From positions 440,001 through 504,000 of the forward strand of contig CP058647.1 of the NCBI GenBank assembly GCA_014323545.1: a stretch of 64,000 nt of DNA, read 5' to 3'. This DNA comes from Hyphobacterium sp. CCMP332. Lineage in GTDB: Bacteria > Bacteroidota > Bacteroidia > Cytophagales > CCMP332. Shown here piece after piece: positions 1 through 64,000 of the stretch. Every line of letters begins with the position of its first letter. Position 1 is the first letter of the stretch. The notes under the pieces were generated by a model. That model had not been told where the DNA came from. It saw only the letters and a program-made list of their open reading frames with translations, and made no database searches. The translations under genes were made by a program, and so were the position numbers.

Positions 1-1847
1 AAAACATCATCGCCCGGAATGGGGTTACAACATTTCGCTAATACGTAATCTACCTTATCCATGTCCTCTCCTATCAAGAGGTAATCTGAATTGTCATTAC
101 GAATTTTTTTAACTTCTTTTTTGAAGCCAAGCGCATCTCTGAATCTTTTTAGCGCGCTGGACTTTTGCTTATCGAGAAATTTCTTGAAACTTTTGAGATC
201 CTTGAGTTCAAGATTCCCATTTCCAAAGCGATAGTAAATCTCCTTATCACCTCTCAGGCTAAAATAGGAACGCATTTTAACCATTATATCAGGGCTGGGT
301 TCTATCCCTAACTGTTTCATTTTTTTGAAAAACAGATCGCGTCCTATCTCTATTATTTCCTTCTTACCTTCTTTTAAGACACTTTTGATTTTGGCTTTGG
401 CTTTGGAGGTTACCACAAAATTCAACCAATCTTCCGAGGGCTTTTGTTTTTGGCTGGTCAGAATTTCAACCTGATCGCCATTGCTCAATTTATAGCTAAG
501 TGGAACTAGTTTATGATTCACTTTTGCTCCTATGCAATTGGCTCCAATTTGTGTGTGTATTTCAAATGCAAAGTCCAAAGCAGTGGCACCGGCTGCCAGT
601 GTTTTTAAATCACCCTGAGGTGTAAAAACAAATACCTCCTCATTAAATAAATTTGATCTGAAATCATCAAGAAATTCCAAAGCCGAAGTTTCATTCTGTT
701 CTAATAAATCTCGAACCCTGTTCAACCAACCGTCCAGTGCAGGTGCAGATTTTTTAGAATCTCCGCTTTTGTATTTCCAATGTGCAGCGTATCCCATTTC
801 TGCAATTTCATCCATTCTTCGTGATCTTATTTGCACTTCAACCCATTGCCCGGTATTGCTCATTACCGTGGTATGCAAGGATTCATAACCATTGGCTTTG
901 GAGGTGCTGATCCAATCTCTTAAGCGATCTGGATTGGGTTTGTAGAAATCAGTTACCAAAGAGTAAACATGCCAGCAAGCGGCCTTTTCCTTATCTTCAG
1001 GCACGTCAATAATTATTCTTACAGCAAACAGATCATACACTTCCTCAAAAGGTATGTTCTGCTTTTTCATTTTATTGTAAATGGAATGTATAGATTTGGG
1101 CCGGCCTTTAATTTCGAATTCAATGTTTTCTTTGTTGAGAACTGCTTTGATAGGTTTTATAAAATCCCTAATAAATTTACTTCGAACATCTTTGGTTAAA
1201 GCAATTTTTCTGGTGATTCCCCAATAGGAATCGCTGTCATTGTATTTTAAATAAAGATCCTCCAGTTCTGATTTAATGGAATACAGCCCAAGACGATGCG
1301 CTAATGGTGCATAGAGGTAAATGGTCTCTGCTGAAATTTTCAACTGCTTTTCCCGCATCATACTATCCAGTGTTCGCATGTTATGCAGTCGGTCGGCAAT
1401 TTTGATCAAGATTACCCTTACATCTTCTGATAATGTAAGGAGCATTTTTCTAAAATTTTCAGCCTGTTGAGATGTGCCGTATTCAAAGCTGCCGGATATT
1501 TTGGTCAGGCCATCGATGATTTTTGCCACTTTCTGGCCAAACATTCTTTCGATGTCGTGCAATTCATAATCTGTATCTTCAACTACATCGTGGAGTAATG
1601 CTGATACAATGGAAGTGGTGCCAAGACCTATTTCATCAATACAAATCTCTGCAACGGCCAAAGGGTGGTATATATAAGGCTCTCCGGATTTTCTTCGCAT
1701 ATCCTTATGCGCATCCAGGGAAAGATTAAAGGCCTTTTTAATAATCTTCGCATCTCCATCTTTGAGCATGGGCTTGGCCTTTCTCAAAAGACGCCTGTAC
1801 CTCCTCAGAATTTCTTTCTTTTCTACTTCATTTTCCGCTACAAGCAT
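1..1847 (-). CDS. rel: Bifunctional (p)ppGpp synthetase/hydrolase, RelA/SpoT family (3' end outside window)
   Basis: Makes and degrades the stringent-response alarmone (p)ppGpp in the cytoplasm. The first 615 residues are visible. An HD hydrolase domain has H61, H86-D87 and E90-D91 (LLHDVVEDTD). The synthetase domain follows with the GYESLHTTV motif, then a TGS domain (VFVFTPQGDLKTLAAGATAL). Both catalytic halves look intact, so it should be a true bifunctional enzyme. Family members are about 730-745 residues, so roughly the last 120 residues, including the ACT domain, lie beyond position 1. ATG at 1847 is the start that keeps the usual short N-terminus. The upstream 172 bp up to the tRNA-Leu copies is shared with the divergent tRNA promoter. 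Confidence 0.96.
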   Translation of the reverse strand, partial: MLVAENEVEKKEILRRYRRLLRKAKPMLKDGDAKIIKKAFNLSLDAHKDMRRKSGEPYIYHPLAVAEICIDEIGLGTTSIVSALLHDVVEDTDYELHDIERMFGQKVAKIIDGLTKISGSFEYGTSQQAENFRKMLLTLSEDVRVILIKIADRLHNMRTLDSMMREKQLKISAETIYLYAPLAHRLGLYSIKSELEDLYLKYNDSDSYWGITRKIALTKDVRSKFIRDFIKPIKAVLNKENIEFEIKGRPKSIHSIYNKMKKQNIPFEEVYDLFAVRIIIDVPEDKEKAACWHVYSLVTDFYKPNPDRLRDWISTSKANGYESLHTTVMSNTGQWVEVQIRSRRMDEIAEMGYAAHWKYKSGDSKKSAPALDGWLNRVRDLLEQNETSALEFLDDFRSNLFNEEVFVFTPQGDLKTLAAGATALDFAFEIHTQIGANCIGAKVNHKLVPLSYKLSNGDQVEILTSQKQKPSEDWLNFVVTSKAKAKIKSVLKEGKKEIIEIGRDLFFKKMKQLGIEPSPDIMVKMRSYFSLRGDKEIYYRFGNGNLELKDLKSFKKFLDKQKSSALKRFRDALGFKKEVKKIRNDNSDYLLIGEDMDKVDYVLAKCCNPIPGDDV

Positions 1848-1949
1848 AAAACCAAAAATAAGAATTTGAATGAATAAATTTCATTTGATTTAGCTTACAT
1901 TTATGTAACAAAATAATGTTAAAAATATTCGAGATTTCAATTTTTATAT

Positions 1950-1957
1950 TACTTTTG
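1950..1957 (+). promoter_or_regulatory. Putative -7 box for the tRNA-Leu region
   Basis: TACTTTTG fits the Bacteroidota -7 consensus TAnnTTTG and lies about 60 bp before the first (broken) tRNA-Leu copy. No convincing -33 TTTG is seen. If this is the tRNA promoter, the broken copy would be transcribed as a leader of the intact tRNA-Leu. Confidence 0.45.
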
Positions 1958-2019
1958 CAGCCTCTTTGTAAAAACCGGGTAAGTTCGGTTTATTTATTGG
2001 TATTAAGTCATAAACAATT

Positions 2020-2081
2020 GCGGATGTGGCGAAATTGGTAGACCTGCCTGCCGACAGGCAGGCGCACTAGATGTCTAGTGC
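2020..2081 (+). pseudogene. Broken tRNA-Leu 5' half with palindrome inserted in the D-loop
   Basis: The first 23 nt match the intact tRNA-Leu that begins at 2131. A 20-bp palindrome (2043-2062) follows, and then nine more tRNA bases (CGCACTAGA, 2063-2071). After that the match stops: there is no anticodon, variable arm or T arm. The bases at the break fold back on themselves, GCACTAGA-TG-TCTAGTGC (2064-2081). It cannot make a tRNA. The same architecture is seen beside tRNA-Arg and tRNA-Pro in this window. Confidence 0.85.
2043..2062 (+). repeat. 20-bp palindromic element, copy 1
   Basis: CCTGCCTGCCGACAGGCAGG, an 8-bp inverted repeat around CCGA, inserted exactly between TAGA and CGC of the tRNA-Leu D arm, immediately before the 3' strand of the D-stem. 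Another copy, differing at one base, is at 9603-9622. Confidence 0.85.
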
Positions 2082-2130
2082 TGTTTGAATGCAAGGTAAA
2101 ATATCAATTAAAATCATCTGATTGTTAGAT

Positions 2131-2212
2131 GCGGATGTGGCGAAATTGGTAGACGCACTAGACTTAGGATCTAGCGCCGCGAGGCATGGGGGTTCGAGTC
2201 CCTCCATCCGCA
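2131..2212 (+). tRNA. tRNA-Leu (anticodon UAG)
   Basis: Complete 82-nt cloverleaf. The acceptor stem is GCGGATG/CATCCGC, the anticodon stem CTAGA/TCTAG with loop CTTAGGA, followed by a long class II variable arm and the T arm GGTTCGAGTCC. The discriminator is A and the CCA is not fully encoded. It is followed directly by a terminator and the trigger factor gene. Confidence 0.96.
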
Positions 2213-2216
2213 CATC

Positions 2217-2256
2217 AAGCCCTGATTCTTAAGGCGTTTCGGGGCTTTTTTTATTT
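2217..2256 (+). terminator. Rho-independent terminator after tRNA-Leu
   Basis: The stem AGCCCTGA / TCGGGGCT (one G:T pair) is followed by a run of seven T. It ends 13 nt before the tig start codon, so tig must have its own transcription start or be reached by readthrough. Confidence 0.75.
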
Positions 2257-2269
2257 AAAACTTAGAAAA

Positions 2270-3610
2270 TTGGAAATTACACTTAACAAAAAGGAATCTA
2301 ACCACGGTCACATCGAAATTAAATTCGATGAAAAAGACTACAAGGAAAAGATTGAACAAAAACTAAAAGAATACGGCAAAACCGCCAGCCTTAAAGGTTT
2401 TAGACCGGGAAAAGTACCTCCCGGACTGATCAATAAAATGTACGGCAAAAGCATTAAAATTGATGAAATCAACAAAATGGTTTCCGAATCAGTGGAGTCT
2501 TATATCAAGGAAAAAGATCTGAAACTTATTGGTGATCCTCTTCCTGCTAAGGATAGCCTGGAAGGAATAGACTGGGCTGAACAAAAGGATTTCGAATTTA
2601 AATACGAAGTTGGGCTTGTACCCAATTTTGAAATTCCCCTTTCGGAAAAATCAAAATTTACCAAGTACGAAATAAAACCGGATCAAAAAACGCTGGATAA
2701 GACGATTTTAAACATTCGTAAACAAAGTGCCGAAAGAAATGAAATGAAAGAAGTTGCTGATGATAGTGTTCTCACCGGTAAACTTGAAAACAAAGAGGCG
2801 GAACTTGAAAAACAATCGGAAATTGATTTGTCACTCATTAGTTCGGCAAAAGAAAAAAAGTCATTTATTGGTAAAAAAGTAGGTGATACAGTTGAAATCA
2901 ATCTTGTAAAAGCATTTGATAAAGAGCCAGATGAGCTTTCCAGAATTACAGGAAAAGCACTTATTGAGACCAAAAAAATGAAGGGGAAGTTTCACTTTAC
3001 CATAGAAAAAATTGAAACGTTAAAATTACCTGAACTTAACAAAGATCTTTACGACCGTGCAATTGGTCCTGATAAAGCTAAAGACGAAAGTGAATTTAAA
3101 AATGAGGTAGAAAAAATCATTGCCAAAAATAACGATCGCGAATCCGAAGGTTTTCTTCAGCGGGAAATACAGGATTATTTGGTGGACAAAACCAAAATGG
3201 AACTTCCCAAAGAATTTCTGAAGCGTTGGTTATTAGTGAGTAATGACGGAAAAGTAACTGAAGAGCAAATCGAAAAGGAATTCGACCTCTATGTCAAAGA
3301 ATTAAAATGGAATTTGATCATCAGTAAAATCCAACAGGAGCAAAAAATTGAGATCAAACACGAAGACATCCTCGAAGAAACCAGGAATATGGTTATAAAT
3401 CAGTTTGGAGGTGGCTTTGATCCTAACCAAATGGGAGAATTTTTAGAACAATTTGTTCAAAATTACCTTAAAGAAAATAAGGGTCAGAATTACATGAATA
3501 TTCACCGACGACTATTGGACCAAAAGGTCATGGAATGGACCAGAAACCTCATTACAGTAAAGGATAAAAAAGTTACTTGGGAAGAATTTGAGAAAATAGT
3601 CTTAAAATAA
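2270..3610 (+). CDS. tig: Trigger factor (ribosome-associated chaperone, peptidyl-prolyl isomerase)
   Basis: Binds the ribosome exit tunnel and shields nascent chains. The ribosome-binding signature GFRPGKVPPGLI lies in the N-terminal domain, followed by a divergent FKBP-like domain and a long helical C-terminal domain. I chose the TTG at 2270 because it gives the family N-terminus (MEITLNKKESNHGHI) and 446 residues, a normal length. The in-frame ATG at 2186 lies inside tRNA-Leu and would add a nonsense leader. It is followed by its own terminator and then clpP-clpX, the tig-clpP-clpX order also known from enterobacteria. Confidence 0.95.
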   Translation: MEITLNKKESNHGHIEIKFDEKDYKEKIEQKLKEYGKTASLKGFRPGKVPPGLINKMYGKSIKIDEINKMVSESVESYIKEKDLKLIGDPLPAKDSLEGIDWAEQKDFEFKYEVGLVPNFEIPLSEKSKFTKYEIKPDQKTLDKTILNIRKQSAERNEMKEVADDSVLTGKLENKEAELEKQSEIDLSLISSAKEKKSFIGKKVGDTVEINLVKAFDKEPDELSRITGKALIETKKMKGKFHFTIEKIETLKLPELNKDLYDRAIGPDKAKDESEFKNEVEKIIAKNNDRESEGFLQREIQDYLVDKTKMELPKEFLKRWLLVSNDGKVTEEQIEKEFDLYVKELKWNLIISKIQQEQKIEIKHEDILEETRNMVINQFGGGFDPNQMGEFLEQFVQNYLKENKGQNYMNIHRRLLDQKVMEWTRNLITVKDKKVTWEEFEKIVLK

Positions 3611-3628
3611 GTTTTCTAAAGTCTTGAA

Positions 3629-3658
3629 AAGTCCTTAAAATTAAGGGCTTTTTTTTTG
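3629..3658 (+). terminator. Rho-independent terminator after tig
   Basis: The stem AAGTCCTTA / TAAGGGCTT with loop AAAT is followed by eight further T. It separates tig from clpP. Confidence 0.8.
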
Positions 3659-3685
3659 AATAAATATCTAAATAATTGCATATAA

Positions 3686-4357
3686 ATGAATATTAAACAG
3701 GATTTCAGAGATTATGCTGTCAAACATTTAAACTTAAATGGTATGGCAACTGATCAATATATACACACCATAGAAAACCTCACGCCAAATATCATCGAAG
3801 AGAGAAGAATGAACGCTGTGGCGATGGACGTGTTTTCAAGACTAATGATGGATCGAATTATTTTTCTCGGTGTACCTATTGATGATTACGTAGCTAATAT
3901 TGTTACTGCTCAATTATTATTTCTGGAGTCCACAGATTCGCAAAAAGACATTTTAATGTACATCAATAGCCCGGGAGGTTCTGTTTATGCCGGACTGGGT
4001 ATGTACGATACCATGCAATACGTAAGGCCCGATGTGGCAACAATTTGTACAGGTATGGCTGCTTCAATGGGCGCCATTCTTCTATGTTCAGGTGCTAGCG
4101 GCAAAAGAACTGCGCTTCCGCACTCCAGAGTAATGATTCATCAACCCATGGGTGGTATTGGAGGCCAGGCTTCGGATATTCAAATCACCGCAAACGAGAT
4201 AAAGAAAATAAAAACAGAATTGTATCAAATTCTGGCTGATCATTCCGGAAAGGATATCAAACAAATAGAAAAAGATTCAGACAGAGATTATTGGATGAGG
4301 GCACCTGAAGCTTTGAAATATGGTTTAATTGATGAAGTACTAGAAAGAAAAAATTAA
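3686..4357 (+). CDS. clpP: ATP-dependent Clp protease proteolytic subunit
   Basis: Serine peptidase (family S14) that forms the 14-mer degradation chamber used with ClpX and other Clp ATPases. The catalytic triad is visible: S127 in GMAASMGA, H152 in MIHQP, and D201 in DRDYWM. At 223 residues it is of normal length, including the short propeptide-like N-terminus. clpX starts 2 nt after its stop, so the two are almost certainly co-transcribed. Confidence 0.97.
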
Positions 4358-4359
4358 TT

Positions 4360-5595
4360 ATGGCTCAGGTAAATTGTTCATTTTGTGGAAGAAGTAAGAA
4401 AGATGTTCGTCTGATGATATCGGGTATACATGCCCATATTTGCGATAAGTGTATCGAACAAGCGAATGTTATTCTTGAAGAGGAGACTAAAAATCAGGAT
4501 TCTGTTCAAACGCCTAAATTAAAACTGAACAAGCCTAAAGAAATTAAAGAATTCATAGACCAATTTGTAATTGGTCAGGATGAGGCTAAAAAAGTAATGT
4601 CCGTTGCCGTTTATAATCACTATAAGCGACTGTTGCAGGGAAAAGAAATAGACGATGATATAAATATTGAGAAATCAAATATTATAATGGTTGGCGAAAC
4701 CGGCACGGGAAAAACTTATTTAGCCAGGACCCTTGCAAGAATGCTTCAGGTTCCATTTTGCATTGCCGATGCCACTGTATTAACCGAGGCCGGTTATGTA
4801 GGGGAAGACGTTGAAAGCATCTTAACCCGTTTGTTGCAAGCGGCCAATTACGATCTTGAATCAGCCCAAAGAGGTATTGTATATATCGATGAAATAGATA
4901 AGATTGCAAGAAAGGGAGACAACCCAAGTATTACAAGAGATGTTAGTGGCGAAGGAGTGCAGCAAGCACTTCTGAAATTGCTCGAAGGAACAACGGTCAA
5001 TGTACCACCGCAAGGAGGAAGAAAACACCCCGATCAAAAAATGATTTCTGTAAATACAGAAAATATCCTGTTTATATGTGGCGGAGCTTTCGACGGAATC
5101 GATAGAGATATTGCCAAAAGGCTAAATACCAGGCCACTTGGATTTGCAGGAAATGCTAAAAAAGATAGTGATTCAAGGGTTGACGAAAATAATTTACTTC
5201 AATACGTAACCTCTCAGGATCTTAGGTCATTTGGTTTGATTCCTGAATTAATCGGAAGATTACCCGTAGTTACTTTCCTTAACCCTCTCGATGACAAAGC
5301 ATTAATTCAAATACTTAAGGAACCTAAAAATGCCATTACCAAACAATACAAGAAATTGTTTAAGATGGAAGGAATTGAATTATCATTTGATGAAGAAGCT
5401 TTAAAATATATAGTCAAAAAAGCACAGGAGTATAAATTAGGAGCAAGGGGTTTAAGATCAATATGTGAAGCAATAATGATCGATGCCATGTACGAAGGTC
5501 CATCGGATGAACAATCAAAAAATCTGAAGGTGACCAAGCGCTATGCGCAAAGTAAATTTGAAAAATCTAAACTGAGTTCTCTTAAAGCGGCTTAA
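4360..5595 (+). CDS. clpX: ATP-dependent Clp protease ATP-binding subunit ClpX
   Basis: AAA+ unfoldase that feeds substrates into ClpP. The N-terminal zinc-binding domain has C6, C9, C28 and C31. The Walker A motif GETGTGKT is at 112-119 and Walker B is IVYIDEIDK. Sensor and pore-loop regions are present, including GYVGEDVES. At 411 residues it is full length. Its 3' end overlaps the convergent menC gene by 14 nt, and no terminator is visible in the overlap. Confidence 0.97.
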
Positions 5596-6658
5596 ATTCC
5601 AAGTCTTTTAAATCCCAATCCAGGGAATTGTTATAGGATATTTTCCCTGTAGAAATTGTTAATGGAGATTTGATATTATTCTCAAATAGCTTACCTGTGC
5701 CTAAGCCCTGATATAAGTCCGGTTTGTATTGAGATACAAATTGAGAAATAGCATTCAATCCTATATTTGATTCCAATGCAGAAGTAATCCACCAGCCTAT
5801 GCCTTGTGATTCTGCAAAATCTATCCATTGTGAAGTCTCATAGAGTCCCCCATGTAAGCTGGGTTTAAGTACAATAAATTGTGGCCTAATTAATTTTAGC
5901 AAAGCCAGTTTATCATTTGGTTCCCTAACACCAATAAGCTCCTCGTCTAACGCAATGGCTAATTTTGAATCCCTGGCTAACCGAGACATATCTTCAAAAT
6001 TTTTAACAGCAATGGGCTGTTCTATAGAATGGATATCCAGTTTGTACAACTCATTCATTATTTCCCTAGCTTCATCGTATTGAAAAGCACCATTGGCATC
6101 CACGCGTATTTCAATTTTATCTTTTCTGAATTTTTTTCTCAAATCATGAATCAAACTCATCTCACGATCTATGTCCAGGGCACCAATTTTTATTTTGATA
6201 CATTCAAATCCATCGTTGAGCTTTTGAGCAATTTGCTCTTTCATAAATTCATATTCACCCATCCAAATGAGGCCATTTATTGGAATATGTTGTTGACCAT
6301 TAAAAAAACCGGTCTTGTAAATCTGAAAAGGACTTTCTAAACGCACATCATAAAATGCGCTTTCTATTGCAAATTTTATGGATGAAAAAACCTGGTAATC
6401 CCGTTGTATAAATTCTTCTATTAACTGAGCATCGCCGTTTAGTTCTTTAAGTTTGAAATGAATTAGCGATTTTAAATCCTCGTCAAATTCCTCACTCAAT
6501 CCTTTCAATGGTCCCGCCTCACCCAGCCCAACGGCATTGGATTTTTCATTATGTAGTTTTAGAAAAGCAGAATATTTATTTTTTATAATGCCACGGGAAG
6601 TGCCGGCATCAAACTTGAAAATTAAATTTCTTTCACCCAGGGACCAGTCAAAATTCAT
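5582..6658 (-). CDS. menC: o-succinylbenzoate synthase (enolase superfamily)
   Basis: Dehydrates SHCHC to o-succinylbenzoate in menaquinone synthesis. Enolase-superfamily landmarks are in order: [12 protein letters not shown] in the capping domain, the catalytic lysine motif KIKIG, and metal ligands in [14 protein letters not shown] and LDEEL. The second catalytic lysine is in VLKPSLHGG. Length 358 fits MenC. A dipeptide epimerase is the main alternative in this superfamily, but the N-terminal GEAGPL pattern favours MenC. It overlaps the upstream gene by 4 nt (ATGA), so the two are translationally coupled. Confidence 0.85.
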
Positions 6659-7233
6659 TTGTCAAAGTTGTATTTGGAACTGCTAAAAGATTTATATTTT
6701 TCCAGAGTGGACATAACTTTTTGCTCCCAATCTTTTTGCGGAATATCGTTCAAACCATGATCCGTTTCTTTATCATATAGCTTTTGAGTTTCAGCCAATT
6801 CTTTTAATCCTTCTTCAAAGGTTTTTTGTAATTTTTTACTGTCTTTCATACTGTTTAATTCCAATTCAGCCATTTTTTTGCGAATCTTTCTTGCATTTAA
6901 TTCCGCAATTGCGAAATGTAATTGCTCATGACTTAATAAATCATCAGACTTTAATTCAGCTTTCACCCAGGAATTTTGAGGAGAAAAATAGCAATCAACT
7001 TTCCAGCTAAATTCACCCTCCTGGAATGACATTCCAAATTCTGTTCTTGTGTAAGTTTCAGCAGCCATCGGACTGCTTTTTACAGCTCTTGCTTTAAAAT
7101 CTTTCCAGGACAAATTGATGCTGTCATTCCATCTTATTTTTTCCTGAGCATTTACAGAATGGCTTATTGATATGAACAAGTTAAATGTCAGGAAGAATAA
7201 AGTACACCTGAATGAATTATTTCCGTAAATCAT
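6655..7233 (-). CDS. Secreted DUF922-like putative zinc protease
   Basis: A 192-residue protein with an N-terminal signal peptide ending around VNAQ. It contains an HExxH zinc-protease signature (LLSHEQLHFAIAE) followed by a charged helix, the pattern I associate with DUF922. The C-terminal third is lysine/glutamate rich and probably helical. It is coupled to menC by an ATGA overlap, but no metabolic link is obvious. Substrate unknown. Confidence 0.7.
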   Translation of the reverse strand: MIYGNNSFRCTLFFLTFNLFISISHSVNAQEKIRWNDSINLSWKDFKARAVKSSPMAAETYTRTEFGMSFQEGEFSWKVDCYFSPQNSWVKAELKSDDLLSHEQLHFAIAELNARKIRKKMAELELNSMKDSKKLQKTFEEGLKELAETQKLYDKETDHGLNDIPQKDWEQKVMSTLEKYKSFSSSKYNFDK

Positions 7234-7275
7234 TATTTGATTCTTTCTAAATGGATATCAAAATAAACATAAAAA

Positions 7276-7301
7276 AAGCAGAACCGAAGTTCTGCTTTTC
7301 T
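7276..7301 (-). terminator. Rho-independent terminator after the usp gene
   Basis: The hairpin AGCAGAAC / GTTCTGCT with a CGAA loop is flanked by A- and T-runs on both sides. It lies downstream of the universal stress gene on the minus strand and could act in both directions. Confidence 0.8.
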
Positions 7302-7318
7302 TAAGGTTGATTTTATAA

Positions 7319-8173
7319 TTATTCACTTACCGCCAAATAAGGTAAATCCAACTCGTTAATCATTTTTTCAGTGTTACTTCCAAAAAATAATCGGATCAAT
7401 CCTGAATTTCCTTCAGAAATACTGGCAATTATATCCATATCGTGTTTCTGCACATAAGATTTGACCATTTGACTTAAATCGCCCTTGGAGATGATTTCAA
7501 TTGTATAATTTTTAAACTCATAATCTTTTGCAAAATCTTCCAGTAAACCTTGAATATTCTCAACAGTTGCATCTTTGTTTTGTAAAATATGTGTTAGATG
7601 TACTTTCATATTCATTAACTCGGCGAAATCACGTATGGAAGTGACGTTTTCTTCCTTATATGCTTTCATATCTGTTAAGAGCATCAAATGACCATTTTTC
7701 TTAATCCATGTCTCTTCTTTTACAATCAAAACAGGGACATCAGCAATCCTCATGGTCACAGCGGCATGGTTTCCGGAAAACCATTCCCAGAATGATGTTT
7801 CACCGCTCGTACCCATTACAATCAGGTCTGCTTTGTGATCATTTAAATAATCTTTCAATGTATCTTCAAAATCACCAATTCTAATGACTCCTGTAATTTG
7901 GTTTTGTTCATTTCCATATTTTCGGATGATTTTATCCAAATCAGATTTTTTCCTGGCAATTAATTCTGCCATGTAATGGTCATTTTCTTTGGCTTCTTCC
8001 TGTCGCAATTGAATATCTGCACTTGGACTGAAATTATCAGCCTCGGCTTTGGGAAGAGCGTGAAACAAAGTAATTTTTGCATCAATGTCTCTGGCTATTT
8101 TTAATCCGCTTGCCAGTCCATGCATTGCTTCATCGGAAAAATCTATCGGTATTAATATATTCTTAGCATTCAT
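7319..8173 (-). CDS. Universal stress protein, tandem UspA domains
   Basis: Two UspA domains in 284 residues. The first is MNAKNILIPIDFSDEAMHGL through VPVLIVKEE, and the second starts near residue 155 and is more divergent. The first domain keeps a partial nucleotide-binding loop (VMGTSGETSFWEWFSGNHA). The second shows only FFGSNTEKM and may not bind ATP. Cytoplasmic. It is monocistronic between its terminator and a divergent promoter region with a palindromic site, so regulation by a dimeric repressor or activator is plausible. Confidence 0.9.
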   Translation of the reverse strand: MNAKNILIPIDFSDEAMHGLASGLKIARDIDAKITLFHALPKAEADNFSPSADIQLRQEEAKENDHYMAELIARKKSDLDKIIRKYGNEQNQITGVIRIGDFEDTLKDYLNDHKADLIVMGTSGETSFWEWFSGNHAAVTMRIADVPVLIVKEETWIKKNGHLMLLTDMKAYKEENVTSIRDFAELMNMKVHLTHILQNKDATVENIQGLLEDFAKDYEFKNYTIEIISKGDLSQMVKSYVQKHDMDIIASISEGNSGLIRLFFGSNTEKMINELDLPYLAVSE

Positions 8174-8258
8174 AATCTTAATTTTTTTTGACTTATCTAT
8201 TAAAGTTCAAAATACATGCCTTGTCTATATAAGTTAGAGAGCTTTAAAAAATAAAAGT

Positions 8259-8311
8259 TTGTAGAATTACTTCTACAATCAATTTTATTTTTTGAGTATT
8301 ATTTCTACAAT
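8259..8311. promoter_or_regulatory. Palindromic operator candidate in the usp / SAP-like divergent promoter
   Basis: TTGTAGAA-TTAC-TTCTACAA (8259-8278) is a perfect 8-bp inverted repeat. The half ATTACTTCTACAAT (8266-8279) recurs as ATTATTTCTACAAT (8298-8311), offset by 32 bp, about three helical turns. The site lies in the 214-bp region between the divergent usp gene and the gene at 8388. The bound protein is unknown. Confidence 0.45.
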
Positions 8312-8387
8312 AAATTATAATTATATTTTGAAAATAGCAGTGAATTGCTTAGCTCTTAGCTAAAATTGAACGCATAATTAAAAAATC

Positions 8388-8636
8388 ATGAAAGATCCAT
8401 TAATACAACATGGGGCCGACTATAAAGCATTAAGAAGACAGGGTCTGAGCAAAGAATGTGCTGAAAAAATAGTACTGGCCTCTAATCTGGAAAAGCAGAA
8501 GATTGGAGAAAACCATTTTGAACAATTGTCATATGAAAATATTATGGAATTGGCTCATTTGCGAAGTATAAAAGGTATAGAATCAATGTCTAGGGAAGAA
8601 TTAATTGCGGCCCTGCGCGCTCAATCTAATAATTAG
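8388..8636 (+). CDS. Small SAP / Rho-N-like domain protein
   Basis: An 82-residue soluble protein. Its last 35 residues (ENIMELAHLRSIKGIESM then SREELIAALR) have the helix-extended-helix pattern of SAP-like / Rho N-terminal domains, which often bind nucleic acid. The first half is basic and helical. No signal peptide. It is transcribed divergently from usp across the palindromic region. Family DUF7218-like is my best guess; function unknown. Confidence 0.7.
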   Translation: MKDPLIQHGADYKALRRQGLSKECAEKIVLASNLEKQKIGENHFEQLSYENIMELAHLRSIKGIESMSREELIAALRAQSNN

Positions 8637-8701
8637 CCACTAAAAGGAGCGTATGTATTCTTTGGCTCTCCGTACGCATTTAAGATTTGGTTCTTTTTAA
8701 T

Positions 8702-9000
8702 CGCCTTTCCTGCTCACCCGGAAAATTCCGAGACGAAAACCCCTTCTGCTGCGCAGAATGTTTTCTTGTTTTATTGGCATTCAGCAACAAGGATTGGCTC
8801 ATTCCATTCGCCTTTCCTGCTCACCCGGAAAATTCCGAGACGAAAACCCCTTCTGCTGCGCAGAATGTTTTCTTGTTTTATTGGCATTCAGCAACAAGGA
8901 TTGGCTCATTCCATTCGCCTTTCCTGCTCACCCGGAAAATTCCGAGACGAAAACCCCTTCTGCTGCGCAGAATGTTTTCTTGTTTTATTGGCATTCAGCA
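8702..9000. repeat. 107-bp tandem repeat, 2.8 copies
   Basis: Copies begin at 8702, 8809 and 8916 and look identical. Each holds two small palindromes (CGGAAAATTCCG and TTCTGC-TGC-GCAGAA) and ends with a stretch matching the left arm of the large hairpin at 8974-9031. Because 107 is not a multiple of 3, reading frames shift from copy to copy, so I regard this as non-coding. It fills the gap between the gene ending at 8636 and the tRNA cluster. Confidence 0.9.
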
Positions 9001-9031
9001 CTAAAGTGCTGACGCCATAAAACAAGAAAAC
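8974..9031. repeat. Large imperfect inverted repeat at the end of the tandem array
   Basis: The left arm (8974-8992) and right arm (9014-9031) pair over 18 bp with one bulged T. An inner AGCAC-TAAA-GTGCT stem caps it. Only the last tandem unit has the right arm, so only it can form the full hairpin. Confidence 0.8.
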
Positions 9032-9056
9032 CCCTGACGTTTCCGTCAGGGGTTTT
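9031..9056 (-). terminator. Strong bidirectional terminator of the tRNA cluster
   Basis: CCCCTGACG-TTTC-CGTCAGGGG, with an A-run on one side and a T-run on the other. On the minus strand it lies just past tRNA-Pro and should end the tRNA transcript. On the plus strand it would stop transcription leaving the tandem repeat. Confidence 0.85.
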
Positions 9057-9064
9057 GTCTCTTG

Positions 9065-9139
9065 TCGGGGCGGCAGGATTCGAACCTGCGACCCCCTGGT
9101 CCCAAACCAGGTGCGCTAACCGGGCTGCGCTACGCCCCG
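9065..9139 (-). tRNA. tRNA-Pro (anticodon UGG)
   Basis: Complete 75-nt cloverleaf. The acceptor stem is CGGGGCG/CGCCCCG with discriminator A, the D-stem GCGC/GCGC, and the anticodon loop TTTGGGA; the T arm contains GGTTCGAATCC. It is the last gene of the minus-strand tRNA cluster. A broken copy of its 5' part lies upstream at 9219-9270. Confidence 0.96.
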
Positions 9140-9210
9140 AGAAATTGTAATAACTCAATCAATTAATATTATATCTAATTGATCGACTTTATCTGCCTTT
9201 TAATAGCTTC

Positions 9211-9270
9211 GCCCGGTAAACCGGGCTGCTTGTCTGCCGAAGTGTAACGCAGGCAGGCGCTACGCCCCGA
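9211..9270 (-). pseudogene. Broken tRNA-Pro 5' part with a 29-bp palindromic insertion
   Basis: On the minus strand the intact tRNA-Pro 5' end, with its immediate TC leader bases, is repeated up to the D-stem (9259-9270). It is interrupted by 29 bp (9230-9258) and resumes for 11 tRNA bases (9219-9229). It then ends in a fold-back, GCCCGGT-TT-ACCGGGC on the minus strand (plus-strand 9211-9226). The rest of the tRNA is absent. The form matches the broken tRNA-Leu copy. Confidence 0.8.
9230..9258 (-). repeat. 29-bp longer-loop variant of the palindromic element
   Basis: The arms CTGCCTGCG and CGGCAGAC surround a TTACACTT loop on the minus strand, resembling the 20-bp element with an enlarged loop and decayed arms. 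Because of a shared GC, the insertion point is ambiguous by two bases. One placement puts it directly after the 5' strand of the D-stem. Confidence 0.65.
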
Positions 9271-9279
9271 GAATTTTTG

Positions 9280-9353
9280 TGATTCCACCAGGACTCGAAC
9301 CTGGAACCTACTGCTTAGAAGGCAGTTGCTCTATCCAGTTGAGCTATGGAACC
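9280..9353 (-). tRNA. tRNA-Arg (anticodon UCU)
   Basis: Complete 74-nt cloverleaf. The acceptor stem is GGTTCCA/TGGAATC (one G:T pair), the D-stem GCTC/GAGC, the anticodon loop CTTCTAA, and the T arm GGTTCGAGTCC. The last codons and stop of the GIY-YIG gene overlap its first 23 bases on the same strand. Confidence 0.96.
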
Positions 9354-9582
9354 AATATTTTATGAGTTCTTTTCCAGAACCACCTTTTAAATACTTTTCA
9401 CGAATTCGGGCATCCGACCTTTTGTCGAACTCTTCTACTTTCATCAATTTCCAAGGTCTATAACCTTTTGTCGATTTTGATTTCCATCTATTGTGTTCCT
9501 TTAATCTCCTTTCTACATCTCCTGTCATTCCAACATAGAATCGACCTTCTTCTTCACTTTGCAATATGTATACAAAATACAT
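9331..9582 (-). CDS. Small GIY-YIG nuclease nested against tRNA-Arg
   Basis: An 83-residue single-domain GIY-YIG protein. The two core strands are YFVYILQS and RFYVGMT, followed by the family arginine (VERRLKEHN) and the glutamate-containing helix (ARIREKYLKGG). This is the minimal UvrC-N-terminal / YhbQ-like type, a DNA endonuclease fold. I start at the ATG at 9582. A longer frame from 9660 would read through the tRNA fragment and the palindrome, adding LPAGRQG. The last eight residues (WFHSSTG and the one before) and the TAG stop are encoded by tRNA-Arg itself, through GGATAG of its D-loop. All catalytic features seem present. Confidence 0.85.
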   Translation of the reverse strand: MYFVYILQSEEEGRFYVGMTGDVERRLKEHNRWKSKSTKGYRPWKLMKVEEFDKRSDARIREKYLKGGSGKELIKYWFHSSTG

Positions 9583-9593
9583 TTGTATAATCT

Positions 9594-9644
9594 CAGTTGC
9601 TCCCTGCCTGCCGGCAGGCAGGTATCCAGTTGAGCTATGGAACC
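9594..9644 (-). pseudogene. Broken tRNA-Arg 5' part with palindrome in the D-loop
   Basis: On the minus strand, 22 bases identical to the start of tRNA-Arg (9644-9623) are followed by a perfect 20-bp palindrome and nine more tRNA bases (GAGCAACTG). The sequence then diverges into the leader of the GIY-YIG gene. The insertion is exactly between GGATA and GAGC, the border of D-loop and D-stem. No anticodon or T arm remains. Confidence 0.85.
9603..9622. repeat. 20-bp palindromic element, copy 2
   Basis: CCTGCCTGCCGGCAGGCAGG is a perfect palindrome and differs by one base from the copy in the tRNA-Leu fragment. If translated in the frame that runs into the nuclease gene it encodes LPAGRQG. Confidence 0.9.
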
Positions 9645-9686
9645 ATTTCAATATTTTCAAGTCCTTCTTGTAAGAACCTTTGCTTT

Positions 9687-9775
<89 letters not shown>

Positions 9776-9928
9776 AAACTAATTGTGAGAAGAAAATTAA
9801 TGCCCTCTCCAAAATCAGGATGCAAATGTATGATTATTTTAATTAAAACATGAAATAGAATTATCAAATTTCTATGGCACACTAAAAAAAATATCAATCG
9901 AAAAATCCATTTCTCTATCTTTGACAGA

Positions 9929-11650
9929 ATGAAAAGAATTCATGTCTATTTATTAGTCTTTTTCACACTCGCTCTATGCCTTTTCTCTTCGTGCAATTCT
10001 CCAAAAGTAGAAGAGAATGAAAATGAATTTTCAATAAGCATGAATATTTCAACCAACCCTCAAACTATAAATCCGCTTTATTACAGCAGCTCTACGGATA
10101 TTTTTATTTGCAGACATCTTTTCCAACCCCTGCTTTCTATAAATGATAGTTTTAATGATTATGTACCGATCCTCGCCGAAAAATTACCGGAAGTAAAATC
10201 AGTAAATGATAAAACGGCAATTCATTATTCACTAAAACCCGAAGCTAAATGGGGTAATGGCACTTCAGTCAATTCTGAAGATGTTATTACAAGTTTTAAA
10301 ATAATTTTCAATCCCCATAGCGAGCTCCCATACCTTGTTAATTATTATGATTTTATTGACTCTATAATTGCACTAAACGAATTGGAATTTTATATGTACA
10401 TAAACTCAGAAGCAAATAACGCCTATTTCAATAGTGGAGATTTTGAGATCTTACCAAAGTATATTTTTGATCAGGACAATGTACTGGATGCTTACAGTAT
10501 TCAGAACTTGAAAAATTATAATCCAGATGATAAAATAGATTCAGCTTTATTAAAACTTGGTGAAGACGTAATTAATATTAAAATATTAGATCCTGAGGCT
10601 GAAATTTCCGGTACCGGTGCTTATAAAATAAGTGATTATAACATTAACAATAACATCACTCTTACAAAAAAGAAAAACTGGTGGGGACAGAAATATTCAG
10701 ATCAATCCTATTTTTTTAAATCCAATCCCGACAATATAAATTTCAAAATTTACCTCGAACCCCTTTCGGCCATTATGGAATTCAATAATTCCAATCTGGA
10801 TGTATTGTTTGGTCTGAATCACGAATCGCTTAAGTCAGTCCTTGACAATCAGAATATAATGGACAATTCAAGATTGATAAAATTTAATGTAAATGCATTT
10901 GTTTATTTATCTGTAAATAGCTCAAATTCACTTTTTCAAAATGTGTCTGCCAGAAAGGCCATGGCCATTTTATCCGACCCTAATTCATTCATCCAAGATA
11001 TTCTCATGGATCAGGCTGTTTCTATTTCCAGCCCGGTATCACCAAATAATAAAAGACTGTACAATTCTAATTTACAAGCGATGGAGTTTGATCCTGAAGG
11101 GGCATCTTTACTACTTGAAAAAGCGGGTTGGGTGAAAAGGAACAGTTCCTGGTATAAGAATAATCAGGAAATCTCACTTGATTTTCTCATTCAGTCAGGC
11201 AATAAAAATTCAGAGGACTTTGGTATATATTTTAAAAACAAGGCGTCAAAAATTGGATTGAAGGTAAATTTGATCCCATTGGAATTTTCCGAATTCATTT
11301 CCAGAATAAGGGATGGCAAATACACTCTGGCAAGGTTGGGAACAAGTGTGAGTCCCATGTTTGATAATCACCGCGCATTATTTCACAGTTCATCTATTGG
11401 ACAAAGAAACTATCCCAGAATGAATAGTCCTGAAATTGATTCACTTATTGGAAAAATAGAAATTGAATCTAATCCTGAGACAAAAAGACAAATGATCCAT
11501 TTGCTGCAGGAATTGATATATAATGAATTTAGCTATGTATTTCTTTATTCACCGATTTCGAATGTAATTATAAATAACAGGTATAATAATTTCACTTTAA
11601 GCGCCGACGCACTCCGGCCCTGGTTACCTGCATTCACCTTTAAAAGATGA
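9929..11650 (+). CDS. Peptide/nickel-type ABC transporter substrate-binding lipoprotein (SBP family 5)
   Basis: Captures oligopeptides or similar solutes for import through the two permeases encoded next. The first 23 residues are a lipoprotein signal (LFSSC, Cys lipid anchor). Family 5 features include NPQTINPLYYSSSTDIF, HYSLKPEAKWGNGTSVNSED and a GTGAYKISDY motif in the hinge region. Length 573 is normal. The stop overlaps the next ATG (ATGA). No ATPase gene of the system is nearby. Confidence 0.88.
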   Translation: MKRIHVYLLVFFTLALCLFSSCNSPKVEENENEFSISMNISTNPQTINPLYYSSSTDIFICRHLFQPLLSINDSFNDYVPILAEKLPEVKSVNDKTAIHYSLKPEAKWGNGTSVNSEDVITSFKIIFNPHSELPYLVNYYDFIDSIIALNELEFYMYINSEANNAYFNSGDFEILPKYIFDQDNVLDAYSIQNLKNYNPDDKIDSALLKLGEDVINIKILDPEAEISGTGAYKISDYNINNNITLTKKKNWWGQKYSDQSYFFKSNPDNINFKIYLEPLSAIMEFNNSNLDVLFGLNHESLKSVLDNQNIMDNSRLIKFNVNAFVYLSVNSSNSLFQNVSARKAMAILSDPNSFIQDILMDQAVSISSPVSPNNKRLYNSNLQAMEFDPEGASLLLEKAGWVKRNSSWYKNNQEISLDFLIQSGNKNSEDFGIYFKNKASKIGLKVNLIPLEFSEFISRIRDGKYTLARLGTSVSPMFDNHRALFHSSSIGQRNYPRMNSPEIDSLIGKIEIESNPETKRQMIHLLQELIYNEFSYVFLYSPISNVIINNRYNNFTLSADALRPWLPAFTFKR

Positions 11651-12687
11651 ATTCTTATTTTCTGAAAAGACTATTAATGATTCTACCCGTCCTTGGGATT
11701 GTCTTGCTTTTAACAATGATTCTAGGACACTATGCGGGTGAAATACCTCCTTATTTACTGGAAGATGATACTAAAAGAGTCTATTCCGAGGAGCAAGTCG
11801 AACAATACAAAGAGAAAAGCGGATTAAATGAGGCCTTTTTTTACATTTCAATAAACAAAAAAGGCGATAAGTATTTTTACTATCCTCATTTCAAATGGAA
11901 CGGTTCAAAAAATCGTTTTCACAGATATTTGTCCAATTTTATACTAGGAAATTTAGGCTACTCCAACTTTTATAAATCCAATGTTTGGGATGTTATAAAA
12001 TTGCCCATTTTAAGAACAGTCATAATCAATATAATCGTATTGATATTCGTCTATTCTGCAGGCTTATATTTGGGTTTTTATCAGGTCCTCAAGCATAACA
12101 GCATAATTGGTAAATCTTTCAATGTGATCGGACAGGTTTTTTATGCCATTCCTTCATTTTGGTTAGCTATTCTATTATTATGGCTTCTTGCCAATTCTCA
12201 GAATTTTTATTTATTTCCAACCAATGGATGGGTTTGGAACACGAATCATGGTATTATATATGCCATATTGAATTTATCATGGTCTTTAGTCTTGCCCGTA
12301 ATTTGTCTTTCATTGGGTTCTGTGATTTATATCGCAAGTATTTTCCAACAAAAAATGAAAGAAGAGACAAAGAAATCTTATTTCAAAGCGCTCTTGTCTC
12401 GAGGGTTTAGCAGAAAATACATTTTGCGAAAGCATGTTTTTAGGATCGCCCTTATTCCGGTGGTAGCGGTTTCAACAGATTTAATTCCCGGCTTAATTAG
12501 TGGTTCAGTAATCATTGAAAGTATATTTAACATTCCCGGAATGGGCAGAATGGCATTTCAGGCATTCTTTACAAAGGATTATCAAATTATATATGCGATA
12601 ACCTTAATGGCCACTGTCTTAACATGGCTCAATTGGATTCTTGCAGATTATATTTATTCAAAACTTGACCCAAGAGTCCAATTCTAA
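11647..12687 (+). CDS. ABC transporter permease, DppB/OppB type
   Basis: Inner-membrane channel subunit for a dipeptide/oligopeptide importer. It has an N-terminal membrane segment, a roughly 90-residue periplasmic stretch longer than in textbook DppB, and then about five more membrane segments. An EAA-like loop (FKALLSRGFSRKYILRKH) should contact an ATPase. C-terminal landmarks are GSVIIESIFNIPGMGRM and DPRVQF. Coupled to the genes on both sides. Confidence 0.88.
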   Translation: MNSYFLKRLLMILPVLGIVLLLTMILGHYAGEIPPYLLEDDTKRVYSEEQVEQYKEKSGLNEAFFYISINKKGDKYFYYPHFKWNGSKNRFHRYLSNFILGNLGYSNFYKSNVWDVIKLPILRTVIINIIVLIFVYSAGLYLGFYQVLKHNSIIGKSFNVIGQVFYAIPSFWLAILLLWLLANSQNFYLFPTNGWVWNTNHGIIYAILNLSWSLVLPVICLSLGSVIYIASIFQQKMKEETKKSYFKALLSRGFSRKYILRKHVFRIALIPVVAVSTDLIPGLISGSVIIESIFNIPGMGRMAFQAFFTKDYQIIYAITLMATVLTWLNWILADYIYSKLDPRVQF

Positions 12688-12688
12688 A

Positions 12689-13843
12689 ATGAGAAAGTTT
12701 AACATAGGCATTATTATCTCAATCATATTTCTTGTTATATGGATTGTATTGGGTCTTTTTTCCGAATTGATTTCCTCCGAAAAACCTCTTTATTACAGCG
12801 AGGATGGTAAATCTTATTTTCCAATATTTGAAAAGGAATCTCTTCGAAACTACAAATCGCAAAAATTCGAAGCAGTCTTATGGCCCCCAATTCCTTTCTC
12901 TTTTTCAAGCATGGACATGCAAAATACCGGTTCCAAAGCTCCCGGTGTCAAGGAAAATCGAAAAAGTGGAAATTTTAAACATTTATTGGGAACGGATCAT
13001 TTAGGCAGAGATGTTGCCGCAGGTTTGATTGCCGGTGCGAATGTTTCTCTTAAAATTGTTTTTTATTCCCTATTACTTTCGGCAATGTTTGGAATTCTGA
13101 TCGGATTGATAACAGGTTATTTTGGCGATCACGGATTAAAAGTGCGTTTCCCAATTCTAATTCTCATATTCAGCTTAATCCTTACTTTGATTTTTCATTC
13201 CTCCGGATCGGGCTTAATATCCCTATCATTTATTATCTGGTTGCTGCTCTGTTTCATCTTGTACTTCCTTCTCAAGTCTATTCCTTATAAGTTTTTTAAT
13301 TCTAAAAAAAACCTGCCATTGGATCTGTTGATATGGCGCATTTTGGAAATATTTGATTCTATTCCTAAAATTTTACTTCTCATTGCCATTTTCGCTGGTT
13401 TTAGTCCTTCTTTGGAAAGAGTCATAATTCTTATCGCCCTCATAAGCTGGCCGGGCATCAGTAAAATTGTAAGGGCAGAAACACTCTCAGAAAAAAATAA
13501 AAACTATATCGAAGCAGGAAAGGCTTTGGGCTTTAAAAACAGCAGATTGATATTTATTCATATTTTACCCAATATTATTGCTCCAATTAGCGTGTATCTA
13601 ACTTTTTTTGCCGGTTCGATTATACTTATAGAATCCTCTTTATCGTTTTTAGGTTTGGGAATGCCACCGGATGTTCAAACATGGGGAAGAATGTTGGCCC
13701 TAGCCAAAAATCACTTATCTTCCTGGTGGTTGGTCTTCTTTCCAGGCTTTTTTATTTTCGCGACCGTGTATTCATTAAACACCCTTGGAAGGTATTTAAG
13801 CTCAAAAATTCAATATAGAAAGCAACAGAATTTGTTGATATGA
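12689..13843 (+). CDS. ABC transporter permease, DppC/OppC type, with extra membrane segments
   Basis: Partner of the preceding permease. I use the ATG at 12689, one base after the previous stop, giving 384 residues that start MRKFNIGIIISII. LGTDHLGRDVAAGLIAGANVS and the EAA loop (EAGKALGFKNSRLIFIHILPN) are classic. Compared with typical DppC (about 300 residues) there is extra hydrophobic sequence between FGDHGLKVRF and FFNSKKNLPLD, roughly residues 150-205, enough for two more membrane helices. The stop overlaps the next start (ATGA). Confidence 0.86.
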   Translation: MRKFNIGIIISIIFLVIWIVLGLFSELISSEKPLYYSEDGKSYFPIFEKESLRNYKSQKFEAVLWPPIPFSFSSMDMQNTGSKAPGVKENRKSGNFKHLLGTDHLGRDVAAGLIAGANVSLKIVFYSLLLSAMFGILIGLITGYFGDHGLKVRFPILILIFSLILTLIFHSSGSGLISLSFIIWLLLCFILYFLLKSIPYKFFNSKKNLPLDLLIWRILEIFDSIPKILLLIAIFAGFSPSLERVIILIALISWPGISKIVRAETLSEKNKNYIEAGKALGFKNSRLIFIHILPNIIAPISVYLTFFAGSIILIESSLSFLGLGMPPDVQTWGRMLALAKNHLSSWWLVFFPGFFIFATVYSLNTLGRYLSSKIQYRKQQNLLI

Positions 13844-14808
13844 CATTTTATAAAACATTAGGATGGTTTGAGATAATATCAATCGCTGCTTTCGCGCTGT
13901 TCTATATATTGTATATAATTAACACCTCGAAAAAAGCGAGTCGTTTTAATACGAACACATTCAATTTACTTAAAAAGTTGTTTTTGAGAACGGCCTACTT
14001 TGTTTTGATAATTATAGCACTTCTCGGCCCATCTTTTGGGGAAGTAAAAAAAGAAATCAAGGCTGTGGGTAAGGATATTTATATTGCTGTCGATCTCTCG
14101 CTTTCAATGAATAGCAATGACATACCTCCAAGTCGATTGGAAAAAATAAAATTTGAATTAAAAAATATCTTAAATGCGTTTAAGTCCGATAGAATTGGCT
14201 TAATCATATTTTCCTCTGAAGCCTTTGTGCAATGTCCGCTTACCTATGATCAAAATGCCCTGAGTTTATTTATTGAAACATTAAATTCAGAATTGGTTCC
14301 AAATGCAGGCACCAACCTCGAAGCGCCATTACATTTGGCCCTTGATAAACATTTGGATCCAAACAATACCACCACAAGTAAACAGGCCAAAGTTATTATG
14401 GTTATTTCCGACGGTGAGGATTTTGAAGGAGATATCGATGAAATTTCAGAAAAAATTAGTGAAAATGGAATTAAAGTATTTACTCTGGGCGTTGGTACTT
14501 TGGACGGTGGAAAAATTCCATATGCCAATTCATTTAAAACTGACCGTAATGGCAATATAGTCGTCAGTAAATTGAATGAAGAGTCACTTAAAAAATTAGC
14601 AGCAGAAACAAATGGCAACTATTTCGTTCTCAACGATGAAGTCAATGAAGTGGAAAAAATGATTAACGATATCAGCGTCATCGAAGGCGAACTTCGCGAT
14701 ACAAGAAACATCGATGCTTCGGCCAATAAATATTACTATTTCCTTTTTATTGCATTGATGCTAATTTGTGTAGACCTATTGTTTACATCAAGGACATTCA
14801 GAATATGA
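13840..14808 (+). CDS. batB: BatB-like membrane protein with von Willebrand A domain
   Basis: A 322-residue membrane protein: two N-terminal membrane segments, a vWA domain, and one C-terminal segment. The MIDAS metal site is intact, with DLSLSMNSND (DxSxS), a Thr in AGTNLEAPL, and Asp in SDGEDFEGD. The family phrase FVQCPLTYDQNA is typical of BatB. Bat proteins were linked to aerotolerance and envelope stress in Bacteroides and other bacteria. Here it is coupled to an Opp-type permease upstream and batC downstream, without moxR, batA, batD or batE. Confidence 0.85.
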   Translation: MTFYKTLGWFEIISIAAFALFYILYIINTSKKASRFNTNTFNLLKKLFLRTAYFVLIIIALLGPSFGEVKKEIKAVGKDIYIAVDLSLSMNSNDIPPSRLEKIKFELKNILNAFKSDRIGLIIFSSEAFVQCPLTYDQNALSLFIETLNSELVPNAGTNLEAPLHLALDKHLDPNNTTTSKQAKVIMVISDGEDFEGDIDEISEKISENGIKVFTLGVGTLDGGKIPYANSFKTDRNGNIVVSKLNEESLKKLAAETNGNYFVLNDEVNEVEKMINDISVIEGELRDTRNIDASANKYYYFLFIALMLICVDLLFTSRTFRI

Positions 14809-15680
14809 GCTTGATTTTGACCATATTGATTTTAATTTCGGGTAATAACAATTACACCGATAACATCAGTGAATTCAACAAAGTAAAGAGAGAAGCTGAA
14901 TTTGCCTACAATGATGAGAATTATCATTTAGCAGTTGAAAAATACAGCTATCTGATTGATTCTTTAAATTATCAGAATGATGCTGCCAAATTGAATTTGG
15001 CTCATTCCCTTTATCAAATGGATGAAATAGATAAAGCTAAAACCATTTATTCTGATATATCAAACTCAAAAGACAAGGAAATAAAATCCATTGCCAATCA
15101 GCAATTGGGGGTATTTGAAAGTAGAGGCAAAAATCTCCAAAAATCGCTCGACTTTTTCAAAAAATCATTAATGGCCAATCCCAGTAATGAAGATGCCAGG
15201 TATAATTATGAGCTCGTAAAGAAAAAATTGGAGGAAGAGCAAAACCAAGAGAATCAGGATCAGGATAAAAAGCAAGATCAGGACCAAAATCAGGATCAAA
15301 AAGATCAGGACCAAAATCAGGATCAGAAAGATCAAAAAAACCAGCAGCAAAATAAAGAGCAGGAGCAAAAGGAGCAGGAGCAAAAATCTGAAGAGGACAA
15401 AAAGAAAGAAGAGCAAGAAAATAAAGAGGAACAAAAGGAACAGGGTCAAAAGGACAAAGAAGATGAGCAGAAACCTGAGCCCAAAGAAGGAGAAGAGCAA
15501 AATCCCGAGGAGATGAAAAATCAAGCTCAGCCGGGAGAACCCAATTTTGAGGAAAAAGAAATATCAAAAGAAATGGCAGAAATGATTCTTCAGGCCATGA
15601 GAAATAAAGAATTGCAATATTTGCAACAGATAAAGCGCAAACCACAAAAACCTGTGAACAAGGATAAACCGGATTGGTAA
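14805..15680 (+). CDS. batC: BatC-like tetratricopeptide protein with charged Gln/Asp/Lys/Glu-rich tail
   Basis: 291 residues starting at an ATG that overlaps the batB stop (ATGA). It has a short N-terminal hydrophobic segment, then TPR helices (about residues 20-130). A strongly biased tract of Q, D, N, K and E repeats follows (about 140-245), then a short helical end. TPR plus low-complexity is the known BatC layout. The tract consists of near-repeats of DQNQDQK-type units and may vary in length between strains. Confidence 0.82.
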   Translation: MSLILTILILISGNNNYTDNISEFNKVKREAEFAYNDENYHLAVEKYSYLIDSLNYQNDAAKLNLAHSLYQMDEIDKAKTIYSDISNSKDKEIKSIANQQLGVFESRGKNLQKSLDFFKKSLMANPSNEDARYNYELVKKKLEEEQNQENQDQDKKQDQDQNQDQKDQDQNQDQKDQKNQQQNKEQEQKEQEQKSEEDKKKEEQENKEEQKEQGQKDKEDEQKPEPKEGEEQNPEEMKNQAQPGEPNFEEKEISKEMAEMILQAMRNKELQYLQQIKRKPQKPVNKDKPDW

Positions 15681-15697
15681 TCCATAAAAAAAGAATT

Positions 15698-16876
15698 ATG
15701 AAAGAAGTAGTTATAGTATCTGCAGTAAGAACGCCCATTGGTAGTTTTGGAGGAACTTTATCAAGTATTCCAGCTACTCGCCTGGGTGCAGTTTCCATTA
15801 AAGCCGCTCTAGAAAAGGCAGGACTCGATTCCAAAGAAGTAAATGAAGTATTCATGGGGAATGTATTACAGGCCGGCCTTGGTCAAGCACCGGCTCGTCA
15901 GGCATCCATGTACGCCGGAATTTCAGATCAGGTTCCCTGCACAACGATTAATAAGGTTTGTGCATCAGGAATGAAAGCAGTTATGCTTGGCGCTCAATCC
16001 ATTATGTGCGGCGATAATGATGTGGTCGTAGCAGGTGGTATGGAAAATATGTCTGCGGTTCCACATTATTTACTCAACGGAAGAAATGGGCAAAAACTCG
16101 GTGATTTGAAACTGACCGACGGGCTCCTTTACGATGGCCTAACCGATGTATACAATTCTTATCACATGGGGAATGCAGCAGAACTTTGTGCTAAAGAATG
16201 CAATATTAGCCGGGATGATCAGGACAAATATGCCATTGAGTCATATAAAAGATCGGCATTGGCCTGGGAAAACGGCTGGTTTAAGAATGAAGTTATTCCC
16301 GTTGAAGTTCCACAAAGAAAAGGTGATCCAATCGTATTTGAGGAAGATGAGGAGTACAAAAACATTATAATGGATAAGGTACAAAAACTCAGACCTGTAT
16401 TTCAAAAGGAAGGCACAGTAACCGCAGCCAACGCATCAACATTAAATGACGGGGCTTCAGCAATCATTTTGATGAGTGCTGACAAAGCCAAAGAATTAGG
16501 AATTAAACCCATCGCTAAAATCAGATCATTTGCCGATGCGGCTCAAGCGCCCGAATGGTTCACTACTGCGCCTTCCAAAGCGCTTCCAAAGGCAATAGAT
16601 AAAGCAGGTTTAAAATTTTCTGATATAGACTTTTATGAAATCAATGAGGCATTTTCAGTTGTGGCCATTGCCAATAATCAGGAAATGAAACTTAATCCGG
16701 CAAAAGTAAATGTCCACGGAGGTGCCGTTTCTCTTGGTCATCCTTTGGGAAATTCCGGAAGCAGAATTTTGATCACCCTGATAGGTGTTTTACAACAGCA
16801 CGGTGGAAAGATTGGGGCCGCTGGAATTTGCAACGGAGGCGGAGGTGCTTCTGCTTTGGTACTCGAATTAATGTAG
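15698..16876 (+). CDS. Acetyl-CoA C-acetyltransferase (thiolase)
   Basis: Condenses two acetyl-CoA, or cleaves beta-ketoacyl-CoA. The ATG at 15698 gives MKEVVIVSAVRTPIGSFGGT, the classical thiolase N-terminus, and 392 residues. The nucleophile is C88 (NKVCASGMK), the His is in VSLGHPLGNSG and the second Cys is C378 (GICNGGGGAS). It starts 17 nt after batC and may be read from the same transcript, though its function is unrelated. Biosynthetic versus degradative class cannot be decided from this sequence alone. Confidence 0.93.
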   Translation: MKEVVIVSAVRTPIGSFGGTLSSIPATRLGAVSIKAALEKAGLDSKEVNEVFMGNVLQAGLGQAPARQASMYAGISDQVPCTTINKVCASGMKAVMLGAQSIMCGDNDVVVAGGMENMSAVPHYLLNGRNGQKLGDLKLTDGLLYDGLTDVYNSYHMGNAAELCAKECNISRDDQDKYAIESYKRSALAWENGWFKNEVIPVEVPQRKGDPIVFEEDEEYKNIIMDKVQKLRPVFQKEGTVTAANASTLNDGASAIILMSADKAKELGIKPIAKIRSFADAAQAPEWFTTAPSKALPKAIDKAGLKFSDIDFYEINEAFSVVAIANNQEMKLNPAKVNVHGGAVSLGHPLGNSGSRILITLIGVLQQHGGKIGAAGICNGGGGASALVLELM

Positions 16877-16925
16877 ACTGAAATATTGGAAGGCAATTTT
16901 GTCTTCCAATTTCGTTTCAATTCCA

Positions 16926-18263
16926 ATGAAGTTTCAAAACAGCTTTCCATTATTTTTCACCGCAATTTTTATTGCGCTTTCCTCTCAATTGTCTTTTGCG
17001 CAAATGCAAAAAAGAGAATACTATGATGAGGCGAAAAGGGTATTAAAGGAAGAGTATTATGTTAAACTCGAAGACATGAACACTCTTCACGGTGAATATA
17101 AGAGGTATTATGAAGATGGAGATCTTGCTGCAAAAGGCTTTTTCCGCGATGGTTTAAAGGATACGACCTTCCTGGAGTTTTACCCCAACGGAAATACAAA
17201 AATAATCGCTACATATAAAGATGGCAAGAAAGAAGGGCCCCTGGAGATTTATGATATGGACGGTCGTATTCTTCAGAAAGCATATTTCAAAGAAGATAAA
17301 CTTCAGGATGAAATTTCCGGATATTATGAAAATGGCAATGTGCGAATTATTGGCAAATTCAAAGACGGTAAGCCCGAAGGCCTTATCAATGAATATTACA
17401 GCAATGGAAATCTGAGAAGTGAAATTTTTTATGAAAACACCCATCAGCATGGACCGGCTAAGCTTTATTATCCAAATGGCGTCCTAATGGTGGAACAGAC
17501 CTATAACAAAGGGGTGCTTTCTGGTAATTTCAAGACCTATTTTCCATCAGGTAAACTCGAAACCGAAGGAGTTCACGATGACGGAGAAAAGAACGGCGTA
17601 TTTACAACTTATGCTGAATCAGGACAAAAGCTATTAGAAAGTCATTATTCCAATGGCTTAATGAACGGCCAGGCAAAAGGTTGGTATAGAAACGGCAATT
17701 TAAAATACCAGTTAAATTACAAGGATGGTTCTAAAATTGGCAAGTGCTATAAATATTATGATGATGGTTCAAATATGGAATTGGCAGTTTATAAAAACGA
17801 CGAAGCTGATGTGAAAATCACTGGCTACTGGAATGACGGAACCATCAAATACAAAAAACAAGTAAAGGATAAAATCAATTCTGGGACCTGGCAATATTTC
17901 AATGAACAGGCCATTCTTGTTAAAAAAGAACCCTACAAAAAGGGAAAACTATACGGCGAGGTTATCAGCTATTATGATCACGGTGCAACTAAGAAAGTCG
18001 AGACCTTTGTTCACGGTAATGCGAATGGTGAAGCCACCGTATATCATGCCAATGGGGAGGTAAAGGAAAAATACTTAAACAGAAGAGGGAAAATACACGG
18101 AGAGTATATCGCATTTCATGACGATGGCAAGAAGGCCGTCAAGGGGCAATACATTCTTGGTATGAAAAACGGATTATGGCAATACTTTGATGAAAATGGC
18201 AATCTAATCAAGGAAGAGTCGTATAAAAGAAATAAATTGACGAGTGAAAAAACCGTCAAATAA
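16926..18263 (+). CDS. Secreted MORN-repeat protein (YwqK-like)
   Basis: 445 residues. A cleavable signal (LSSQLSFAQ) is followed by about fifteen repeats of the MORN_2 type, roughly 23-25 residues each, of the form YYENGNVRIIGKFKDGKPEG. Such repeats form a beta-strand sheet and occur in toxin-antitoxin-like YwqK proteins and in surface proteins of Bacteroidota. Function here is unknown; the signal peptide argues for periplasm or surface. The ATG at 16926 fits the signal peptide better than an earlier in-frame ATG at 16899. purC follows with no gap. Confidence 0.82.
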   Translation: MKFQNSFPLFFTAIFIALSSQLSFAQMQKREYYDEAKRVLKEEYYVKLEDMNTLHGEYKRYYEDGDLAAKGFFRDGLKDTTFLEFYPNGNTKIIATYKDGKKEGPLEIYDMDGRILQKAYFKEDKLQDEISGYYENGNVRIIGKFKDGKPEGLINEYYSNGNLRSEIFYENTHQHGPAKLYYPNGVLMVEQTYNKGVLSGNFKTYFPSGKLETEGVHDDGEKNGVFTTYAESGQKLLESHYSNGLMNGQAKGWYRNGNLKYQLNYKDGSKIGKCYKYYDDGSNMELAVYKNDEADVKITGYWNDGTIKYKKQVKDKINSGTWQYFNEQAILVKKEPYKKGKLYGEVISYYDHGATKKVETFVHGNANGEATVYHANGEVKEKYLNRRGKIHGEYIAFHDDGKKAVKGQYILGMKNGLWQYFDENGNLIKEESYKRNKLTSEKTVK

Positions 18264-19199
18264 ATGCAGGCCATTAAAGAAACCAATTTTCAATTTAAAA
18301 ATCAGACAGGCTTTTACAGAGGAAAGGTAAGAGATGTTTATTTTTTTGATCAGAAAATGGCAATAGTTGTCACGGATCGCATTTCAGCCTTTGATGTAAT
18401 TCTTCCTAAAGCAATCCCTTTTAAAGGTCAGATTTTAAATCAGATAGCCAAAAGAAATCTGGAGGCAAGCAGAGATATTATTCCCAATTGGCTGGAATCC
18501 AATCCAGATCCAAATGTTAGCATCGGTAAAAAATGCAATCCCATACCCATAGAAATGGTAATTCGGGGCTATTTATCCGGGCATGCCTGGAGGGAATACA
18601 AATCCGGGAAAACACATATTTGTGGCGTTCCTTTCCCTAAGGGAATGAAAGAAAACGATAAATTTGATAAGCCAATCATTACGCCGGCAACCAAAGCTGA
18701 AGAAGGCCATGATGAAGACATTTCACGAGAGGATATCATCAGGCGAAACATTATTGATGAAAATACTTATCAAAAACTTGAAGATATCACCAGAAAGCTC
18801 TTTGAAAGAGGCACAGAATTAGCTTCCAAACAAGGCCTGATTTTGGTAGATACAAAATATGAATTTGGCATTTACGAAGATCAAATATACCTGATTGATG
18901 AAATCCACACTCCTGATAGCTCGCGCTATTTTTATGCTGATAATTATTCCGAAAGTCAAAAAAAAGGCCAAAAACAAAAACAGCTCTCTAAAGAATTTGT
19001 ACGTGAATGGCTAATGGAAAATAACTTTCAGGGGAAGGAAGGGCAAATCATTCCGGCGATGACAGAGGATGTCCTTAAAATGATTTCTGACCGATATATT
19101 GAACTGTTTGAAAAACTCACAGGAGAGAATTTTGAACCAGATCTTGATGAAAACCCATTGCTAAGAATCAAAAGAAATATAGAGAAAACTTTCGGCTAA
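18264..19199 (+). CDS. purC: Phosphoribosylaminoimidazole-succinocarboxamide synthase (SAICAR synthetase)
   Basis: Joins CAIR and aspartate in purine synthesis, using ATP. Recognised by YRGKVRDVYFF, VVTDRISAFDVILP, EMVIRGYLSGHAWREYKSG and LVDTKYEFG, plus the DEIHTPDSSRYF motif. Length 311 is the longer form common in Bacteroidota. Its ATG follows the previous stop codon directly. Confidence 0.96.
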   Translation: MQAIKETNFQFKNQTGFYRGKVRDVYFFDQKMAIVVTDRISAFDVILPKAIPFKGQILNQIAKRNLEASRDIIPNWLESNPDPNVSIGKKCNPIPIEMVIRGYLSGHAWREYKSGKTHICGVPFPKGMKENDKFDKPIITPATKAEEGHDEDISREDIIRRNIIDENTYQKLEDITRKLFERGTELASKQGLILVDTKYEFGIYEDQIYLIDEIHTPDSSRYFYADNYSESQKKGQKQKQLSKEFVREWLMENNFQGKEGQIIPAMTEDVLKMISDRYIELFEKLTGENFEPDLDENPLLRIKRNIEKTFG

Positions 19200-19240
19200 T
19201 GATTTTTATTCGTAAAATCGTAATGATTTAATAAACCAGT

Positions 19241-19612
19241 ATGAAATACAACATAACAAAAGGCGAGAAATACACTATTTTCAAAATAGAAGAAGACAGG
19301 CTAGATGCTGTTGTATCACCGGAAGTGAAATCCCACATGATTATATTTAAATCGGAGGGGATAAGAAATATCATTATTGACCTTCAGGAAGTTAAATACG
19401 CAGATTCATCCGGATTGAGCGCAATTTTAACTGCCAACCGTGTATGTAAGGAACAAAATGGAATACTAATTCTGAGCAATGTTTCCGAACAAGTCCAAAA
19501 ATTACTGGAAATTACACAATTGCATCGCGTCATTGAACTAATTCCAACCAATGAAGAAGCCATTGACAGAGTATTTCTACATGAAGTTGAAAATGATTTG
19601 GGCGAAGAGTAG
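19241..19612 (+). CDS. STAS-domain protein (anti-sigma factor antagonist-like)
   Basis: A 123-residue single STAS domain with the conserved phosphorylatable serine region YADSSGLSAI (S56/S57), as in SpoIIAA/RsbV. It probably reports to a kinase or anti-sigma partner encoded elsewhere; none is adjacent. A 7-bp hairpin (TTGGGCG / CGCCCAA) spans its stop codon before rnz. Confidence 0.85.
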   Translation: MKYNITKGEKYTIFKIEEDRLDAVVSPEVKSHMIIFKSEGIRNIIIDLQEVKYADSSGLSAILTANRVCKEQNGILILSNVSEQVQKLLEITQLHRVIELIPTNEEAIDRVFLHEVENDLGEE

Positions 19613-19619
19613 CGCCCAA
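19598..19619 (+). other. Hairpin over the STAS stop codon
   Basis: TTGGGCG and CGCCCAA are separated by 8 nt that contain the TAG stop. A-rich sequence follows, with no T-tract, so it is not a standard terminator. It could affect mRNA stability or expression of rnz, whose TTG start is 18 nt further on. Confidence 0.4.
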
Positions 19620-19636
19620 AAAATTCCTTAAACGAT

Positions 19637-20554
19637 TTGATTAAAATAACAGTTTTAGGATCAAGTTCAGCAATGGCCGCGCACGGAAGGTATCCTTCGG
19701 CTCAAATTATGCATCACGATAATGAATTGATACTAATAGATTGTGGCGAGGGCACCCAGTTTAAATTGCAGGAATTAAAAATAAAAAGCCATAAAATTAA
19801 TCATATCCTTATCAGTCATTTACACGGAGATCATTTCTTTGGATTGATAGGTTTGCTTTCCAGCATGCATTTACAGGGAAGGAAAAAAGAATTAAACATA
19901 TACGGCCCTCCGGGTTTAGCCGAATTAATTCGTCTGCAACTTAAATATTCCAATTCCGTTTTAAACTATTATATTAATTTTCAACCTTTGTCTGAAGGCA
20001 AAAAAGAATTAATACTTAGTACAAAAACCTTAAATATTTATAGCTTCCCACTAAATCACAGAATTGCCTGTTTCGGATTTCGATTTGATGAAAAACAAAG
20101 TCAATTGAATATCATAAAAGAAAAACTGAATCCTGAAATAAGTGCCGAAAATATAAGAAGCATGAAACAAGGTCAAGATATTTTAAAAAAAGATGGAACT
20201 GTGAAGTTTTTTCATCGTGATTATACTTATCACAAAGGTGAAGCACTTTCTTATGCCTATTGTTCTGATACTCGTTTTGATAAAAGCATTTTAAATGAAA
20301 TAAAAAATGTAGATTTGTTATATCATGAAGCAACATTTCTTCATGAATTAATTAATAGAGCAGAACATACTTTTCATACAACTGCAAAAGAGGCCGGTAA
20401 AATGGCCAATTTAGCAGAAGTTGGTAAATTAATGATTGGGCACTTTTCTACGCGCTACAAAGATCCGGACTTATTACTGGAAGAGGCGAAAGAGGAGTTT
20501 GAGAAAACTATTTTGGCAATCGAAGGACAAACTATAGCTGTAACCAAACCCTAA
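19637..20554 (+). CDS. rnz: Ribonuclease Z (tRNA 3'-end processing)
   Basis: Metallo-beta-lactamase-fold endonuclease that cuts tRNA precursors 3' of the discriminator base. This matters here because the tRNA genes in the window do not encode CCA. The HLHGDH zinc motif is at residues 61-66; later ligands include H in FPLNHRIACFGFR, D in YCSDTRF, and H in IGHFSTRY. TTG start, 305 residues. The next gene begins 3 nt after its stop. Confidence 0.94.
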   Translation: MIKITVLGSSSAMAAHGRYPSAQIMHHDNELILIDCGEGTQFKLQELKIKSHKINHILISHLHGDHFFGLIGLLSSMHLQGRKKELNIYGPPGLAELIRLQLKYSNSVLNYYINFQPLSEGKKELILSTKTLNIYSFPLNHRIACFGFRFDEKQSQLNIIKEKLNPEISAENIRSMKQGQDILKKDGTVKFFHRDYTYHKGEALSYAYCSDTRFDKSILNEIKNVDLLYHEATFLHELINRAEHTFHTTAKEAGKMANLAEVGKLMIGHFSTRYKDPDLLLEEAKEEFEKTILAIEGQTIAVTKP

Positions 20555-20557
20555 ACT

Positions 20558-21376
20558 GTGGAGGAAAATAAGCAAATAAGCCCTTCGAACAGCTTTTCTG
20601 AATCTAAGAAAACTACACTTTTCATTGTATTGGCAAGTATATTCCTGACCAATGCTATTCTTGCAGAGCTTATTGGCGTTAAAATATTTTCTGCAGAGGC
20701 CTTTGTGGGCCTGGCTCCGGCACAAATGGATATTCTTGGTTTTGTACTGGATTTTAACCTCACTGCGGGTGTTGTCATCTGGCCTGTTGTATTTATCACT
20801 ACAGATATTATAAATGAATATTTTGGACGCGACGGCGTAAAGCGTCTAAGTACGCTCACGGCCTTTCTTATTGCCTATATTTTTGTTGCTATCTATTTTG
20901 TTACTTCCCTCCCCCCCGCAGATTTTTGGATGGAAATAAATGGTAAAATGCCGGACGGAACACCCTTTGATATTAATTATGCTTTTTCAAAAATCTTTCT
21001 TCAGGGCCTCGGAATAATTCTGGGTTCAATTTTTGCCTTTCTAATTAGTCAGTTTTTGGATGTATACGTTTTTCATTTCTTAAGACGATTTACAGGAAGT
21101 AAGAAGATATGGGTGAGGGCTACAGGTTCTACTTTGGTTTCCCAACTGATTGATAGTTTTGTTGTACTTACAATCGCGTTTTACATTTTTGGCGAATGGT
21201 CGGTGACACAGGTCGTTTCGGTCGGGATTATTAATTACATCTATAAGTTTACCGTAGCCGTAGTGCTTACTCCTCTTTTGTATCTTGCTCACGGAATAAT
21301 AGATAATTATCTTGGCAAAGAGTTGGCTGAGAAAATGATTCAGGATGCCTCCGACTCGACCAAGAAGGTGCTTTAA
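20558..21376 (+). CDS. yhhQ: Queuosine precursor transporter (YhhQ/DUF165 family)
   Basis: Integral membrane protein with about six segments that imports queuine or pre-Q bases for tRNA modification. Family features are LTNAILAELIGVKIF, a conserved WPVVFITTDIINEYFGRDGVKR stretch of which the DIINEYFG core is clear, and the DVYVFHFLRRFTG region. GTG start at 20558, 272 residues, with a soluble N-terminal tail of about 20 residues. Probably co-transcribed with rnz. Its stop overlaps the convergent methylase gene by 4 nt. Confidence 0.87.
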   Translation: MEENKQISPSNSFSESKKTTLFIVLASIFLTNAILAELIGVKIFSAEAFVGLAPAQMDILGFVLDFNLTAGVVIWPVVFITTDIINEYFGRDGVKRLSTLTAFLIAYIFVAIYFVTSLPPADFWMEINGKMPDGTPFDINYAFSKIFLQGLGIILGSIFAFLISQFLDVYVFHFLRRFTGSKKIWVRATGSTLVSQLIDSFVVLTIAFYIFGEWSVTQVVSVGIINYIYKFTVAVVLTPLLYLAHGIIDNYLGKELAEKMIQDASDSTKKVL

Positions 21377-22122
21377 ATTAATTCCAATCTGTTCAGATTA
21401 TCCAATATGATTGAAGTGGCAATGGCCAGGTTCAAACTCTCTGCCTGCCCGTTTCCCGGAATATGTATTTTATGATTTATATGTTTTTCCAGTTCTCCTG
21501 AAATGCCATGTGATTCGCTTCCCATTAGAATTATACCATTTTTGGTTTCTAATTTCATTTCGTGGATATTTTGACCTTCCATGTCTGCTGCCAAAACCAT
21601 TCCTTGATAACCACTGAGTACCTCTTTGAGATCTTTGAACAGAATATTTAAACGCAAAAAAGACCCTTTACTGGCCATGATCACTTTGGGATTATACAAT
21701 TCCACTGAATTATGACTGCAGATGATTGTATTGATACCAAACCATTCAGCTGATCGGATAATGGTTCCGAAATTACCCGGATCATTTATAGAGTCAAGCG
21801 CTAAAACCCATCCTCTATTATATTCAATTTTCTTTTCTTCCGGAATTTGGAGCAGGGCAATCCCAAATTTATTAGACATCAAAGTACCGGCTCTTTCCAG
21901 CCATTTCTGCCCGACTAATTTGACATCTATTCCTTTTTGCTTGGCTTTTTCGCTTATTTTGTAGTCGGCATCCTGATTTAACCAAATGGCTTCAATTTTA
22001 AAATCCGAATCTATCGCTTCATTTATGATTTTATCACCTTCTACGATAAACTGCTTAAATTCCTTTCGAAATTTCTTATTTTTTAAAGATTGAATCTTTT
22101 TGAGGTCATTTTTATAATCCAT
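21373..22122 (-). CDS. TrmH/SpoU-family RNA 2'-O-methyltransferase
   Basis: SAM-dependent ribose methylase of the trefoil-knot class. It has an N-terminal substrate-binding domain (KFRKEFKQFIVEGDKIINEA), then motif 1 DPGNFGTIIRSAEWFG, motif 2 ILMGSESHGIS, and motif 3 IPGNGQAESLNLAIATSIIL. The target (tRNA or 23S rRNA) cannot be decided. I start at the ATG at 22122 (MDYKNDLKKI), 249 residues; an earlier in-frame start would run into the divergent tamL gene. Confidence 0.92.
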   Translation of the reverse strand: MDYKNDLKKIQSLKNKKFRKEFKQFIVEGDKIINEAIDSDFKIEAIWLNQDADYKISEKAKQKGIDVKLVGQKWLERAGTLMSNKFGIALLQIPEEKKIEYNRGWVLALDSINDPGNFGTIIRSAEWFGINTIICSHNSVELYNPKVIMASKGSFLRLNILFKDLKEVLSGYQGMVLAADMEGQNIHEMKLETKNGIILMGSESHGISGELEKHINHKIHIPGNGQAESLNLAIATSIILDNLNRLELI

Positions 22123-22126
22123 TTGC

Positions 22127-24550
22127 TTGATAATCAGAATTCTTAAATATAAATATGTTTTAATTGCCGCCCTGGCAATTTTGCTGTCCTCCTGTTTGAG
22201 CACTCAAAAAGGTTTAAAAGACTATGAGTATTTTCTGTACAAACAAAGCATTAAAGGAAATAAGAATTTTAGTTATTATGAATTAGAGGAGCTCCTGAGA
22301 CAAAAAACAAATCGAAAAATTCTCGAGCTTCCTATAATGCCTTATCTCTACATCTATAATTTATACGGTGATAAAACTTTTGAAAAGAAAGCGGGAAAGC
22401 GAAGGGAACAAACCAGAAGAAAGTATGAAAAAAAATTGGCTAAGAATCCTGAAGACTCCCTAAAACTCAGTCGCAAGTTTGAAAAACAAATTAAAAAGAT
22501 AGACGATTACCAAAAAGAAGGGCCTTTTCTAAAGCGGGAAGTAGGTGAGCCACCTACCATTTTTGACTATCAGCTCGCCGAGGAAACCCGAAAACAATTG
22601 AGTTTATACCTCTTAAAACACGGTTATTTTTACAATGAAGTAAACCTGAATATTGACACCTTTGAAAATAAGCAAATTGTAAATTCTGAGTATCTCATTA
22701 AAGAGGGAAAACCGGTCAAGGTGAGAAATATAGAATATCTGAGTGATGACTCCCTAATCAATTCCTTAGTCAACCCGCTTTCTGAGGAATTCAATTCAAA
22801 TTTGAAAGTTGGAATGATTTACAATGAAGAAAAAATTAACAAAGAGATTACAAGTCTGGAAACCTTTTATAAAAACCATGGATTTTTTGCTTTTCGAAAA
22901 CAATACGTATTTGTACAAGTCAATGACACATTCTCGGATTTTGAGGTAGATCTTAAATTTCGGATAATAAATCCCAATCCCGACAATGGATTTAAACGAT
23001 TTAAAGTAGAAAGAGTACAGTTCATTGCAGAGTCCAATTATAACCCTCCTCAGATGAAAAGGGATACTTTAATAGCCGATGATATCCGCTTTCTGCAATA
23101 CAGGGAAAAGGTTAAAAAGAAACTACTTACAAGAAAGATTAAAATTCGACCCGGAACATTTTACAATTATGATTTTACAGTTAAGAGTCAAAGGAACCTG
23201 AGCAATTTAAACATGTATCGTTTTGCCAATATTCGATACGACAGTACTAAAAACGGATTTACGGCGAATATCTATACTAGTCCACTGCCAAAATATTCAA
23301 CATCTGTAGAATCAGGCGTTGCAGTGACACAGTGGCTTCCGGGTCCTTTTGGAACGGTAAATTTTAGAAACAGAAATGTGTTTAATGGTGCTGAAATATT
23401 GGATATTGGACTGAGAGGGGGCATAGAGGCGCAAACAAGCTTTAGTCAGGAAAATCAGGTCTATAGAAGTTCTGAATTAGGCGCTAATATGGCCGTCACC
23501 TTTCCTAGCTTGGCACTTCCTTCCAGGCTGAGATTTCGATTTACGGATTTTAATCCCAAAACACGATTGAATTTGGGAATCGGATATATTCGTCGACCGG
23601 AATATGCCAGAACGAATATCAATTCCAATTTGCGCTATTCTATTTCTCCATCAAACAATTCTGTAATAAACCTTCAATTGCTTGACAACTCACTTTTATA
23701 CACACAAATTCTCGATCCTGCTTTCAGCACTTATTTAAACGATCTATTTGATCGGGGAAACAATCTGATTTATTCCTTTGGTCAATCTATAAACACCAGT
23801 ATAAATGCCGAATACACTTACAATGACTTCAGTTTGTTCAAATCTCGGCAGTCGAAATATTTTAATATCTATCTGGAGTCGGGCGGAACAGTTTGGAATT
23901 TACTGAGCAATTCATTTTTGGAATCCAATGATACAATTCTTGGTCTACAGTATTTCAGGTATTCAAAAACCAGTTTCGATTTTAGAAAATACTTCCCTAC
24001 AAATAGGGAAAACACCATTGCTGTTAAGTTTAAAACCGGTATCGCCTATCCCTATGGAATAAACGAAGTATTGCCGTATGAAAAGTATTTCTTTATCGGA
24101 GGAAATAACAGCATGAGAGCATGGCGACCACGAAGACTTGGCCCCGGTTCCTATGCATTAATCAATTCCGATGGAAGCATAAATTACAGTTTTGAACAAC
24201 CCGGTGAGATTTTACTCGAAGCCAGTGCAGAATGGCGATTTGACCTTATTTCGTTTATTGAAGGTGCCTTTTTCATTGATGCCGGAAATGTTTGGCGTTT
24301 AAATCCTGTTCCTACACTTCCAGGTGGCCAATTCGAGTTAAATCGTTTTTATAAAGAAATTGGAATTGGTTCGGGCTATGGAATTAGATTTGATTTTTCC
24401 TTCCTGATACTCCGTCTCGATGCGGGATTTAAAGTGTTCGATCCCGGAAGAAAACTCAATCAACGCTTTTCTCTTAACAGCATTGCGGATATTGATCCGT
24501 TTAACCCAAATAAGACGCTCTGGAATATTGGTATTGGGTATCCCTTTTAG
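22127..24550 (+). CDS. tamL: TamL/BamA-like outer membrane lipoprotein (Omp85 superfamily)
   Basis: An 807-residue Omp85 protein of the Bacteroidota lipoprotein type: lipobox LLSSC near residue 24, a charged N-terminal segment, POTRA-like regions (KPVKVRNIEYLSDD, FKRFKVERVQFIAES), then a surface-antigen barrel from about residue 400. The last residue is Phe (GIGYPF), as expected for a beta-barrel. Together with TamB it is thought to help outer-membrane assembly. TTG at 22127 is the only start that leaves a full lipoprotein signal; it is 4 bp from the divergent methylase start. Confidence 0.87.
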   Translation: MIIRILKYKYVLIAALAILLSSCLSTQKGLKDYEYFLYKQSIKGNKNFSYYELEELLRQKTNRKILELPIMPYLYIYNLYGDKTFEKKAGKRREQTRRKYEKKLAKNPEDSLKLSRKFEKQIKKIDDYQKEGPFLKREVGEPPTIFDYQLAEETRKQLSLYLLKHGYFYNEVNLNIDTFENKQIVNSEYLIKEGKPVKVRNIEYLSDDSLINSLVNPLSEEFNSNLKVGMIYNEEKINKEITSLETFYKNHGFFAFRKQYVFVQVNDTFSDFEVDLKFRIINPNPDNGFKRFKVERVQFIAESNYNPPQMKRDTLIADDIRFLQYREKVKKKLLTRKIKIRPGTFYNYDFTVKSQRNLSNLNMYRFANIRYDSTKNGFTANIYTSPLPKYSTSVESGVAVTQWLPGPFGTVNFRNRNVFNGAEILDIGLRGGIEAQTSFSQENQVYRSSELGANMAVTFPSLALPSRLRFRFTDFNPKTRLNLGIGYIRRPEYARTNINSNLRYSISPSNNSVINLQLLDNSLLYTQILDPAFSTYLNDLFDRGNNLIYSFGQSINTSINAEYTYNDFSLFKSRQSKYFNIYLESGGTVWNLLSNSFLESNDTILGLQYFRYSKTSFDFRKYFPTNRENTIAVKFKTGIAYPYGINEVLPYEKYFFIGGNNSMRAWRPRRLGPGSYALINSDGSINYSFEQPGEILLEASAEWRFDLISFIEGAFFIDAGNVWRLNPVPTLPGGQFELNRFYKEIGIGSGYGIRFDFSFLILRLDAGFKVFDPGRKLNQRFSLNSIADIDPFNPNKTLWNIGIGYPF

Positions 24551-24585
24551 TTAATTTGTAAAGCCTTAAAAAATACGATAAGCGC

Positions 24586-26661
24586 ATGCCAAAAACGCTG
24601 AGTAAAGAAAAAATCAATAAAACCACGCTAAAAAAAGCATTTGAATTATTTGCTCAGGCTGTCGCAATGACCAACATATATGAAGCAAATTTTAAATTCG
24701 TTTCCAAATATGTACATGCCACTTCAAGAGGACATGAAGCGGTACAACTGGCTACAGCCCTTCATTTAAATCCCGAAGATTACGCTTACCCTTATTATCG
24801 CGATGAATCCTTTCTTTTAGGAATTGGAATGAAGCCATACGAGCTGATGCTTCAATTGATGGCTAAAAGAGACGATCCATTTTCAGGTGGGAGAACCTAT
24901 TATTCTCATCCCAGTTTGAAAGACAAGGACAAGGTAAAAATACCTCATCAATCTAGTGCTACCGGTATGCAGGCCATTCCAGCCACAGGTGCAGCCATGG
25001 GCCAGCTCTACAAAAATCAAATGAAGCTGAACAAGTCCAAAGCTGAAAAAGAAGCAATCGTGGTTTGCAGTTTAGGTGATGCCTCTATTACCGAAGGAGA
25101 AGTTTCTGAAGCATTTCAAATGGCCGCGTTGAGAAAACTGCCAATACTTTATTTGATTCAGGATAACGAATGGGATATTTCAGCCAACGCCAAAGAAACC
25201 AGAGCACAGGACGCGACAGAATATATTAAAGGCTTTCATGGAATAGAATCAGTCGATCTCAACGGATCCGATTTTATGACTTGTTATGAGGAAATAGGAA
25301 AAGTGATCTCCACCATGCGCAAAGAGCAACGACCATTTCTTGTGCATGCACGTGTTCCACTTCTGAATCATCACACCTCGGGAGTAAGAATGGAATGGTA
25401 TCGCGACGATCTGAAGGAACATCAAAAAAGAGATCCCTATCCTCTATTCAAAAAGCAAATGCTCGAAAATGGATTTACAGAAAAGGAATTAAAAGATATT
25501 GAAAAGAAAGCGGCCAAAAAGGTAGATACAGATTTCCAGAAAGCCAAAAAAGCTGAAGATCCTAAACCTGAAGATCTTTTTAAGCATACAATTGCGCCTA
25601 CAAAAGTCACAAAGGAAAATGGTATAAGAAGACCAATCGGAGCGGTTCCTGAAGTAATGGTAGATGCTGCTCTTCACGCTGTTGAGGAGTTAATGAATAA
25701 GCATAAAGAATGTATGCTTTACGGCCAGGATGTTGGAGCGAGACTGGGTGGTGTTTTCAGAGAAGCAGCAACATTGGCTCAAAAATTTGGTGATGAACGC
25801 GTTTTCAACACTCCCATTCAGGAAGCATTCATAGTTGGTTCTACAGTAGGAATGGCTGCAGTTGGATTAAAACCCATTGTGGAAGTCCAGTTTGCTGATT
25901 ATATTTTCCCGGGAATAAATCAGCTATTTACCGAACTGAGCAGAGCGCACTATCTGACTAATGGGAAATACACGGCAGACATGATTTTAAGAGTACCGAT
26001 TGGAGCCTATGGTTCCGGAGGGCCTTATCATTCTTCTTCAGTAGAGACGATTATTTCCAATATTAGGGGCATTAAAGTAGCCTACCCGAGCAATGGCGCA
26101 GATCTTAAAGGTCTTTTGAAAGCCGCCTACTACGATCCTAATCCTGTCGTGATGTTTGAGCACAAAGGATTGTACTGGTCAAAGGTAAAAGGTACTGATG
26201 CTGCTAAAACCATTGAACCGGCTGAAGACTATATTTTACCATTTGGACAAGCGAATACCTTGCCGGCCGACGATGAGAAGGTAAGTTCCGGAGAATCTCT
26301 GAGTATAATTACCTATGGAATGGGCGTTCACTGGGCTTTGAATGCCAGAAAGGATTTTCCCGGACAAATCGAGATCGTGGATTTAAGAACACTAAATCCT
26401 GTTGATGAGAAGGCAATATTTGAAAGTGTCATAAGAAACAATAAATGTATAGTGCTTACGGAAGAGCCTGTTTTTAACTCTTTTGCCAGAAATATTGCCG
26501 GATTAATTCAGGAGAATTGCTTTGAATATCTGGATGCTCCTGTGATGGTTATTGGTGCTGAGAATACCCCTGCGATTCCGCTTAACAGCACATTGGAAAG
26601 CACCTATTTGCCATCAGTTGATAAGCTGAAAAAGAAAATTAAAGAGCTACTCTCCTACTGA
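24586..26661 (+). CDS. Fused two-oxoacid dehydrogenase E1 (alpha plus beta in one chain)
   Basis: Thiamine-diphosphate dependent decarboxylase subunit. Residues 1 to about 330 form the E1-alpha part (YAYPYYRDESFLLGIG, TPP motif GDASITEGEVSEAF then NEWDIS). Residues about 350 to 691 form the E1-beta part (MLYGQDVGARLGGVFREA, FNTPIQEAFIVGSTVGMA, VEVQFADYIFPGINQ). Such fusions are common in Bacteroidota and usually act on branched-chain oxoacids or pyruvate. E2 and E3 are not adjacent. A PAP2 gene starts 1 nt after the stop. Confidence 0.9.
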   Translation: MPKTLSKEKINKTTLKKAFELFAQAVAMTNIYEANFKFVSKYVHATSRGHEAVQLATALHLNPEDYAYPYYRDESFLLGIGMKPYELMLQLMAKRDDPFSGGRTYYSHPSLKDKDKVKIPHQSSATGMQAIPATGAAMGQLYKNQMKLNKSKAEKEAIVVCSLGDASITEGEVSEAFQMAALRKLPILYLIQDNEWDISANAKETRAQDATEYIKGFHGIESVDLNGSDFMTCYEEIGKVISTMRKEQRPFLVHARVPLLNHHTSGVRMEWYRDDLKEHQKRDPYPLFKKQMLENGFTEKELKDIEKKAAKKVDTDFQKAKKAEDPKPEDLFKHTIAPTKVTKENGIRRPIGAVPEVMVDAALHAVEELMNKHKECMLYGQDVGARLGGVFREAATLAQKFGDERVFNTPIQEAFIVGSTVGMAAVGLKPIVEVQFADYIFPGINQLFTELSRAHYLTNGKYTADMILRVPIGAYGSGGPYHSSSVETIISNIRGIKVAYPSNGADLKGLLKAAYYDPNPVVMFEHKGLYWSKVKGTDAAKTIEPAEDYILPFGQANTLPADDEKVSSGESLSIITYGMGVHWALNARKDFPGQIEIVDLRTLNPVDEKAIFESVIRNNKCIVLTEEPVFNSFARNIAGLIQENCFEYLDAPVMVIGAENTPAIPLNSTLESTYLPSVDKLKKKIKELLSY

Positions 26662-26662
26662 T

Positions 26663-27247
26663 ATGCTTGAAATACTCATAGAATGGGATAAGCAGCTGTT
26701 TTTCTTTATAAATAGTCATAATAGTCCTTTTTGGGATGCTTTTATGAAATTCATGAGCGATAAGGGCTCCTGGTATATTCTTTATGCCATAATCATAGCA
26801 TTTCTGATTTATTCCTACAAAAAGCATATCTGGCTCCCCGCAATTATGATTGGGCTTACCATATTAATAGCCGACCAGACTTCAAGTGGTTTTCTCAAAC
26901 CAACCGTAGAAAGACACCGGCCCTGTAAGGATCCCGAAATTGGTGAAATGGTAAGAACTCCTGGTGGTTGCGGTGGATTGTATGGTTTCACAAGTTCGCA
27001 TGCATCGAATCACTTCGGTATTGCTGTATTGCTAATTTTGATGGGTAGAAACTGTTCCAAATGGGTATGGTTATTCCTTCCCTGGGCAGCACTGATCGCC
27101 TATTCAAGAGTTTACTTAGGAGTCCATTATCCGGGAGATGTGATTGTGGGTGGATTGATTGGAGTAACAGCAGCTTTTATTGCTTTTTATATTGGAAAAT
27201 GGATTTCTACTAAAACCGGAGCCCGATTAAAAGTTCTGCCCATTTAA
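26663..27247 (+). CDS. PAP2-family membrane phosphatase
   Basis: 194 residues with about five membrane segments. The three phosphatase motifs are present: KPTVERHRPC, SSHASNHFG and SRVYLGVHYPGDV, with the catalytic His in the second and third. Probable substrates are lipid phosphates such as undecaprenyl or phosphatidylglycerol phosphate. It reads with the E1 gene upstream, though no functional link is apparent. Confidence 0.9.
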   Translation: MLEILIEWDKQLFFFINSHNSPFWDAFMKFMSDKGSWYILYAIIIAFLIYSYKKHIWLPAIMIGLTILIADQTSSGFLKPTVERHRPCKDPEIGEMVRTPGGCGGLYGFTSSHASNHFGIAVLLILMGRNCSKWVWLFLPWAALIAYSRVYLGVHYPGDVIVGGLIGVTAAFIAFYIGKWISTKTGARLKVLPI

Positions 27248-27377
27248 TTGTATTCACTTTTAGAAAATTTTCTCTCACACTTGTCCTCGCTTGCTACTTA
27301 AGCGATAAAATGAAGCTTTTTGATTTAAGAAAATTAGTGATTAAAAATTTCGCGTTCTGAAATTTCCAATTGAATTT

Positions 27378-27716
27378 TTAACCTCTTGCCTTCTTTAGCA
27401 AAGTTCCACTCAAGCCGAAAAGACCGGCAACCAAACCACCAATCAAAGCCGTAATCAGAATCATAAGAAAGGAACCGTCAGAACTCAAAATCATATTTGA
27501 CATGCGATTTGAAAGAATACTGTCATTCTGCATATCGATATAAAAAGCAAGCCCCCCCCAGTATAAAAATACCGTCAGAAAAGATATAAGAAATGATTTC
27601 AAGGCATTGCTTTCAAAAGCATAAGCACATGCAAAAGCAACAAGGCCAATGATCCACCAGGGAAACATGTATCCCAAAACTACCGATAAGACTAATAAAC
27701 TTGCTATTTGCTTCAT
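27378..27716 (-). CDS. Small membrane protein of unknown function
   Basis: 112 residues with about four hydrophobic segments and a basic C-terminus (LLKKARG). It overlaps the upstream penicillin acylase gene by 4 nt (ATGA), so the pair is translationally coupled. I recognise no family. The 130 bp between it and the PAP2 gene holds nothing I can identify. Confidence 0.65.
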   Translation of the reverse strand: MKQIASLLVLSVVLGYMFPWWIIGLVAFACAYAFESNALKSFLISFLTVFLYWGGLAFYIDMQNDSILSNRMSNMILSSDGSFLMILITALIGGLVAGLFGLSGTLLKKARG

Positions 27717-30163
27717 TTTGATGATGTAAATATGATTCTGCCAATTTCATTTTCACCTAAATCATCGGCACTTTGAATATAATTTAATGGCCATAGCTCT
27801 CCACTTGCCCAATCTTCAACCATATTGGCATAAAAAGGACTTCCGGGATTTCCCGATTGCCCTCCGGGATAAATTCCAAATCCATTGGGTTCATCTCCAA
27901 GTTCTACAACCATTCTCCAGCTTGGGCCCTTGGTCTTTTTGGTGGCATTGACCATGTTATGGCCACCGCCAATCCATAATTCATCCGTTCCCATTCCCGG
28001 TATTCGTGCCAGATGGCCAACAAAAGTTCCTTTTACCGTTCCCCACTGCCAGGTTTTTATTTCATCTCCAAATTTCCGTTCGAGATATTTTATGGAACTG
28101 GCAAAACTTTCATGAACAATATCTGCCCTGCTCTCTTTCTCAGGACTGTTTATATCATCAAACCATATGGCTTCCATGGAATCCTTTAATAATAGCAAAG
28201 ACCTGGTATTATCGGGTCTCAGCATTACTGGCTCTTTTTCATTGAATTCATCATCCCATAGTGCTTTGTCATAGAATTCCCATAATGCATCATAAATTGA
28301 CGCGGCAATGGATTCTGCATCCATTTTATAATCCCAGTTCTTCAATATAGATATTGACTTTTTCTCTAGTTCTGACTTGTTCTTTTTTGATTCGAGAATT
28401 TTCAGAAAATGAGGAACTGCTATTTCGGCCTGAAGATTAAAATTATCATTCTGTATGGTCCTTAAATCATCAGCGCGTGCATTTTCAAGATTTTCAAGTA
28501 AATCATTGATCCTCGCCCCTCTTTCAAAAGTGGTAAATTCCCAATTCAGATAATAGGGATAAAGGCTATCAGTAACGTCTTGATTCGCGGAACTAACAAA
28601 GCCTCTTTCAGGATTTTTTACATGCGGATTGTGCTCCTGAGGCACCCAGCCCTGCCAGTCGTGAAGTGGATTGGAACCATCGAGTATGTATTTCCCCTGT
28701 CCTTCCCATTTTAGCGGAAAACGCCCATTTGGCCAGATGGCTATATTGTTTAGTTTATCGGCATATATGAAATTCTGTGCGGGGCAGCTCCAGTATTTTA
28801 ATGCTGAGGTATAATCCTCATAGTTTTTAGCGCGATTGAGCAAATAGAATGTTTTTATCTCATTGCTTGGTTCATGGGCCATCCATCGCATGGCACAGCC
28901 ACTAGGAAGCGTTGGCCTTAATGACTTTTCACCGGGATTAAATACAACCGGACCATGGTGTGTATGTACAACTTCCTGAAAATAATCATCAGCACCTCTG
29001 ACTTTAATAGTAGAATTTCTTTTGCTCGTATTTTTCCATCTACCTTCGTGATAATACTCCGAAAGTGTGGAGTCCTTAAATTTTATTTTGTACCAATCCA
29101 GAACATCAGAATCTACATTGGTAAATCCCCAGGCGATATCTTTATTAAACCCGATAATCACTCCCGGAGCGCCTTGTAAACAGACACCATATGTATTCAT
29201 TTCGGGTGTAACCAAATGCATCTGCATCCAGATAGAGGGAAGCGTTAGACTTAAATGTGGATCATTTGACAAAATGGGTTTATTCGTTGCCGATCGCGAA
29301 CCGGAAATTGCCCAATTATTGCTTCCATTGTCTTTATCCGGTTCTAAATAGGATAAATAAGATGATCCTGAATTTTCTACTAGGGCCTTTTCTGCATCTT
29401 CAGGAACATTTGGAATTACCAGCGGTTCAAAGTCGGGTTTTGTACCTGGTGGAATTATCGGATCCATGTAAGGTTCATCAGAGATGTAAAGTTTTTTTAC
29501 TACATCAGAACCGTACTTTTTGAGAACATTGGTCAAACGCAGGTCAGTATTATATCCAGAAAGATCCCAAGACATATAGTTAAGCAACAATACCGTTTTA
29601 ATATTAGACCATTTTTCAGGTTCATAGTCAAGGATTTTATATTCCAGGGGTTTGTTTCGTGGACTCAAATTGTCCAAATAGTAATTAATGCCGTCGGTAT
29701 AGGCGTTTAAAACAGCAAACATTTTATCATCGCGTTCTATGTATTGCAATGTTCGTTTTGCCGACCAGTTCATGCCTATTTTTCTTTGAAAGCGATCGAG
29801 GTCTAAGGCTCTTTCCCCTACGATTTCGGATAATCTGCCGGCAGCGTAAAGTGCTTGAAATTCCATTTGCCATAGTCGTAATTTTGCGGTAACATAGCCT
29901 TGAGCGAAATATAGGTCGCGATCGTTGTATGCGAAAATATGTGGCACCATATTATCATCGAATACAATTTTAACTTCCTCTGAAACAGATTTTATATCCT
30001 TTTCTAATGTAAAGGTTATTCCAACTGCTTCGGCATTTTGCCAAAATCCTGAATGTGGATTGAATAATTTTCCCATTGGAGGTGTACTGCCAAATTGGGT
30101 ATTTGACAGGTAAACTAAACCAACACTAATAATAAGGGAAATAACAAAACTCAGATACTTCAT
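27713..30163 (-). CDS. Penicillin acylase family N-terminal-nucleophile amidase
   Basis: Periplasmic hydrolase matured by autocatalytic cleavage before the nucleophilic serine. The 816-residue precursor has an N-terminal membrane/signal segment, an A chain (NMVPHIFAYNDRDLYFAQGY, GRLSEIVG), a spacer, and the cleavage site DNG/S281-NNWAISG. A B chain follows with LSNDPHLSLTLPSIWMQ and a WGFTNVDSD motif. Relatives cleave acyl amides, including acyl-homoserine lactones and beta-lactams. The true substrate is unknown. Confidence 0.92.
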   Translation of the reverse strand: MKYLSFVISLIISVGLVYLSNTQFGSTPPMGKLFNPHSGFWQNAEAVGITFTLEKDIKSVSEEVKIVFDDNMVPHIFAYNDRDLYFAQGYVTAKLRLWQMEFQALYAAGRLSEIVGERALDLDRFQRKIGMNWSAKRTLQYIERDDKMFAVLNAYTDGINYYLDNLSPRNKPLEYKILDYEPEKWSNIKTVLLLNYMSWDLSGYNTDLRLTNVLKKYGSDVVKKLYISDEPYMDPIIPPGTKPDFEPLVIPNVPEDAEKALVENSGSSYLSYLEPDKDNGSNNWAISGSRSATNKPILSNDPHLSLTLPSIWMQMHLVTPEMNTYGVCLQGAPGVIIGFNKDIAWGFTNVDSDVLDWYKIKFKDSTLSEYYHEGRWKNTSKRNSTIKVRGADDYFQEVVHTHHGPVVFNPGEKSLRPTLPSGCAMRWMAHEPSNEIKTFYLLNRAKNYEDYTSALKYWSCPAQNFIYADKLNNIAIWPNGRFPLKWEGQGKYILDGSNPLHDWQGWVPQEHNPHVKNPERGFVSSANQDVTDSLYPYYLNWEFTTFERGARINDLLENLENARADDLRTIQNDNFNLQAEIAVPHFLKILESKKNKSELEKKSISILKNWDYKMDAESIAASIYDALWEFYDKALWDDEFNEKEPVMLRPDNTRSLLLLKDSMEAIWFDDINSPEKESRADIVHESFASSIKYLERKFGDEIKTWQWGTVKGTFVGHLARIPGMGTDELWIGGGHNMVNATKKTKGPSWRMVVELGDEPNGFGIYPGGQSGNPGSPFYANMVEDWASGELWPLNYIQSADDLGENEIGRIIFTSSK

Positions 30164-30218
30164 AAAAAGGCCAATGATTTATTCATAAATCTAAATAATT
30201 TTAAACTTTAAATATACT

Positions 30219-31175
30219 TTGGAAACACTTATTAGCACTGACCTTAAAAAAGCCAAAACCTTTCTTAAACAAGGTGATTTGGTTGCGGTACCTACTGAAA
30301 CAGTATACGGCCTGGCAGCATGCTACAATAATAAATCTGCCATTCAGAATATTTTCAGTGTCAAAAACCGACCAGCTTATGACCCACTGATCCTACATGC
30401 TTCTAACTTATCCATGATTAAAGCGCTGATTGTAAACGAATTTCCTCCGCTTGCCGAAAAACTAGCCGAAAAATTCTGGCCCGGCCCCCTTTCCATGGTT
30501 TTGCCAAAAAATGAGACTATTGACCCAATCATTACGGCAGGTCTGGAAACTGTTGCCTTGAGAATTCCCGGTCATGATTTATTGCTTTCATTAATTTCAA
30601 AGTTGAATATGCCCCTGGCGGCGCCCAGCGCCAATCCATTTGGTTACATAAGTCCCACAACAGCAAAACATGTAAATGATCAACTCGGTGGGCAAATTGC
30701 AATGATCCTGGATGGCGGCCCGGCCAAAATCGGACTTGAGTCTACCATTGTGGAAGTAAAAGGGAATCATCTTATTGTATTGCGTGCCGGTGGAGTTGCC
30801 ATAGAAGAATTAAAGGAATTTGACTCAAATTTGGAGATTAGGACATCATCATCAAAACCCAATGCACCGGGAATGCTCGACAAACATTATGCTCCAAAAA
30901 AAGACTTTCGCTTTCAAAAGAACTTTAATTCCTCAAGGGATAATTCTCAAATTGGATTGATCCGATTCAATTCCTTCTCGGAAGATTTTCCTTTTGAAAA
31001 TCAAATTGTACTCAGCCCAGAAGGAAAAATTGAGATTGCGGCACAAAAACTCTACTCTGCTATGCGAGAAATGGATCAAAGTCGCTATGAAATCATTCTC
31101 ACAGAAACTTTTCCAAATCAAGGGATTGGCATTGCAATGAATGACAGAATTCTACGCGCTGTCAATCGGAATTAA
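30219..31175 (+). CDS. tsaC: Threonylcarbamoyl-AMP synthase (Sua5/YwlC type)
   Basis: Makes the activated threonylcarbamoyl group for t6A37 of ANN-decoding tRNAs. The YrdC domain shows PTETVYGLAACYNNK, KNRPAYDPLILHASN and LAAPSANPFGYISPT. A Sua5 C-terminal domain follows the linker at APGMLDKHYAPK. At 318 residues it is the long Sua5 form. TTG start. t6A is also the substrate of the MtaB enzyme encoded at 50147. Confidence 0.93.
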   Translation: METLISTDLKKAKTFLKQGDLVAVPTETVYGLAACYNNKSAIQNIFSVKNRPAYDPLILHASNLSMIKALIVNEFPPLAEKLAEKFWPGPLSMVLPKNETIDPIITAGLETVALRIPGHDLLLSLISKLNMPLAAPSANPFGYISPTTAKHVNDQLGGQIAMILDGGPAKIGLESTIVEVKGNHLIVLRAGGVAIEELKEFDSNLEIRTSSSKPNAPGMLDKHYAPKKDFRFQKNFNSSRDNSQIGLIRFNSFSEDFPFENQIVLSPEGKIEIAAQKLYSAMREMDQSRYEIILTETFPNQGIGIAMNDRILRAVNRN

Positions 31176-31176
31176 T

Positions 31177-31184
31177 TATATTTG
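31177..31184 (+). promoter_or_regulatory. Putative -7 box for the DUF4920 gene
   Basis: TATATTTG matches TAnnTTTG, 17 nt before the ATG at 31202, and overlaps the gap after tsaC. No clear -33 element. Confidence 0.5.
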
Positions 31185-31201
31185 CACAAAAATTTAAAAC
31201 C

Positions 31202-31714
31202 ATGAAATATACTTTAATCGCTTTATTGGCAATAGCAGTTTTGGCTTGCGATACAAAGACAAACGAATCAGAAACGGCAGAGGTTGAGTCTTCGGAAATA
31301 TCAGCTAATGATGGATGGGCTTCATATGGAGATACCATAGATACGGAAAATGTTATGACTGCTGAAGAAATGATGGTGATGGTCGATGAAAGCGGGATGG
31401 CTACAGCTAAATTAGAAGGTACAATTGAGGAAGCCTGTCAAAAAAAAGGGTGCTGGATGAAAGTAAAAGTTGAAGGTATGGAAGATCCGATAAGGGTCAC
31501 TTTCAAGGATTACGGTTTTTTTGTTCCTCTTAATTCAGCAGGAAATTCAGTAGTTATGGAAGGTGTAGCAAAATTAGATACGGTTGAAGTTGATATATTA
31601 AAGCATTATGCTGAAGATGCCGGAAAGACTCAAGATGAAATCGATGCCATTACCGAACCCGAAATCAAACTGGCATTTGAAGCCGTCGGTGTAAAAATCA
31701 AGGAAAAGATCTAA
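31202..31714 (+). CDS. DUF4920 lipoprotein
   Basis: 170 residues with a lipoprotein signal (LLAIAVLAC). An acidic linker is followed by the DUF4920 core: GTIEEACQKKGCWMKVKV, RVTFKDYGFFVPL, VMEGVAKLDTVEVD and HYAEDAGKTQDEIDAI. The pair of Cys in EACQKKGC is characteristic. Function unknown; the family is an OB-like periplasmic domain widespread in Bacteroidota. Confidence 0.82.
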   Translation: MKYTLIALLAIAVLACDTKTNESETAEVESSEISANDGWASYGDTIDTENVMTAEEMMVMVDESGMATAKLEGTIEEACQKKGCWMKVKVEGMEDPIRVTFKDYGFFVPLNSAGNSVVMEGVAKLDTVEVDILKHYAEDAGKTQDEIDAITEPEIKLAFEAVGVKIKEKI

Positions 31715-31752
31715 ATCAGGTCTTTTCTTTATTCCTAAATAATTAATTCTAA

Positions 31753-33537
31753 ATGGGTAAATTTCATTTACTCCTAATTGTATATTGTCTTTGCCTTTTT
31801 GATTTAAAGGCTCAGAAAATTAGCTATACGGTAGATTTAAGAGAGCCTCATAAAAACACTTACCGGGTCAGCCTTGAGTTAGACTACAAAAATGCTCCTG
31901 ATACTGTGGTTTTAAAAATGGCCACATGGACACCCGGATCTTATTTGATAAGAGAATTCGCCAAACATGTAAATAGTTATTCTGCCAGCAATAGAAAAGG
32001 CGAAAAACTTCATTCCTACAAAAAAGACAAAAACACATGGGTCGTACATAACGATGGACAAAAAATCATTGTTTTTAACTATTCGGTCTATGCCCATGAA
32101 CTAAGCGTTCGCACTACTTTTCTCAATGGGGATTTAGGATTGATTAATGGCACAGCTTTGTACATTTATCCTGATAATGTTTTGGATAAAAATGCGGACG
32201 TTCAATTTATCCTGCCGAAATCATGGAATATTTCAACAACTCTGCCTCTTATTGATGAAAAGGAAAACATTTATAAGTCAATCAATTACGACCAGTTGTT
32301 TGATTGTCCCGTTTTATTGGGAAAACACAATGAATTTGCTTTTGAGGCCAAAGGGGTAAAACACCGGATGGCAATAAATTCTACCACTTTTTACGATCCG
32401 GAAATACTAAAAGAGGACATAAGCAAAATTGTAGAGGCGCAGACTGAAATATTTAATGATAATCCCAATAAGGAATATCTATTTATTGTTATTGCCCGAA
32501 AATACGATGGAGGCGGCCTGGAACACAAAAACAGCACTACTTTAATTATTGACAGATTCAATCTGGCCAAAGAATCCTCTTACAGACAATTTTTAGGTTT
32601 AGTGGCGCATGAGTATTTCCATTTATGGAATGTTAAACGCCTGCGGCCATTGGAGTTGGGGCCATTTGACTATGAAAAAGAAAACTATACCGATCTTTTA
32701 TGGGTAATGGAGGGCTTCACTTCATATTACGGTACAAAAACCCTTATCAGAATTGGAGAAAGTGAAGAAAATTCATTCTTCAGACGAATTGCAAATTCAT
32801 GGGAAAGAGAATATCTAAGACCGGGAGCAAAAATTCAGAGTATTGCGGAATCGAGTCTGGATGCATGGATAAAATTTTACAGAGATGATGAAAATGATTA
32901 TAACGCCACAGTCTCCTATTATGGCCGTGGATTTTTAATGGCAGCGATGCTGGAAATGTTAATTGTTCGGGAAAGCAATGCAGAATATAGTCTTGATGAA
33001 TTGATGAAAAGACTATATGAAAAATACCATATATCCAATTCCAGAGGCTTTACTATGAAAGAATTCATTAAAGAGATTAATGATTTATGCGACAAGGATT
33101 ATTCGGGGTTCTTCAAAAAATACATTTATGACACTCAAATACCACCTTTAGACAGTATTATGCGACCATTTGGTTATGAGGTTAAATTTGAAACATCCTC
33201 AAATTCAGAATGGGGATTCAGGGTTAAAAATGAAGACGAGCATTATAAAATTAATAGGATTATTTCGGGAACACCGGCTCATAAAGCTGGGCTAAATGTT
33301 GACGATGAAATAATCGCAATCGACAGTTTTGCCTTTGATATGCGTAAATTGGCCTTTTTCGCCGAGTATTATCCAGACAATTATAGTTTGGATTTTGTAG
33401 TAATTCGCGATGATATCCTTAAAAAAATATCTTTAATGACCCCTGAAGCCACAAAAAATACACTCGAAATCAGTCAAATTCCTGAGTTAAATGAAGATGA
33501 AGTAAGGTTTCGAAAGAAAATGTTGTTTAATAATTGA
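31753..33537 (+). CDS. M61-family metallopeptidase with PDZ domain
   Basis: 594 residues with a signal sequence. The zinc site is HEYFH (H286, E287, H290) in VAHEYFHLWNVKRLRP, with the downstream EGFTSYYG glutamate region. A C-terminal PDZ domain covers about residues 470-560 (GTPAHKAGLNVDDEIIAID). M61 enzymes are glycyl or basic aminopeptidases; the exported form probably trims peptides in the periplasm. Confidence 0.92.
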   Translation: MGKFHLLLIVYCLCLFDLKAQKISYTVDLREPHKNTYRVSLELDYKNAPDTVVLKMATWTPGSYLIREFAKHVNSYSASNRKGEKLHSYKKDKNTWVVHNDGQKIIVFNYSVYAHELSVRTTFLNGDLGLINGTALYIYPDNVLDKNADVQFILPKSWNISTTLPLIDEKENIYKSINYDQLFDCPVLLGKHNEFAFEAKGVKHRMAINSTTFYDPEILKEDISKIVEAQTEIFNDNPNKEYLFIVIARKYDGGGLEHKNSTTLIIDRFNLAKESSYRQFLGLVAHEYFHLWNVKRLRPLELGPFDYEKENYTDLLWVMEGFTSYYGTKTLIRIGESEENSFFRRIANSWEREYLRPGAKIQSIAESSLDAWIKFYRDDENDYNATVSYYGRGFLMAAMLEMLIVRESNAEYSLDELMKRLYEKYHISNSRGFTMKEFIKEINDLCDKDYSGFFKKYIYDTQIPPLDSIMRPFGYEVKFETSSNSEWGFRVKNEDEHYKINRIISGTPAHKAGLNVDDEIIAIDSFAFDMRKLAFFAEYYPDNYSLDFVVIRDDILKKISLMTPEATKNTLEISQIPELNEDEVRFRKKMLFNN

Positions 33538-33557
33538 TTGATTCAAGTATATAAAGG

Positions 33558-33565
33558 TATATTTG
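33558..33565 (+). promoter_or_regulatory. Putative -7 box for the lipoprotein gene at 33612
   Basis: TATATTTG fits the Bacteroidota consensus TAnnTTTG and lies 46 nt before the start codon, giving a leader of normal length. Confidence 0.5.
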
Positions 33566-33611
33566 TCAAAGTCAAAATTTTCTTATTTTTAGCTCCATAA
33601 ATCGTTCTGGT

Positions 33612-34535
33612 ATGAAAAAATTAATCCGTGTCTCATTTTCCGTTTTATTGTCTTTTTACATGATTTCATGTGGATCGGGAGATTCGAGCCAAGAAAAAGA
33701 AAAGGACCTTGAAGATGTAGTTGTGGATCAGGTAGATCCCGAATTCAAAGAAGAATTTAAAGCGGCAATTAAAAAGTTGCCATCTCCATTGGAGATTTCA
33801 CAGTTTATAAACAGTACCGGAGCGGCTTATAATAGAGAAATATTAAACCCATATGAGGATGTGGATAAATACATGACCACCAATCAGAAAAAAGCATTGA
33901 ATCTCGGAATTTATGTAGCTGACTTGGGTTATTCATGTGCTTATTATGTGCAGGAAGATATTATTCAGTATGTAAACGCAGTTAAAGTAGTATCCGATCA
34001 ACTGGGTGTTTCCGGAGCATTTGGACAGGAAAAAATTGCAAAATTTGAGCAAAGCCTTCCAAACAAAGATTCCCTTATTAAAGTCGTTACTGAAAATATT
34101 TATCTAACCGACGATATTCTTATTGAAAATGACAAATTAGATATGACTGCCTTGATTCTGGCGGGTAGTTTTATCGAAGGATTGCATATTTCTACATCGA
34201 TTGTTAAAAATTATCCCAATGACCTTCCTGATGAATTCAGGTTTCAAATTCTTAACCCAATCATCACAGAAATAGATGAGCAAGAAGAGACATTGGCATT
34301 GCTTCTTGATATCATGAGCAATTTTGAAGATAATGAAGCCATAGATCAAATGGAATCAAGACTCGCTGAATTAAATGATGTTTATTCAGGAATAAAAGAA
34401 AACAAAGCTCAGGTCCCCGAAAGTGAGGATGTGAATGCAGATGCCGGTATGATGGTTGAGCCTGTTTTGAATAAGGAACAATTGGAAATGATCACTAACA
34501 AAGTTGTTGAAATTCGAAATGTAATTATCAGCTAA
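33612..34535 (+). CDS. Hypothetical acidic lipoprotein
   Basis: 307 residues. A lipoprotein signal (SFYMISCGSGDSS) is followed by a largely alpha-helical, acidic protein without cysteines apart from one in DLGYSCAYYVQ. I recognise no family. A conserved-looking segment, FINSTGAAYNREILNP then LNLGIYVADLGYSCAYYVQ, suggests a real structured domain. It ends before a strong terminator and appears monocistronic. Confidence 0.75.
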   Translation: MKKLIRVSFSVLLSFYMISCGSGDSSQEKEKDLEDVVVDQVDPEFKEEFKAAIKKLPSPLEISQFINSTGAAYNREILNPYEDVDKYMTTNQKKALNLGIYVADLGYSCAYYVQEDIIQYVNAVKVVSDQLGVSGAFGQEKIAKFEQSLPNKDSLIKVVTENIYLTDDILIENDKLDMTALILAGSFIEGLHISTSIVKNYPNDLPDEFRFQILNPIITEIDEQEETLALLLDIMSNFEDNEAIDQMESRLAELNDVYSGIKENKAQVPESEDVNADAGMMVEPVLNKEQLEMITNKVVEIRNVIIS

Positions 34536-34558
34536 GGATTTATTGCAATTTATTTTTT

Positions 34559-34591
34559 TAAGCACCGTCGAAAGCGGTGCTTTTCTTTTTT
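34559..34591 (+). terminator. Rho-independent terminator after the hypothetical lipoprotein
   Basis: The stem AGCACCG / CGGTGCT with a TCGAAAG loop is followed by a T-rich tract. It isolates the lipoprotein gene from ligA. Confidence 0.85.
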
Positions 34592-34647
34592 TCAGCAACG
34601 AAAAGTACTTTTATTAATCAGCTTTAAGCTTGATATTCGTACTTTAA

Positions 34648-37223
<2,576 letters not shown>

Positions 37224-38087
37224 ATGGTCTTAAAAGGTACCGGTGTAGCACTTGTTACTCCTTTCGATAAAAATTTGAGTATCGATTACTCCGCCTTACA
37301 AGGATTACTGGATTTTGTAAGTAAGGGTGTTGAATATCTTGTAGTTCAGGGCACAACAGGTGAGTCGCCGACTTTGAGTCTTAAAGAAAAGCAAGAGATA
37401 TTAAAATTTGTAAAAGATAATAATGACGACAAGCTTCCAATAGTTTATGGAATTGGTGGGAACAATACCAATGAAGTGATAAGTCAAATTAATTCAACTG
37501 ACCTGTCCGGTGTTGAAGCCATTTTATCCGTAAGCCCTTATTACAATAAGCCATCTCAATCTGCGCTAATACGCCATTATACCATGATAGCTGATGTATC
37601 TCCGGTTCCAGTAATATTGTACAATGTTCCCGGGAGAACAGGCGGCAATTTAAACGCCGGCACAACGCTTGAATTATCAAAGCACAATAATATAATCGGA
37701 ATTAAAGAGGCCTCAGGAAATATGGATCAGATTACAGAGATCGCATTGAACAAAGAAGATTCCTTTTTATTAATATCCGGTGATGATATGCTTACAGTGC
37801 CTATGATCAGTCTTGGAGCTGCTGGGGTAATATCTGTTATATCTAATGCATTCCCGATGGAATTCGGAGATTTGGTAAGAAAAGCCCTGGAGGGAGATTT
37901 TAAGTCGGAACGGCCTAATTACAGAATTTTAAACAGGATCAATCCTTTACTCTATAAAGAATCAAATCCGGTGGGAATCAAGCAAGTCCTTAAATCAATG
38001 GGTATTTGTGAAGGCTATTGCAGGCCACCATTATTTGAAGCTTCAGAAAACTTACAGAAAGAAATAAAAATGGTATTAAAAAAATAA
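37224..38087 (+). CDS. dapA: 4-hydroxy-tetrahydrodipicolinate synthase
   Basis: First committed step of lysine and diaminopimelate synthesis, condensing pyruvate and aspartate semialdehyde. Schiff-base lysine K161 (GIKEASGN), Y133 and R138 (LYNVPGRTG), and the GTTGESPTLS phosphate-like loop are present. Length 287 is normal. Final gene of the ligA-DUF6913-dapA run. Confidence 0.96.
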   Translation: MVLKGTGVALVTPFDKNLSIDYSALQGLLDFVSKGVEYLVVQGTTGESPTLSLKEKQEILKFVKDNNDDKLPIVYGIGGNNTNEVISQINSTDLSGVEAILSVSPYYNKPSQSALIRHYTMIADVSPVPVILYNVPGRTGGNLNAGTTLELSKHNNIIGIKEASGNMDQITEIALNKEDSFLLISGDDMLTVPMISLGAAGVISVISNAFPMEFGDLVRKALEGDFKSERPNYRILNRINPLLYKESNPVGIKQVLKSMGICEGYCRPPLFEASENLQKEIKMVLKK

Positions 38088-38089
38088 AG

Positions 38090-38118
38090 GAGCCAATTTC
38101 TTGACTCCTCTATTTTAT
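38090..38118. terminator. Weak terminator-like hairpin between dapA and the H1-like gene
   Basis: GGAGCC and GACTCC pair imperfectly around an AT-rich loop and are followed by a T-rich stretch. It lies between convergent genes and could serve both. Confidence 0.35.
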
Positions 38119-38136
38119 ATCCAAACGAAAGATAAT

Positions 38137-38313
38137 TTACTTACTGTTTTTGATATCCTGTACTTCCTTTCTGATTTCCTGCGCTAGGTTCTTAAGTTCT
38201 TGCATACCCTTTCTTACTCGGGTACCTGCGGCCTGGTTTTCTTTATCATAGAACTTTTGGAAGTCAGCCTCAAGTGACATAACTAAATCTCTTATTTGAT
38301 CAAATCTTTTCAT
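38137..38313 (-). CDS. Histone H1-like small basic protein
   Basis: A 58-residue protein (MKRFDQIRDLVMSLEADFQ at the N-terminus, ending EVQDIKNSK), lysine and glutamate rich and helical. It contains the conserved phrase FYDKENQAAGTRVRKGMQEL that I know from Bacteroidota proteins annotated as histone H1 or Hc1-like. It is likely DNA-associated, but the experimental basis is thin. Convergent with dapA. Confidence 0.85.
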   Translation of the reverse strand: MKRFDQIRDLVMSLEADFQKFYDKENQAAGTRVRKGMQELKNLAQEIRKEVQDIKNSK

Positions 38314-38418
38314 TTTACTTTATTTTAATTATCGTGATAAACTTAATCCTCGCTAAAAATAGAAATTTAATGATAGCGTTCAAACAAAACACAGCAAAAT
38401 ATTAATTTTTATCAATAT

Positions 38419-39666
38419 TTAGCTCTTTTCTAGTTGATGATTGACCTCTTTGTAGTCTCCTTCTTTCAATTTAACCGCTATTTTCTCAAAGGCAGCAATT
38501 GTTTCATCAACATCTGAAATGGAATGAACAGCGGTTGGTATCAATCTCAACATGATCACATCCTTTGGTACCACCGGATATATTACTATAGAACAAAAGA
38601 TATTGAAGTTCTCCCTTAAATCCATTGTCAGTTGAGCGGCTTCCTGAGGGCCTCCACTTAATATGACAGGAGTTACCGGAGAATTCGTTTGGCCAATATT
38701 AAATCCTCTTTCTTTTAGTCCTGTTTGTAGTGCATTTACAACCTTCCAAAGGTTTTCCTTTAGTTCGGGTTTTGATTTAAGCAATTCAAGTCTTTTCAAA
38801 TTTCCAATCACGATAGGCATTGGCAAGGATTTTGCGAAAATCTGTGATCTGGTATTGTATCTTAAATAATCAATAACATTTTCATTGCTGGCAGCAAATG
38901 CACCTATGCTTGCCATGGATTTTGCAAAAGTTGAAAAATAGATGTCAATTCCATCCTGACAGCCCTGATGTTCACCTGCACCGGCACCGGTTTTTCCAAG
39001 CGTTCCAAATCCGTGAGCATCATCCACCAATAAGCGGAAATCGTATTTTTTCTTTAAATCAACTATCTCTTTAAGTTTTCCCTGATTTCCGGACATCCCA
39101 AAAACACCTTCGGTGATGACCAATATACCACCACCTGATTCTGAGGCTATTCGCTCTGCTCTTTTCAATTGCTTTTCGCAAGCTTCAATATCATTATGTG
39201 CATATACAAATCGTTTGCCCGGATGCATTCTCAATCCATCGATAATACAGGCATGTGCTTCACTGTCATAAACCACCACATCGCGTCTGTCAAGTAATGC
39301 GTCAATTATAGACATGATTCCCTGATAACCGTAATTCAATAGAATTGAATCTTCTTTGCCGACAAAACTTGCCAATTCAGATTCCAACTGTTCGTGAATT
39401 GTAGAATTACCCGACATCATTCTTGCACCCATCGGATAAGCCAAACCCCAGTCCTCACTTGCTTGAGAGTCTGCTTTTCTAATTTCAGGGTGATTGGCAA
39501 GGCCCAAATAATTATTCAAACTCCATGTCAATACTTCTTTTCCTCTAAATACCATTCGAGGAGCTATTTCTCCTTCTAGTTTAGGGAATGCAAAATAACC
39601 ATGAGCAAAATTGGAGTACTTTCCAAGGGGCCCTCTGTCTTGTTGTAATTTTTCAAATAAATCCAC
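38419..39666 (-). CDS. Alpha-oxoamine synthase family PLP enzyme (serine palmitoyltransferase or cysteate acyltransferase)
   Basis: Condenses an amino acid with an acyl thioester with loss of CO2. PLP features are YLGLANHPEIRKA, DSEAHACIIDG, LLVDDAHGFGTLG, and the lysine in STFAKSMASIG. With the GTG start at 39666 (VDLFEKLQQDRGPLG) it has 415 residues. The N-terminal HGYFAFPKLEGEI block sets it apart from KBL and BioF. In Bacteroidota such enzymes start either sphingolipid synthesis (serine) or sulfonolipid synthesis (cysteate); the sequence alone does not decide. Monocistronic. Confidence 0.82.
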   Translation of the reverse strand: MDLFEKLQQDRGPLGKYSNFAHGYFAFPKLEGEIAPRMVFRGKEVLTWSLNNYLGLANHPEIRKADSQASEDWGLAYPMGARMMSGNSTIHEQLESELASFVGKEDSILLNYGYQGIMSIIDALLDRRDVVVYDSEAHACIIDGLRMHPGKRFVYAHNDIEACEKQLKRAERIASESGGGILVITEGVFGMSGNQGKLKEIVDLKKKYDFRLLVDDAHGFGTLGKTGAGAGEHQGCQDGIDIYFSTFAKSMASIGAFAASNENVIDYLRYNTRSQIFAKSLPMPIVIGNLKRLELLKSKPELKENLWKVVNALQTGLKERGFNIGQTNSPVTPVILSGGPQEAAQLTMDLRENFNIFCSIVIYPVVPKDVIMLRLIPTAVHSISDVDETIAAFEKIAVKLKEGDYKEVNHQLEKS

Positions 39667-39800
39667 GATAAAAAATTTAATTTCGTCTTCTCTAGGCTGC
39701 AAAGCTAAGATGAAAACTAAGATTCTCAAATTAGCGCATTCTGAAATATATTTAATTTTAAGCTTCAGAAATAGTAAATCTTATTTATTTTTCACTTTAT

Positions 39801-41303
39801 ATGACAAAGATTAAAAAGATATTAATTGCAAACAGGGGTGAAATCGCGCTCAGAGTGATTAGAACAGCGAAAGAGATGGGAATAAAAACCGTTGCCGTTT
39901 ACAGCGATGTCGACCGGGAATCTCTACATGTTTTTCACGCCGACGAGGCAGTTCACATCGGGGCCTCTCCTTCAAGCGAGTCATATCTCAATATAGATAA
40001 AATTATTAATGCCGCTAAAAGCCGAAATGTTGATGCCATTCATCCCGGTTATGGCTTTCTTTCTGAGAATGCAAAATTTGCAATCGCTATTGAAGATGCG
40101 GGAATGATATTCATAGGCCCTTCTGCCCATTCCATTGAAATAATGGGAAGTAAATTAGCAGCAAAAGAAGCTGTCGCTAAATATGATATCCCACTCATCC
40201 CAGGTTCAAAGGGGGCGATTTCTGATGTAAATGAGGCAAAAAAGATCGCTAAAGATATTGGCTTTCCAATTTTGATTAAAGCAAGTGCCGGCGGAGGTGG
40301 AAAAGGAATGAGAATTGTCGAAAAAGAAGCCGATCTGGATGAACAGATGCAAAGAGCTATTAGCGAAGCCAAATCTGCATTTGGCGACGGTTCCGTTTTT
40401 ATCGAAAAATATGTTAGCAAGCCTCGTCATATAGAATTTCAAATAATGGGAGATAAACACGGAAACGTGGTGCATTTATTTGAGAGGGAGTGCTCAATAC
40501 AAAGAAGACATCAAAAAGTGGTAGAAGAAGCACCATCAGCAGTACTGACACCTGAAATACGTGCTAAAATGGGTGAAGCGGCTAAAAATGTGGCCAAGGC
40601 CTGCAATTATTATAATGCTGGAACTGTAGAATTTGTAATGGATGCAGATTTGAATTTTTATTTCCTTGAAATGAACACAAGACTCCAGGTTGAACATCCG
40701 GTTACAGAAATGATCACCAGGCTTGATCTCGTAAAGGAACAGATCAAAATTGCAGAAGGAGAAAAATTGAGTTTTTCACAGGATGAGGTAAAAATGTACG
40801 GCCATTCTGTTGAAGTAAGAGTATATGCTGAAGACCCGGAAAATAATTTTTTACCTGATACCGGAACATTGGAAACCTATATTCGCCCTCAGGGGAATGG
40901 GGTTCGTCTGGACGATGGATTTAGAGAAGGTCAGGCCATTCCAATATTTTATGATCCAATGATTGCGAAATTAGTGAGTTATGGCCACGATCGCGCTGAA
41001 GCCATTGATAAAATGCGAAGGGCAATTGATGAATATAAAATCACCGGCTTGAGTACCACTCTTTCTTTTGGAAAATTCGTCATGGACCACGAAGCCTTTT
41101 TATCCGGACATTTTGATACTAATTTTGTGAATAAATATTTTAAACCCAATGAGCAAAAAGTGTATTCCAACAATTCTAAATGTCATAAAATTGCAGCTGC
41201 ATTAACACAAACCATATTTGACGAAAAAAGACCGCAAAAAACAGGCGTAGGTAAAATCGCCGGTACTGCGCAGGGAAAAACCTGGAAAAACAGATTAAAC
41301 TAA
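39801..41303 (+). CDS. accC: Acetyl-CoA carboxylase, biotin carboxylase subunit
   Basis: ATP-grasp enzyme that carboxylates biotin on the carrier protein, feeding fatty acid synthesis. Landmarks are KILIANRGEIALRVIRTAKEMG, the glycine-rich ATP loop KASAGGGGKGMR, HIEFQIMGDKHGNVVHLFERECS and FLEMNTRLQVEHPVTE. At 500 residues it is about 50 longer than E. coli AccC. The extra length is a lysine-rich C-terminus without a biotin-attachment MKM motif, so it is not a fused pyruvate/propionyl carboxylase. accB is not adjacent. Confidence 0.93.
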   Translation: MTKIKKILIANRGEIALRVIRTAKEMGIKTVAVYSDVDRESLHVFHADEAVHIGASPSSESYLNIDKIINAAKSRNVDAIHPGYGFLSENAKFAIAIEDAGMIFIGPSAHSIEIMGSKLAAKEAVAKYDIPLIPGSKGAISDVNEAKKIAKDIGFPILIKASAGGGGKGMRIVEKEADLDEQMQRAISEAKSAFGDGSVFIEKYVSKPRHIEFQIMGDKHGNVVHLFERECSIQRRHQKVVEEAPSAVLTPEIRAKMGEAAKNVAKACNYYNAGTVEFVMDADLNFYFLEMNTRLQVEHPVTEMITRLDLVKEQIKIAEGEKLSFSQDEVKMYGHSVEVRVYAEDPENNFLPDTGTLETYIRPQGNGVRLDDGFREGQAIPIFYDPMIAKLVSYGHDRAEAIDKMRRAIDEYKITGLSTTLSFGKFVMDHEAFLSGHFDTNFVNKYFKPNEQKVYSNNSKCHKIAAALTQTIFDEKRPQKTGVGKIAGTAQGKTWKNRLN

Positions 41304-41309
41304 ATTTAA

Positions 41310-42581
41310 ATGCCTGAAATACAGCCTATCAAGGCTTGGAGATACAATAAGGAGTTATCTGAAAAAATCGATGAACTCACTTCCCCGCTTTTTGATGTTG
41401 TTTCACAAAAACAAAGGGAAAAACTATATCAGAATCCTTTAAACAGCATTCATCTTTCAGTACCCAAGGGAGATGATCCTTTTCAAACTGCCTATGATAC
41501 CTTTAAGGAATGGAAAGAAAAGGGCATTTTATTAAAGGACCCTATTCCTGCTATTTATGTATATTATCAATATTTTTCTTTCCCGGGGAGTGAAGAGGAA
41601 TTTTGCCGCAAGGGCTTTGTTTGCAATATCAAAGCACATTATTGGCATGAAAATAGAATTCTGCGACATGAAAATACCATTCCGGAAGCTGTCAACGACC
41701 GGATTCAACTCCTTGAAAAAACACAGCTCAATGTTAGCCCAACACACGGTCTTTATAAAGATGATGATTTTATCCTTGAAAAATTTATGGATGAAAGTAT
41801 GAAAGCCCCTCTTTATGAAACAGAAGATTATCAGGGAGTAAGAGATGTTTTAAGCGTTATTCACGATCAGGAAATAATTGAACATTTTCAAAAAACCATA
41901 AAAGGAAGACAAATTATACTCGCCGATGGCCACCATCGCTATGAAAGTTCACTTGTCTATCGGAAAAAAATGGAGAATCAATATCCTGATTCAAAAGGAA
42001 ATGAACCATACAATTATCACTTGATATATTTAACTAATTCCAGTTCTGATCATTTAAGAATATTACCTACCCACAGATTAGTTAAAAACCTTCCGACTAT
42101 TGATGAAAATGACATTCTTAGAAAACTTGAAAACTATTTTACCATTAGAGAACTGGAAGATCCTTATGATGTGAACCAGATTATTGCAGGTAAGAAGTTT
42201 GCCTTTGGTCTGATTTTCAATAATGCGACCTATAAAATCAGACTCAAAGAAGGATTGGAAAAAACCATTAGCTGGAAATTTCCTGATGTAATTAAGAATC
42301 TGGATTTGACCGTATTACACTATTTCTTTATTGAAAAAGTACTGGAAATTAAGGGAAAGGACCAGCGCACGGATACGCATTTGGAGTTTGAACGAAATTT
42401 TTCAACCTGTTTGTCAAAAGTTCAGAAAGGGGAAGCGCAAATAGCATTAATCACCAACGATATTAAAATGCATGAAATTCTTGATGTTTGTCATTCTGGA
42501 TTTACAATGCCACAGAAAAGTACCTATTTCTATCCCAAAGCGATATGTGGGTTTTTATTTAATTCAATCGCCGAATATTAA
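41310..42581 (+). CDS. DUF1015 family protein
   Basis: A 423-residue soluble protein. It contains the DUF1015 hallmark ILADGHHRYESSLVYRKKM and DDPFQTAYDTFKEWKE at the N-terminus. Other members often lie near serine-biosynthesis genes, and a link to serine phosphate chemistry has been suggested, but I cannot support a reaction. It starts 6 nt after accC, so it is probably co-transcribed. Its end overlaps the convergent oxidoreductase by 4 nt. Confidence 0.83.
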   Translation: MPEIQPIKAWRYNKELSEKIDELTSPLFDVVSQKQREKLYQNPLNSIHLSVPKGDDPFQTAYDTFKEWKEKGILLKDPIPAIYVYYQYFSFPGSEEEFCRKGFVCNIKAHYWHENRILRHENTIPEAVNDRIQLLEKTQLNVSPTHGLYKDDDFILEKFMDESMKAPLYETEDYQGVRDVLSVIHDQEIIEHFQKTIKGRQIILADGHHRYESSLVYRKKMENQYPDSKGNEPYNYHLIYLTNSSSDHLRILPTHRLVKNLPTIDENDILRKLENYFTIRELEDPYDVNQIIAGKKFAFGLIFNNATYKIRLKEGLEKTISWKFPDVIKNLDLTVLHYFFIEKVLEIKGKDQRTDTHLEFERNFSTCLSKVQKGEAQIALITNDIKMHEILDVCHSGFTMPQKSTYFYPKAICGFLFNSIAEY

Positions 42582-44068
42582 GCCAGGACTTTCCAATCGG
42601 AATAATGACCCTCACAGTATCTTTTACAAGAGATTTTATGATGCATGACTCCCGGTTTGATAATGCTATTTCCTAAAAACATTCTGACACATTCCTGAAT
42701 ACCTTCAATAATTGATGGATGCGGGTGAATTAGTTCGGCCAGTTCTTCTATGCCTTTTCCTGTAGCAATAAGCAAAGCAACAGCTTGAATAGCACTAGAT
42801 GCATGTTCTCCAAGTGCGCGCATGCCCAATATTTTCATCTCATCATCATCAGTTACCAGGATTTTAAAAAATCCCTGGGTGTTTCTCATTGCTATGGCCC
42901 TCGCAATGCATTCAAAACCCAAACTCACTACCTTATAATTTATCCCCTGTTTTTGAGCCATTTGTTCATTCATTCCCACCCCTGCAGTTTCAGGATTTAA
43001 AAACATTATTGTAGAAATATTATCATACATCATGCTCTTTTTGGGCTTCCCGTATATTTTTTCAACTGCATATCGGCCTTCCAACTCTCCAACATTTACA
43101 AGCGCAATGTCCGCGGTTAAATCACCGACGGCATAGATATTTTTTATACTTGTTTGCGTGTCTCCATCAATGATGTGTCCCCGATCACTCATTTTGATTC
43201 CTACACGCCCCAAGCCCAATCCCTCAATATTCGGAACTCTTCCAATCGAAATAAGAGCTTTCTCCACTCTGAATTTGTTGATCTTACCGTTGATGCGAGA
43301 AATGGTTTCGTATTCTACCTCCCCATCCACTATTTTCATGGAGTTGAGATCGGTATTTCTGTGAATAATAACTCCTTTTTTCTCAAGATTTTCTTCTATA
43401 ATGCTTGTAATATCCGAGTCTTCAAAAGGTAGAATTCTTTTATCTCTTGCTATGATGTGAACTTCGGTTTCGCCAAAATTGCTAAAGATTGTTGCGAATT
43501 CGCAACCTATCACTCCGGCCCCTACAATTAATAGGCTTTTCGGGTAGTTTTCGAATGAATTAATACCATCACTTGTTACAATAATTTTTTCATCTATTGG
43601 TATGTCCTTTATATAACGAGGCCTTGAACCTGTAGCCAATACAATGTTTTCACCCCAAACAACAAATTCTTCATTTTCGGTTAAAATGGATACCTCATTT
43701 TTTGTCTGCAGACTTGCAGTTCCTTTAATACTGGTAAAAGCTGAATTGTTTAAATTTCTGAGCCAGGCTATTTGTTCTTCAAGAATATTATTTCGCTCTT
43801 TAGCAGCACGATCCACGCTGGCTTTTATTCTTTTGAATGGAACATCCGGAGCTGTTACATTAAAGGTTTTAAGATTTTCATGATAGGCCAAAGCCTGCCT
43901 TGAGAGCTCCCAAAATGTTTTTGAAGTAAGAGCACCATTGTATATTCCGGCACCTCCTATCCTGTCTTTCTCAATTAAAAGGACTTTTTTGTTAAAGTCT
44001 ACACCTCGCATTGCGGCTGCAAAACCCGAAGGCCCTCCTCCAATTACGATGAGATCGTATTTCTCCAT
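42578..44068 (-). CDS. FAD/NAD(P) disulfide-reductase family protein lacking the redox cysteines
   Basis: Same fold as dihydrolipoamide dehydrogenase and soluble transhydrogenase. FAD-binding GGGPSGFAAA, NAD-binding GAGVIGCEFATIFSNFG, AVGDLTADIALV and the C-terminal HPHPSIIEGIQE dimer/catalytic motif are intact. The active-site loop reads GGAGIYNGALTSKT: both positions that are Cys in lipoamide dehydrogenase are Gly41 and Ala46. It thus cannot reduce disulfides by the usual path. A pyridine nucleotide transhydrogenase (SthA-like) or quinone-type reductase is likely. I use the ATG at 44068. Confidence 0.82.
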   Translation of the reverse strand: MEKYDLIVIGGGPSGFAAAMRGVDFNKKVLLIEKDRIGGAGIYNGALTSKTFWELSRQALAYHENLKTFNVTAPDVPFKRIKASVDRAAKERNNILEEQIAWLRNLNNSAFTSIKGTASLQTKNEVSILTENEEFVVWGENIVLATGSRPRYIKDIPIDEKIIVTSDGINSFENYPKSLLIVGAGVIGCEFATIFSNFGETEVHIIARDKRILPFEDSDITSIIEENLEKKGVIIHRNTDLNSMKIVDGEVEYETISRINGKINKFRVEKALISIGRVPNIEGLGLGRVGIKMSDRGHIIDGDTQTSIKNIYAVGDLTADIALVNVGELEGRYAVEKIYGKPKKSMMYDNISTIMFLNPETAGVGMNEQMAQKQGINYKVVSLGFECIARAIAMRNTQGFFKILVTDDDEMKILGMRALGEHASSAIQAVALLIATGKGIEELAELIHPHPSIIEGIQECVRMFLGNSIIKPGVMHHKISCKRYCEGHYSDWKVLA

Positions 44069-44130
44069 ATTCAAGTATTATTGAAAATAAAGATATTACA
44101 ATTTTAAATATTGAAAATTTTAATGACGCT

Positions 44131-45783
44131 TTATTGAACCGGCAGATCGAGCCAGGATTCTATTTTAAAATGCTGTTCGGCACGACCGGAAAAATCAAGG
44201 GCTCTGTTCTCAATATCATCACCTTTTGAATTGGCCTCTACTGTTTGCCAGTTGCCGCGCGTAAATTTAAAATATGCCGTCCCCTTATAAACAGGCAAAT
44301 CAATATAGTACTTTCCATCAGGACTCATTTTTAATCTAAATCTGGAAGCACGGGGATCCCAGTCATTAAGATTTGAAGCAAAATAAATGTCGGCACCCGC
44401 AGGAGTATTTTCCGGATATTTATCAATAACCACTCTTATTGCTTTGTAATTTTTTCGATACAGGTCAAGCCAATTCTCAATCCGCACTTCAACAAGTTCT
44501 TCTCCGTCGAATTTAAAAAATCGATTCTTTATTTTTCTTCCGTATAAATCCACTTCTTCTGTCTCCCATTTCCCCCTGGTAAATTTGTACTCTACCGTTC
44601 TTGATTTTCTTGGAATACTTACAGATAAATTTCCATTTGAATTGGGTTTTAAACGGTATTGAAATTCACCAGGATTCCAATTATTGAAACTTCCTGTGAT
44701 GTATATATCATCACCGATTGGAGTATTTACAGGAAATTTTACCACTTCAAAAGTGATGTATTTTGAACGCTTAGTGTTATAAAGGTCCTTCCAGCCAACA
44801 ACATTAAATCGAATAGTATCGATGTCAGAAAATTCATGGACGTAATTGTTTTTGGTGCCCCCGTTTTTATCTACTTCTTCAGTTTTCCAGGAACCCCGAG
44901 TAAATTTAAATTCAATTTTATCTCCCTTTCTCGGTAAACTAAAGAAGTATTTGCCTTTGAAATTTTTCATGAGGAAGTTCTTATCTCTGGGATACCAACC
45001 ATTAAAATCACCGGCAATATATATGTCTGCATAAGGAGGTGTGTTTTCCGGAACTGAATTTATAACAATGGTAACGTTGTTATTCACTGGCTTGACCATG
45101 TCTTCCCAGCTATCAACTTTCAATTTTATTGTATCGCCGGGAGAATATGCGATATTTCGAATGGGAGCTTCATTTCCATAAACATCTGCTTCGGATTTGC
45201 TCAAATCTCCTCTGGTAACCTTTACACTTAACAGTTTTGTGTTTTTGGGTTTGGGAATCGTAAGTATATACTCACCGGTTCCGCTGTCTTTTTTAAAATA
45301 GCTCGAACTATCCCCCGGGTTCCACAAATTGTAATTCCCCGCCAGAGTCAATGGCTCATCTTGTGGGGTATTTTCCGGAACTTCTAATTTGAAGGTGATA
45401 TGCCCGCACATTAGAGGCTCAACGTCCTTCCAACTTTTGATTTCGGCATTAACAGATTTCTCGTTTTCCTTAATTACCCTATTGTTCATGTGGTAGCCAC
45501 AAATATCCGTTTCAATGGATGATAACTCTCCCCTACTGATTTTGTATTCTATGGTTCCAAATCCTCTGGGAATACTTATATAATAATTGCTGTCTTCATC
45601 CATTTTTAATTGATAGCTGGGATCTCCGGGATCCCAATAATTGAAATTGCCCATTACATAAAGTCTTGAGCCAGGTGGTGTATTAGGAGGTATTTCGGTA
45701 ACACGAATCGTCACTTCTCTACATGAGAATAGAGAAAATAATACTGAAAACAATAACAATATGGTATTAAATGAAAAATTCAT
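44131..45783 (-). CDS. Lipoprotein with five tandem CBM20/48-like beta-sandwich repeats
   Basis: 550 residues. A lipobox (FSLFSC) is followed by five repeats of about 105 residues. Each carries a PxNTPxGxxIYxxGxFNxWxPG opening, a segment ending SIPRG or similar, and a KFTRGxWxTEEVD motif. The repeats resemble starch/glycogen-binding sandwich domains (CBM20/48-like), but no catalytic domain is attached. It is probably a surface or periplasmic binding protein. Its ATG overlaps the stop of the LytTR regulator by one base (TAATG), so the three genes form a coupled operon. Confidence 0.8.
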   Translation of the reverse strand: MNFSFNTILLLFSVLFSLFSCREVTIRVTEIPPNTPPGSRLYVMGNFNYWDPGDPSYQLKMDEDSNYYISIPRGFGTIEYKISRGELSSIETDICGYHMNNRVIKENEKSVNAEIKSWKDVEPLMCGHITFKLEVPENTPQDEPLTLAGNYNLWNPGDSSSYFKKDSGTGEYILTIPKPKNTKLLSVKVTRGDLSKSEADVYGNEAPIRNIAYSPGDTIKLKVDSWEDMVKPVNNNVTIVINSVPENTPPYADIYIAGDFNGWYPRDKNFLMKNFKGKYFFSLPRKGDKIEFKFTRGSWKTEEVDKNGGTKNNYVHEFSDIDTIRFNVVGWKDLYNTKRSKYITFEVVKFPVNTPIGDDIYITGSFNNWNPGEFQYRLKPNSNGNLSVSIPRKSRTVEYKFTRGKWETEEVDLYGRKIKNRFFKFDGEELVEVRIENWLDLYRKNYKAIRVVIDKYPENTPAGADIYFASNLNDWDPRASRFRLKMSPDGKYYIDLPVYKGTAYFKFTRGNWQTVEANSKGDDIENRALDFSGRAEQHFKIESWLDLPVQ

Positions 45784-46550
45784 TAATTGTCCATCCACTT
45801 TAGAAAATCACTTACTTTCACTCGACTTACCAGCACTTTATCCCCTGAATCCGGATTTAAATCAACTTTTAAACGGCTGTTGAAATATTTATGGACCTTG
45901 GCGATGCTCTCAATATTTGAAACATAGGTCCTGTTTAATCTAAAAAACTCTTTTGGATCAAGCATTTCTGTTAATTCCTCTAAAGTGTATTCAATGATGT
46001 GCTTTTTCCCATGTTTATCGATGAGGTAAACAATGTTATTATCAGCTTTGAAATAGGCGACATCACTTGAGTCAATTTTTATGTATTGATCACCTACTTT
46101 AGAAACAAAGCGTTTTTTAAACTCCTTGCCCGAATAATTGAGCATTTCCCTTACTTTTTTAATGCTTTCATCAAGTTCATTGGATGAAAACTGCGCTTTT
46201 ATTCCCTTGTATTTCTCAAGCGCTGCCTGAAGGTCTTTAGGCTCTATTGGTTTTAAAAGGTAATCTATACTGTTCAACTTGAAAGCCTCAAGGGCATACT
46301 CATTAAAGGCTGTAGTGAAAATCACCGGTGATGTTATTTTTACCTTCCTGAAAATTTCAAAAGAAAGTCCATCAGATAATTGTATATCGAGAAACACAAG
46401 ATCCGGTGAGGTATTTGATGAGAACCACTCAATACCGTCTTCCACAGAATCAATTTTATCGATGATCTCAATGTCAGGTTCAATATTTTTTAAAAGACGT
46501 TCCAGTTCAATTTGTGCTACCGGTTCATCTTCAACGATTAAGACTTTCAT
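45783..46550 (-). CDS. LytTR-family response regulator
   Basis: 255 residues: a receiver domain with phospho-acceptor D55 (LVFLDIQLSDG), acidic ED at residues 7-8, and the conserved K in LLKPIEP. A C-terminal LytTR DNA-binding domain follows (FFRLNRTYVSNIESIAKVHKYFN). It overlaps the kinase gene upstream by 4 nt. LytTR regulators usually bind paired direct repeats; I could not identify such a pair with confidence upstream of the operon. Confidence 0.93.
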   Translation of the reverse strand: MKVLIVEDEPVAQIELERLLKNIEPDIEIIDKIDSVEDGIEWFSSNTSPDLVFLDIQLSDGLSFEIFRKVKITSPVIFTTAFNEYALEAFKLNSIDYLLKPIEPKDLQAALEKYKGIKAQFSSNELDESIKKVREMLNYSGKEFKKRFVSKVGDQYIKIDSSDVAYFKADNNIVYLIDKHGKKHIIEYTLEELTEMLDPKEFFRLNRTYVSNIESIAKVHKYFNSRLKVDLNPDSGDKVLVSRVKVSDFLKWMDN

Positions 46551-47656
46551 ATTAAGGGAATTATAACTTTAAATTTATCCTCAGCGCTTTGGATTTCAAC
46601 TTTCCTATCGGTTAAAAACTCATAACGTTTTTGAATATTTTTTAATCCTATTTCAGTCGACTCTTCTTTTTCCAGTTTTGGCTGGAGATTATTCATAACT
46701 TCAATTTTATTGTCGTCTATACTTTTAATTTCAATATAGAGTGGTTTTTTAGCCGATATTACATTGTGTTTAATGGCATTTTCAATAAGCATCTGCAAAC
46801 TCAGTGGGGCTATGTTTAAGGATTTGTATTTCTCTACGATGTTGATACTAATATGAAGGTTATTTGAAAACCGAAGTCCTACCAGATAAGTATAGGAATT
46901 AAGCAATTCCAATTCTTTTTCAAGAGAATGAATATTTTCTTTTTCCTTAAGTAAGTTTCTGTAAAGCCTGGATAGCTGCCTGATAAATTCGCTAGCCATG
47001 TCGGCATTGGTATGAACAAGTCCGGAAAGTGTATTTAAACTATTAAATAAAAAATGCGGATTAATCTGAGTCTTTAACATACCAAACTCAAAAGCCAGGT
47101 TCTCTTTCTTAAATGACTCTAACTCAGCAAGGGAAACCCTCCAGCGATTAACTAAAAAATAACTTAAATCTCCTACTACAAAAAGCAAGGTAAATACACC
47201 CACTACAATCAGATTTACAAATTCTTCTATAACATTGACATAAGTGTTTTCCCAATTAAAATATGCAATCATCACCCGAAAAAGTGCAATTAATACTATT
47301 GATAGTGTGACATCCACAAGAGCCTGGATAAAAAACCGACGAACAGGGTTTCTGTCCCAGGGAAATGAATAATTCAATTGGTCATTTATGGTTTTAAGAC
47401 TTTGATAAATCAACCAGGCAATAAATCCTGCTCCCAGGTACACCAAACCGTTTTCAAAAAGTGGGTAGTTTCTAAACTTCAGGTTTAAAATGACGTCAAT
47501 GGTAATTTTAATTATTATACCAATCGTGAAAATTGACGGAATCTTCAGGATTCTCAAAATTGGATGTGTCTGTGGATAATAAGTATTGTTCATCTCCGGC
47601 CTGAAAATACGAATATTTGGAGCAGAAAACGCATTTAGAGAATAGGACTGCGTCAT
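46547..47656 (-). CDS. LytS/YehU-type sensor histidine kinase
   Basis: 369 residues. About four membrane segments (roughly residues 40-165) are followed by a short coiled coil and the His_kinase (PF06580-type) core with H201 in LKTQINPHFLFNSLNTL. The N-box is LSLQMLIENAIKHNVIS. There is no large sensory domain, so the membrane bundle itself probably senses. ATG at 47656 is used; an internal ATG at 47593 is possible. First gene of a three-gene coupled operon. Confidence 0.9.
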   Translation of the reverse strand: MTQSYSLNAFSAPNIRIFRPEMNNTYYPQTHPILRILKIPSIFTIGIIIKITIDVILNLKFRNYPLFENGLVYLGAGFIAWLIYQSLKTINDQLNYSFPWDRNPVRRFFIQALVDVTLSIVLIALFRVMIAYFNWENTYVNVIEEFVNLIVVGVFTLLFVVGDLSYFLVNRWRVSLAELESFKKENLAFEFGMLKTQINPHFLFNSLNTLSGLVHTNADMASEFIRQLSRLYRNLLKEKENIHSLEKELELLNSYTYLVGLRFSNNLHISINIVEKYKSLNIAPLSLQMLIENAIKHNVISAKKPLYIEIKSIDDNKIEVMNNLQPKLEKEESTEIGLKNIQKRYEFLTDRKVEIQSAEDKFKVIIPLI

Positions 47657-47770
47657 GGAATTATGATTAAATCAAGCTTTCAAAATTCCACTTAATTATG
47701 GTTTTTTTTGAGAATCCCTATGGTGTACTTTAATATTTCGATAGTGAAGTTTAGATTCTCATGGGTAAAA

Positions 47771-47793
47771 AAAAGCCCTGATTTCTCAGGGCT
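47771..47793 (-). terminator. Rho-independent terminator after glnN
   Basis: AGCCCTGA and TCAGGGCT form a perfect 8-bp stem with a 4-nt loop, followed on the minus strand by eight T. It ends 6 nt from the glnN stop. Confidence 0.9.
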
Positions 47794-47799
47794 AGCATT

Positions 47800-49962
47800 T
47801 TATCGAATGAATAACATTTCACGATACTTAACCAGGGGCCAATCTTCATCGTTTACTAGCAATTCAAGTTTATCAACTGCATATCTAATCTTTTCAAAGT
47901 ATTTGCCTTTTACTTCATCACAATAGCCTATGGCTCTCTTTCTTGAATCTACAAGTTTATTCAGTTTTTTCCTTGCTTCTGTCATTTCCTTACAGTAAGT
48001 CTGGATGCTATTGATATATCCTGAAATTTCCTTAATTGTTTCCAAGGCATCCTTATTATCTATCCCCAAACCTTTTAAGCCATTGGCATTTTGAATTAAG
48101 ATGTTCTGATAATTTACGGCTGTAGGTATGACATGGTTCATAGCGAGGTCAGCCATTACACGGCTTTCAATCTGAACCTTCATGATATAGTTTTCAAGCA
48201 TGATTTCATGCCTTGCTTCCAACTCTTTTTCATGACAGACACCGTGCTTTTTATAAAGCTTGACGATCTTTTCAGACACATAAGCATCCAAAGCTCTAGG
48301 GGTGTCTTTTATATTTTCAAGACCTCTTTTAGCCGCTTCTTTTACCCATTCTTCAGAATATCCATCACCTTCAAATCGGCGTTTCTTAGAGTCTTTTATA
48401 TATTTCCTGAGTATTTCTACTATAGCTAATCTTTTTTCCTTGCCTTTTTCAGTTGCTTTTTTGTAATCTTCGTTAAACTGACTTAGCTGTTCGGCAACGA
48501 CGAGGTTAAGAGCTGTCATGGGCTGTGCTACATTGGCATCGGATCCAACGGCTCTGAATTCAAATTTGTTTCCGGTAAATGCAAAAGGCGATGTTCTGTT
48601 CCTATCTGTATTATCCAAAATAATTTCAGGAATTTTATCAATTCCCAATTTCATGTAAAGATTGTCTCCTTTTTCAATTTTTACATTGCCATTGTCCTCA
48701 AGCTCATCCAATACGGCTGTAAGCTGCTCTCCAATAAAGGCAGAAATTATTGCCGGAGGTGCTTCGTTAGCCCCAAGCCTGAAATCATTTCCCGCCGATG
48801 CGATACTCGCTCTTAAGAGGTCGGCGTATTGGTCTACAGCTTTTAGCGTACAGACAAAGAATACCAAGAATTGCAGGTTTTCTCTTGCACTGCTGCTGGG
48901 TTGAAATAAATTGACACCGGAATTGGTAATTAAAGACCAGTTATTGTGTTTTCCATTTCCATTTAATCCGGCAAATGGTTTTTCATGAAATAATACTTTT
49001 AGGTCATGCTTTTCAGCAACTTTGTTCATCACATCCATTAATAGCTGATTGTGATCTGTAGCTTTGTTAATCTCTTCAAATCTGGGTGCTACTTCAAACT
49101 GACTTGGCGCTACTTCATTATGACGGGTACTTACAGGTATTCCCAGTTTCAATGCTTCTATTTCAAAATGTCGCATAAACCGGTGAATACGAGGAGGAAT
49201 GGATCCAAAATAATGATCATCCAATTGCTGGCCTCTGGCGGGATTATGGCCAAAAACTGTTCTTCCGGCCATTACAAGATCAGGACGTGCGGCATATAAA
49301 GCCTTATCAATTACAAAATATTCCTGTTCGACACCCAAAGATGCCGTAACACGTGAAACATTTCGGTCAAATATCTTACAGGTTTCTGTGGCGGCCTTAT
49401 CAATGGCTTCAACGGCTTTCAGCAGTGGGGCTTTATAATCCAGGGCTTCTCCGGTATAAGAAACGAATACGGTTGGGATGCAAAGGGTGTGATTCATAAT
49501 GAACATTGGAGAGCTCGGATCCCATGCCGTATATCCCCTGGCCTCAAAAGTACTTCTAATGCCTCCACTCGGAAAAGATGAGGCATCGGGTTCTTGTTGA
49601 ACAAGCGCTGATCCCTTGAATTTTTCAATTTTATCGCCTGAATCAAAAAATGAATCGTGTTTCTCAGCCGTAGCGCCGGTCAGGGGTTGAAACCAATGAG
49701 TATAATGAGTAGCGGCTTTTCCTACCGCCCAGTTTCTTGCAGCTGAAGCAACCACATCGGCTGTATCTTTGTCGATTTTTGTGCCTTTGTTGATGGCCTG
49801 TTCAACTTTGTCAAAAACATCCGAAGACAGTTTAATTTTCATTTTTTCCAGATCGAAAACTTCCATCGCGAAATATTCCGAAGCTCTGTCCGATGGAGTT
49901 TCCACAAGTTTTTCCGGTCTGTTTTGGGCTAATTGTAGTGCTGTGATCCTAAATTGTGACAT
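47800..49962 (-). CDS. glnN: Glutamine synthetase, type III
   Basis: ATP-dependent assimilation of ammonia into glutamine. The 720-residue size is diagnostic for GSIII, versus about 450 for type I. Characteristic blocks are THYTHWFQPLTGATAEKHD, SSFPSGGIRSTFEARGYTAWD, EQEYFVIDK, the metal-binding ARHEIMLENY region near the end, and GLNGNGKHNNWS. Monocistronic, with its own terminator and a palindrome in the promoter region. Confidence 0.95.
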   Translation of the reverse strand: MSQFRITALQLAQNRPEKLVETPSDRASEYFAMEVFDLEKMKIKLSSDVFDKVEQAINKGTKIDKDTADVVASAARNWAVGKAATHYTHWFQPLTGATAEKHDSFFDSGDKIEKFKGSALVQQEPDASSFPSGGIRSTFEARGYTAWDPSSPMFIMNHTLCIPTVFVSYTGEALDYKAPLLKAVEAIDKAATETCKIFDRNVSRVTASLGVEQEYFVIDKALYAARPDLVMAGRTVFGHNPARGQQLDDHYFGSIPPRIHRFMRHFEIEALKLGIPVSTRHNEVAPSQFEVAPRFEEINKATDHNQLLMDVMNKVAEKHDLKVLFHEKPFAGLNGNGKHNNWSLITNSGVNLFQPSSSARENLQFLVFFVCTLKAVDQYADLLRASIASAGNDFRLGANEAPPAIISAFIGEQLTAVLDELEDNGNVKIEKGDNLYMKLGIDKIPEIILDNTDRNRTSPFAFTGNKFEFRAVGSDANVAQPMTALNLVVAEQLSQFNEDYKKATEKGKEKRLAIVEILRKYIKDSKKRRFEGDGYSEEWVKEAAKRGLENIKDTPRALDAYVSEKIVKLYKKHGVCHEKELEARHEIMLENYIMKVQIESRVMADLAMNHVIPTAVNYQNILIQNANGLKGLGIDNKDALETIKEISGYINSIQTYCKEMTEARKKLNKLVDSRKRAIGYCDEVKGKYFEKIRYAVDKLELLVNDEDWPLVKYREMLFIR

Positions 49963-50001
49963 TTTTTAATCTTTTTTTTGTGCTATGGGTAATTTTTAAA
50001 C

Positions 50002-50023
50002 CAAAAATACATTGTTTTACAAT
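50002..50023 (-). promoter_or_regulatory. Putative glnN promoter: -7 box with overlapping palindrome
   Basis: On the minus strand TATTTTTG (50002-50009) fits TAnnTTTG. Directly upstream lies ATTGT-TTT-ACAAT (50011-50023), a 5-bp inverted repeat positioned in the spacer between -7 and -33, where a repressor could bind. The distance to the glnN ATG is about 40 bp. Confidence 0.4.
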
Positions 50024-50130
50024 TATTCTTCTCTATTAGGGTATTTTTTTATCCACATTTCAACATTTTATTAATTTTAATTATTCCAATTGAACAAATA
50101 AGCCAATTTACCCCATTCGTATTTTATTTT

Positions 50131-50138
50131 TAATTTTG
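50131..50138 (+). promoter_or_regulatory. Putative -7 box for mtaB
   Basis: TAATTTTG fits the -7 consensus and lies 8 nt before the ATG, implying a very short leader. Weak on its own. Confidence 0.4.
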
Positions 50139-50146
50139 CCGGCCCA

Positions 50147-51466
50147 ATGAAAAAGGTTGCTTTTTACACATTAGGCTGCAAGTTGAATTTCTCAGAAACC
50201 TCTACCATTTCTTCAATGTTTGAAGAAAAAGGTTATGAAAAAGTTGCTTTTCATAATGCTGCCGATGTTTATATTATTAATACTTGTTCAGTCACAGATA
50301 ATGCGGATAAAAAATGCCGGAAAGTTGTTCGGGAAGCTTTAAATCATTCCAACAATCCATTTATTGCAATAATTGGGTGTTATGCTCAGCTTAAACCGCA
50401 GGAAATTGCTGACATTCCCGGTGTAGATGCCGTTTTGGGGGCATCTGAAAAATTTCAACTTTTTGATTTATTGGGAGAATTTGAAAAAAGTGAAGCAACA
50501 AAAGTTTTTGCTAGTGATATAAAAGAGGCTAAAAAATTCAACCACTCCTACTCCATTCATGACAGAACCAGAACATTTCTCAAAGTACAGGATGGCTGTA
50601 ATTATAAATGCGCCTTTTGCACCATTCCATTGGCAAGAGGTAAAAGCAGAAGTGACAGCATTGAAAATATTGTAAATGCAGCTGAAAATATAGCGGAAGG
50701 AGAAACCAGAGAAATTGTACTCACAGGAGTCAATATAGGTGATTTTGGAATTCAGAATGGAAAACGAAAAGAACGATTTATTGAATTAATACAAGAACTG
50801 GATAAAGTTGATGGAATTGACAGATTCAGGATTTCATCAATCGAACCCAATTTGTTGAGTAATGAAATAATTGAGTTTGTTGCCGATTCGGATAAATTCA
50901 TGCCTCATTTTCATATCCCTTTGCAGTCAGGTTCAGATGCGATTTTAGAAAAAATGCGCAGACGGTATAAAACCGATCTCTACAGACAACGCGTGAGCAA
51001 AATAAGAGAACTTATGCCGCATGCCGGAATTGGGGTTGATGTAATTACCGGTTTCCCTGGAGAAAACGAAGAAGAGTTTTTGAAGACCTATCATTTTTTG
51101 AATGAACTGGATGTATCTTACCTTCATGTCTTTACATTTTCAGAACGTGACAATACGGATGCAATCAAAATGGATGGGGTAATACCAGTTAAGGATAGAC
51201 AGCGACGTTCAAAAATGCTTCGAAACCTTTCACAAAAAAAGAAAAGAGCTTTTTACGAAAGACATATAAATTATATTTCCGAAGTACTTTACGAAGCAGA
51301 TATTGAAGATGGAAAAATTTCGGGTTTCACTGATAATTATATAAGATTTGAAACAGAATTTGATCCGCTTCTTATCAATGAAATTCAAAAAGTGAAAATT
51401 ACATCTATTGGGGAAAACCAAATGGCACGCGGTTTTGGAATAATTGCAGAAAATATGGTCATTTGA
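50147..51466 (+). CDS. mtaB: tRNA t6A37 methylthiotransferase
   Basis: Radical-SAM enzyme that converts t6A37 to ms2t6A37. It has an N-terminal UPF0004 domain with three cluster cysteines (TLGCKLN, NTCSVTD, IIGCYAQ), a radical-SAM motif C151-x3-C155-x2-C158 (DGCNYKCAFC) and a C-terminal TRAM-like domain. Length 439 fits MtaB rather than MiaB or RimO. Together with tsaC at 30219 it gives two steps of the same tRNA modification. Confidence 0.94.
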   Translation: MKKVAFYTLGCKLNFSETSTISSMFEEKGYEKVAFHNAADVYIINTCSVTDNADKKCRKVVREALNHSNNPFIAIIGCYAQLKPQEIADIPGVDAVLGASEKFQLFDLLGEFEKSEATKVFASDIKEAKKFNHSYSIHDRTRTFLKVQDGCNYKCAFCTIPLARGKSRSDSIENIVNAAENIAEGETREIVLTGVNIGDFGIQNGKRKERFIELIQELDKVDGIDRFRISSIEPNLLSNEIIEFVADSDKFMPHFHIPLQSGSDAILEKMRRRYKTDLYRQRVSKIRELMPHAGIGVDVITGFPGENEEEFLKTYHFLNELDVSYLHVFTFSERDNTDAIKMDGVIPVKDRQRRSKMLRNLSQKKKRAFYERHINYISEVLYEADIEDGKISGFTDNYIRFETEFDPLLINEIQKVKITSIGENQMARGFGIIAENMVI

Positions 51467-51528
51467 TTTTCCTGATTACAGTAAAAACACCTACATCCGG
51501 CGAATCGGCTAACACTAAATATCCCTCA

Positions 51529-53334
51529 ATGAGAAACCTAGTCATAATTTTTATTGCAGTATTTCTTTTTTCATGTGAATTTCAGAAAGAAGAACAAAAT
51601 AATGTAAAAGAAGAAGCCCAGGCCTTCCTCGATGCCTATACTGCCGAGTTTGTTGATCTTTATTATGCTTCAAGTGAAGCACAGTGGAAAGCGAATACGA
51701 TGATCATCGAAGGCGATACTGAAATACAAAAAGCTGTAAATGCTGCCGATGAAGCACTTGCAGAATTCACAGGTAAAAAAGAGAATATTGAAAAAGCGAG
51801 AAAATACCTGGAAATTCAAGATCAACTCGAGCCACTACAAGTCAAACAATTTGAGTCAATACTGTACATGGCAGCCAATAACCCAGCAACTGTTTCAGAT
51901 TTAGTTAAAAAACGAATTGCGGCAGAAAACGCCCAAAATGAAAAACTATTTGGTTTTGACTTTCAGATTGACGGGCGTTCCCTGAGCACCAATGAAATTG
52001 ATAATATTCTTAAAACCGAAAATTCTGTAGAAAAGCGTTTGAAAGCATGGGAATGTTCAAAGGAAGTTGGCAAAGAGTTAAAAATAGGTCTGAAAGAATT
52101 GAGAAATCTCCGAAATCAGACAGTACAGGCTCTGGGTTATGATGATTATTTCACTTATCAGGTTTCAGATTATGGAATGACAGTTAAAGAAATGATGCAA
52201 ATGAATAAGCAGCTTATAAGTGATGTTTGGCCACTATACAGGGAATTACATACTTATATGCGATATGAGCTTGCAGATAAATTTGGAAGGGATGTGCCGG
52301 TAATGTTGCCTGCACACTGGCTACCAAACCGTTGGGGACAGGATTGGTCTGCAGAAGTAGAAGTGGATGGCATTGATCTGGATGGAATACTGGAAGAGAA
52401 AGGTTCACAATGGTTGGTAGAACAATCAGAAAGATTTTATGTGAGCATGGGTTTTGATTCACTACCTCAGAGTTTTTACGAATTATCAGACCTCTACCCT
52501 CTGGCTGCTGACGCTAATCACAAAAAGAACAACCACGCTTCGGCCTGGCATATGGATTTGAAAAATGATGTGAGATCACTGATGTCTGTAGAACCCAACG
52601 CTGAATGGTATGAAACCACGCATCACGAATTGGGGCATATCTATTACTACATGGAATACAGTAATCCGAACGTCCCGATTTTACTTAGAGAAGGCGCCAA
52701 TCGCGCTTATCACGAAGCCATAGGAAGTATGTTAGGTCTGGCAGCTATGCAAAAGCCTTTTTTAGAAAATCTGGATCTGGTTCCGGAAGGTGTAGAAACG
52801 GATGAAACAAAAACACTATTAAAAGAGGCCCTTAATTATATTGTATTTATACCTTTTTCGGCGGGAACAATGACTCATTTTGAACACGATTTATATGTGG
52901 ACAGCATTCCGGAAACCGAATTTAATGAAAGATGGTGGGAATATGTGAATACCTTTCAGGGGATTACAGCTCCAAATGAAAGAGGCGAGGACTATTGCGA
53001 TGCAGCCTCAAAAACGCATATAAACAACGACGCCGCTCAATATTATGATTATGCATTGTCTTATGTACTTCTGTTCCAGTTCCATAATCACATAGCTGAA
53101 AACATCCTCAAGCAAGATCCAAGAGCTACGAATTACTATGGAAATACGGAAGTAGGAAATTTCCTTCATGAAGTTTTATCCCCAGGCGCCACCAGAGACT
53201 GGAGAGATTTATTAAAACAAACCACCGGAGAAGACATCAATGCCAAAGCAATGCTAAATTATTTTGCTCCTCTGATGGATTATTTGAAAGAGGTAAATCA
53301 TGGAAGGGAGCATACCCTGCCTGAGACAGTCTAG
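51529..53334 (+). CDS. M2-family peptidyl-dipeptidase (ACE-like) lipoprotein
   Basis: Releases dipeptides from peptide C-termini. From the ATG at 51529 it has 601 residues with a lipoprotein signal (VFLFSC). The zinc motif is HHELGH (HExxH = H366 to H370), followed by the third ligand region HEAIGSM. Typical M2 phrases include LPAHWLPNRWGQDW and FIPFSAGTMTHFEHDLY. Attached to an envelope membrane, facing the periplasm or outside. An upstream in-frame ATG at 51463 overlaps mtaB and would bury the signal peptide. Confidence 0.93.
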   Translation: MRNLVIIFIAVFLFSCEFQKEEQNNVKEEAQAFLDAYTAEFVDLYYASSEAQWKANTMIIEGDTEIQKAVNAADEALAEFTGKKENIEKARKYLEIQDQLEPLQVKQFESILYMAANNPATVSDLVKKRIAAENAQNEKLFGFDFQIDGRSLSTNEIDNILKTENSVEKRLKAWECSKEVGKELKIGLKELRNLRNQTVQALGYDDYFTYQVSDYGMTVKEMMQMNKQLISDVWPLYRELHTYMRYELADKFGRDVPVMLPAHWLPNRWGQDWSAEVEVDGIDLDGILEEKGSQWLVEQSERFYVSMGFDSLPQSFYELSDLYPLAADANHKKNNHASAWHMDLKNDVRSLMSVEPNAEWYETTHHELGHIYYYMEYSNPNVPILLREGANRAYHEAIGSMLGLAAMQKPFLENLDLVPEGVETDETKTLLKEALNYIVFIPFSAGTMTHFEHDLYVDSIPETEFNERWWEYVNTFQGITAPNERGEDYCDAASKTHINNDAAQYYDYALSYVLLFQFHNHIAENILKQDPRATNYYGNTEVGNFLHEVLSPGATRDWRDLLKQTTGEDINAKAMLNYFAPLMDYLKEVNHGREHTLPETV

Positions 53335-53377
53335 CACCAAAAAAATGTAACTATCTCCGCATTAAATGGGCGGTCTT

Positions 53378-53953
53378 TTATTTTTTATTTTCTCTTTCTT
53401 TTATCTGACTTTTTAAATCCTCAAACCAAGCCTCTCCAAATCTCCTAATGAGTGCTTCTTTTAGAAAAAAATAAAGAGGTTGATTCATTTTTTTACCCAA
53501 TTCACATGCCGGAGCACATATGCCCCATTTGTGATAATTGAGTGCCAGGAATTTGGGATACTGGACTTCCCTGATCGGATATAGATGACAAGAAACAGGT
53601 TTTCGAAAATTCGATTTACCATCTTTCCATGCCTTTTCAATTCCACAGGCCAATTTTCCGTCCTCTTCATAAATGGCATATGCACATTCTTTACCACCTA
53701 TTGTAGGTGTCGAATATTCCCCATCGGGATCAAGTACAAATAAACCTTGTCGATCCAATTCAGCTTTTCCTTCTTCTGATAAATAAGGTCTTATGTTATT
53801 TTTCTCACCTTCAAGAATACTGAGCTCTTCCTTCTTTAATGGAGCACCTAATTCTCCTTCAACACAACATGCCCCTTTGCATTTTTCAAGGTCACAAATG
53901 AAGCATTCTTCAGCGATTTCATCGCTCACATAAATATCTCCAACGATGTACAA
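53378..53953 (-). CDS. DUF3109 family cysteine-rich protein
   Basis: 191 residues with two Cys clusters: CFICDLEKCKGACCVEG near the start, and later CGIEKAWKDGK, CHLYPI and CAPACELGKK. The pattern suggests an Fe-S or zinc site. It matches DUF3109 (YkgJ-like), function unknown. Cytoplasmic, monocistronic. Confidence 0.85.
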   Translation of the reverse strand: MYIVGDIYVSDEIAEECFICDLEKCKGACCVEGELGAPLKKEELSILEGEKNNIRPYLSEEGKAELDRQGLFVLDPDGEYSTPTIGGKECAYAIYEEDGKLACGIEKAWKDGKSNFRKPVSCHLYPIREVQYPKFLALNYHKWGICAPACELGKKMNQPLYFFLKEALIRRFGEAWFEDLKSQIKERENKK

Positions 53954-54021
53954 CAGAAATCTATTTTTTTACAAAACTAGCAATAAAATTTCCATAGATT
54001 TGTCTCGATTGCAGATAGATA

Positions 54022-56292
54022 ATGGGTTTGAATTTAGACGTACTTAACGAAGCACAAAAAGCAGCAGTTTTACAAAAAGAGGGCCCGATGATGATCATCG
54101 CCGGAGCCGGTTCAGGAAAGACTAGAGTCCTGACATTTAGGATAGCACATCTAATGGATCAGGGTGTGGATAGTTTTAATATTCTGGCACTCACCTTTAC
54201 CAATAAAGCGGCCAGGGAAATGCGCAATCGAATTGAAACTGAAGTGGGCAATGAAGCCAGAAACCTTTGGATGGGCACTTTCCATTCTGTATTTGCAAGG
54301 ATACTCAGAGCTGAAGGAGCAAAACTGGGATATCCTAGTAACTTCACTATTTACGACACCGATGATTCAAAATCTCTAATCAAAAGTATTGTAAAGGAAT
54401 TTAACCTTGACGACAAGTTGTACAAGGCGAATGTTGTATTAAATAGAATTTCAGCCGCTAAATCAAGGTTGATTTCTTCCCAGCAATACATCGATGACCC
54501 TATTTATTTATCGGAAGACACAGAAATGCAAAGACCAGAAATTGGAAGAATTTACAAAGCATATGCGGAGCGGTGTTTTAAGTCATCTGCGATGGATTTT
54601 GATGATCTTCTTTTCAATACGCACGTTCTTTTCCACAATCATATTGATGTTCTGAACAAGTATCAGGATCGCTTTAAATACGTATTGGTAGATGAGTTTC
54701 AGGACACAAATTATTCGCAATATTTAATTACCCGAAAACTTGCCTCAAGATATCAAAACATTTGTGTTGTCGGTGATGATGCCCAAAGCATATATGCTTT
54801 TAGGGGTGCTGACATTACGAATATTCTGAATTTTGAAAAAGATTATGACGATTTAAAGGTTTTCAAGCTCGAACAAAACTATCGATCCACCAAAATAATA
54901 GTAGAGGCCGCCAATGCTGTTATCAAAAACAATACAGCCCAACTACCTAAAAAAGTATGGACAAGCAATGATGATGGTGATTACATAGAACTGATTCGAG
55001 CTACTTCAGACAATGAAGAAGCCAGAATTATTGCGAGTCAAATCTTTCAAAATAAAATGAATGAACAGCTTAACAACAGCGATTTCGCCATTTTATATCG
55101 AACGAATGCACAATCAAGAAGCATGGAGGAGGCTCTGAGAAAAATAAATATTCCATACCGCATTTATGGAGGTTTGTCATTTTATCAGAGAAAAGAAATA
55201 AAAGATGTAATTGCTTATATCAGGTTCGTTGTCAATCACAATGATGAAGAGGCCTTTAAAAGAATTATAAATTGGCCTAAACGAGGCATCGGCAACACCT
55301 CAATTGCAAAACTGATTGTAGCCGCTAATGAAAATAATACAAGTATTTGGGAAGCCTGTAAAATGGCAAATAAAATATTCCCTCAAAGGACTGCTACAGC
55401 ATTATCAAACTTTGTTACGCTGATCGAAAGCATGTCCATTGATATGGATAAACGAGATGCACACGAGGCAGCTGAAATTATAGTGAAGCGCTCTGGCCTT
55501 ATGAAAGAATATTATGAAGACAAAACCATGGAAGGCATTGCCAGGTATGAAAATATCCAGGAATTGCTCAATGGTATAAAAGAATTTGTGGACAATCCCG
55601 AAACCGAAGACAAATCACTTGGTTCATACCTCCAACAAATAGCTTTATTGACTGATCAGGATAATGACGATGGCAGCAGCGACAGGGTCACACTTATGAC
55701 AATCCATTCGGCAAAAGGTCTGGAATTTAAACATGTTCATATTGTTGGATTAGAAGAAGATTTATTTCCATCTGCCATGATGCTAAGCAGTCGCGCAGAT
55801 CTGGAGGAAGAAAGACGCCTATTTTATGTGGCCATAACCCGTGCAGAAAAAAAATTAACGCTATCTTATGCGTTGAGCAGATACAGGTATGGCACGCTAC
55901 ATAGCTGCGAACCATCCAGATTTTTAGATGAAGTGGATCCGAGATTCTTAAAAGTAACGGAAAGGTCGATTCCAAAGGGTCCACCGGATTTTAACATTCC
56001 ACCAAAATTCAGAAAAACAAACAAACCCGGCGAACTGCCTAAAACAGCTGCTCGAAATCTAAGACCATTGGCCAAAAAAGTGGTATCCAATTACAAAGTT
56101 CCAAATGATTTTGAACCCAGTAATACTGAAAATCTGGCCGAAGGTATGAAAGTAGAACATCCAAAATTTGGCTTTGGAAAGGTTAAAAAGGTCGAATCTT
56201 ATCAAAATCAGCGAAAAGCAATGATATACTTCGATAATTTTGGTGAAAAAACTTTATTACTTAGCTTTGCTAAGCTTAAAATTCATTCCTAG
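54022..56292 (+). CDS. uvrD: UvrD/PcrA-type superfamily 1A DNA helicase
   Basis: 3'-5' helicase for repair and replication. Motif I is GAGSGKT (28-34), Ia LTFTNKAAREM, II VLVDEFQDTN, III GDDAQSIYAFRGADI, IV YRSTKII, V MTIHSAKGLEFKHV and VI YVAITRAEKKL. The last 50 residues form the PcrA-type C-terminal Tudor-like region (KVEHPKFGFGKVKKVE). At 756 residues it is complete. The DUF4290 gene starts 20 nt after the stop. Confidence 0.96.
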   Translation: MGLNLDVLNEAQKAAVLQKEGPMMIIAGAGSGKTRVLTFRIAHLMDQGVDSFNILALTFTNKAAREMRNRIETEVGNEARNLWMGTFHSVFARILRAEGAKLGYPSNFTIYDTDDSKSLIKSIVKEFNLDDKLYKANVVLNRISAAKSRLISSQQYIDDPIYLSEDTEMQRPEIGRIYKAYAERCFKSSAMDFDDLLFNTHVLFHNHIDVLNKYQDRFKYVLVDEFQDTNYSQYLITRKLASRYQNICVVGDDAQSIYAFRGADITNILNFEKDYDDLKVFKLEQNYRSTKIIVEAANAVIKNNTAQLPKKVWTSNDDGDYIELIRATSDNEEARIIASQIFQNKMNEQLNNSDFAILYRTNAQSRSMEEALRKINIPYRIYGGLSFYQRKEIKDVIAYIRFVVNHNDEEAFKRIINWPKRGIGNTSIAKLIVAANENNTSIWEACKMANKIFPQRTATALSNFVTLIESMSIDMDKRDAHEAAEIIVKRSGLMKEYYEDKTMEGIARYENIQELLNGIKEFVDNPETEDKSLGSYLQQIALLTDQDNDDGSSDRVTLMTIHSAKGLEFKHVHIVGLEEDLFPSAMMLSSRADLEEERRLFYVAITRAEKKLTLSYALSRYRYGTLHSCEPSRFLDEVDPRFLKVTERSIPKGPPDFNIPPKFRKTNKPGELPKTAARNLRPLAKKVVSNYKVPNDFEPSNTENLAEGMKVEHPKFGFGKVKKVESYQNQRKAMIYFDNFGEKTLLLSFAKLKIHS

Positions 56293-56312
56293 ATTTTAAT
56301 TCCAAACATTTA

Positions 56313-56948
56313 ATGAGAGAGAGTAGAGGCCCTTTGTATTTAAGAGAATACGGGCGAAATCTTCAAAATATAGTTGCTCATATTGATCAGGTCAAAGATA
56401 AAGATGAGAAGAAAAGACTAGCCGAATTGGCCGTTGAATTAATGAAACAAATAAACCCGAACATGACCGATAGTTCGGATAACAACCAGGTTGTATGGGA
56501 TCATTTGTATATGATGTCGGATTATCAACTGGATGTGGAAGGTCCCTTTCCAAAACCGGAACGCGAAGTAGTTCAGGCCAAACCTAAAAGACTTCGCTAT
56601 CCTAGCCAGAGAATAAAATTTCGGCATTATGGAAAAAATGTTGAGTCCTTAATCAATGAAACACTTGAGATAAAAGATGCCGAAGAAAGAAAATCGGCTG
56701 AGATTTATTTGGCGAGATTAATGAAGTCATTTTATATCACCTGGAACAAGGAAAATGTAGACGATGAAGTTATTATTGAGCATTTGGGTCAAATGTCGAA
56801 CTATCAAATCAAACTTAATATAGATGAGGTTCGGGAAAATCGGTTACTTGAGGTTCAAACCAGGGCCAGCAATCCAAACAGAAGTAATACAAGTGCGCGA
56901 AGCAATAACAGACGCAAAGGTGGGGGGGGACGAAGAAGAAGGAATTAA
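56313..56948 (+). CDS. DUF4290 protein with an internal duplication
   Basis: 211 residues built of two related halves. The first is LYLREYGRNLQNIV to WDHLYMMSDYQLDV (about residues 8-75). The second is IKFRHYGKNVESLI to IEHLGQMSNYQIKL (about 99-166). A basic Ser/Asn/Arg/Gly-rich tail (SNNRRKGGGGRRRRN) looks suited to bind nucleic acid. The family is Bacteroidota-specific and commonly precedes murA, which starts 2 nt after the stop here. Function unknown. Confidence 0.85.
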   Translation: MRESRGPLYLREYGRNLQNIVAHIDQVKDKDEKKRLAELAVELMKQINPNMTDSSDNNQVVWDHLYMMSDYQLDVEGPFPKPEREVVQAKPKRLRYPSQRIKFRHYGKNVESLINETLEIKDAEERKSAEIYLARLMKSFYITWNKENVDDEVIIEHLGQMSNYQIKLNIDEVRENRLLEVQTRASNPNRSNTSARSNNRRKGGGGRRRRN

Positions 56949-56950
56949 AT

Positions 56951-58258
56951 ATGCCATCATTTGAAATAACAGGCGGCAAAAAACTCAGTGGATCCATCAC
57001 ACCACAAGGTGCAAAGAACGAGGCCTTACAGGTTATTTGTGCAGTTCTTGCTACTGAAAAACCCGTTTTAATTGAAAATATCCCAAATATTCTCGATGTC
57101 AATAAGTTAATTGATTTATTGAAGAGTCTGGGTGTTAATGTTGATAACAAGGGGAATGGCTCTTTTCTATTTGAAGCCAAAAATATTGATCTAGATTATC
57201 TCAATACCAAGGAATTCAGAAAACAGGGGGCCTCTTTACGGGGCTCAATCATGATTCTTGGCCCACTTCTGGGTCGATTTAAAAAAGGTAAAATTCCAAA
57301 ACCCGGCGGTGATAAAATAGGCAGACGGAGATTGGACACGCACTTTATAGGATTCGAAAAATTAGGTGCAAAATTTAATTACGATGCTGATGACAAGCTT
57401 TTTGAAATTGATGCTTCAAAATTAAAGGGTACCTATATGCTTCTGGATGAAGCTTCTGTTACAGGAACGGCTAATATATTAATGGCCGCAGTATTTGCTA
57501 AAGGAAAAACCAGCATTTATAATGCCGCCTGTGAACCCTATCTTCAGCAGTTGTGTAATATGCTAAACCGCATGGGAGCAAAAATCAGTGGTATCGGTTC
57601 TAATTTACTTGAAATTGAAGGTGTGGAAGTGCTTAATGGCACCGAGCACCGACTTTTACCGGACATGATTGAAGTGGGTAGTTTTATTGGAATGGCTGCC
57701 ATGACGAGTTCTTCCATTACAATCAATGATGTCAATTGGAAGCAGTTGGGAATGATACCCGATGTTTTTAAACGACTTGGAATCAAACTCGAAAAGCAGG
57801 AAGATAGCATTTTTATCCCTGAGCAGGATCATTATGAAATTGAAACATTTATAGATGGATCAATACTAACGGTGGCTGATGCGCCATGGCCAGGATTTAC
57901 GCCTGACCTTTTAAGTATTGTTTTGGTGGTGGCCACACAAGCCAAAGGTACAGTTCTTATTCACCAAAAAATGTTTGAGAGTCGTTTGTTTTTTGTCGAC
58001 AAACTTATTGATATGGGTGCTCAAATCATATTATGCGACCCTCATCGTGCTACTGTAATTGGTCTTGATAAAAAAATAAAACTCAGGGGCATTACAATGA
58101 CTTCTCCTGATATTCGTGCTGGTGTATCCCTTCTTATTGCAGCATTATCTGCAAAAGGAAAGAGCACAATCCTCAATATAGAGCAAATTGATAGGGGTTA
58201 TCAGAATATTGATAGGCGTTTGCAAAATCTTGGGGCAGAAATACAAAGAATCGATTAA
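56951..58258 (+). CDS. murA: UDP-N-acetylglucosamine 1-carboxyvinyltransferase with Asp at the catalytic Cys position
   Basis: First committed step of peptidoglycan synthesis (EPSP-synthase fold). 435 residues. The active-site loop reads KPGGDKIGRRRLDTHF, so D121 stands where E. coli has C115. The lysine/arginine substrate contacts (GAKNEALQ, ASLRGSIMILGPLLGRF, RLFFVDKLIDMGAQ) are conserved. Enzymes with this Cys-to-Asp change (Chlamydia, mycobacteria) are active but insensitive to fosfomycin. Likely read with DUF4290. Confidence 0.95.
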   Translation: MPSFEITGGKKLSGSITPQGAKNEALQVICAVLATEKPVLIENIPNILDVNKLIDLLKSLGVNVDNKGNGSFLFEAKNIDLDYLNTKEFRKQGASLRGSIMILGPLLGRFKKGKIPKPGGDKIGRRRLDTHFIGFEKLGAKFNYDADDKLFEIDASKLKGTYMLLDEASVTGTANILMAAVFAKGKTSIYNAACEPYLQQLCNMLNRMGAKISGIGSNLLEIEGVEVLNGTEHRLLPDMIEVGSFIGMAAMTSSSITINDVNWKQLGMIPDVFKRLGIKLEKQEDSIFIPEQDHYEIETFIDGSILTVADAPWPGFTPDLLSIVLVVATQAKGTVLIHQKMFESRLFFVDKLIDMGAQIILCDPHRATVIGLDKKIKLRGITMTSPDIRAGVSLLIAALSAKGKSTILNIEQIDRGYQNIDRRLQNLGAEIQRID

Positions 58259-58318
58259 AGAAAATTTTTAGTGGTTTTGACAAATATTTTTTCTAATATA
58301 GTATTCAAATAGATAGAT

Positions 58319-58516
58319 ATGTTTAAAAGGCTACTTTCTTTAGTGTTTCTAGCGATGTTTAGCTCGATTATTTTTAGCAGTTGTTCTCCTAACGAACCGG
58401 GGCCCTGCAATTGTCCAGATAATGCACCATGGTCAGTACCGGGAAGCGAAAATTGTTATGATGATCCTCTTGATTGTGAAGCATCTGAAGGCCAACCTTG
58501 TGAAATTTGTTCATAA
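58319..58516 (+). CDS. Small Cys-rich lipoprotein, twin A
   Basis: 65 residues with a lipoprotein signal (IIFSSC), then a 40-residue domain PCNCPDNAPWSVPGSENC to PCEICS. Besides the lipid Cys it has six cysteines in the order CxC, C, C, CxxC. It is a paralogue of the next gene, 13 bp downstream. I recognise no named family; size and Cys spacing suggest a disulfide- or metal-stabilised mini-domain on a membrane surface. Confidence 0.75.
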   Translation: MFKRLLSLVFLAMFSSIIFSSCSPNEPGPCNCPDNAPWSVPGSENCYDDPLDCEASEGQPCEICS

Positions 58517-58529
58517 GCCCTAAGACCTT

Positions 58530-58727
58530 ATGAAAAAAATATTTATGATACTAGCCCTTGTAATTGGGGCAATTTTCATATTTAATGCCTGTAATGAAGA
58601 TGATGAAGTCGACCCGTGTAATTGCCCGGCATCATCGCCCTGGTCAAAAAATGATATCGAAAATTGCTATGCAACTAAAGCTGCTTGTGAGTCGGCTGAA
58701 GGAGGCACCTGTATTATCTGCAACTAA
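58530..58727 (+). CDS. Small Cys-rich lipoprotein, twin B
   Basis: 65 residues with lipobox IFNAC, then DPCNCPASSPWSKNDIENC to GTCIICN. Cysteine spacing and the PCNCP / PWS / ENCY / CxxC anchors match twin A, while the signal peptides and other residues differ: an old tandem duplication under selection. Its stop lies one base from the convergent caspase gene stop. Confidence 0.75.
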   Translation: MKKIFMILALVIGAIFIFNACNEDDEVDPCNCPASSPWSKNDIENCYATKAACESAEGGTCIICN

Positions 58728-58728
58728 T

Positions 58729-61700
58729 CTATTTACTAAAGTCTTTTTCAATAATTCCGAGTCCTCTCAATGCAATTTTTTCAATCGCAGTTTTGAAGTC
58801 TATTTCATTAACTTCAATTATTTCTAATAAGGTCGTGTCTTTAAAAAGTTTAACCTGAATCTTTATTTCTCCTGAATTGTAGCTGTACCTACCATTAAAT
58901 TTATAAGCTCCAGTAAAGTTATCCGAGTTGATAAAAATAAAATCATTCTCTTTATTGTCTACTTGATATTTGAGTTCATCATCGAGTTGCAGGCCTAACT
59001 TACTATAATCCAGAAACATGTGTTCTTCCTGAAATGAAGATTTTAATATTATCGGTCTGGGAGAAATTAGTTTAATTTGAGCCTTTTCACGATTCCCGTA
59101 TTCTCCAATATCTACCTTCCCCGCCTTTTCAGGTACTTTCACTACAGGTTTTTGAACGCTTCCAACATTACTTGCTAATTCGGGTACTTTCGCTGAGGCA
59201 TACTGAAATAAACGATTGACATCCAGATATTGTCCATCTCGGAGTGCGTCTCCTTTCATACCAAAAAGTAGGCTGTAGGTCAATAAACCCTGGCCATACA
59301 AACTGGTCTCATAAGAAACATTATCAGATTCTGAACCGGCTAAAATATGTAACCCTGTTTCAGAAATGAGTTTTTCAAGCGCTTTTTCTTCTTTGGTACT
59401 TAAATGTCCGATCTGATTATTGAATTTATCGATCATTTCACCGGAATGGCAGGCATCTAAAATCATCACCATATTCAGCGAAGAAATTTTGCTCAAAGAT
59501 TCGCCCAATTCTTTATCTGAAATTGAATAAGATGAAGGATTGTTCAAACTTTTACTCTCCTGATAAGACGCCTCCTTGGTCAATAAATAGTAATTCTTAT
59601 CATCTTCTTTTCCCTGAGCCCCATGTCCTGCAAAATAAAATAAGAATACATCCTGCGGATTTATTTTTTTTGATATCTCATAGAGTGCTTTTAAAGTATT
59701 TTCCTTGGTCGGTTGTAAATTACTTTCTGAATTAATTGAATTTAGGTCGACTATTTCGACATTAGCTTGTCCAAAATAATTACTTGCCCCATTTTGAATT
59801 GCTTCAGAAATACTTTTGGCATCTTTCGATGAGAAATTCAAATCGAGCTTAGTTCCGGTATAATCTGAAACCCCGATGATTAGAGCATAAAATTTTTGAG
59901 TTTCATGCTTGGTATTTGTGTTCCAAATGTATTTTATTCTTTCCGGTGATGATTTAAGGTCACCGGCAGCATTGCTGACCTTTACGCTTATTTCATTTAT
60001 TTCGTTGGGAATTAAAAAGGGATGAGACTCAACCTTGTATTGAATTTGATTTTCAATCAAATCTTCCGAAGGACTAAATTCTTTTGCTTTTTTATTATTA
60101 ATGAAGACATCAACTTTTCCTATTCCCCCTCCCCTTTCTTGCAAATCAACACCGAGAATTCCACCATTTACTGCAGGATGCAGTATTCTAATTTCAGGGT
60201 ATAATTCAAAATGCTCTATAGCTGATCGAGGCTGTATGGGTTGAATGTTATAGCCAAATATTTTAGAAAGGAGTTTAGGTTCGTAATACTTCTCCTTAAT
60301 TTGATCAAGTGAAATGTATTCAGAACCCTGCACATAATGCATATCTTCCATTGCGGATCTGCTCGCATCATATACACCATTGTTTAACATTGTAACTAAT
60401 TCCTCCCCTTCCAAAGGGTATATGGAGGCTGGGTAGTATTTATGATCTGAATAAAGCTTATTAAGCGACCAGATTTTCAGACTACCATCTTCTGAAGAAG
60501 CAATCACATAATCGCGTTTGGCATCGTACTGAACCTCAGTAATTGTTGATTGAAGACCTTCGAGTTTTTGCATGATCTGAAGTGAATCGACACTCCATAA
60601 ATTGATGCTGTAATCTGCCTCTTCCCCTTTTTTATCCACGCTGATCTTCCATGACAGAAATTTATTTCCTGATTCAATTACTTTAATTCTTTCTCCCTTA
60701 TAATTTTCAGGCAATTCACATTTGCTTAATAGTTTCCCATTATTGGAAAATACTTTGATTTTGATTCCATCATCATTTGAAATAAGCAATACCCTTTCTC
60801 CATTTTGAAAAAAATCAAAATCAATGATGTCTTTAGCTTTAATTTTAGAAATTCTCTTCTGCGATTGTGCATCGTAAAGATAGATTTTGCTGTTGCCACT
60901 TTTAATGCAGAAGAGATTTCCTTTTTCATCTGCCTTTACTTCAAAGGCTTCCTTAATATTTATAATAGATTTAGTTTTATTTTCAATATTAAATAGGCTA
61001 ATCCCATTGTTTTCATCTTTCTTTAGTAACAGCCTGTCATTGACAAAGCACGTATTTCCATTGGGGTAAATACCTGTTAGTGGAAATTTAAGTCTTGGCT
61101 CATAATTTACCGTATTGTAGATAACAAGTGAATCTGCTTTAACCAAGGCCATATTTAAACCACTATTTGAAAAATCAACTCTGAAAGCCGGGTTGGAATT
61201 TGATAAAACACGTGTTTCCTGAATCTCTCTTAAATCATATAATCGAATTCCATTTTTGCTGCTAGCCAGGCTCAGAATCTGTGCATTTGGAGCAATATCA
61301 AAATCTTTAATCCTTTCAGTGAATCCCTGAAATCTTCGAACAAATCTTTTTTTATCAAAACTGTACGCTCCTATGGAATAATCGTAATCCGGAATAAAGA
61401 GAACATTCGAATCCGGGTCAAATTCAATGGTTTGAATTGATAGGTTATATGGATCTAAGTCTTTTCTTAATTGAAATTCATAAGAATCTATTAAAGGGTC
61501 TAAAGTTTCAGCATTTAAGAATGTAATATCCGTTGGACCTCTGCCTGCTATTATCAAAATAGAATCAACAACAACCGCTTTCTTTACCTTGAAAGGAATT
61601 TTTTTTAAGTATGTAAGTGATTTATTCAGAAGATCAATTTTTATTATCACTCCATTCTGACAAATCCCTAAATGTGTTTTATCCTCTATCAATATTTCGT

Positions 61701-62313
61701 TGATCACCCAATTTTGATCATTTTTAAAAGCAGTTTTTTTACCCTTCTCATCTATAGAAATAAAATGACCGTTTTTGAGCGCTACCAATAATAGCTTTCC
61801 CTCATCTATTGCAGCAATGCTTGATATTTTGCCTTCAAATGATATATCCTGAACAATTTTAAAATACGCATAATTGACTTCTTTTACTGTGCTGTCGTCT
61901 GAATAAGTATAAAAGGTCTCAGCATTTTTGCCAAAAACCAATCCGTTCACTTTCCCTTTGTGAATTTGACGGTCAGAGCGTTTTCTGTTTTTTCTTATAT
62001 CATAAGAAAGCACTCTTCCCGAGCCATCAGCACTAAGCAATTGTGCAAAATCCGGGTGAAATGCCAATGCCGAAATTGGGTCATTATGGAAATTGGATTG
62101 GCGTATCTCCTTTTCAGCATCAAAATTCCAAATGGTGTATGAATTATTTCCCTGACTACTCGCCAGCCATCGCTCATTATTGTGATAATCAATTAAAACA
62201 ACAGGCGTAGTATGACCCTTTGGAACAATTAATTCAGCCTCCTGGGCGAGTATATGACCACAACTAAGAAAAACACAATAGAAAAATGAAGAAAAGGAGA
62301 AACTTATTTTCAA
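58729..62313 (-). CDS. Exported WD40-propeller protein with C-terminal caspase-like peptidase (C14)
   Basis: 1194 residues. A signal peptide (ending near HILAQ) is followed by WD40-like propeller repeats over roughly residues 25-640. A linker and beta domain lead to a caspase-like domain starting KFYALIIGVSDYTG (about 815). The catalytic dyad is present: H897 in YFAGHG and C955 in ILDACHSG. A beta-rich tail of about 150 residues closes the protein. WD40-caspase fusions occur in Bacteroidota and cyanobacteria; roles are mostly unknown. The signal peptide predicts periplasmic or surface action, unusual for a cell-death protease. Confidence 0.88.
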   Translation of the reverse strand: MKISFSFSSFFYCVFLSCGHILAQEAELIVPKGHTTPVVLIDYHNNERWLASSQGNNSYTIWNFDAEKEIRQSNFHNDPISALAFHPDFAQLLSADGSGRVLSYDIRKNRKRSDRQIHKGKVNGLVFGKNAETFYTYSDDSTVKEVNYAYFKIVQDISFEGKISSIAAIDEGKLLLVALKNGHFISIDEKGKKTAFKNDQNWVINEILIEDKTHLGICQNGVIIKIDLLNKSLTYLKKIPFKVKKAVVVDSILIIAGRGPTDITFLNAETLDPLIDSYEFQLRKDLDPYNLSIQTIEFDPDSNVLFIPDYDYSIGAYSFDKKRFVRRFQGFTERIKDFDIAPNAQILSLASSKNGIRLYDLREIQETRVLSNSNPAFRVDFSNSGLNMALVKADSLVIYNTVNYEPRLKFPLTGIYPNGNTCFVNDRLLLKKDENNGISLFNIENKTKSIINIKEAFEVKADEKGNLFCIKSGNSKIYLYDAQSQKRISKIKAKDIIDFDFFQNGERVLLISNDDGIKIKVFSNNGKLLSKCELPENYKGERIKVIESGNKFLSWKISVDKKGEEADYSINLWSVDSLQIMQKLEGLQSTITEVQYDAKRDYVIASSEDGSLKIWSLNKLYSDHKYYPASIYPLEGEELVTMLNNGVYDASRSAMEDMHYVQGSEYISLDQIKEKYYEPKLLSKIFGYNIQPIQPRSAIEHFELYPEIRILHPAVNGGILGVDLQERGGGIGKVDVFINNKKAKEFSPSEDLIENQIQYKVESHPFLIPNEINEISVKVSNAAGDLKSSPERIKYIWNTNTKHETQKFYALIIGVSDYTGTKLDLNFSSKDAKSISEAIQNGASNYFGQANVEIVDLNSINSESNLQPTKENTLKALYEISKKINPQDVFLFYFAGHGAQGKEDDKNYYLLTKEASYQESKSLNNPSSYSISDKELGESLSKISSLNMVMILDACHSGEMIDKFNNQIGHLSTKEEKALEKLISETGLHILAGSESDNVSYETSLYGQGLLTYSLLFGMKGDALRDGQYLDVNRLFQYASAKVPELASNVGSVQKPVVKVPEKAGKVDIGEYGNREKAQIKLISPRPIILKSSFQEEHMFLDYSKLGLQLDDELKYQVDNKENDFIFINSDNFTGAYKFNGRYSYNSGEIKIQVKLFKDTTLLEIIEVNEIDFKTAIEKIALRGLGIIEKDFSK

Positions 62314-62321
62314 TTCAATTC

Positions 62322-62804
62322 TTAATATGGAATTCCGGTTTTTTTATATATGAAATGCAATAACCAAATTGGACCTATTAGTAAAAATTGTACATCTTTT
62401 AAAAAGGATGGTTTTTTGCCTTCAATATTATGTCCAAAAAATTGACCTACCCAGGCCAATACAAATACAATTATAGAAAACTGCCAGAGTGGTAATTCTA
62501 GATATTTATCAATCGCATAACAAGACCATAGTAAAGCATAAGAGATGATTATCATACCTATGGCCAATGCAATGGATAATCGGAAGTAATAAAGCAAGGC
62601 AAAAATGATAAACAGGCTTGCAAAATTTACATACTTCTGAAAAGCTGATGGAAAAAATCCTTGTATAAAATCACTCGGAATTGACCAAAGCAGACCAAGT
62701 AAACTAAATGTGATGGCGGGAACACAAATCCAGTGAATTAATTTATTGGTAGGGTTTTGATGACTAGACCCGTACTCTTCAAGAAGTCTATCAATTGTTC
62801 TCAT
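62322..62804 (-). CDS. DUF962 / Mpo1-like membrane protein
   Basis: 160 residues with four membrane segments. The DUF962 pattern is clear: YGSSHQNPTNKLIHWICVP at the start and GHNIEGKKPSFLKDVQFLLIGP at the end. Yeast Mpo1 is a 2-hydroxy fatty acid dioxygenase using iron bound by such His residues, so an oxidative lipid role is possible. It starts 64 nt after the next upstream gene, and its stop is 9 nt from the caspase gene start. Confidence 0.88.
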   Translation of the reverse strand: MRTIDRLLEEYGSSHQNPTNKLIHWICVPAITFSLLGLLWSIPSDFIQGFFPSAFQKYVNFASLFIIFALLYYFRLSIALAIGMIIISYALLWSCYAIDKYLELPLWQFSIIVFVLAWVGQFFGHNIEGKKPSFLKDVQFLLIGPIWLLHFIYKKTGIPY

Positions 62805-62867
62805 TTCATAAAAAGTATAGCAATTTAATCAATCTTAGAAAAATTGATCAATAATCAGAGGTCTGAT

Positions 62868-63380
62868 TTAAGATTTAGTTCTGACCTGTTCCCAGGATTT
62901 TAACTGCCAAACAATATTGGAACTGCAGATTTCATTATTGTTCTGATCGAAGGTAATTAGTTTAACGGGAAAATCAACTGGAGAGATTTTAGCCTTATCT
63001 TTTAATTCTTGAATTTCTGCTTCGCTCAATTTAAAGCTCACATAAACCTTTGCTTTTGCCTGATAAACGTAGTCAAGATGGATGCTTTTCATGATTATCC
63101 GAAATTCAGACGGATCAAGTCTTGAAATAATTAGAATACCTGAGGCAAGTTCATTGAGTGTTGCAAGTGCACAAGCGTGAATCCCTTTGATATGATTTAA
63201 ATTCCTTTTAATATAAGGCAACTCGATTCTGACTGAATTTGGACTTATTTCTATTATTTTAAATCTATGGGGCTTATTGAAAGGTACGAATCGCGAAATT
63301 CCAAGATTGAGTAAAAACAAATGAAATTTAGACTTGTATGCACGCTGAAATGCAGATTGCAAATATGATTTTCCTTTCAT
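62868..63380 (-). CDS. DUF4442 hotdog-fold protein (possible thioesterase)
   Basis: 170 residues. HIKGIHACALATLNELASG is the hotdog-fold helix motif of DUF4442/PaaI-like thioesterases. No signal peptide. Its ATG overlaps the stop of the DUF2911 gene by one base (TAATG), so they are coupled. Acyl substrate unknown. Confidence 0.82.
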   Translation of the reverse strand: MKGKSYLQSAFQRAYKSKFHLFLLNLGISRFVPFNKPHRFKIIEISPNSVRIELPYIKRNLNHIKGIHACALATLNELASGILIISRLDPSEFRIIMKSIHLDYVYQAKAKVYVSFKLSEAEIQELKDKAKISPVDFPVKLITFDQNNNEICSSNIVWQLKSWEQVRTKS

Positions 63381-63913
63381 TACAAAATTTTTAAGGGAAT
63401 GTGAACTTGAATATTATCCCACCACAGGATCATATTTACAACATTTTCTTTTTCCGCTTGCCTAAATTCTATTAAAAAGTCTTCCCTTTCTGCAGATTTT
63501 ATTATCGGGACAGTAATTCTTAACAAATCCTGCTTTCTGTCGTATTCAAAAGCTCCAAACTGCCCTAGTTTTTTGTTGAGAATAATAATCCATGAATTTT
63601 CACCGGGTACAGTAAAAAGTGAGTATGTCCCTGCTTTTAAGAATTTTGGCCCAAAGTAAATGTCTTTGGTAAAAGTAATTTCAGTAGCTTCATTTGCTCC
63701 TGTGCGCCAAACTCTGCCATATGGGACAAAACCGCCAAAAACTTTGCGGCCTCTTTTGAAAGGTTTTCCATAGGTAACCTTAATATAGGTATTGTTTAAC
63801 TTGTATTGAGCGATGGCAATAGGACTGTCCCTATACCCCGGGTATTCCTGTGATATTGCCGAATTTGTGGCAATTACGAAAATAAAAAATAAGCCAAGCC
63901 CAATTTTTTTCAT
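63380..63913 (-). CDS. DUF2911 secreted protein
   Basis: 177 residues with a signal peptide (ATNSAISQ). The DUF2911 core is unmistakable: IKVTYGKPFKRGRKVFGG, VPYGRVWRTGANEATEITF, and LKAGTYSLFTVPGENSWIIILNK in part. A beta-rich periplasmic or exported domain common in Bacteroidota; function unknown. Confidence 0.88.
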   Translation of the reverse strand: MKKIGLGLFFIFVIATNSAISQEYPGYRDSPIAIAQYKLNNTYIKVTYGKPFKRGRKVFGGFVPYGRVWRTGANEATEITFTKDIYFGPKFLKAGTYSLFTVPGENSWIIILNKKLGQFGAFEYDRKQDLLRITVPIIKSAEREDFLIEFRQAEKENVVNMILWWDNIQVHIPLKIL

Positions 63914-63948
63914 AGATTGAATGCTAACCTCAAAAATCGTACTAAATA

Positions 63949-64000
63949 TTATATAATATTGACTTCGCGTTCGAGTTGTATTCCGAATTTGCTTTTAATA
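63949..64000 (-). CDS. murB: C-terminal end of UDP-N-acetylenolpyruvoylglucosamine reductase (partial)
   Basis: Only 16 codons and the TAA are in the window: IKSKFGIQLEREVNII. This is the typical last line of type II MurB (KFGI-x-LE-x-EV-x-II). The reaction reduces enolpyruvyl-UDP-GlcNAc to UDP-MurNAc. The identification rests on this short tail alone. Confidence 0.65.
   Translation of the reverse strand, partial: IKSKFGIQLEREVNII

Follow-up and report, generated by a model that had tools for sequence, protein, structure and literature searches.

The window analysed here comprises 64,000 nucleotides of Hyphobacterium sp. CCMP332 (contig CP058647.1, positions 440,001 to 504,000), and contains a Ser-Pro-Arg tRNA cluster of a kind common across the order to which the genome belongs. 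On the minus strand, tRNA-Ser(gct) is followed by a split 31-nt copy of the 5' part of tRNA-Arg, a GIY-YIG open reading frame and the intact tRNA-Arg(tct), with the TAG stop codon of the reading frame falling within the D-arm of the intact tRNA (Table 1). The broken copy scores 45.5, compared with maxima of 24 for tRNAs of other isotypes and 15.5 for shuffles. The description given in the original prediction, an 83-residue GIY-YIG gene between a palindrome-split tRNA-Arg 5' copy and an intact tRNA-Arg, is exact.

Table 1. Broken and intact tRNA genes and associated features in the window (window coordinates)
Feature	Position	Strand	Basis and remarks
tRNA-Ser(gct)	9687..9775	-	ARAGORN; upstream member of the Ser-Pro-Arg tRNA cluster
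Broken tRNA-Arg copy, positions 1-22, GGTTCCATAGCTCAACTGGATA	9623..9644	-	Identical to intact tRNA-Arg 1-22
20-nt perfect palindrome CCTGCCTGCCGGCAGGCAGG	9603..9622	.	At the D-loop junction of the broken tRNA-Arg copy
Broken tRNA-Arg copy, positions 23-31, GAGCAACTG	9594..9602	-	Past the palindrome; identical to intact tRNA-Arg 23-31
GIY-YIG nuclease gene, 83 codons/83 aa	9331..9582	-	ORF; Pfam
Intact tRNA-Arg(tct)	9279..9353	-	ARAGORN; Rfam tRNA 70.6 bits
Broken tRNA-Pro 5' copy, internal hairpin	9219..9269	-	Read from sequence; GIY-YIG gene absent
Intact tRNA-Pro(tgg)	9064..9139	-	ARAGORN
Broken tRNA-Leu 5' copy: positions 1-23, palindrome 2043-2062, positions 24-32	2020..2071	+	Score 64; GIY-YIG gene absent
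Intact tRNA-Leu(tag)	2131..2213	+	ARAGORN

At the tRNA-Arg locus, Rfam reports tRNAs only, beyond implausible sub-threshold matches, and no intron family; as the intact tRNA-Arg is contiguous, splicing is unnecessary there. A group I intron was rejected on both grounds, and other structured RNA on the Rfam result. An integrase-type tRNA island was likewise rejected, since between the two tRNA-Arg copies there is neither an open reading frame for a tyrosine or serine recombinase nor room for one.

The encoded protein matches the GIY-YIG family of Pfam (PF01541, E=1.4e-16), and the residues Y5, Y16, G18, R26, H30 and E62 are 98-100% conserved in 116 relatives; domain and conserved Tyr/Tyr, Arg, His and Glu residues identify it as a member of the GIY-YIG nuclease superfamily. 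With about 80 residues it consists of the catalytic domain alone. The solved structures closest by sequence are the UPF0213 proteins BH0048 (1zg2, E=6.6e-7) and EF2693 (1ywl, E=1.2e-5), while phage homing endonuclease families in PHROG give only weak matches (best named one 1.7e-4 to 5.8e-4). A single query found no relatives in viral contigs or plasmids, and on this ground a phage or plasmid origin was rejected.

The genome itself holds eight GIY-YIG matches, one of which (L002) repeats the architecture at tRNA-Ser(tga) with a 5' copy carrying hairpin insertions, the gene and the intact tRNA; the genes at L005-L008, with no tRNA within 1.5 kb on each side, provide an internal contrast. At L008 a GIY-YIG fragment comes directly after what seems to be the C-terminal portion of an IS transposase. 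In all, 197 related GIY-YIG genes were sampled from loci of the order, which are over-represented and mutually non-independent, and from scanned genome contigs of bacteria and archaea. A tRNA lies within 200 nt of 121 of the 197 genes, and its strand is that of the gene in 157 of the 159 with a tRNA in the flank; considered separately, the scanned contigs, which come from many phyla, give 36 of 62 genes within 200 nt of a tRNA, all 36 on the same strand. The arrangement at tRNA-Arg is an instance of a repeated pattern and no isolated coincidence. This pattern was not found in the literature on tRNA-associated bacterial GIY-YIG proteins or on the palindrome sequence, which, as open-licence papers only were covered, is weak evidence of novelty. 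Among the genomes compared, the window genome is alone in its genus, within a family of three genomes. At none of the tRNA-Arg(tct) loci examined in other genomes of the order is there an extra Arg copy; at one of them (L308) a GIY-YIG gene lies in the neighbourhood, near tRNA-Pro.

Two geometries can be distinguished, 'down', in which a 5' copy, the gene and the intact tRNA follow one another, and 'up', in which the intact tRNA and the gene are followed by a 3' copy. When candidate copies were scored against about 55 tRNAs of other isotypes and 50 shuffles, a broken copy of the same tRNA was recognised across the gene at 25 of 31 'down' and 48 of 84 'up' loci; at the remaining 36 'up' loci the same test, which is conservative where near-identical broken tRNAs (e.g. 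Asp) enter the control draw, found no recognisable broken copy. The idea that the unit brings a 5' half fits the window locus, but it is not a rule of the family, as the 'up' geometry with its 3' fragment is the commoner one in the sample (84 versus 31 tested) and both occur within one isotype clade. Genes of this size ending inside a tRNA, which had been suggested as a search, do exist, the stop codon lying inside a tRNA or tRNA-like gene in 14 of the 31 'down' cases. At L137 and L144, tRNA-Ala-like genes have the anticodon arm replaced by TCCCGAATGCTTTCGGGA and are called by ARAGORN as tRNAs of unknown anticodon.

Occupied and empty sites can be compared directly at tRNA-Leu(caa), where 30 loci of one genus share a common upstream flank. 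Seven of these carry the gene together with a broken copy, 21 neither and two broken copies alone, so that a broken copy accompanies all seven GIY-YIG loci versus two of the 23 without the gene (Fisher p=1.8e-5); this is a presence/absence polymorphism at a defined tRNA site. An Algoriphagus litoralis contig (L049) matches the arrangement of these loci. An insertion of about 490 nt, with duplication of the terminator and the tRNA 3' end, distinguishes the occupied L235 from the empty L233, the two being collinear on either side of it; the occupied L253 and the empty L254 share 97% identity in the upstream flank, tRNA and terminator included. The broken tRNA-Leu copy of L253 is followed by an apparent transposase-bearing insertion, so that in the compared stretch the downstream flanks of L253 and L254 lack collinearity. 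The tRNA-Leu sequences of occupied and empty loci can be identical (L234 and L235 versus L233; L253 versus L254), and self-protection is therefore not encoded in the tRNA sequence there. These sites support the original prediction of a small nuclease-associated mobile unit that enters tRNA genes while leaving an intact copy, and the empty sites for which it proposed to look do exist (21 of 30 at tRNA-Leu(caa), and the Arg(tct) loci of other genomes with no extra Arg copy).

Broken copies also occur without the gene, in the window at tRNA-Leu(tag) and tRNA-Pro(tgg), the latter missed by the alignment survey because it is split by a hairpin, and elsewhere at L239 and L248; the gene is therefore not always required at the site. 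The broken tRNA-Leu 5' copy of the window with its D-loop palindrome is possibly a non-autonomous derivative. Such GIY-less derivatives measure about 92-111 nt, and for this reason the window unit, proposed as among the smallest nuclease-only mobile units, is not the smallest. Immediately downstream of tRNA-Pro and on its strand, window positions 8700-9005 hold nearly three tandem repeats of a unit of about 110 nt. In the survey of tRNAs in the same genome, which is based on regions and not on the whole genome sequence, L170 (2379200-2381000) has tRNA-Ala(ggc), a 3' fragment near it and a palindrome, and no GIY-YIG gene. In tandem arrays, near-identical genes recur with a period of about 348-398 nt and are separated by a tRNA remnant; L248 has three repeats of a unit of about 92 nt that lacks the gene.

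Taken as a whole, the window locus probably belongs to a family of tRNA-targeting GIY-YIG mobile units that are minimal and chromosomal and for which cleavage is predicted. The nuclease would break a resident tRNA gene in its D-loop or T-loop part, and recombination, with the tRNA halves serving as homology, would copy the unit in. The resident tRNA would thereby be split, leaving a hairpin-capped dead half, while the unit would provide the missing half or a whole tRNA, such that the cell retains a functional gene; the junction hairpin would prevent renewed cutting or use of the dead copy. In the window, the unit would have entered tRNA-Arg(tct) at about position 22-31, with the intact gene using the unit-borne 5' part.

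The D-loop, in 5' copies, and the T-loop, in 3' copies, are the main end points of the broken halves, and the 22-nt junction sequence folds with a minimum free energy of -6 or below in 50 of 69 cases versus 11.6% of control windows. With the tRNA written as x y, the loci take the form x [hairpin] y' - gene - x' y or x y' - gene - x' [hairpin] y. As the fragments end at these loops with a junction hairpin, the hairpin or palindrome is probably the end of the unit and no random interruption, which is further favoured by several 3' copies being recognisable on the native side of the hairpin only. Palindromes of the 20-nt type present in the window occur in Bacteroidota and Patescibacteria (L053, Amesbacteria; L058), and the strict pattern is found in 53 of 390 genomes, with zero in the control.

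On the other hand, two processes might be superimposed, in that the GIY-YIG unit invades tRNAs while the palindromes may be independent mobile hairpins which enter hairpin loops anywhere and reach dead tRNA copies owing to their lack of constraint. This reading, which we regard as a serious possibility without expecting it to hold, is compatible with the main explanation and not with the hairpin as part of the unit. Most palindrome matches examined in other genomes are distant from tRNAs, and those away from tRNAs (L164-L209) favour the loops of other inverted repeats, with a mean flank stem of 4.05 versus 2.97 shuffled. Co-occurrence of palindrome and GIY-YIG gene is strong over the 390 genomes (p=3e-19) but non-significant within the main family (p=0.20), so that phylogeny may account for it, and the palindrome was rejected as proof of GIY-YIG activity. 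Against a superposition of this kind stand the junction hairpin in most broken copies across phyla, the many 3' copies that preserve the native side of the hairpin only, as expected of a unit end, and the three strict palindromes of the window genome, which all lie within broken tRNA copies.

The protein tree, although built on 75 columns only and with many weak forks, clusters by tRNA isotype, with 36 changes versus a mean of 82 and a minimum of 75 in 300 shuffles; its cross-phylum subset gives 23 changes versus 28.0 shuffled (minimum 25). Clades correspond to Leu, Ser, Met, Asp, Ala and Phe, with 'up' and 'down' loci intermixed in those of Leu and Ser. Such clustering would likewise result if the units had persisted at one site by vertical descent only, but their scattered presence argues against it. 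At three tRNA-Leu loci (L248, L252 and L262), the acceptor-stem allele of the leftmost broken 5' half (CCCAGG or CCCAGA) differs from that of the intact tRNA, with matching pairs in its own acceptor stem, which suggests from the alleles that the whole tRNA and not a half has been replaced. In the upstream-gene tree L248 stands beside an empty locus carrying the other allele; the case of L252 is less sharp, because empty loci with either allele are nearby. The replacement of a half, as originally envisaged for the 5' part, still fits the window, while at these three loci the whole tRNA seems to have been exchanged.

Passive tandem duplication, by which local recombination of tRNAs leaves one copy to decay while GIY-YIG genes merely persist in relaxed spacers, would be in line with the tandem arrays, with the terminator duplicated along with the tRNA 3' end at tRNA-Leu(caa) and with broken copies lacking the gene. 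We consider it unlikely, as it leaves unexplained the isotype fidelity of the protein tree, the near-total strand agreement, the D-loop and T-loop junctions with their hairpin and a broken half whose allele is unlike that of the intact tRNA.

A catalytic domain of about 80 residues without a DNA-binding domain needs a source of specificity, and a structured, target-matching sequence adjoins the gene; the broken tRNA copy and hairpins might thus act as a guide RNA that directs the nuclease towards the cognate tRNA gene. Such guidance is very improbable, since the broken copies decay freely and the part retained varies, the hairpins of the close relatives L234 and L235 differ and on inspection display no clear base-pair conservation, and the isotype is followed by the protein lineage itself; given the variability of the broken copies, the idea is unsupported. 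Remnants of integrase- or phage-derived islands in tRNA genes are hardly credible, as, although tRNAs split around insertions are typical of integrases (PMC9897764), an integrase is absent from the units of about 0.4-0.5 kb in the loci seen and this query gave no viral-contig or plasmid relatives.

For the tRNA-targeting GIY-YIG units, a precedent is offered by SegB of phages T4 and T6, a free-standing GIY-YIG homing endonuclease that cuts within tRNA genes, has the reported motif RAWTSGAAC and drives tandem amplification of the tRNA-segB unit, with microhomology between the tRNA 5' end and the segB 3' end (PMC13096335). By our own reading of the motif as reported there, its reverse complement, GTTCSAWTY, corresponds to the tRNA T-loop, the site of many junctions here. 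A free-standing GIY-YIG gene adjoining tRNA genes is common to both, and like SegB the window gene lies outside any intron or intein, with no intron family at the locus and the tRNA contiguous. SegB is the closest known enzyme and a tested precedent for cutting of tRNA genes and amplification of a unit. In contrast, SegB is a phage protein while the elements here are chromosomal, and it is more than twice as long as the window-type protein of about 80 residues. Hairpin-capped broken tRNA halves, isotype-specific lineages and tRNA replacement, as seen or suggested for the elements here, are not described for SegB in the part of the study considered.

UPF0213 proteins such as BH0048 and EF2693 are single-domain GIY-YIG proteins of similar size, but no tRNA association was found described for them. 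Integrase-dependent tRNA islands are also flanked by an intact and a partial tRNA and keep tRNA function (PMC9897764), whereas the units here, of about 0.1-0.5 kb, are without an integrase and either tRNA end is restored. Group I intron endonucleases of the I-TevI type share the GIY-YIG catalytic domain and homing into conserved sites, and the window protein has a weak NCBIfam match below the cut-off; the window locus, however, is without an intron according to Rfam and its protein without a DNA-binding domain. The palindromes here are, like REP/RAYT palindromes, short and possibly mobile and, like mitochondrial repetitive hairpin elements (PMC2800124), found in hairpin loops; unlike in REP/RAYT, their link to the GIY-YIG protein is correlative.

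A bolder version of the preferred explanation, put forward tentatively and more doubtful than not, is a natural gene drive of the 'cleave-and-rescue' kind on bacterial chromosomes, in which a nuclease of about 80 residues would break a single essential tRNA gene and the allele of the unit would replace it, the hairpin-capped old halves staying behind and the GIY-less derivatives being non-autonomous passengers. With the units as such, GIY-YIG homing enzymes that cut tRNA genes, as known in phages, would also be represented on bacterial chromosomes, as small units with a bare catalytic domain in several phyla, including Bacteroidota and Patescibacteria; the units offer an origin for partial tRNA genes and for the replacement of tRNA alleles. 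They also open to direct testing the questions of how a nuclease of 80 residues finds a single tRNA isotype and how the host survives an essential tRNA gene as target.
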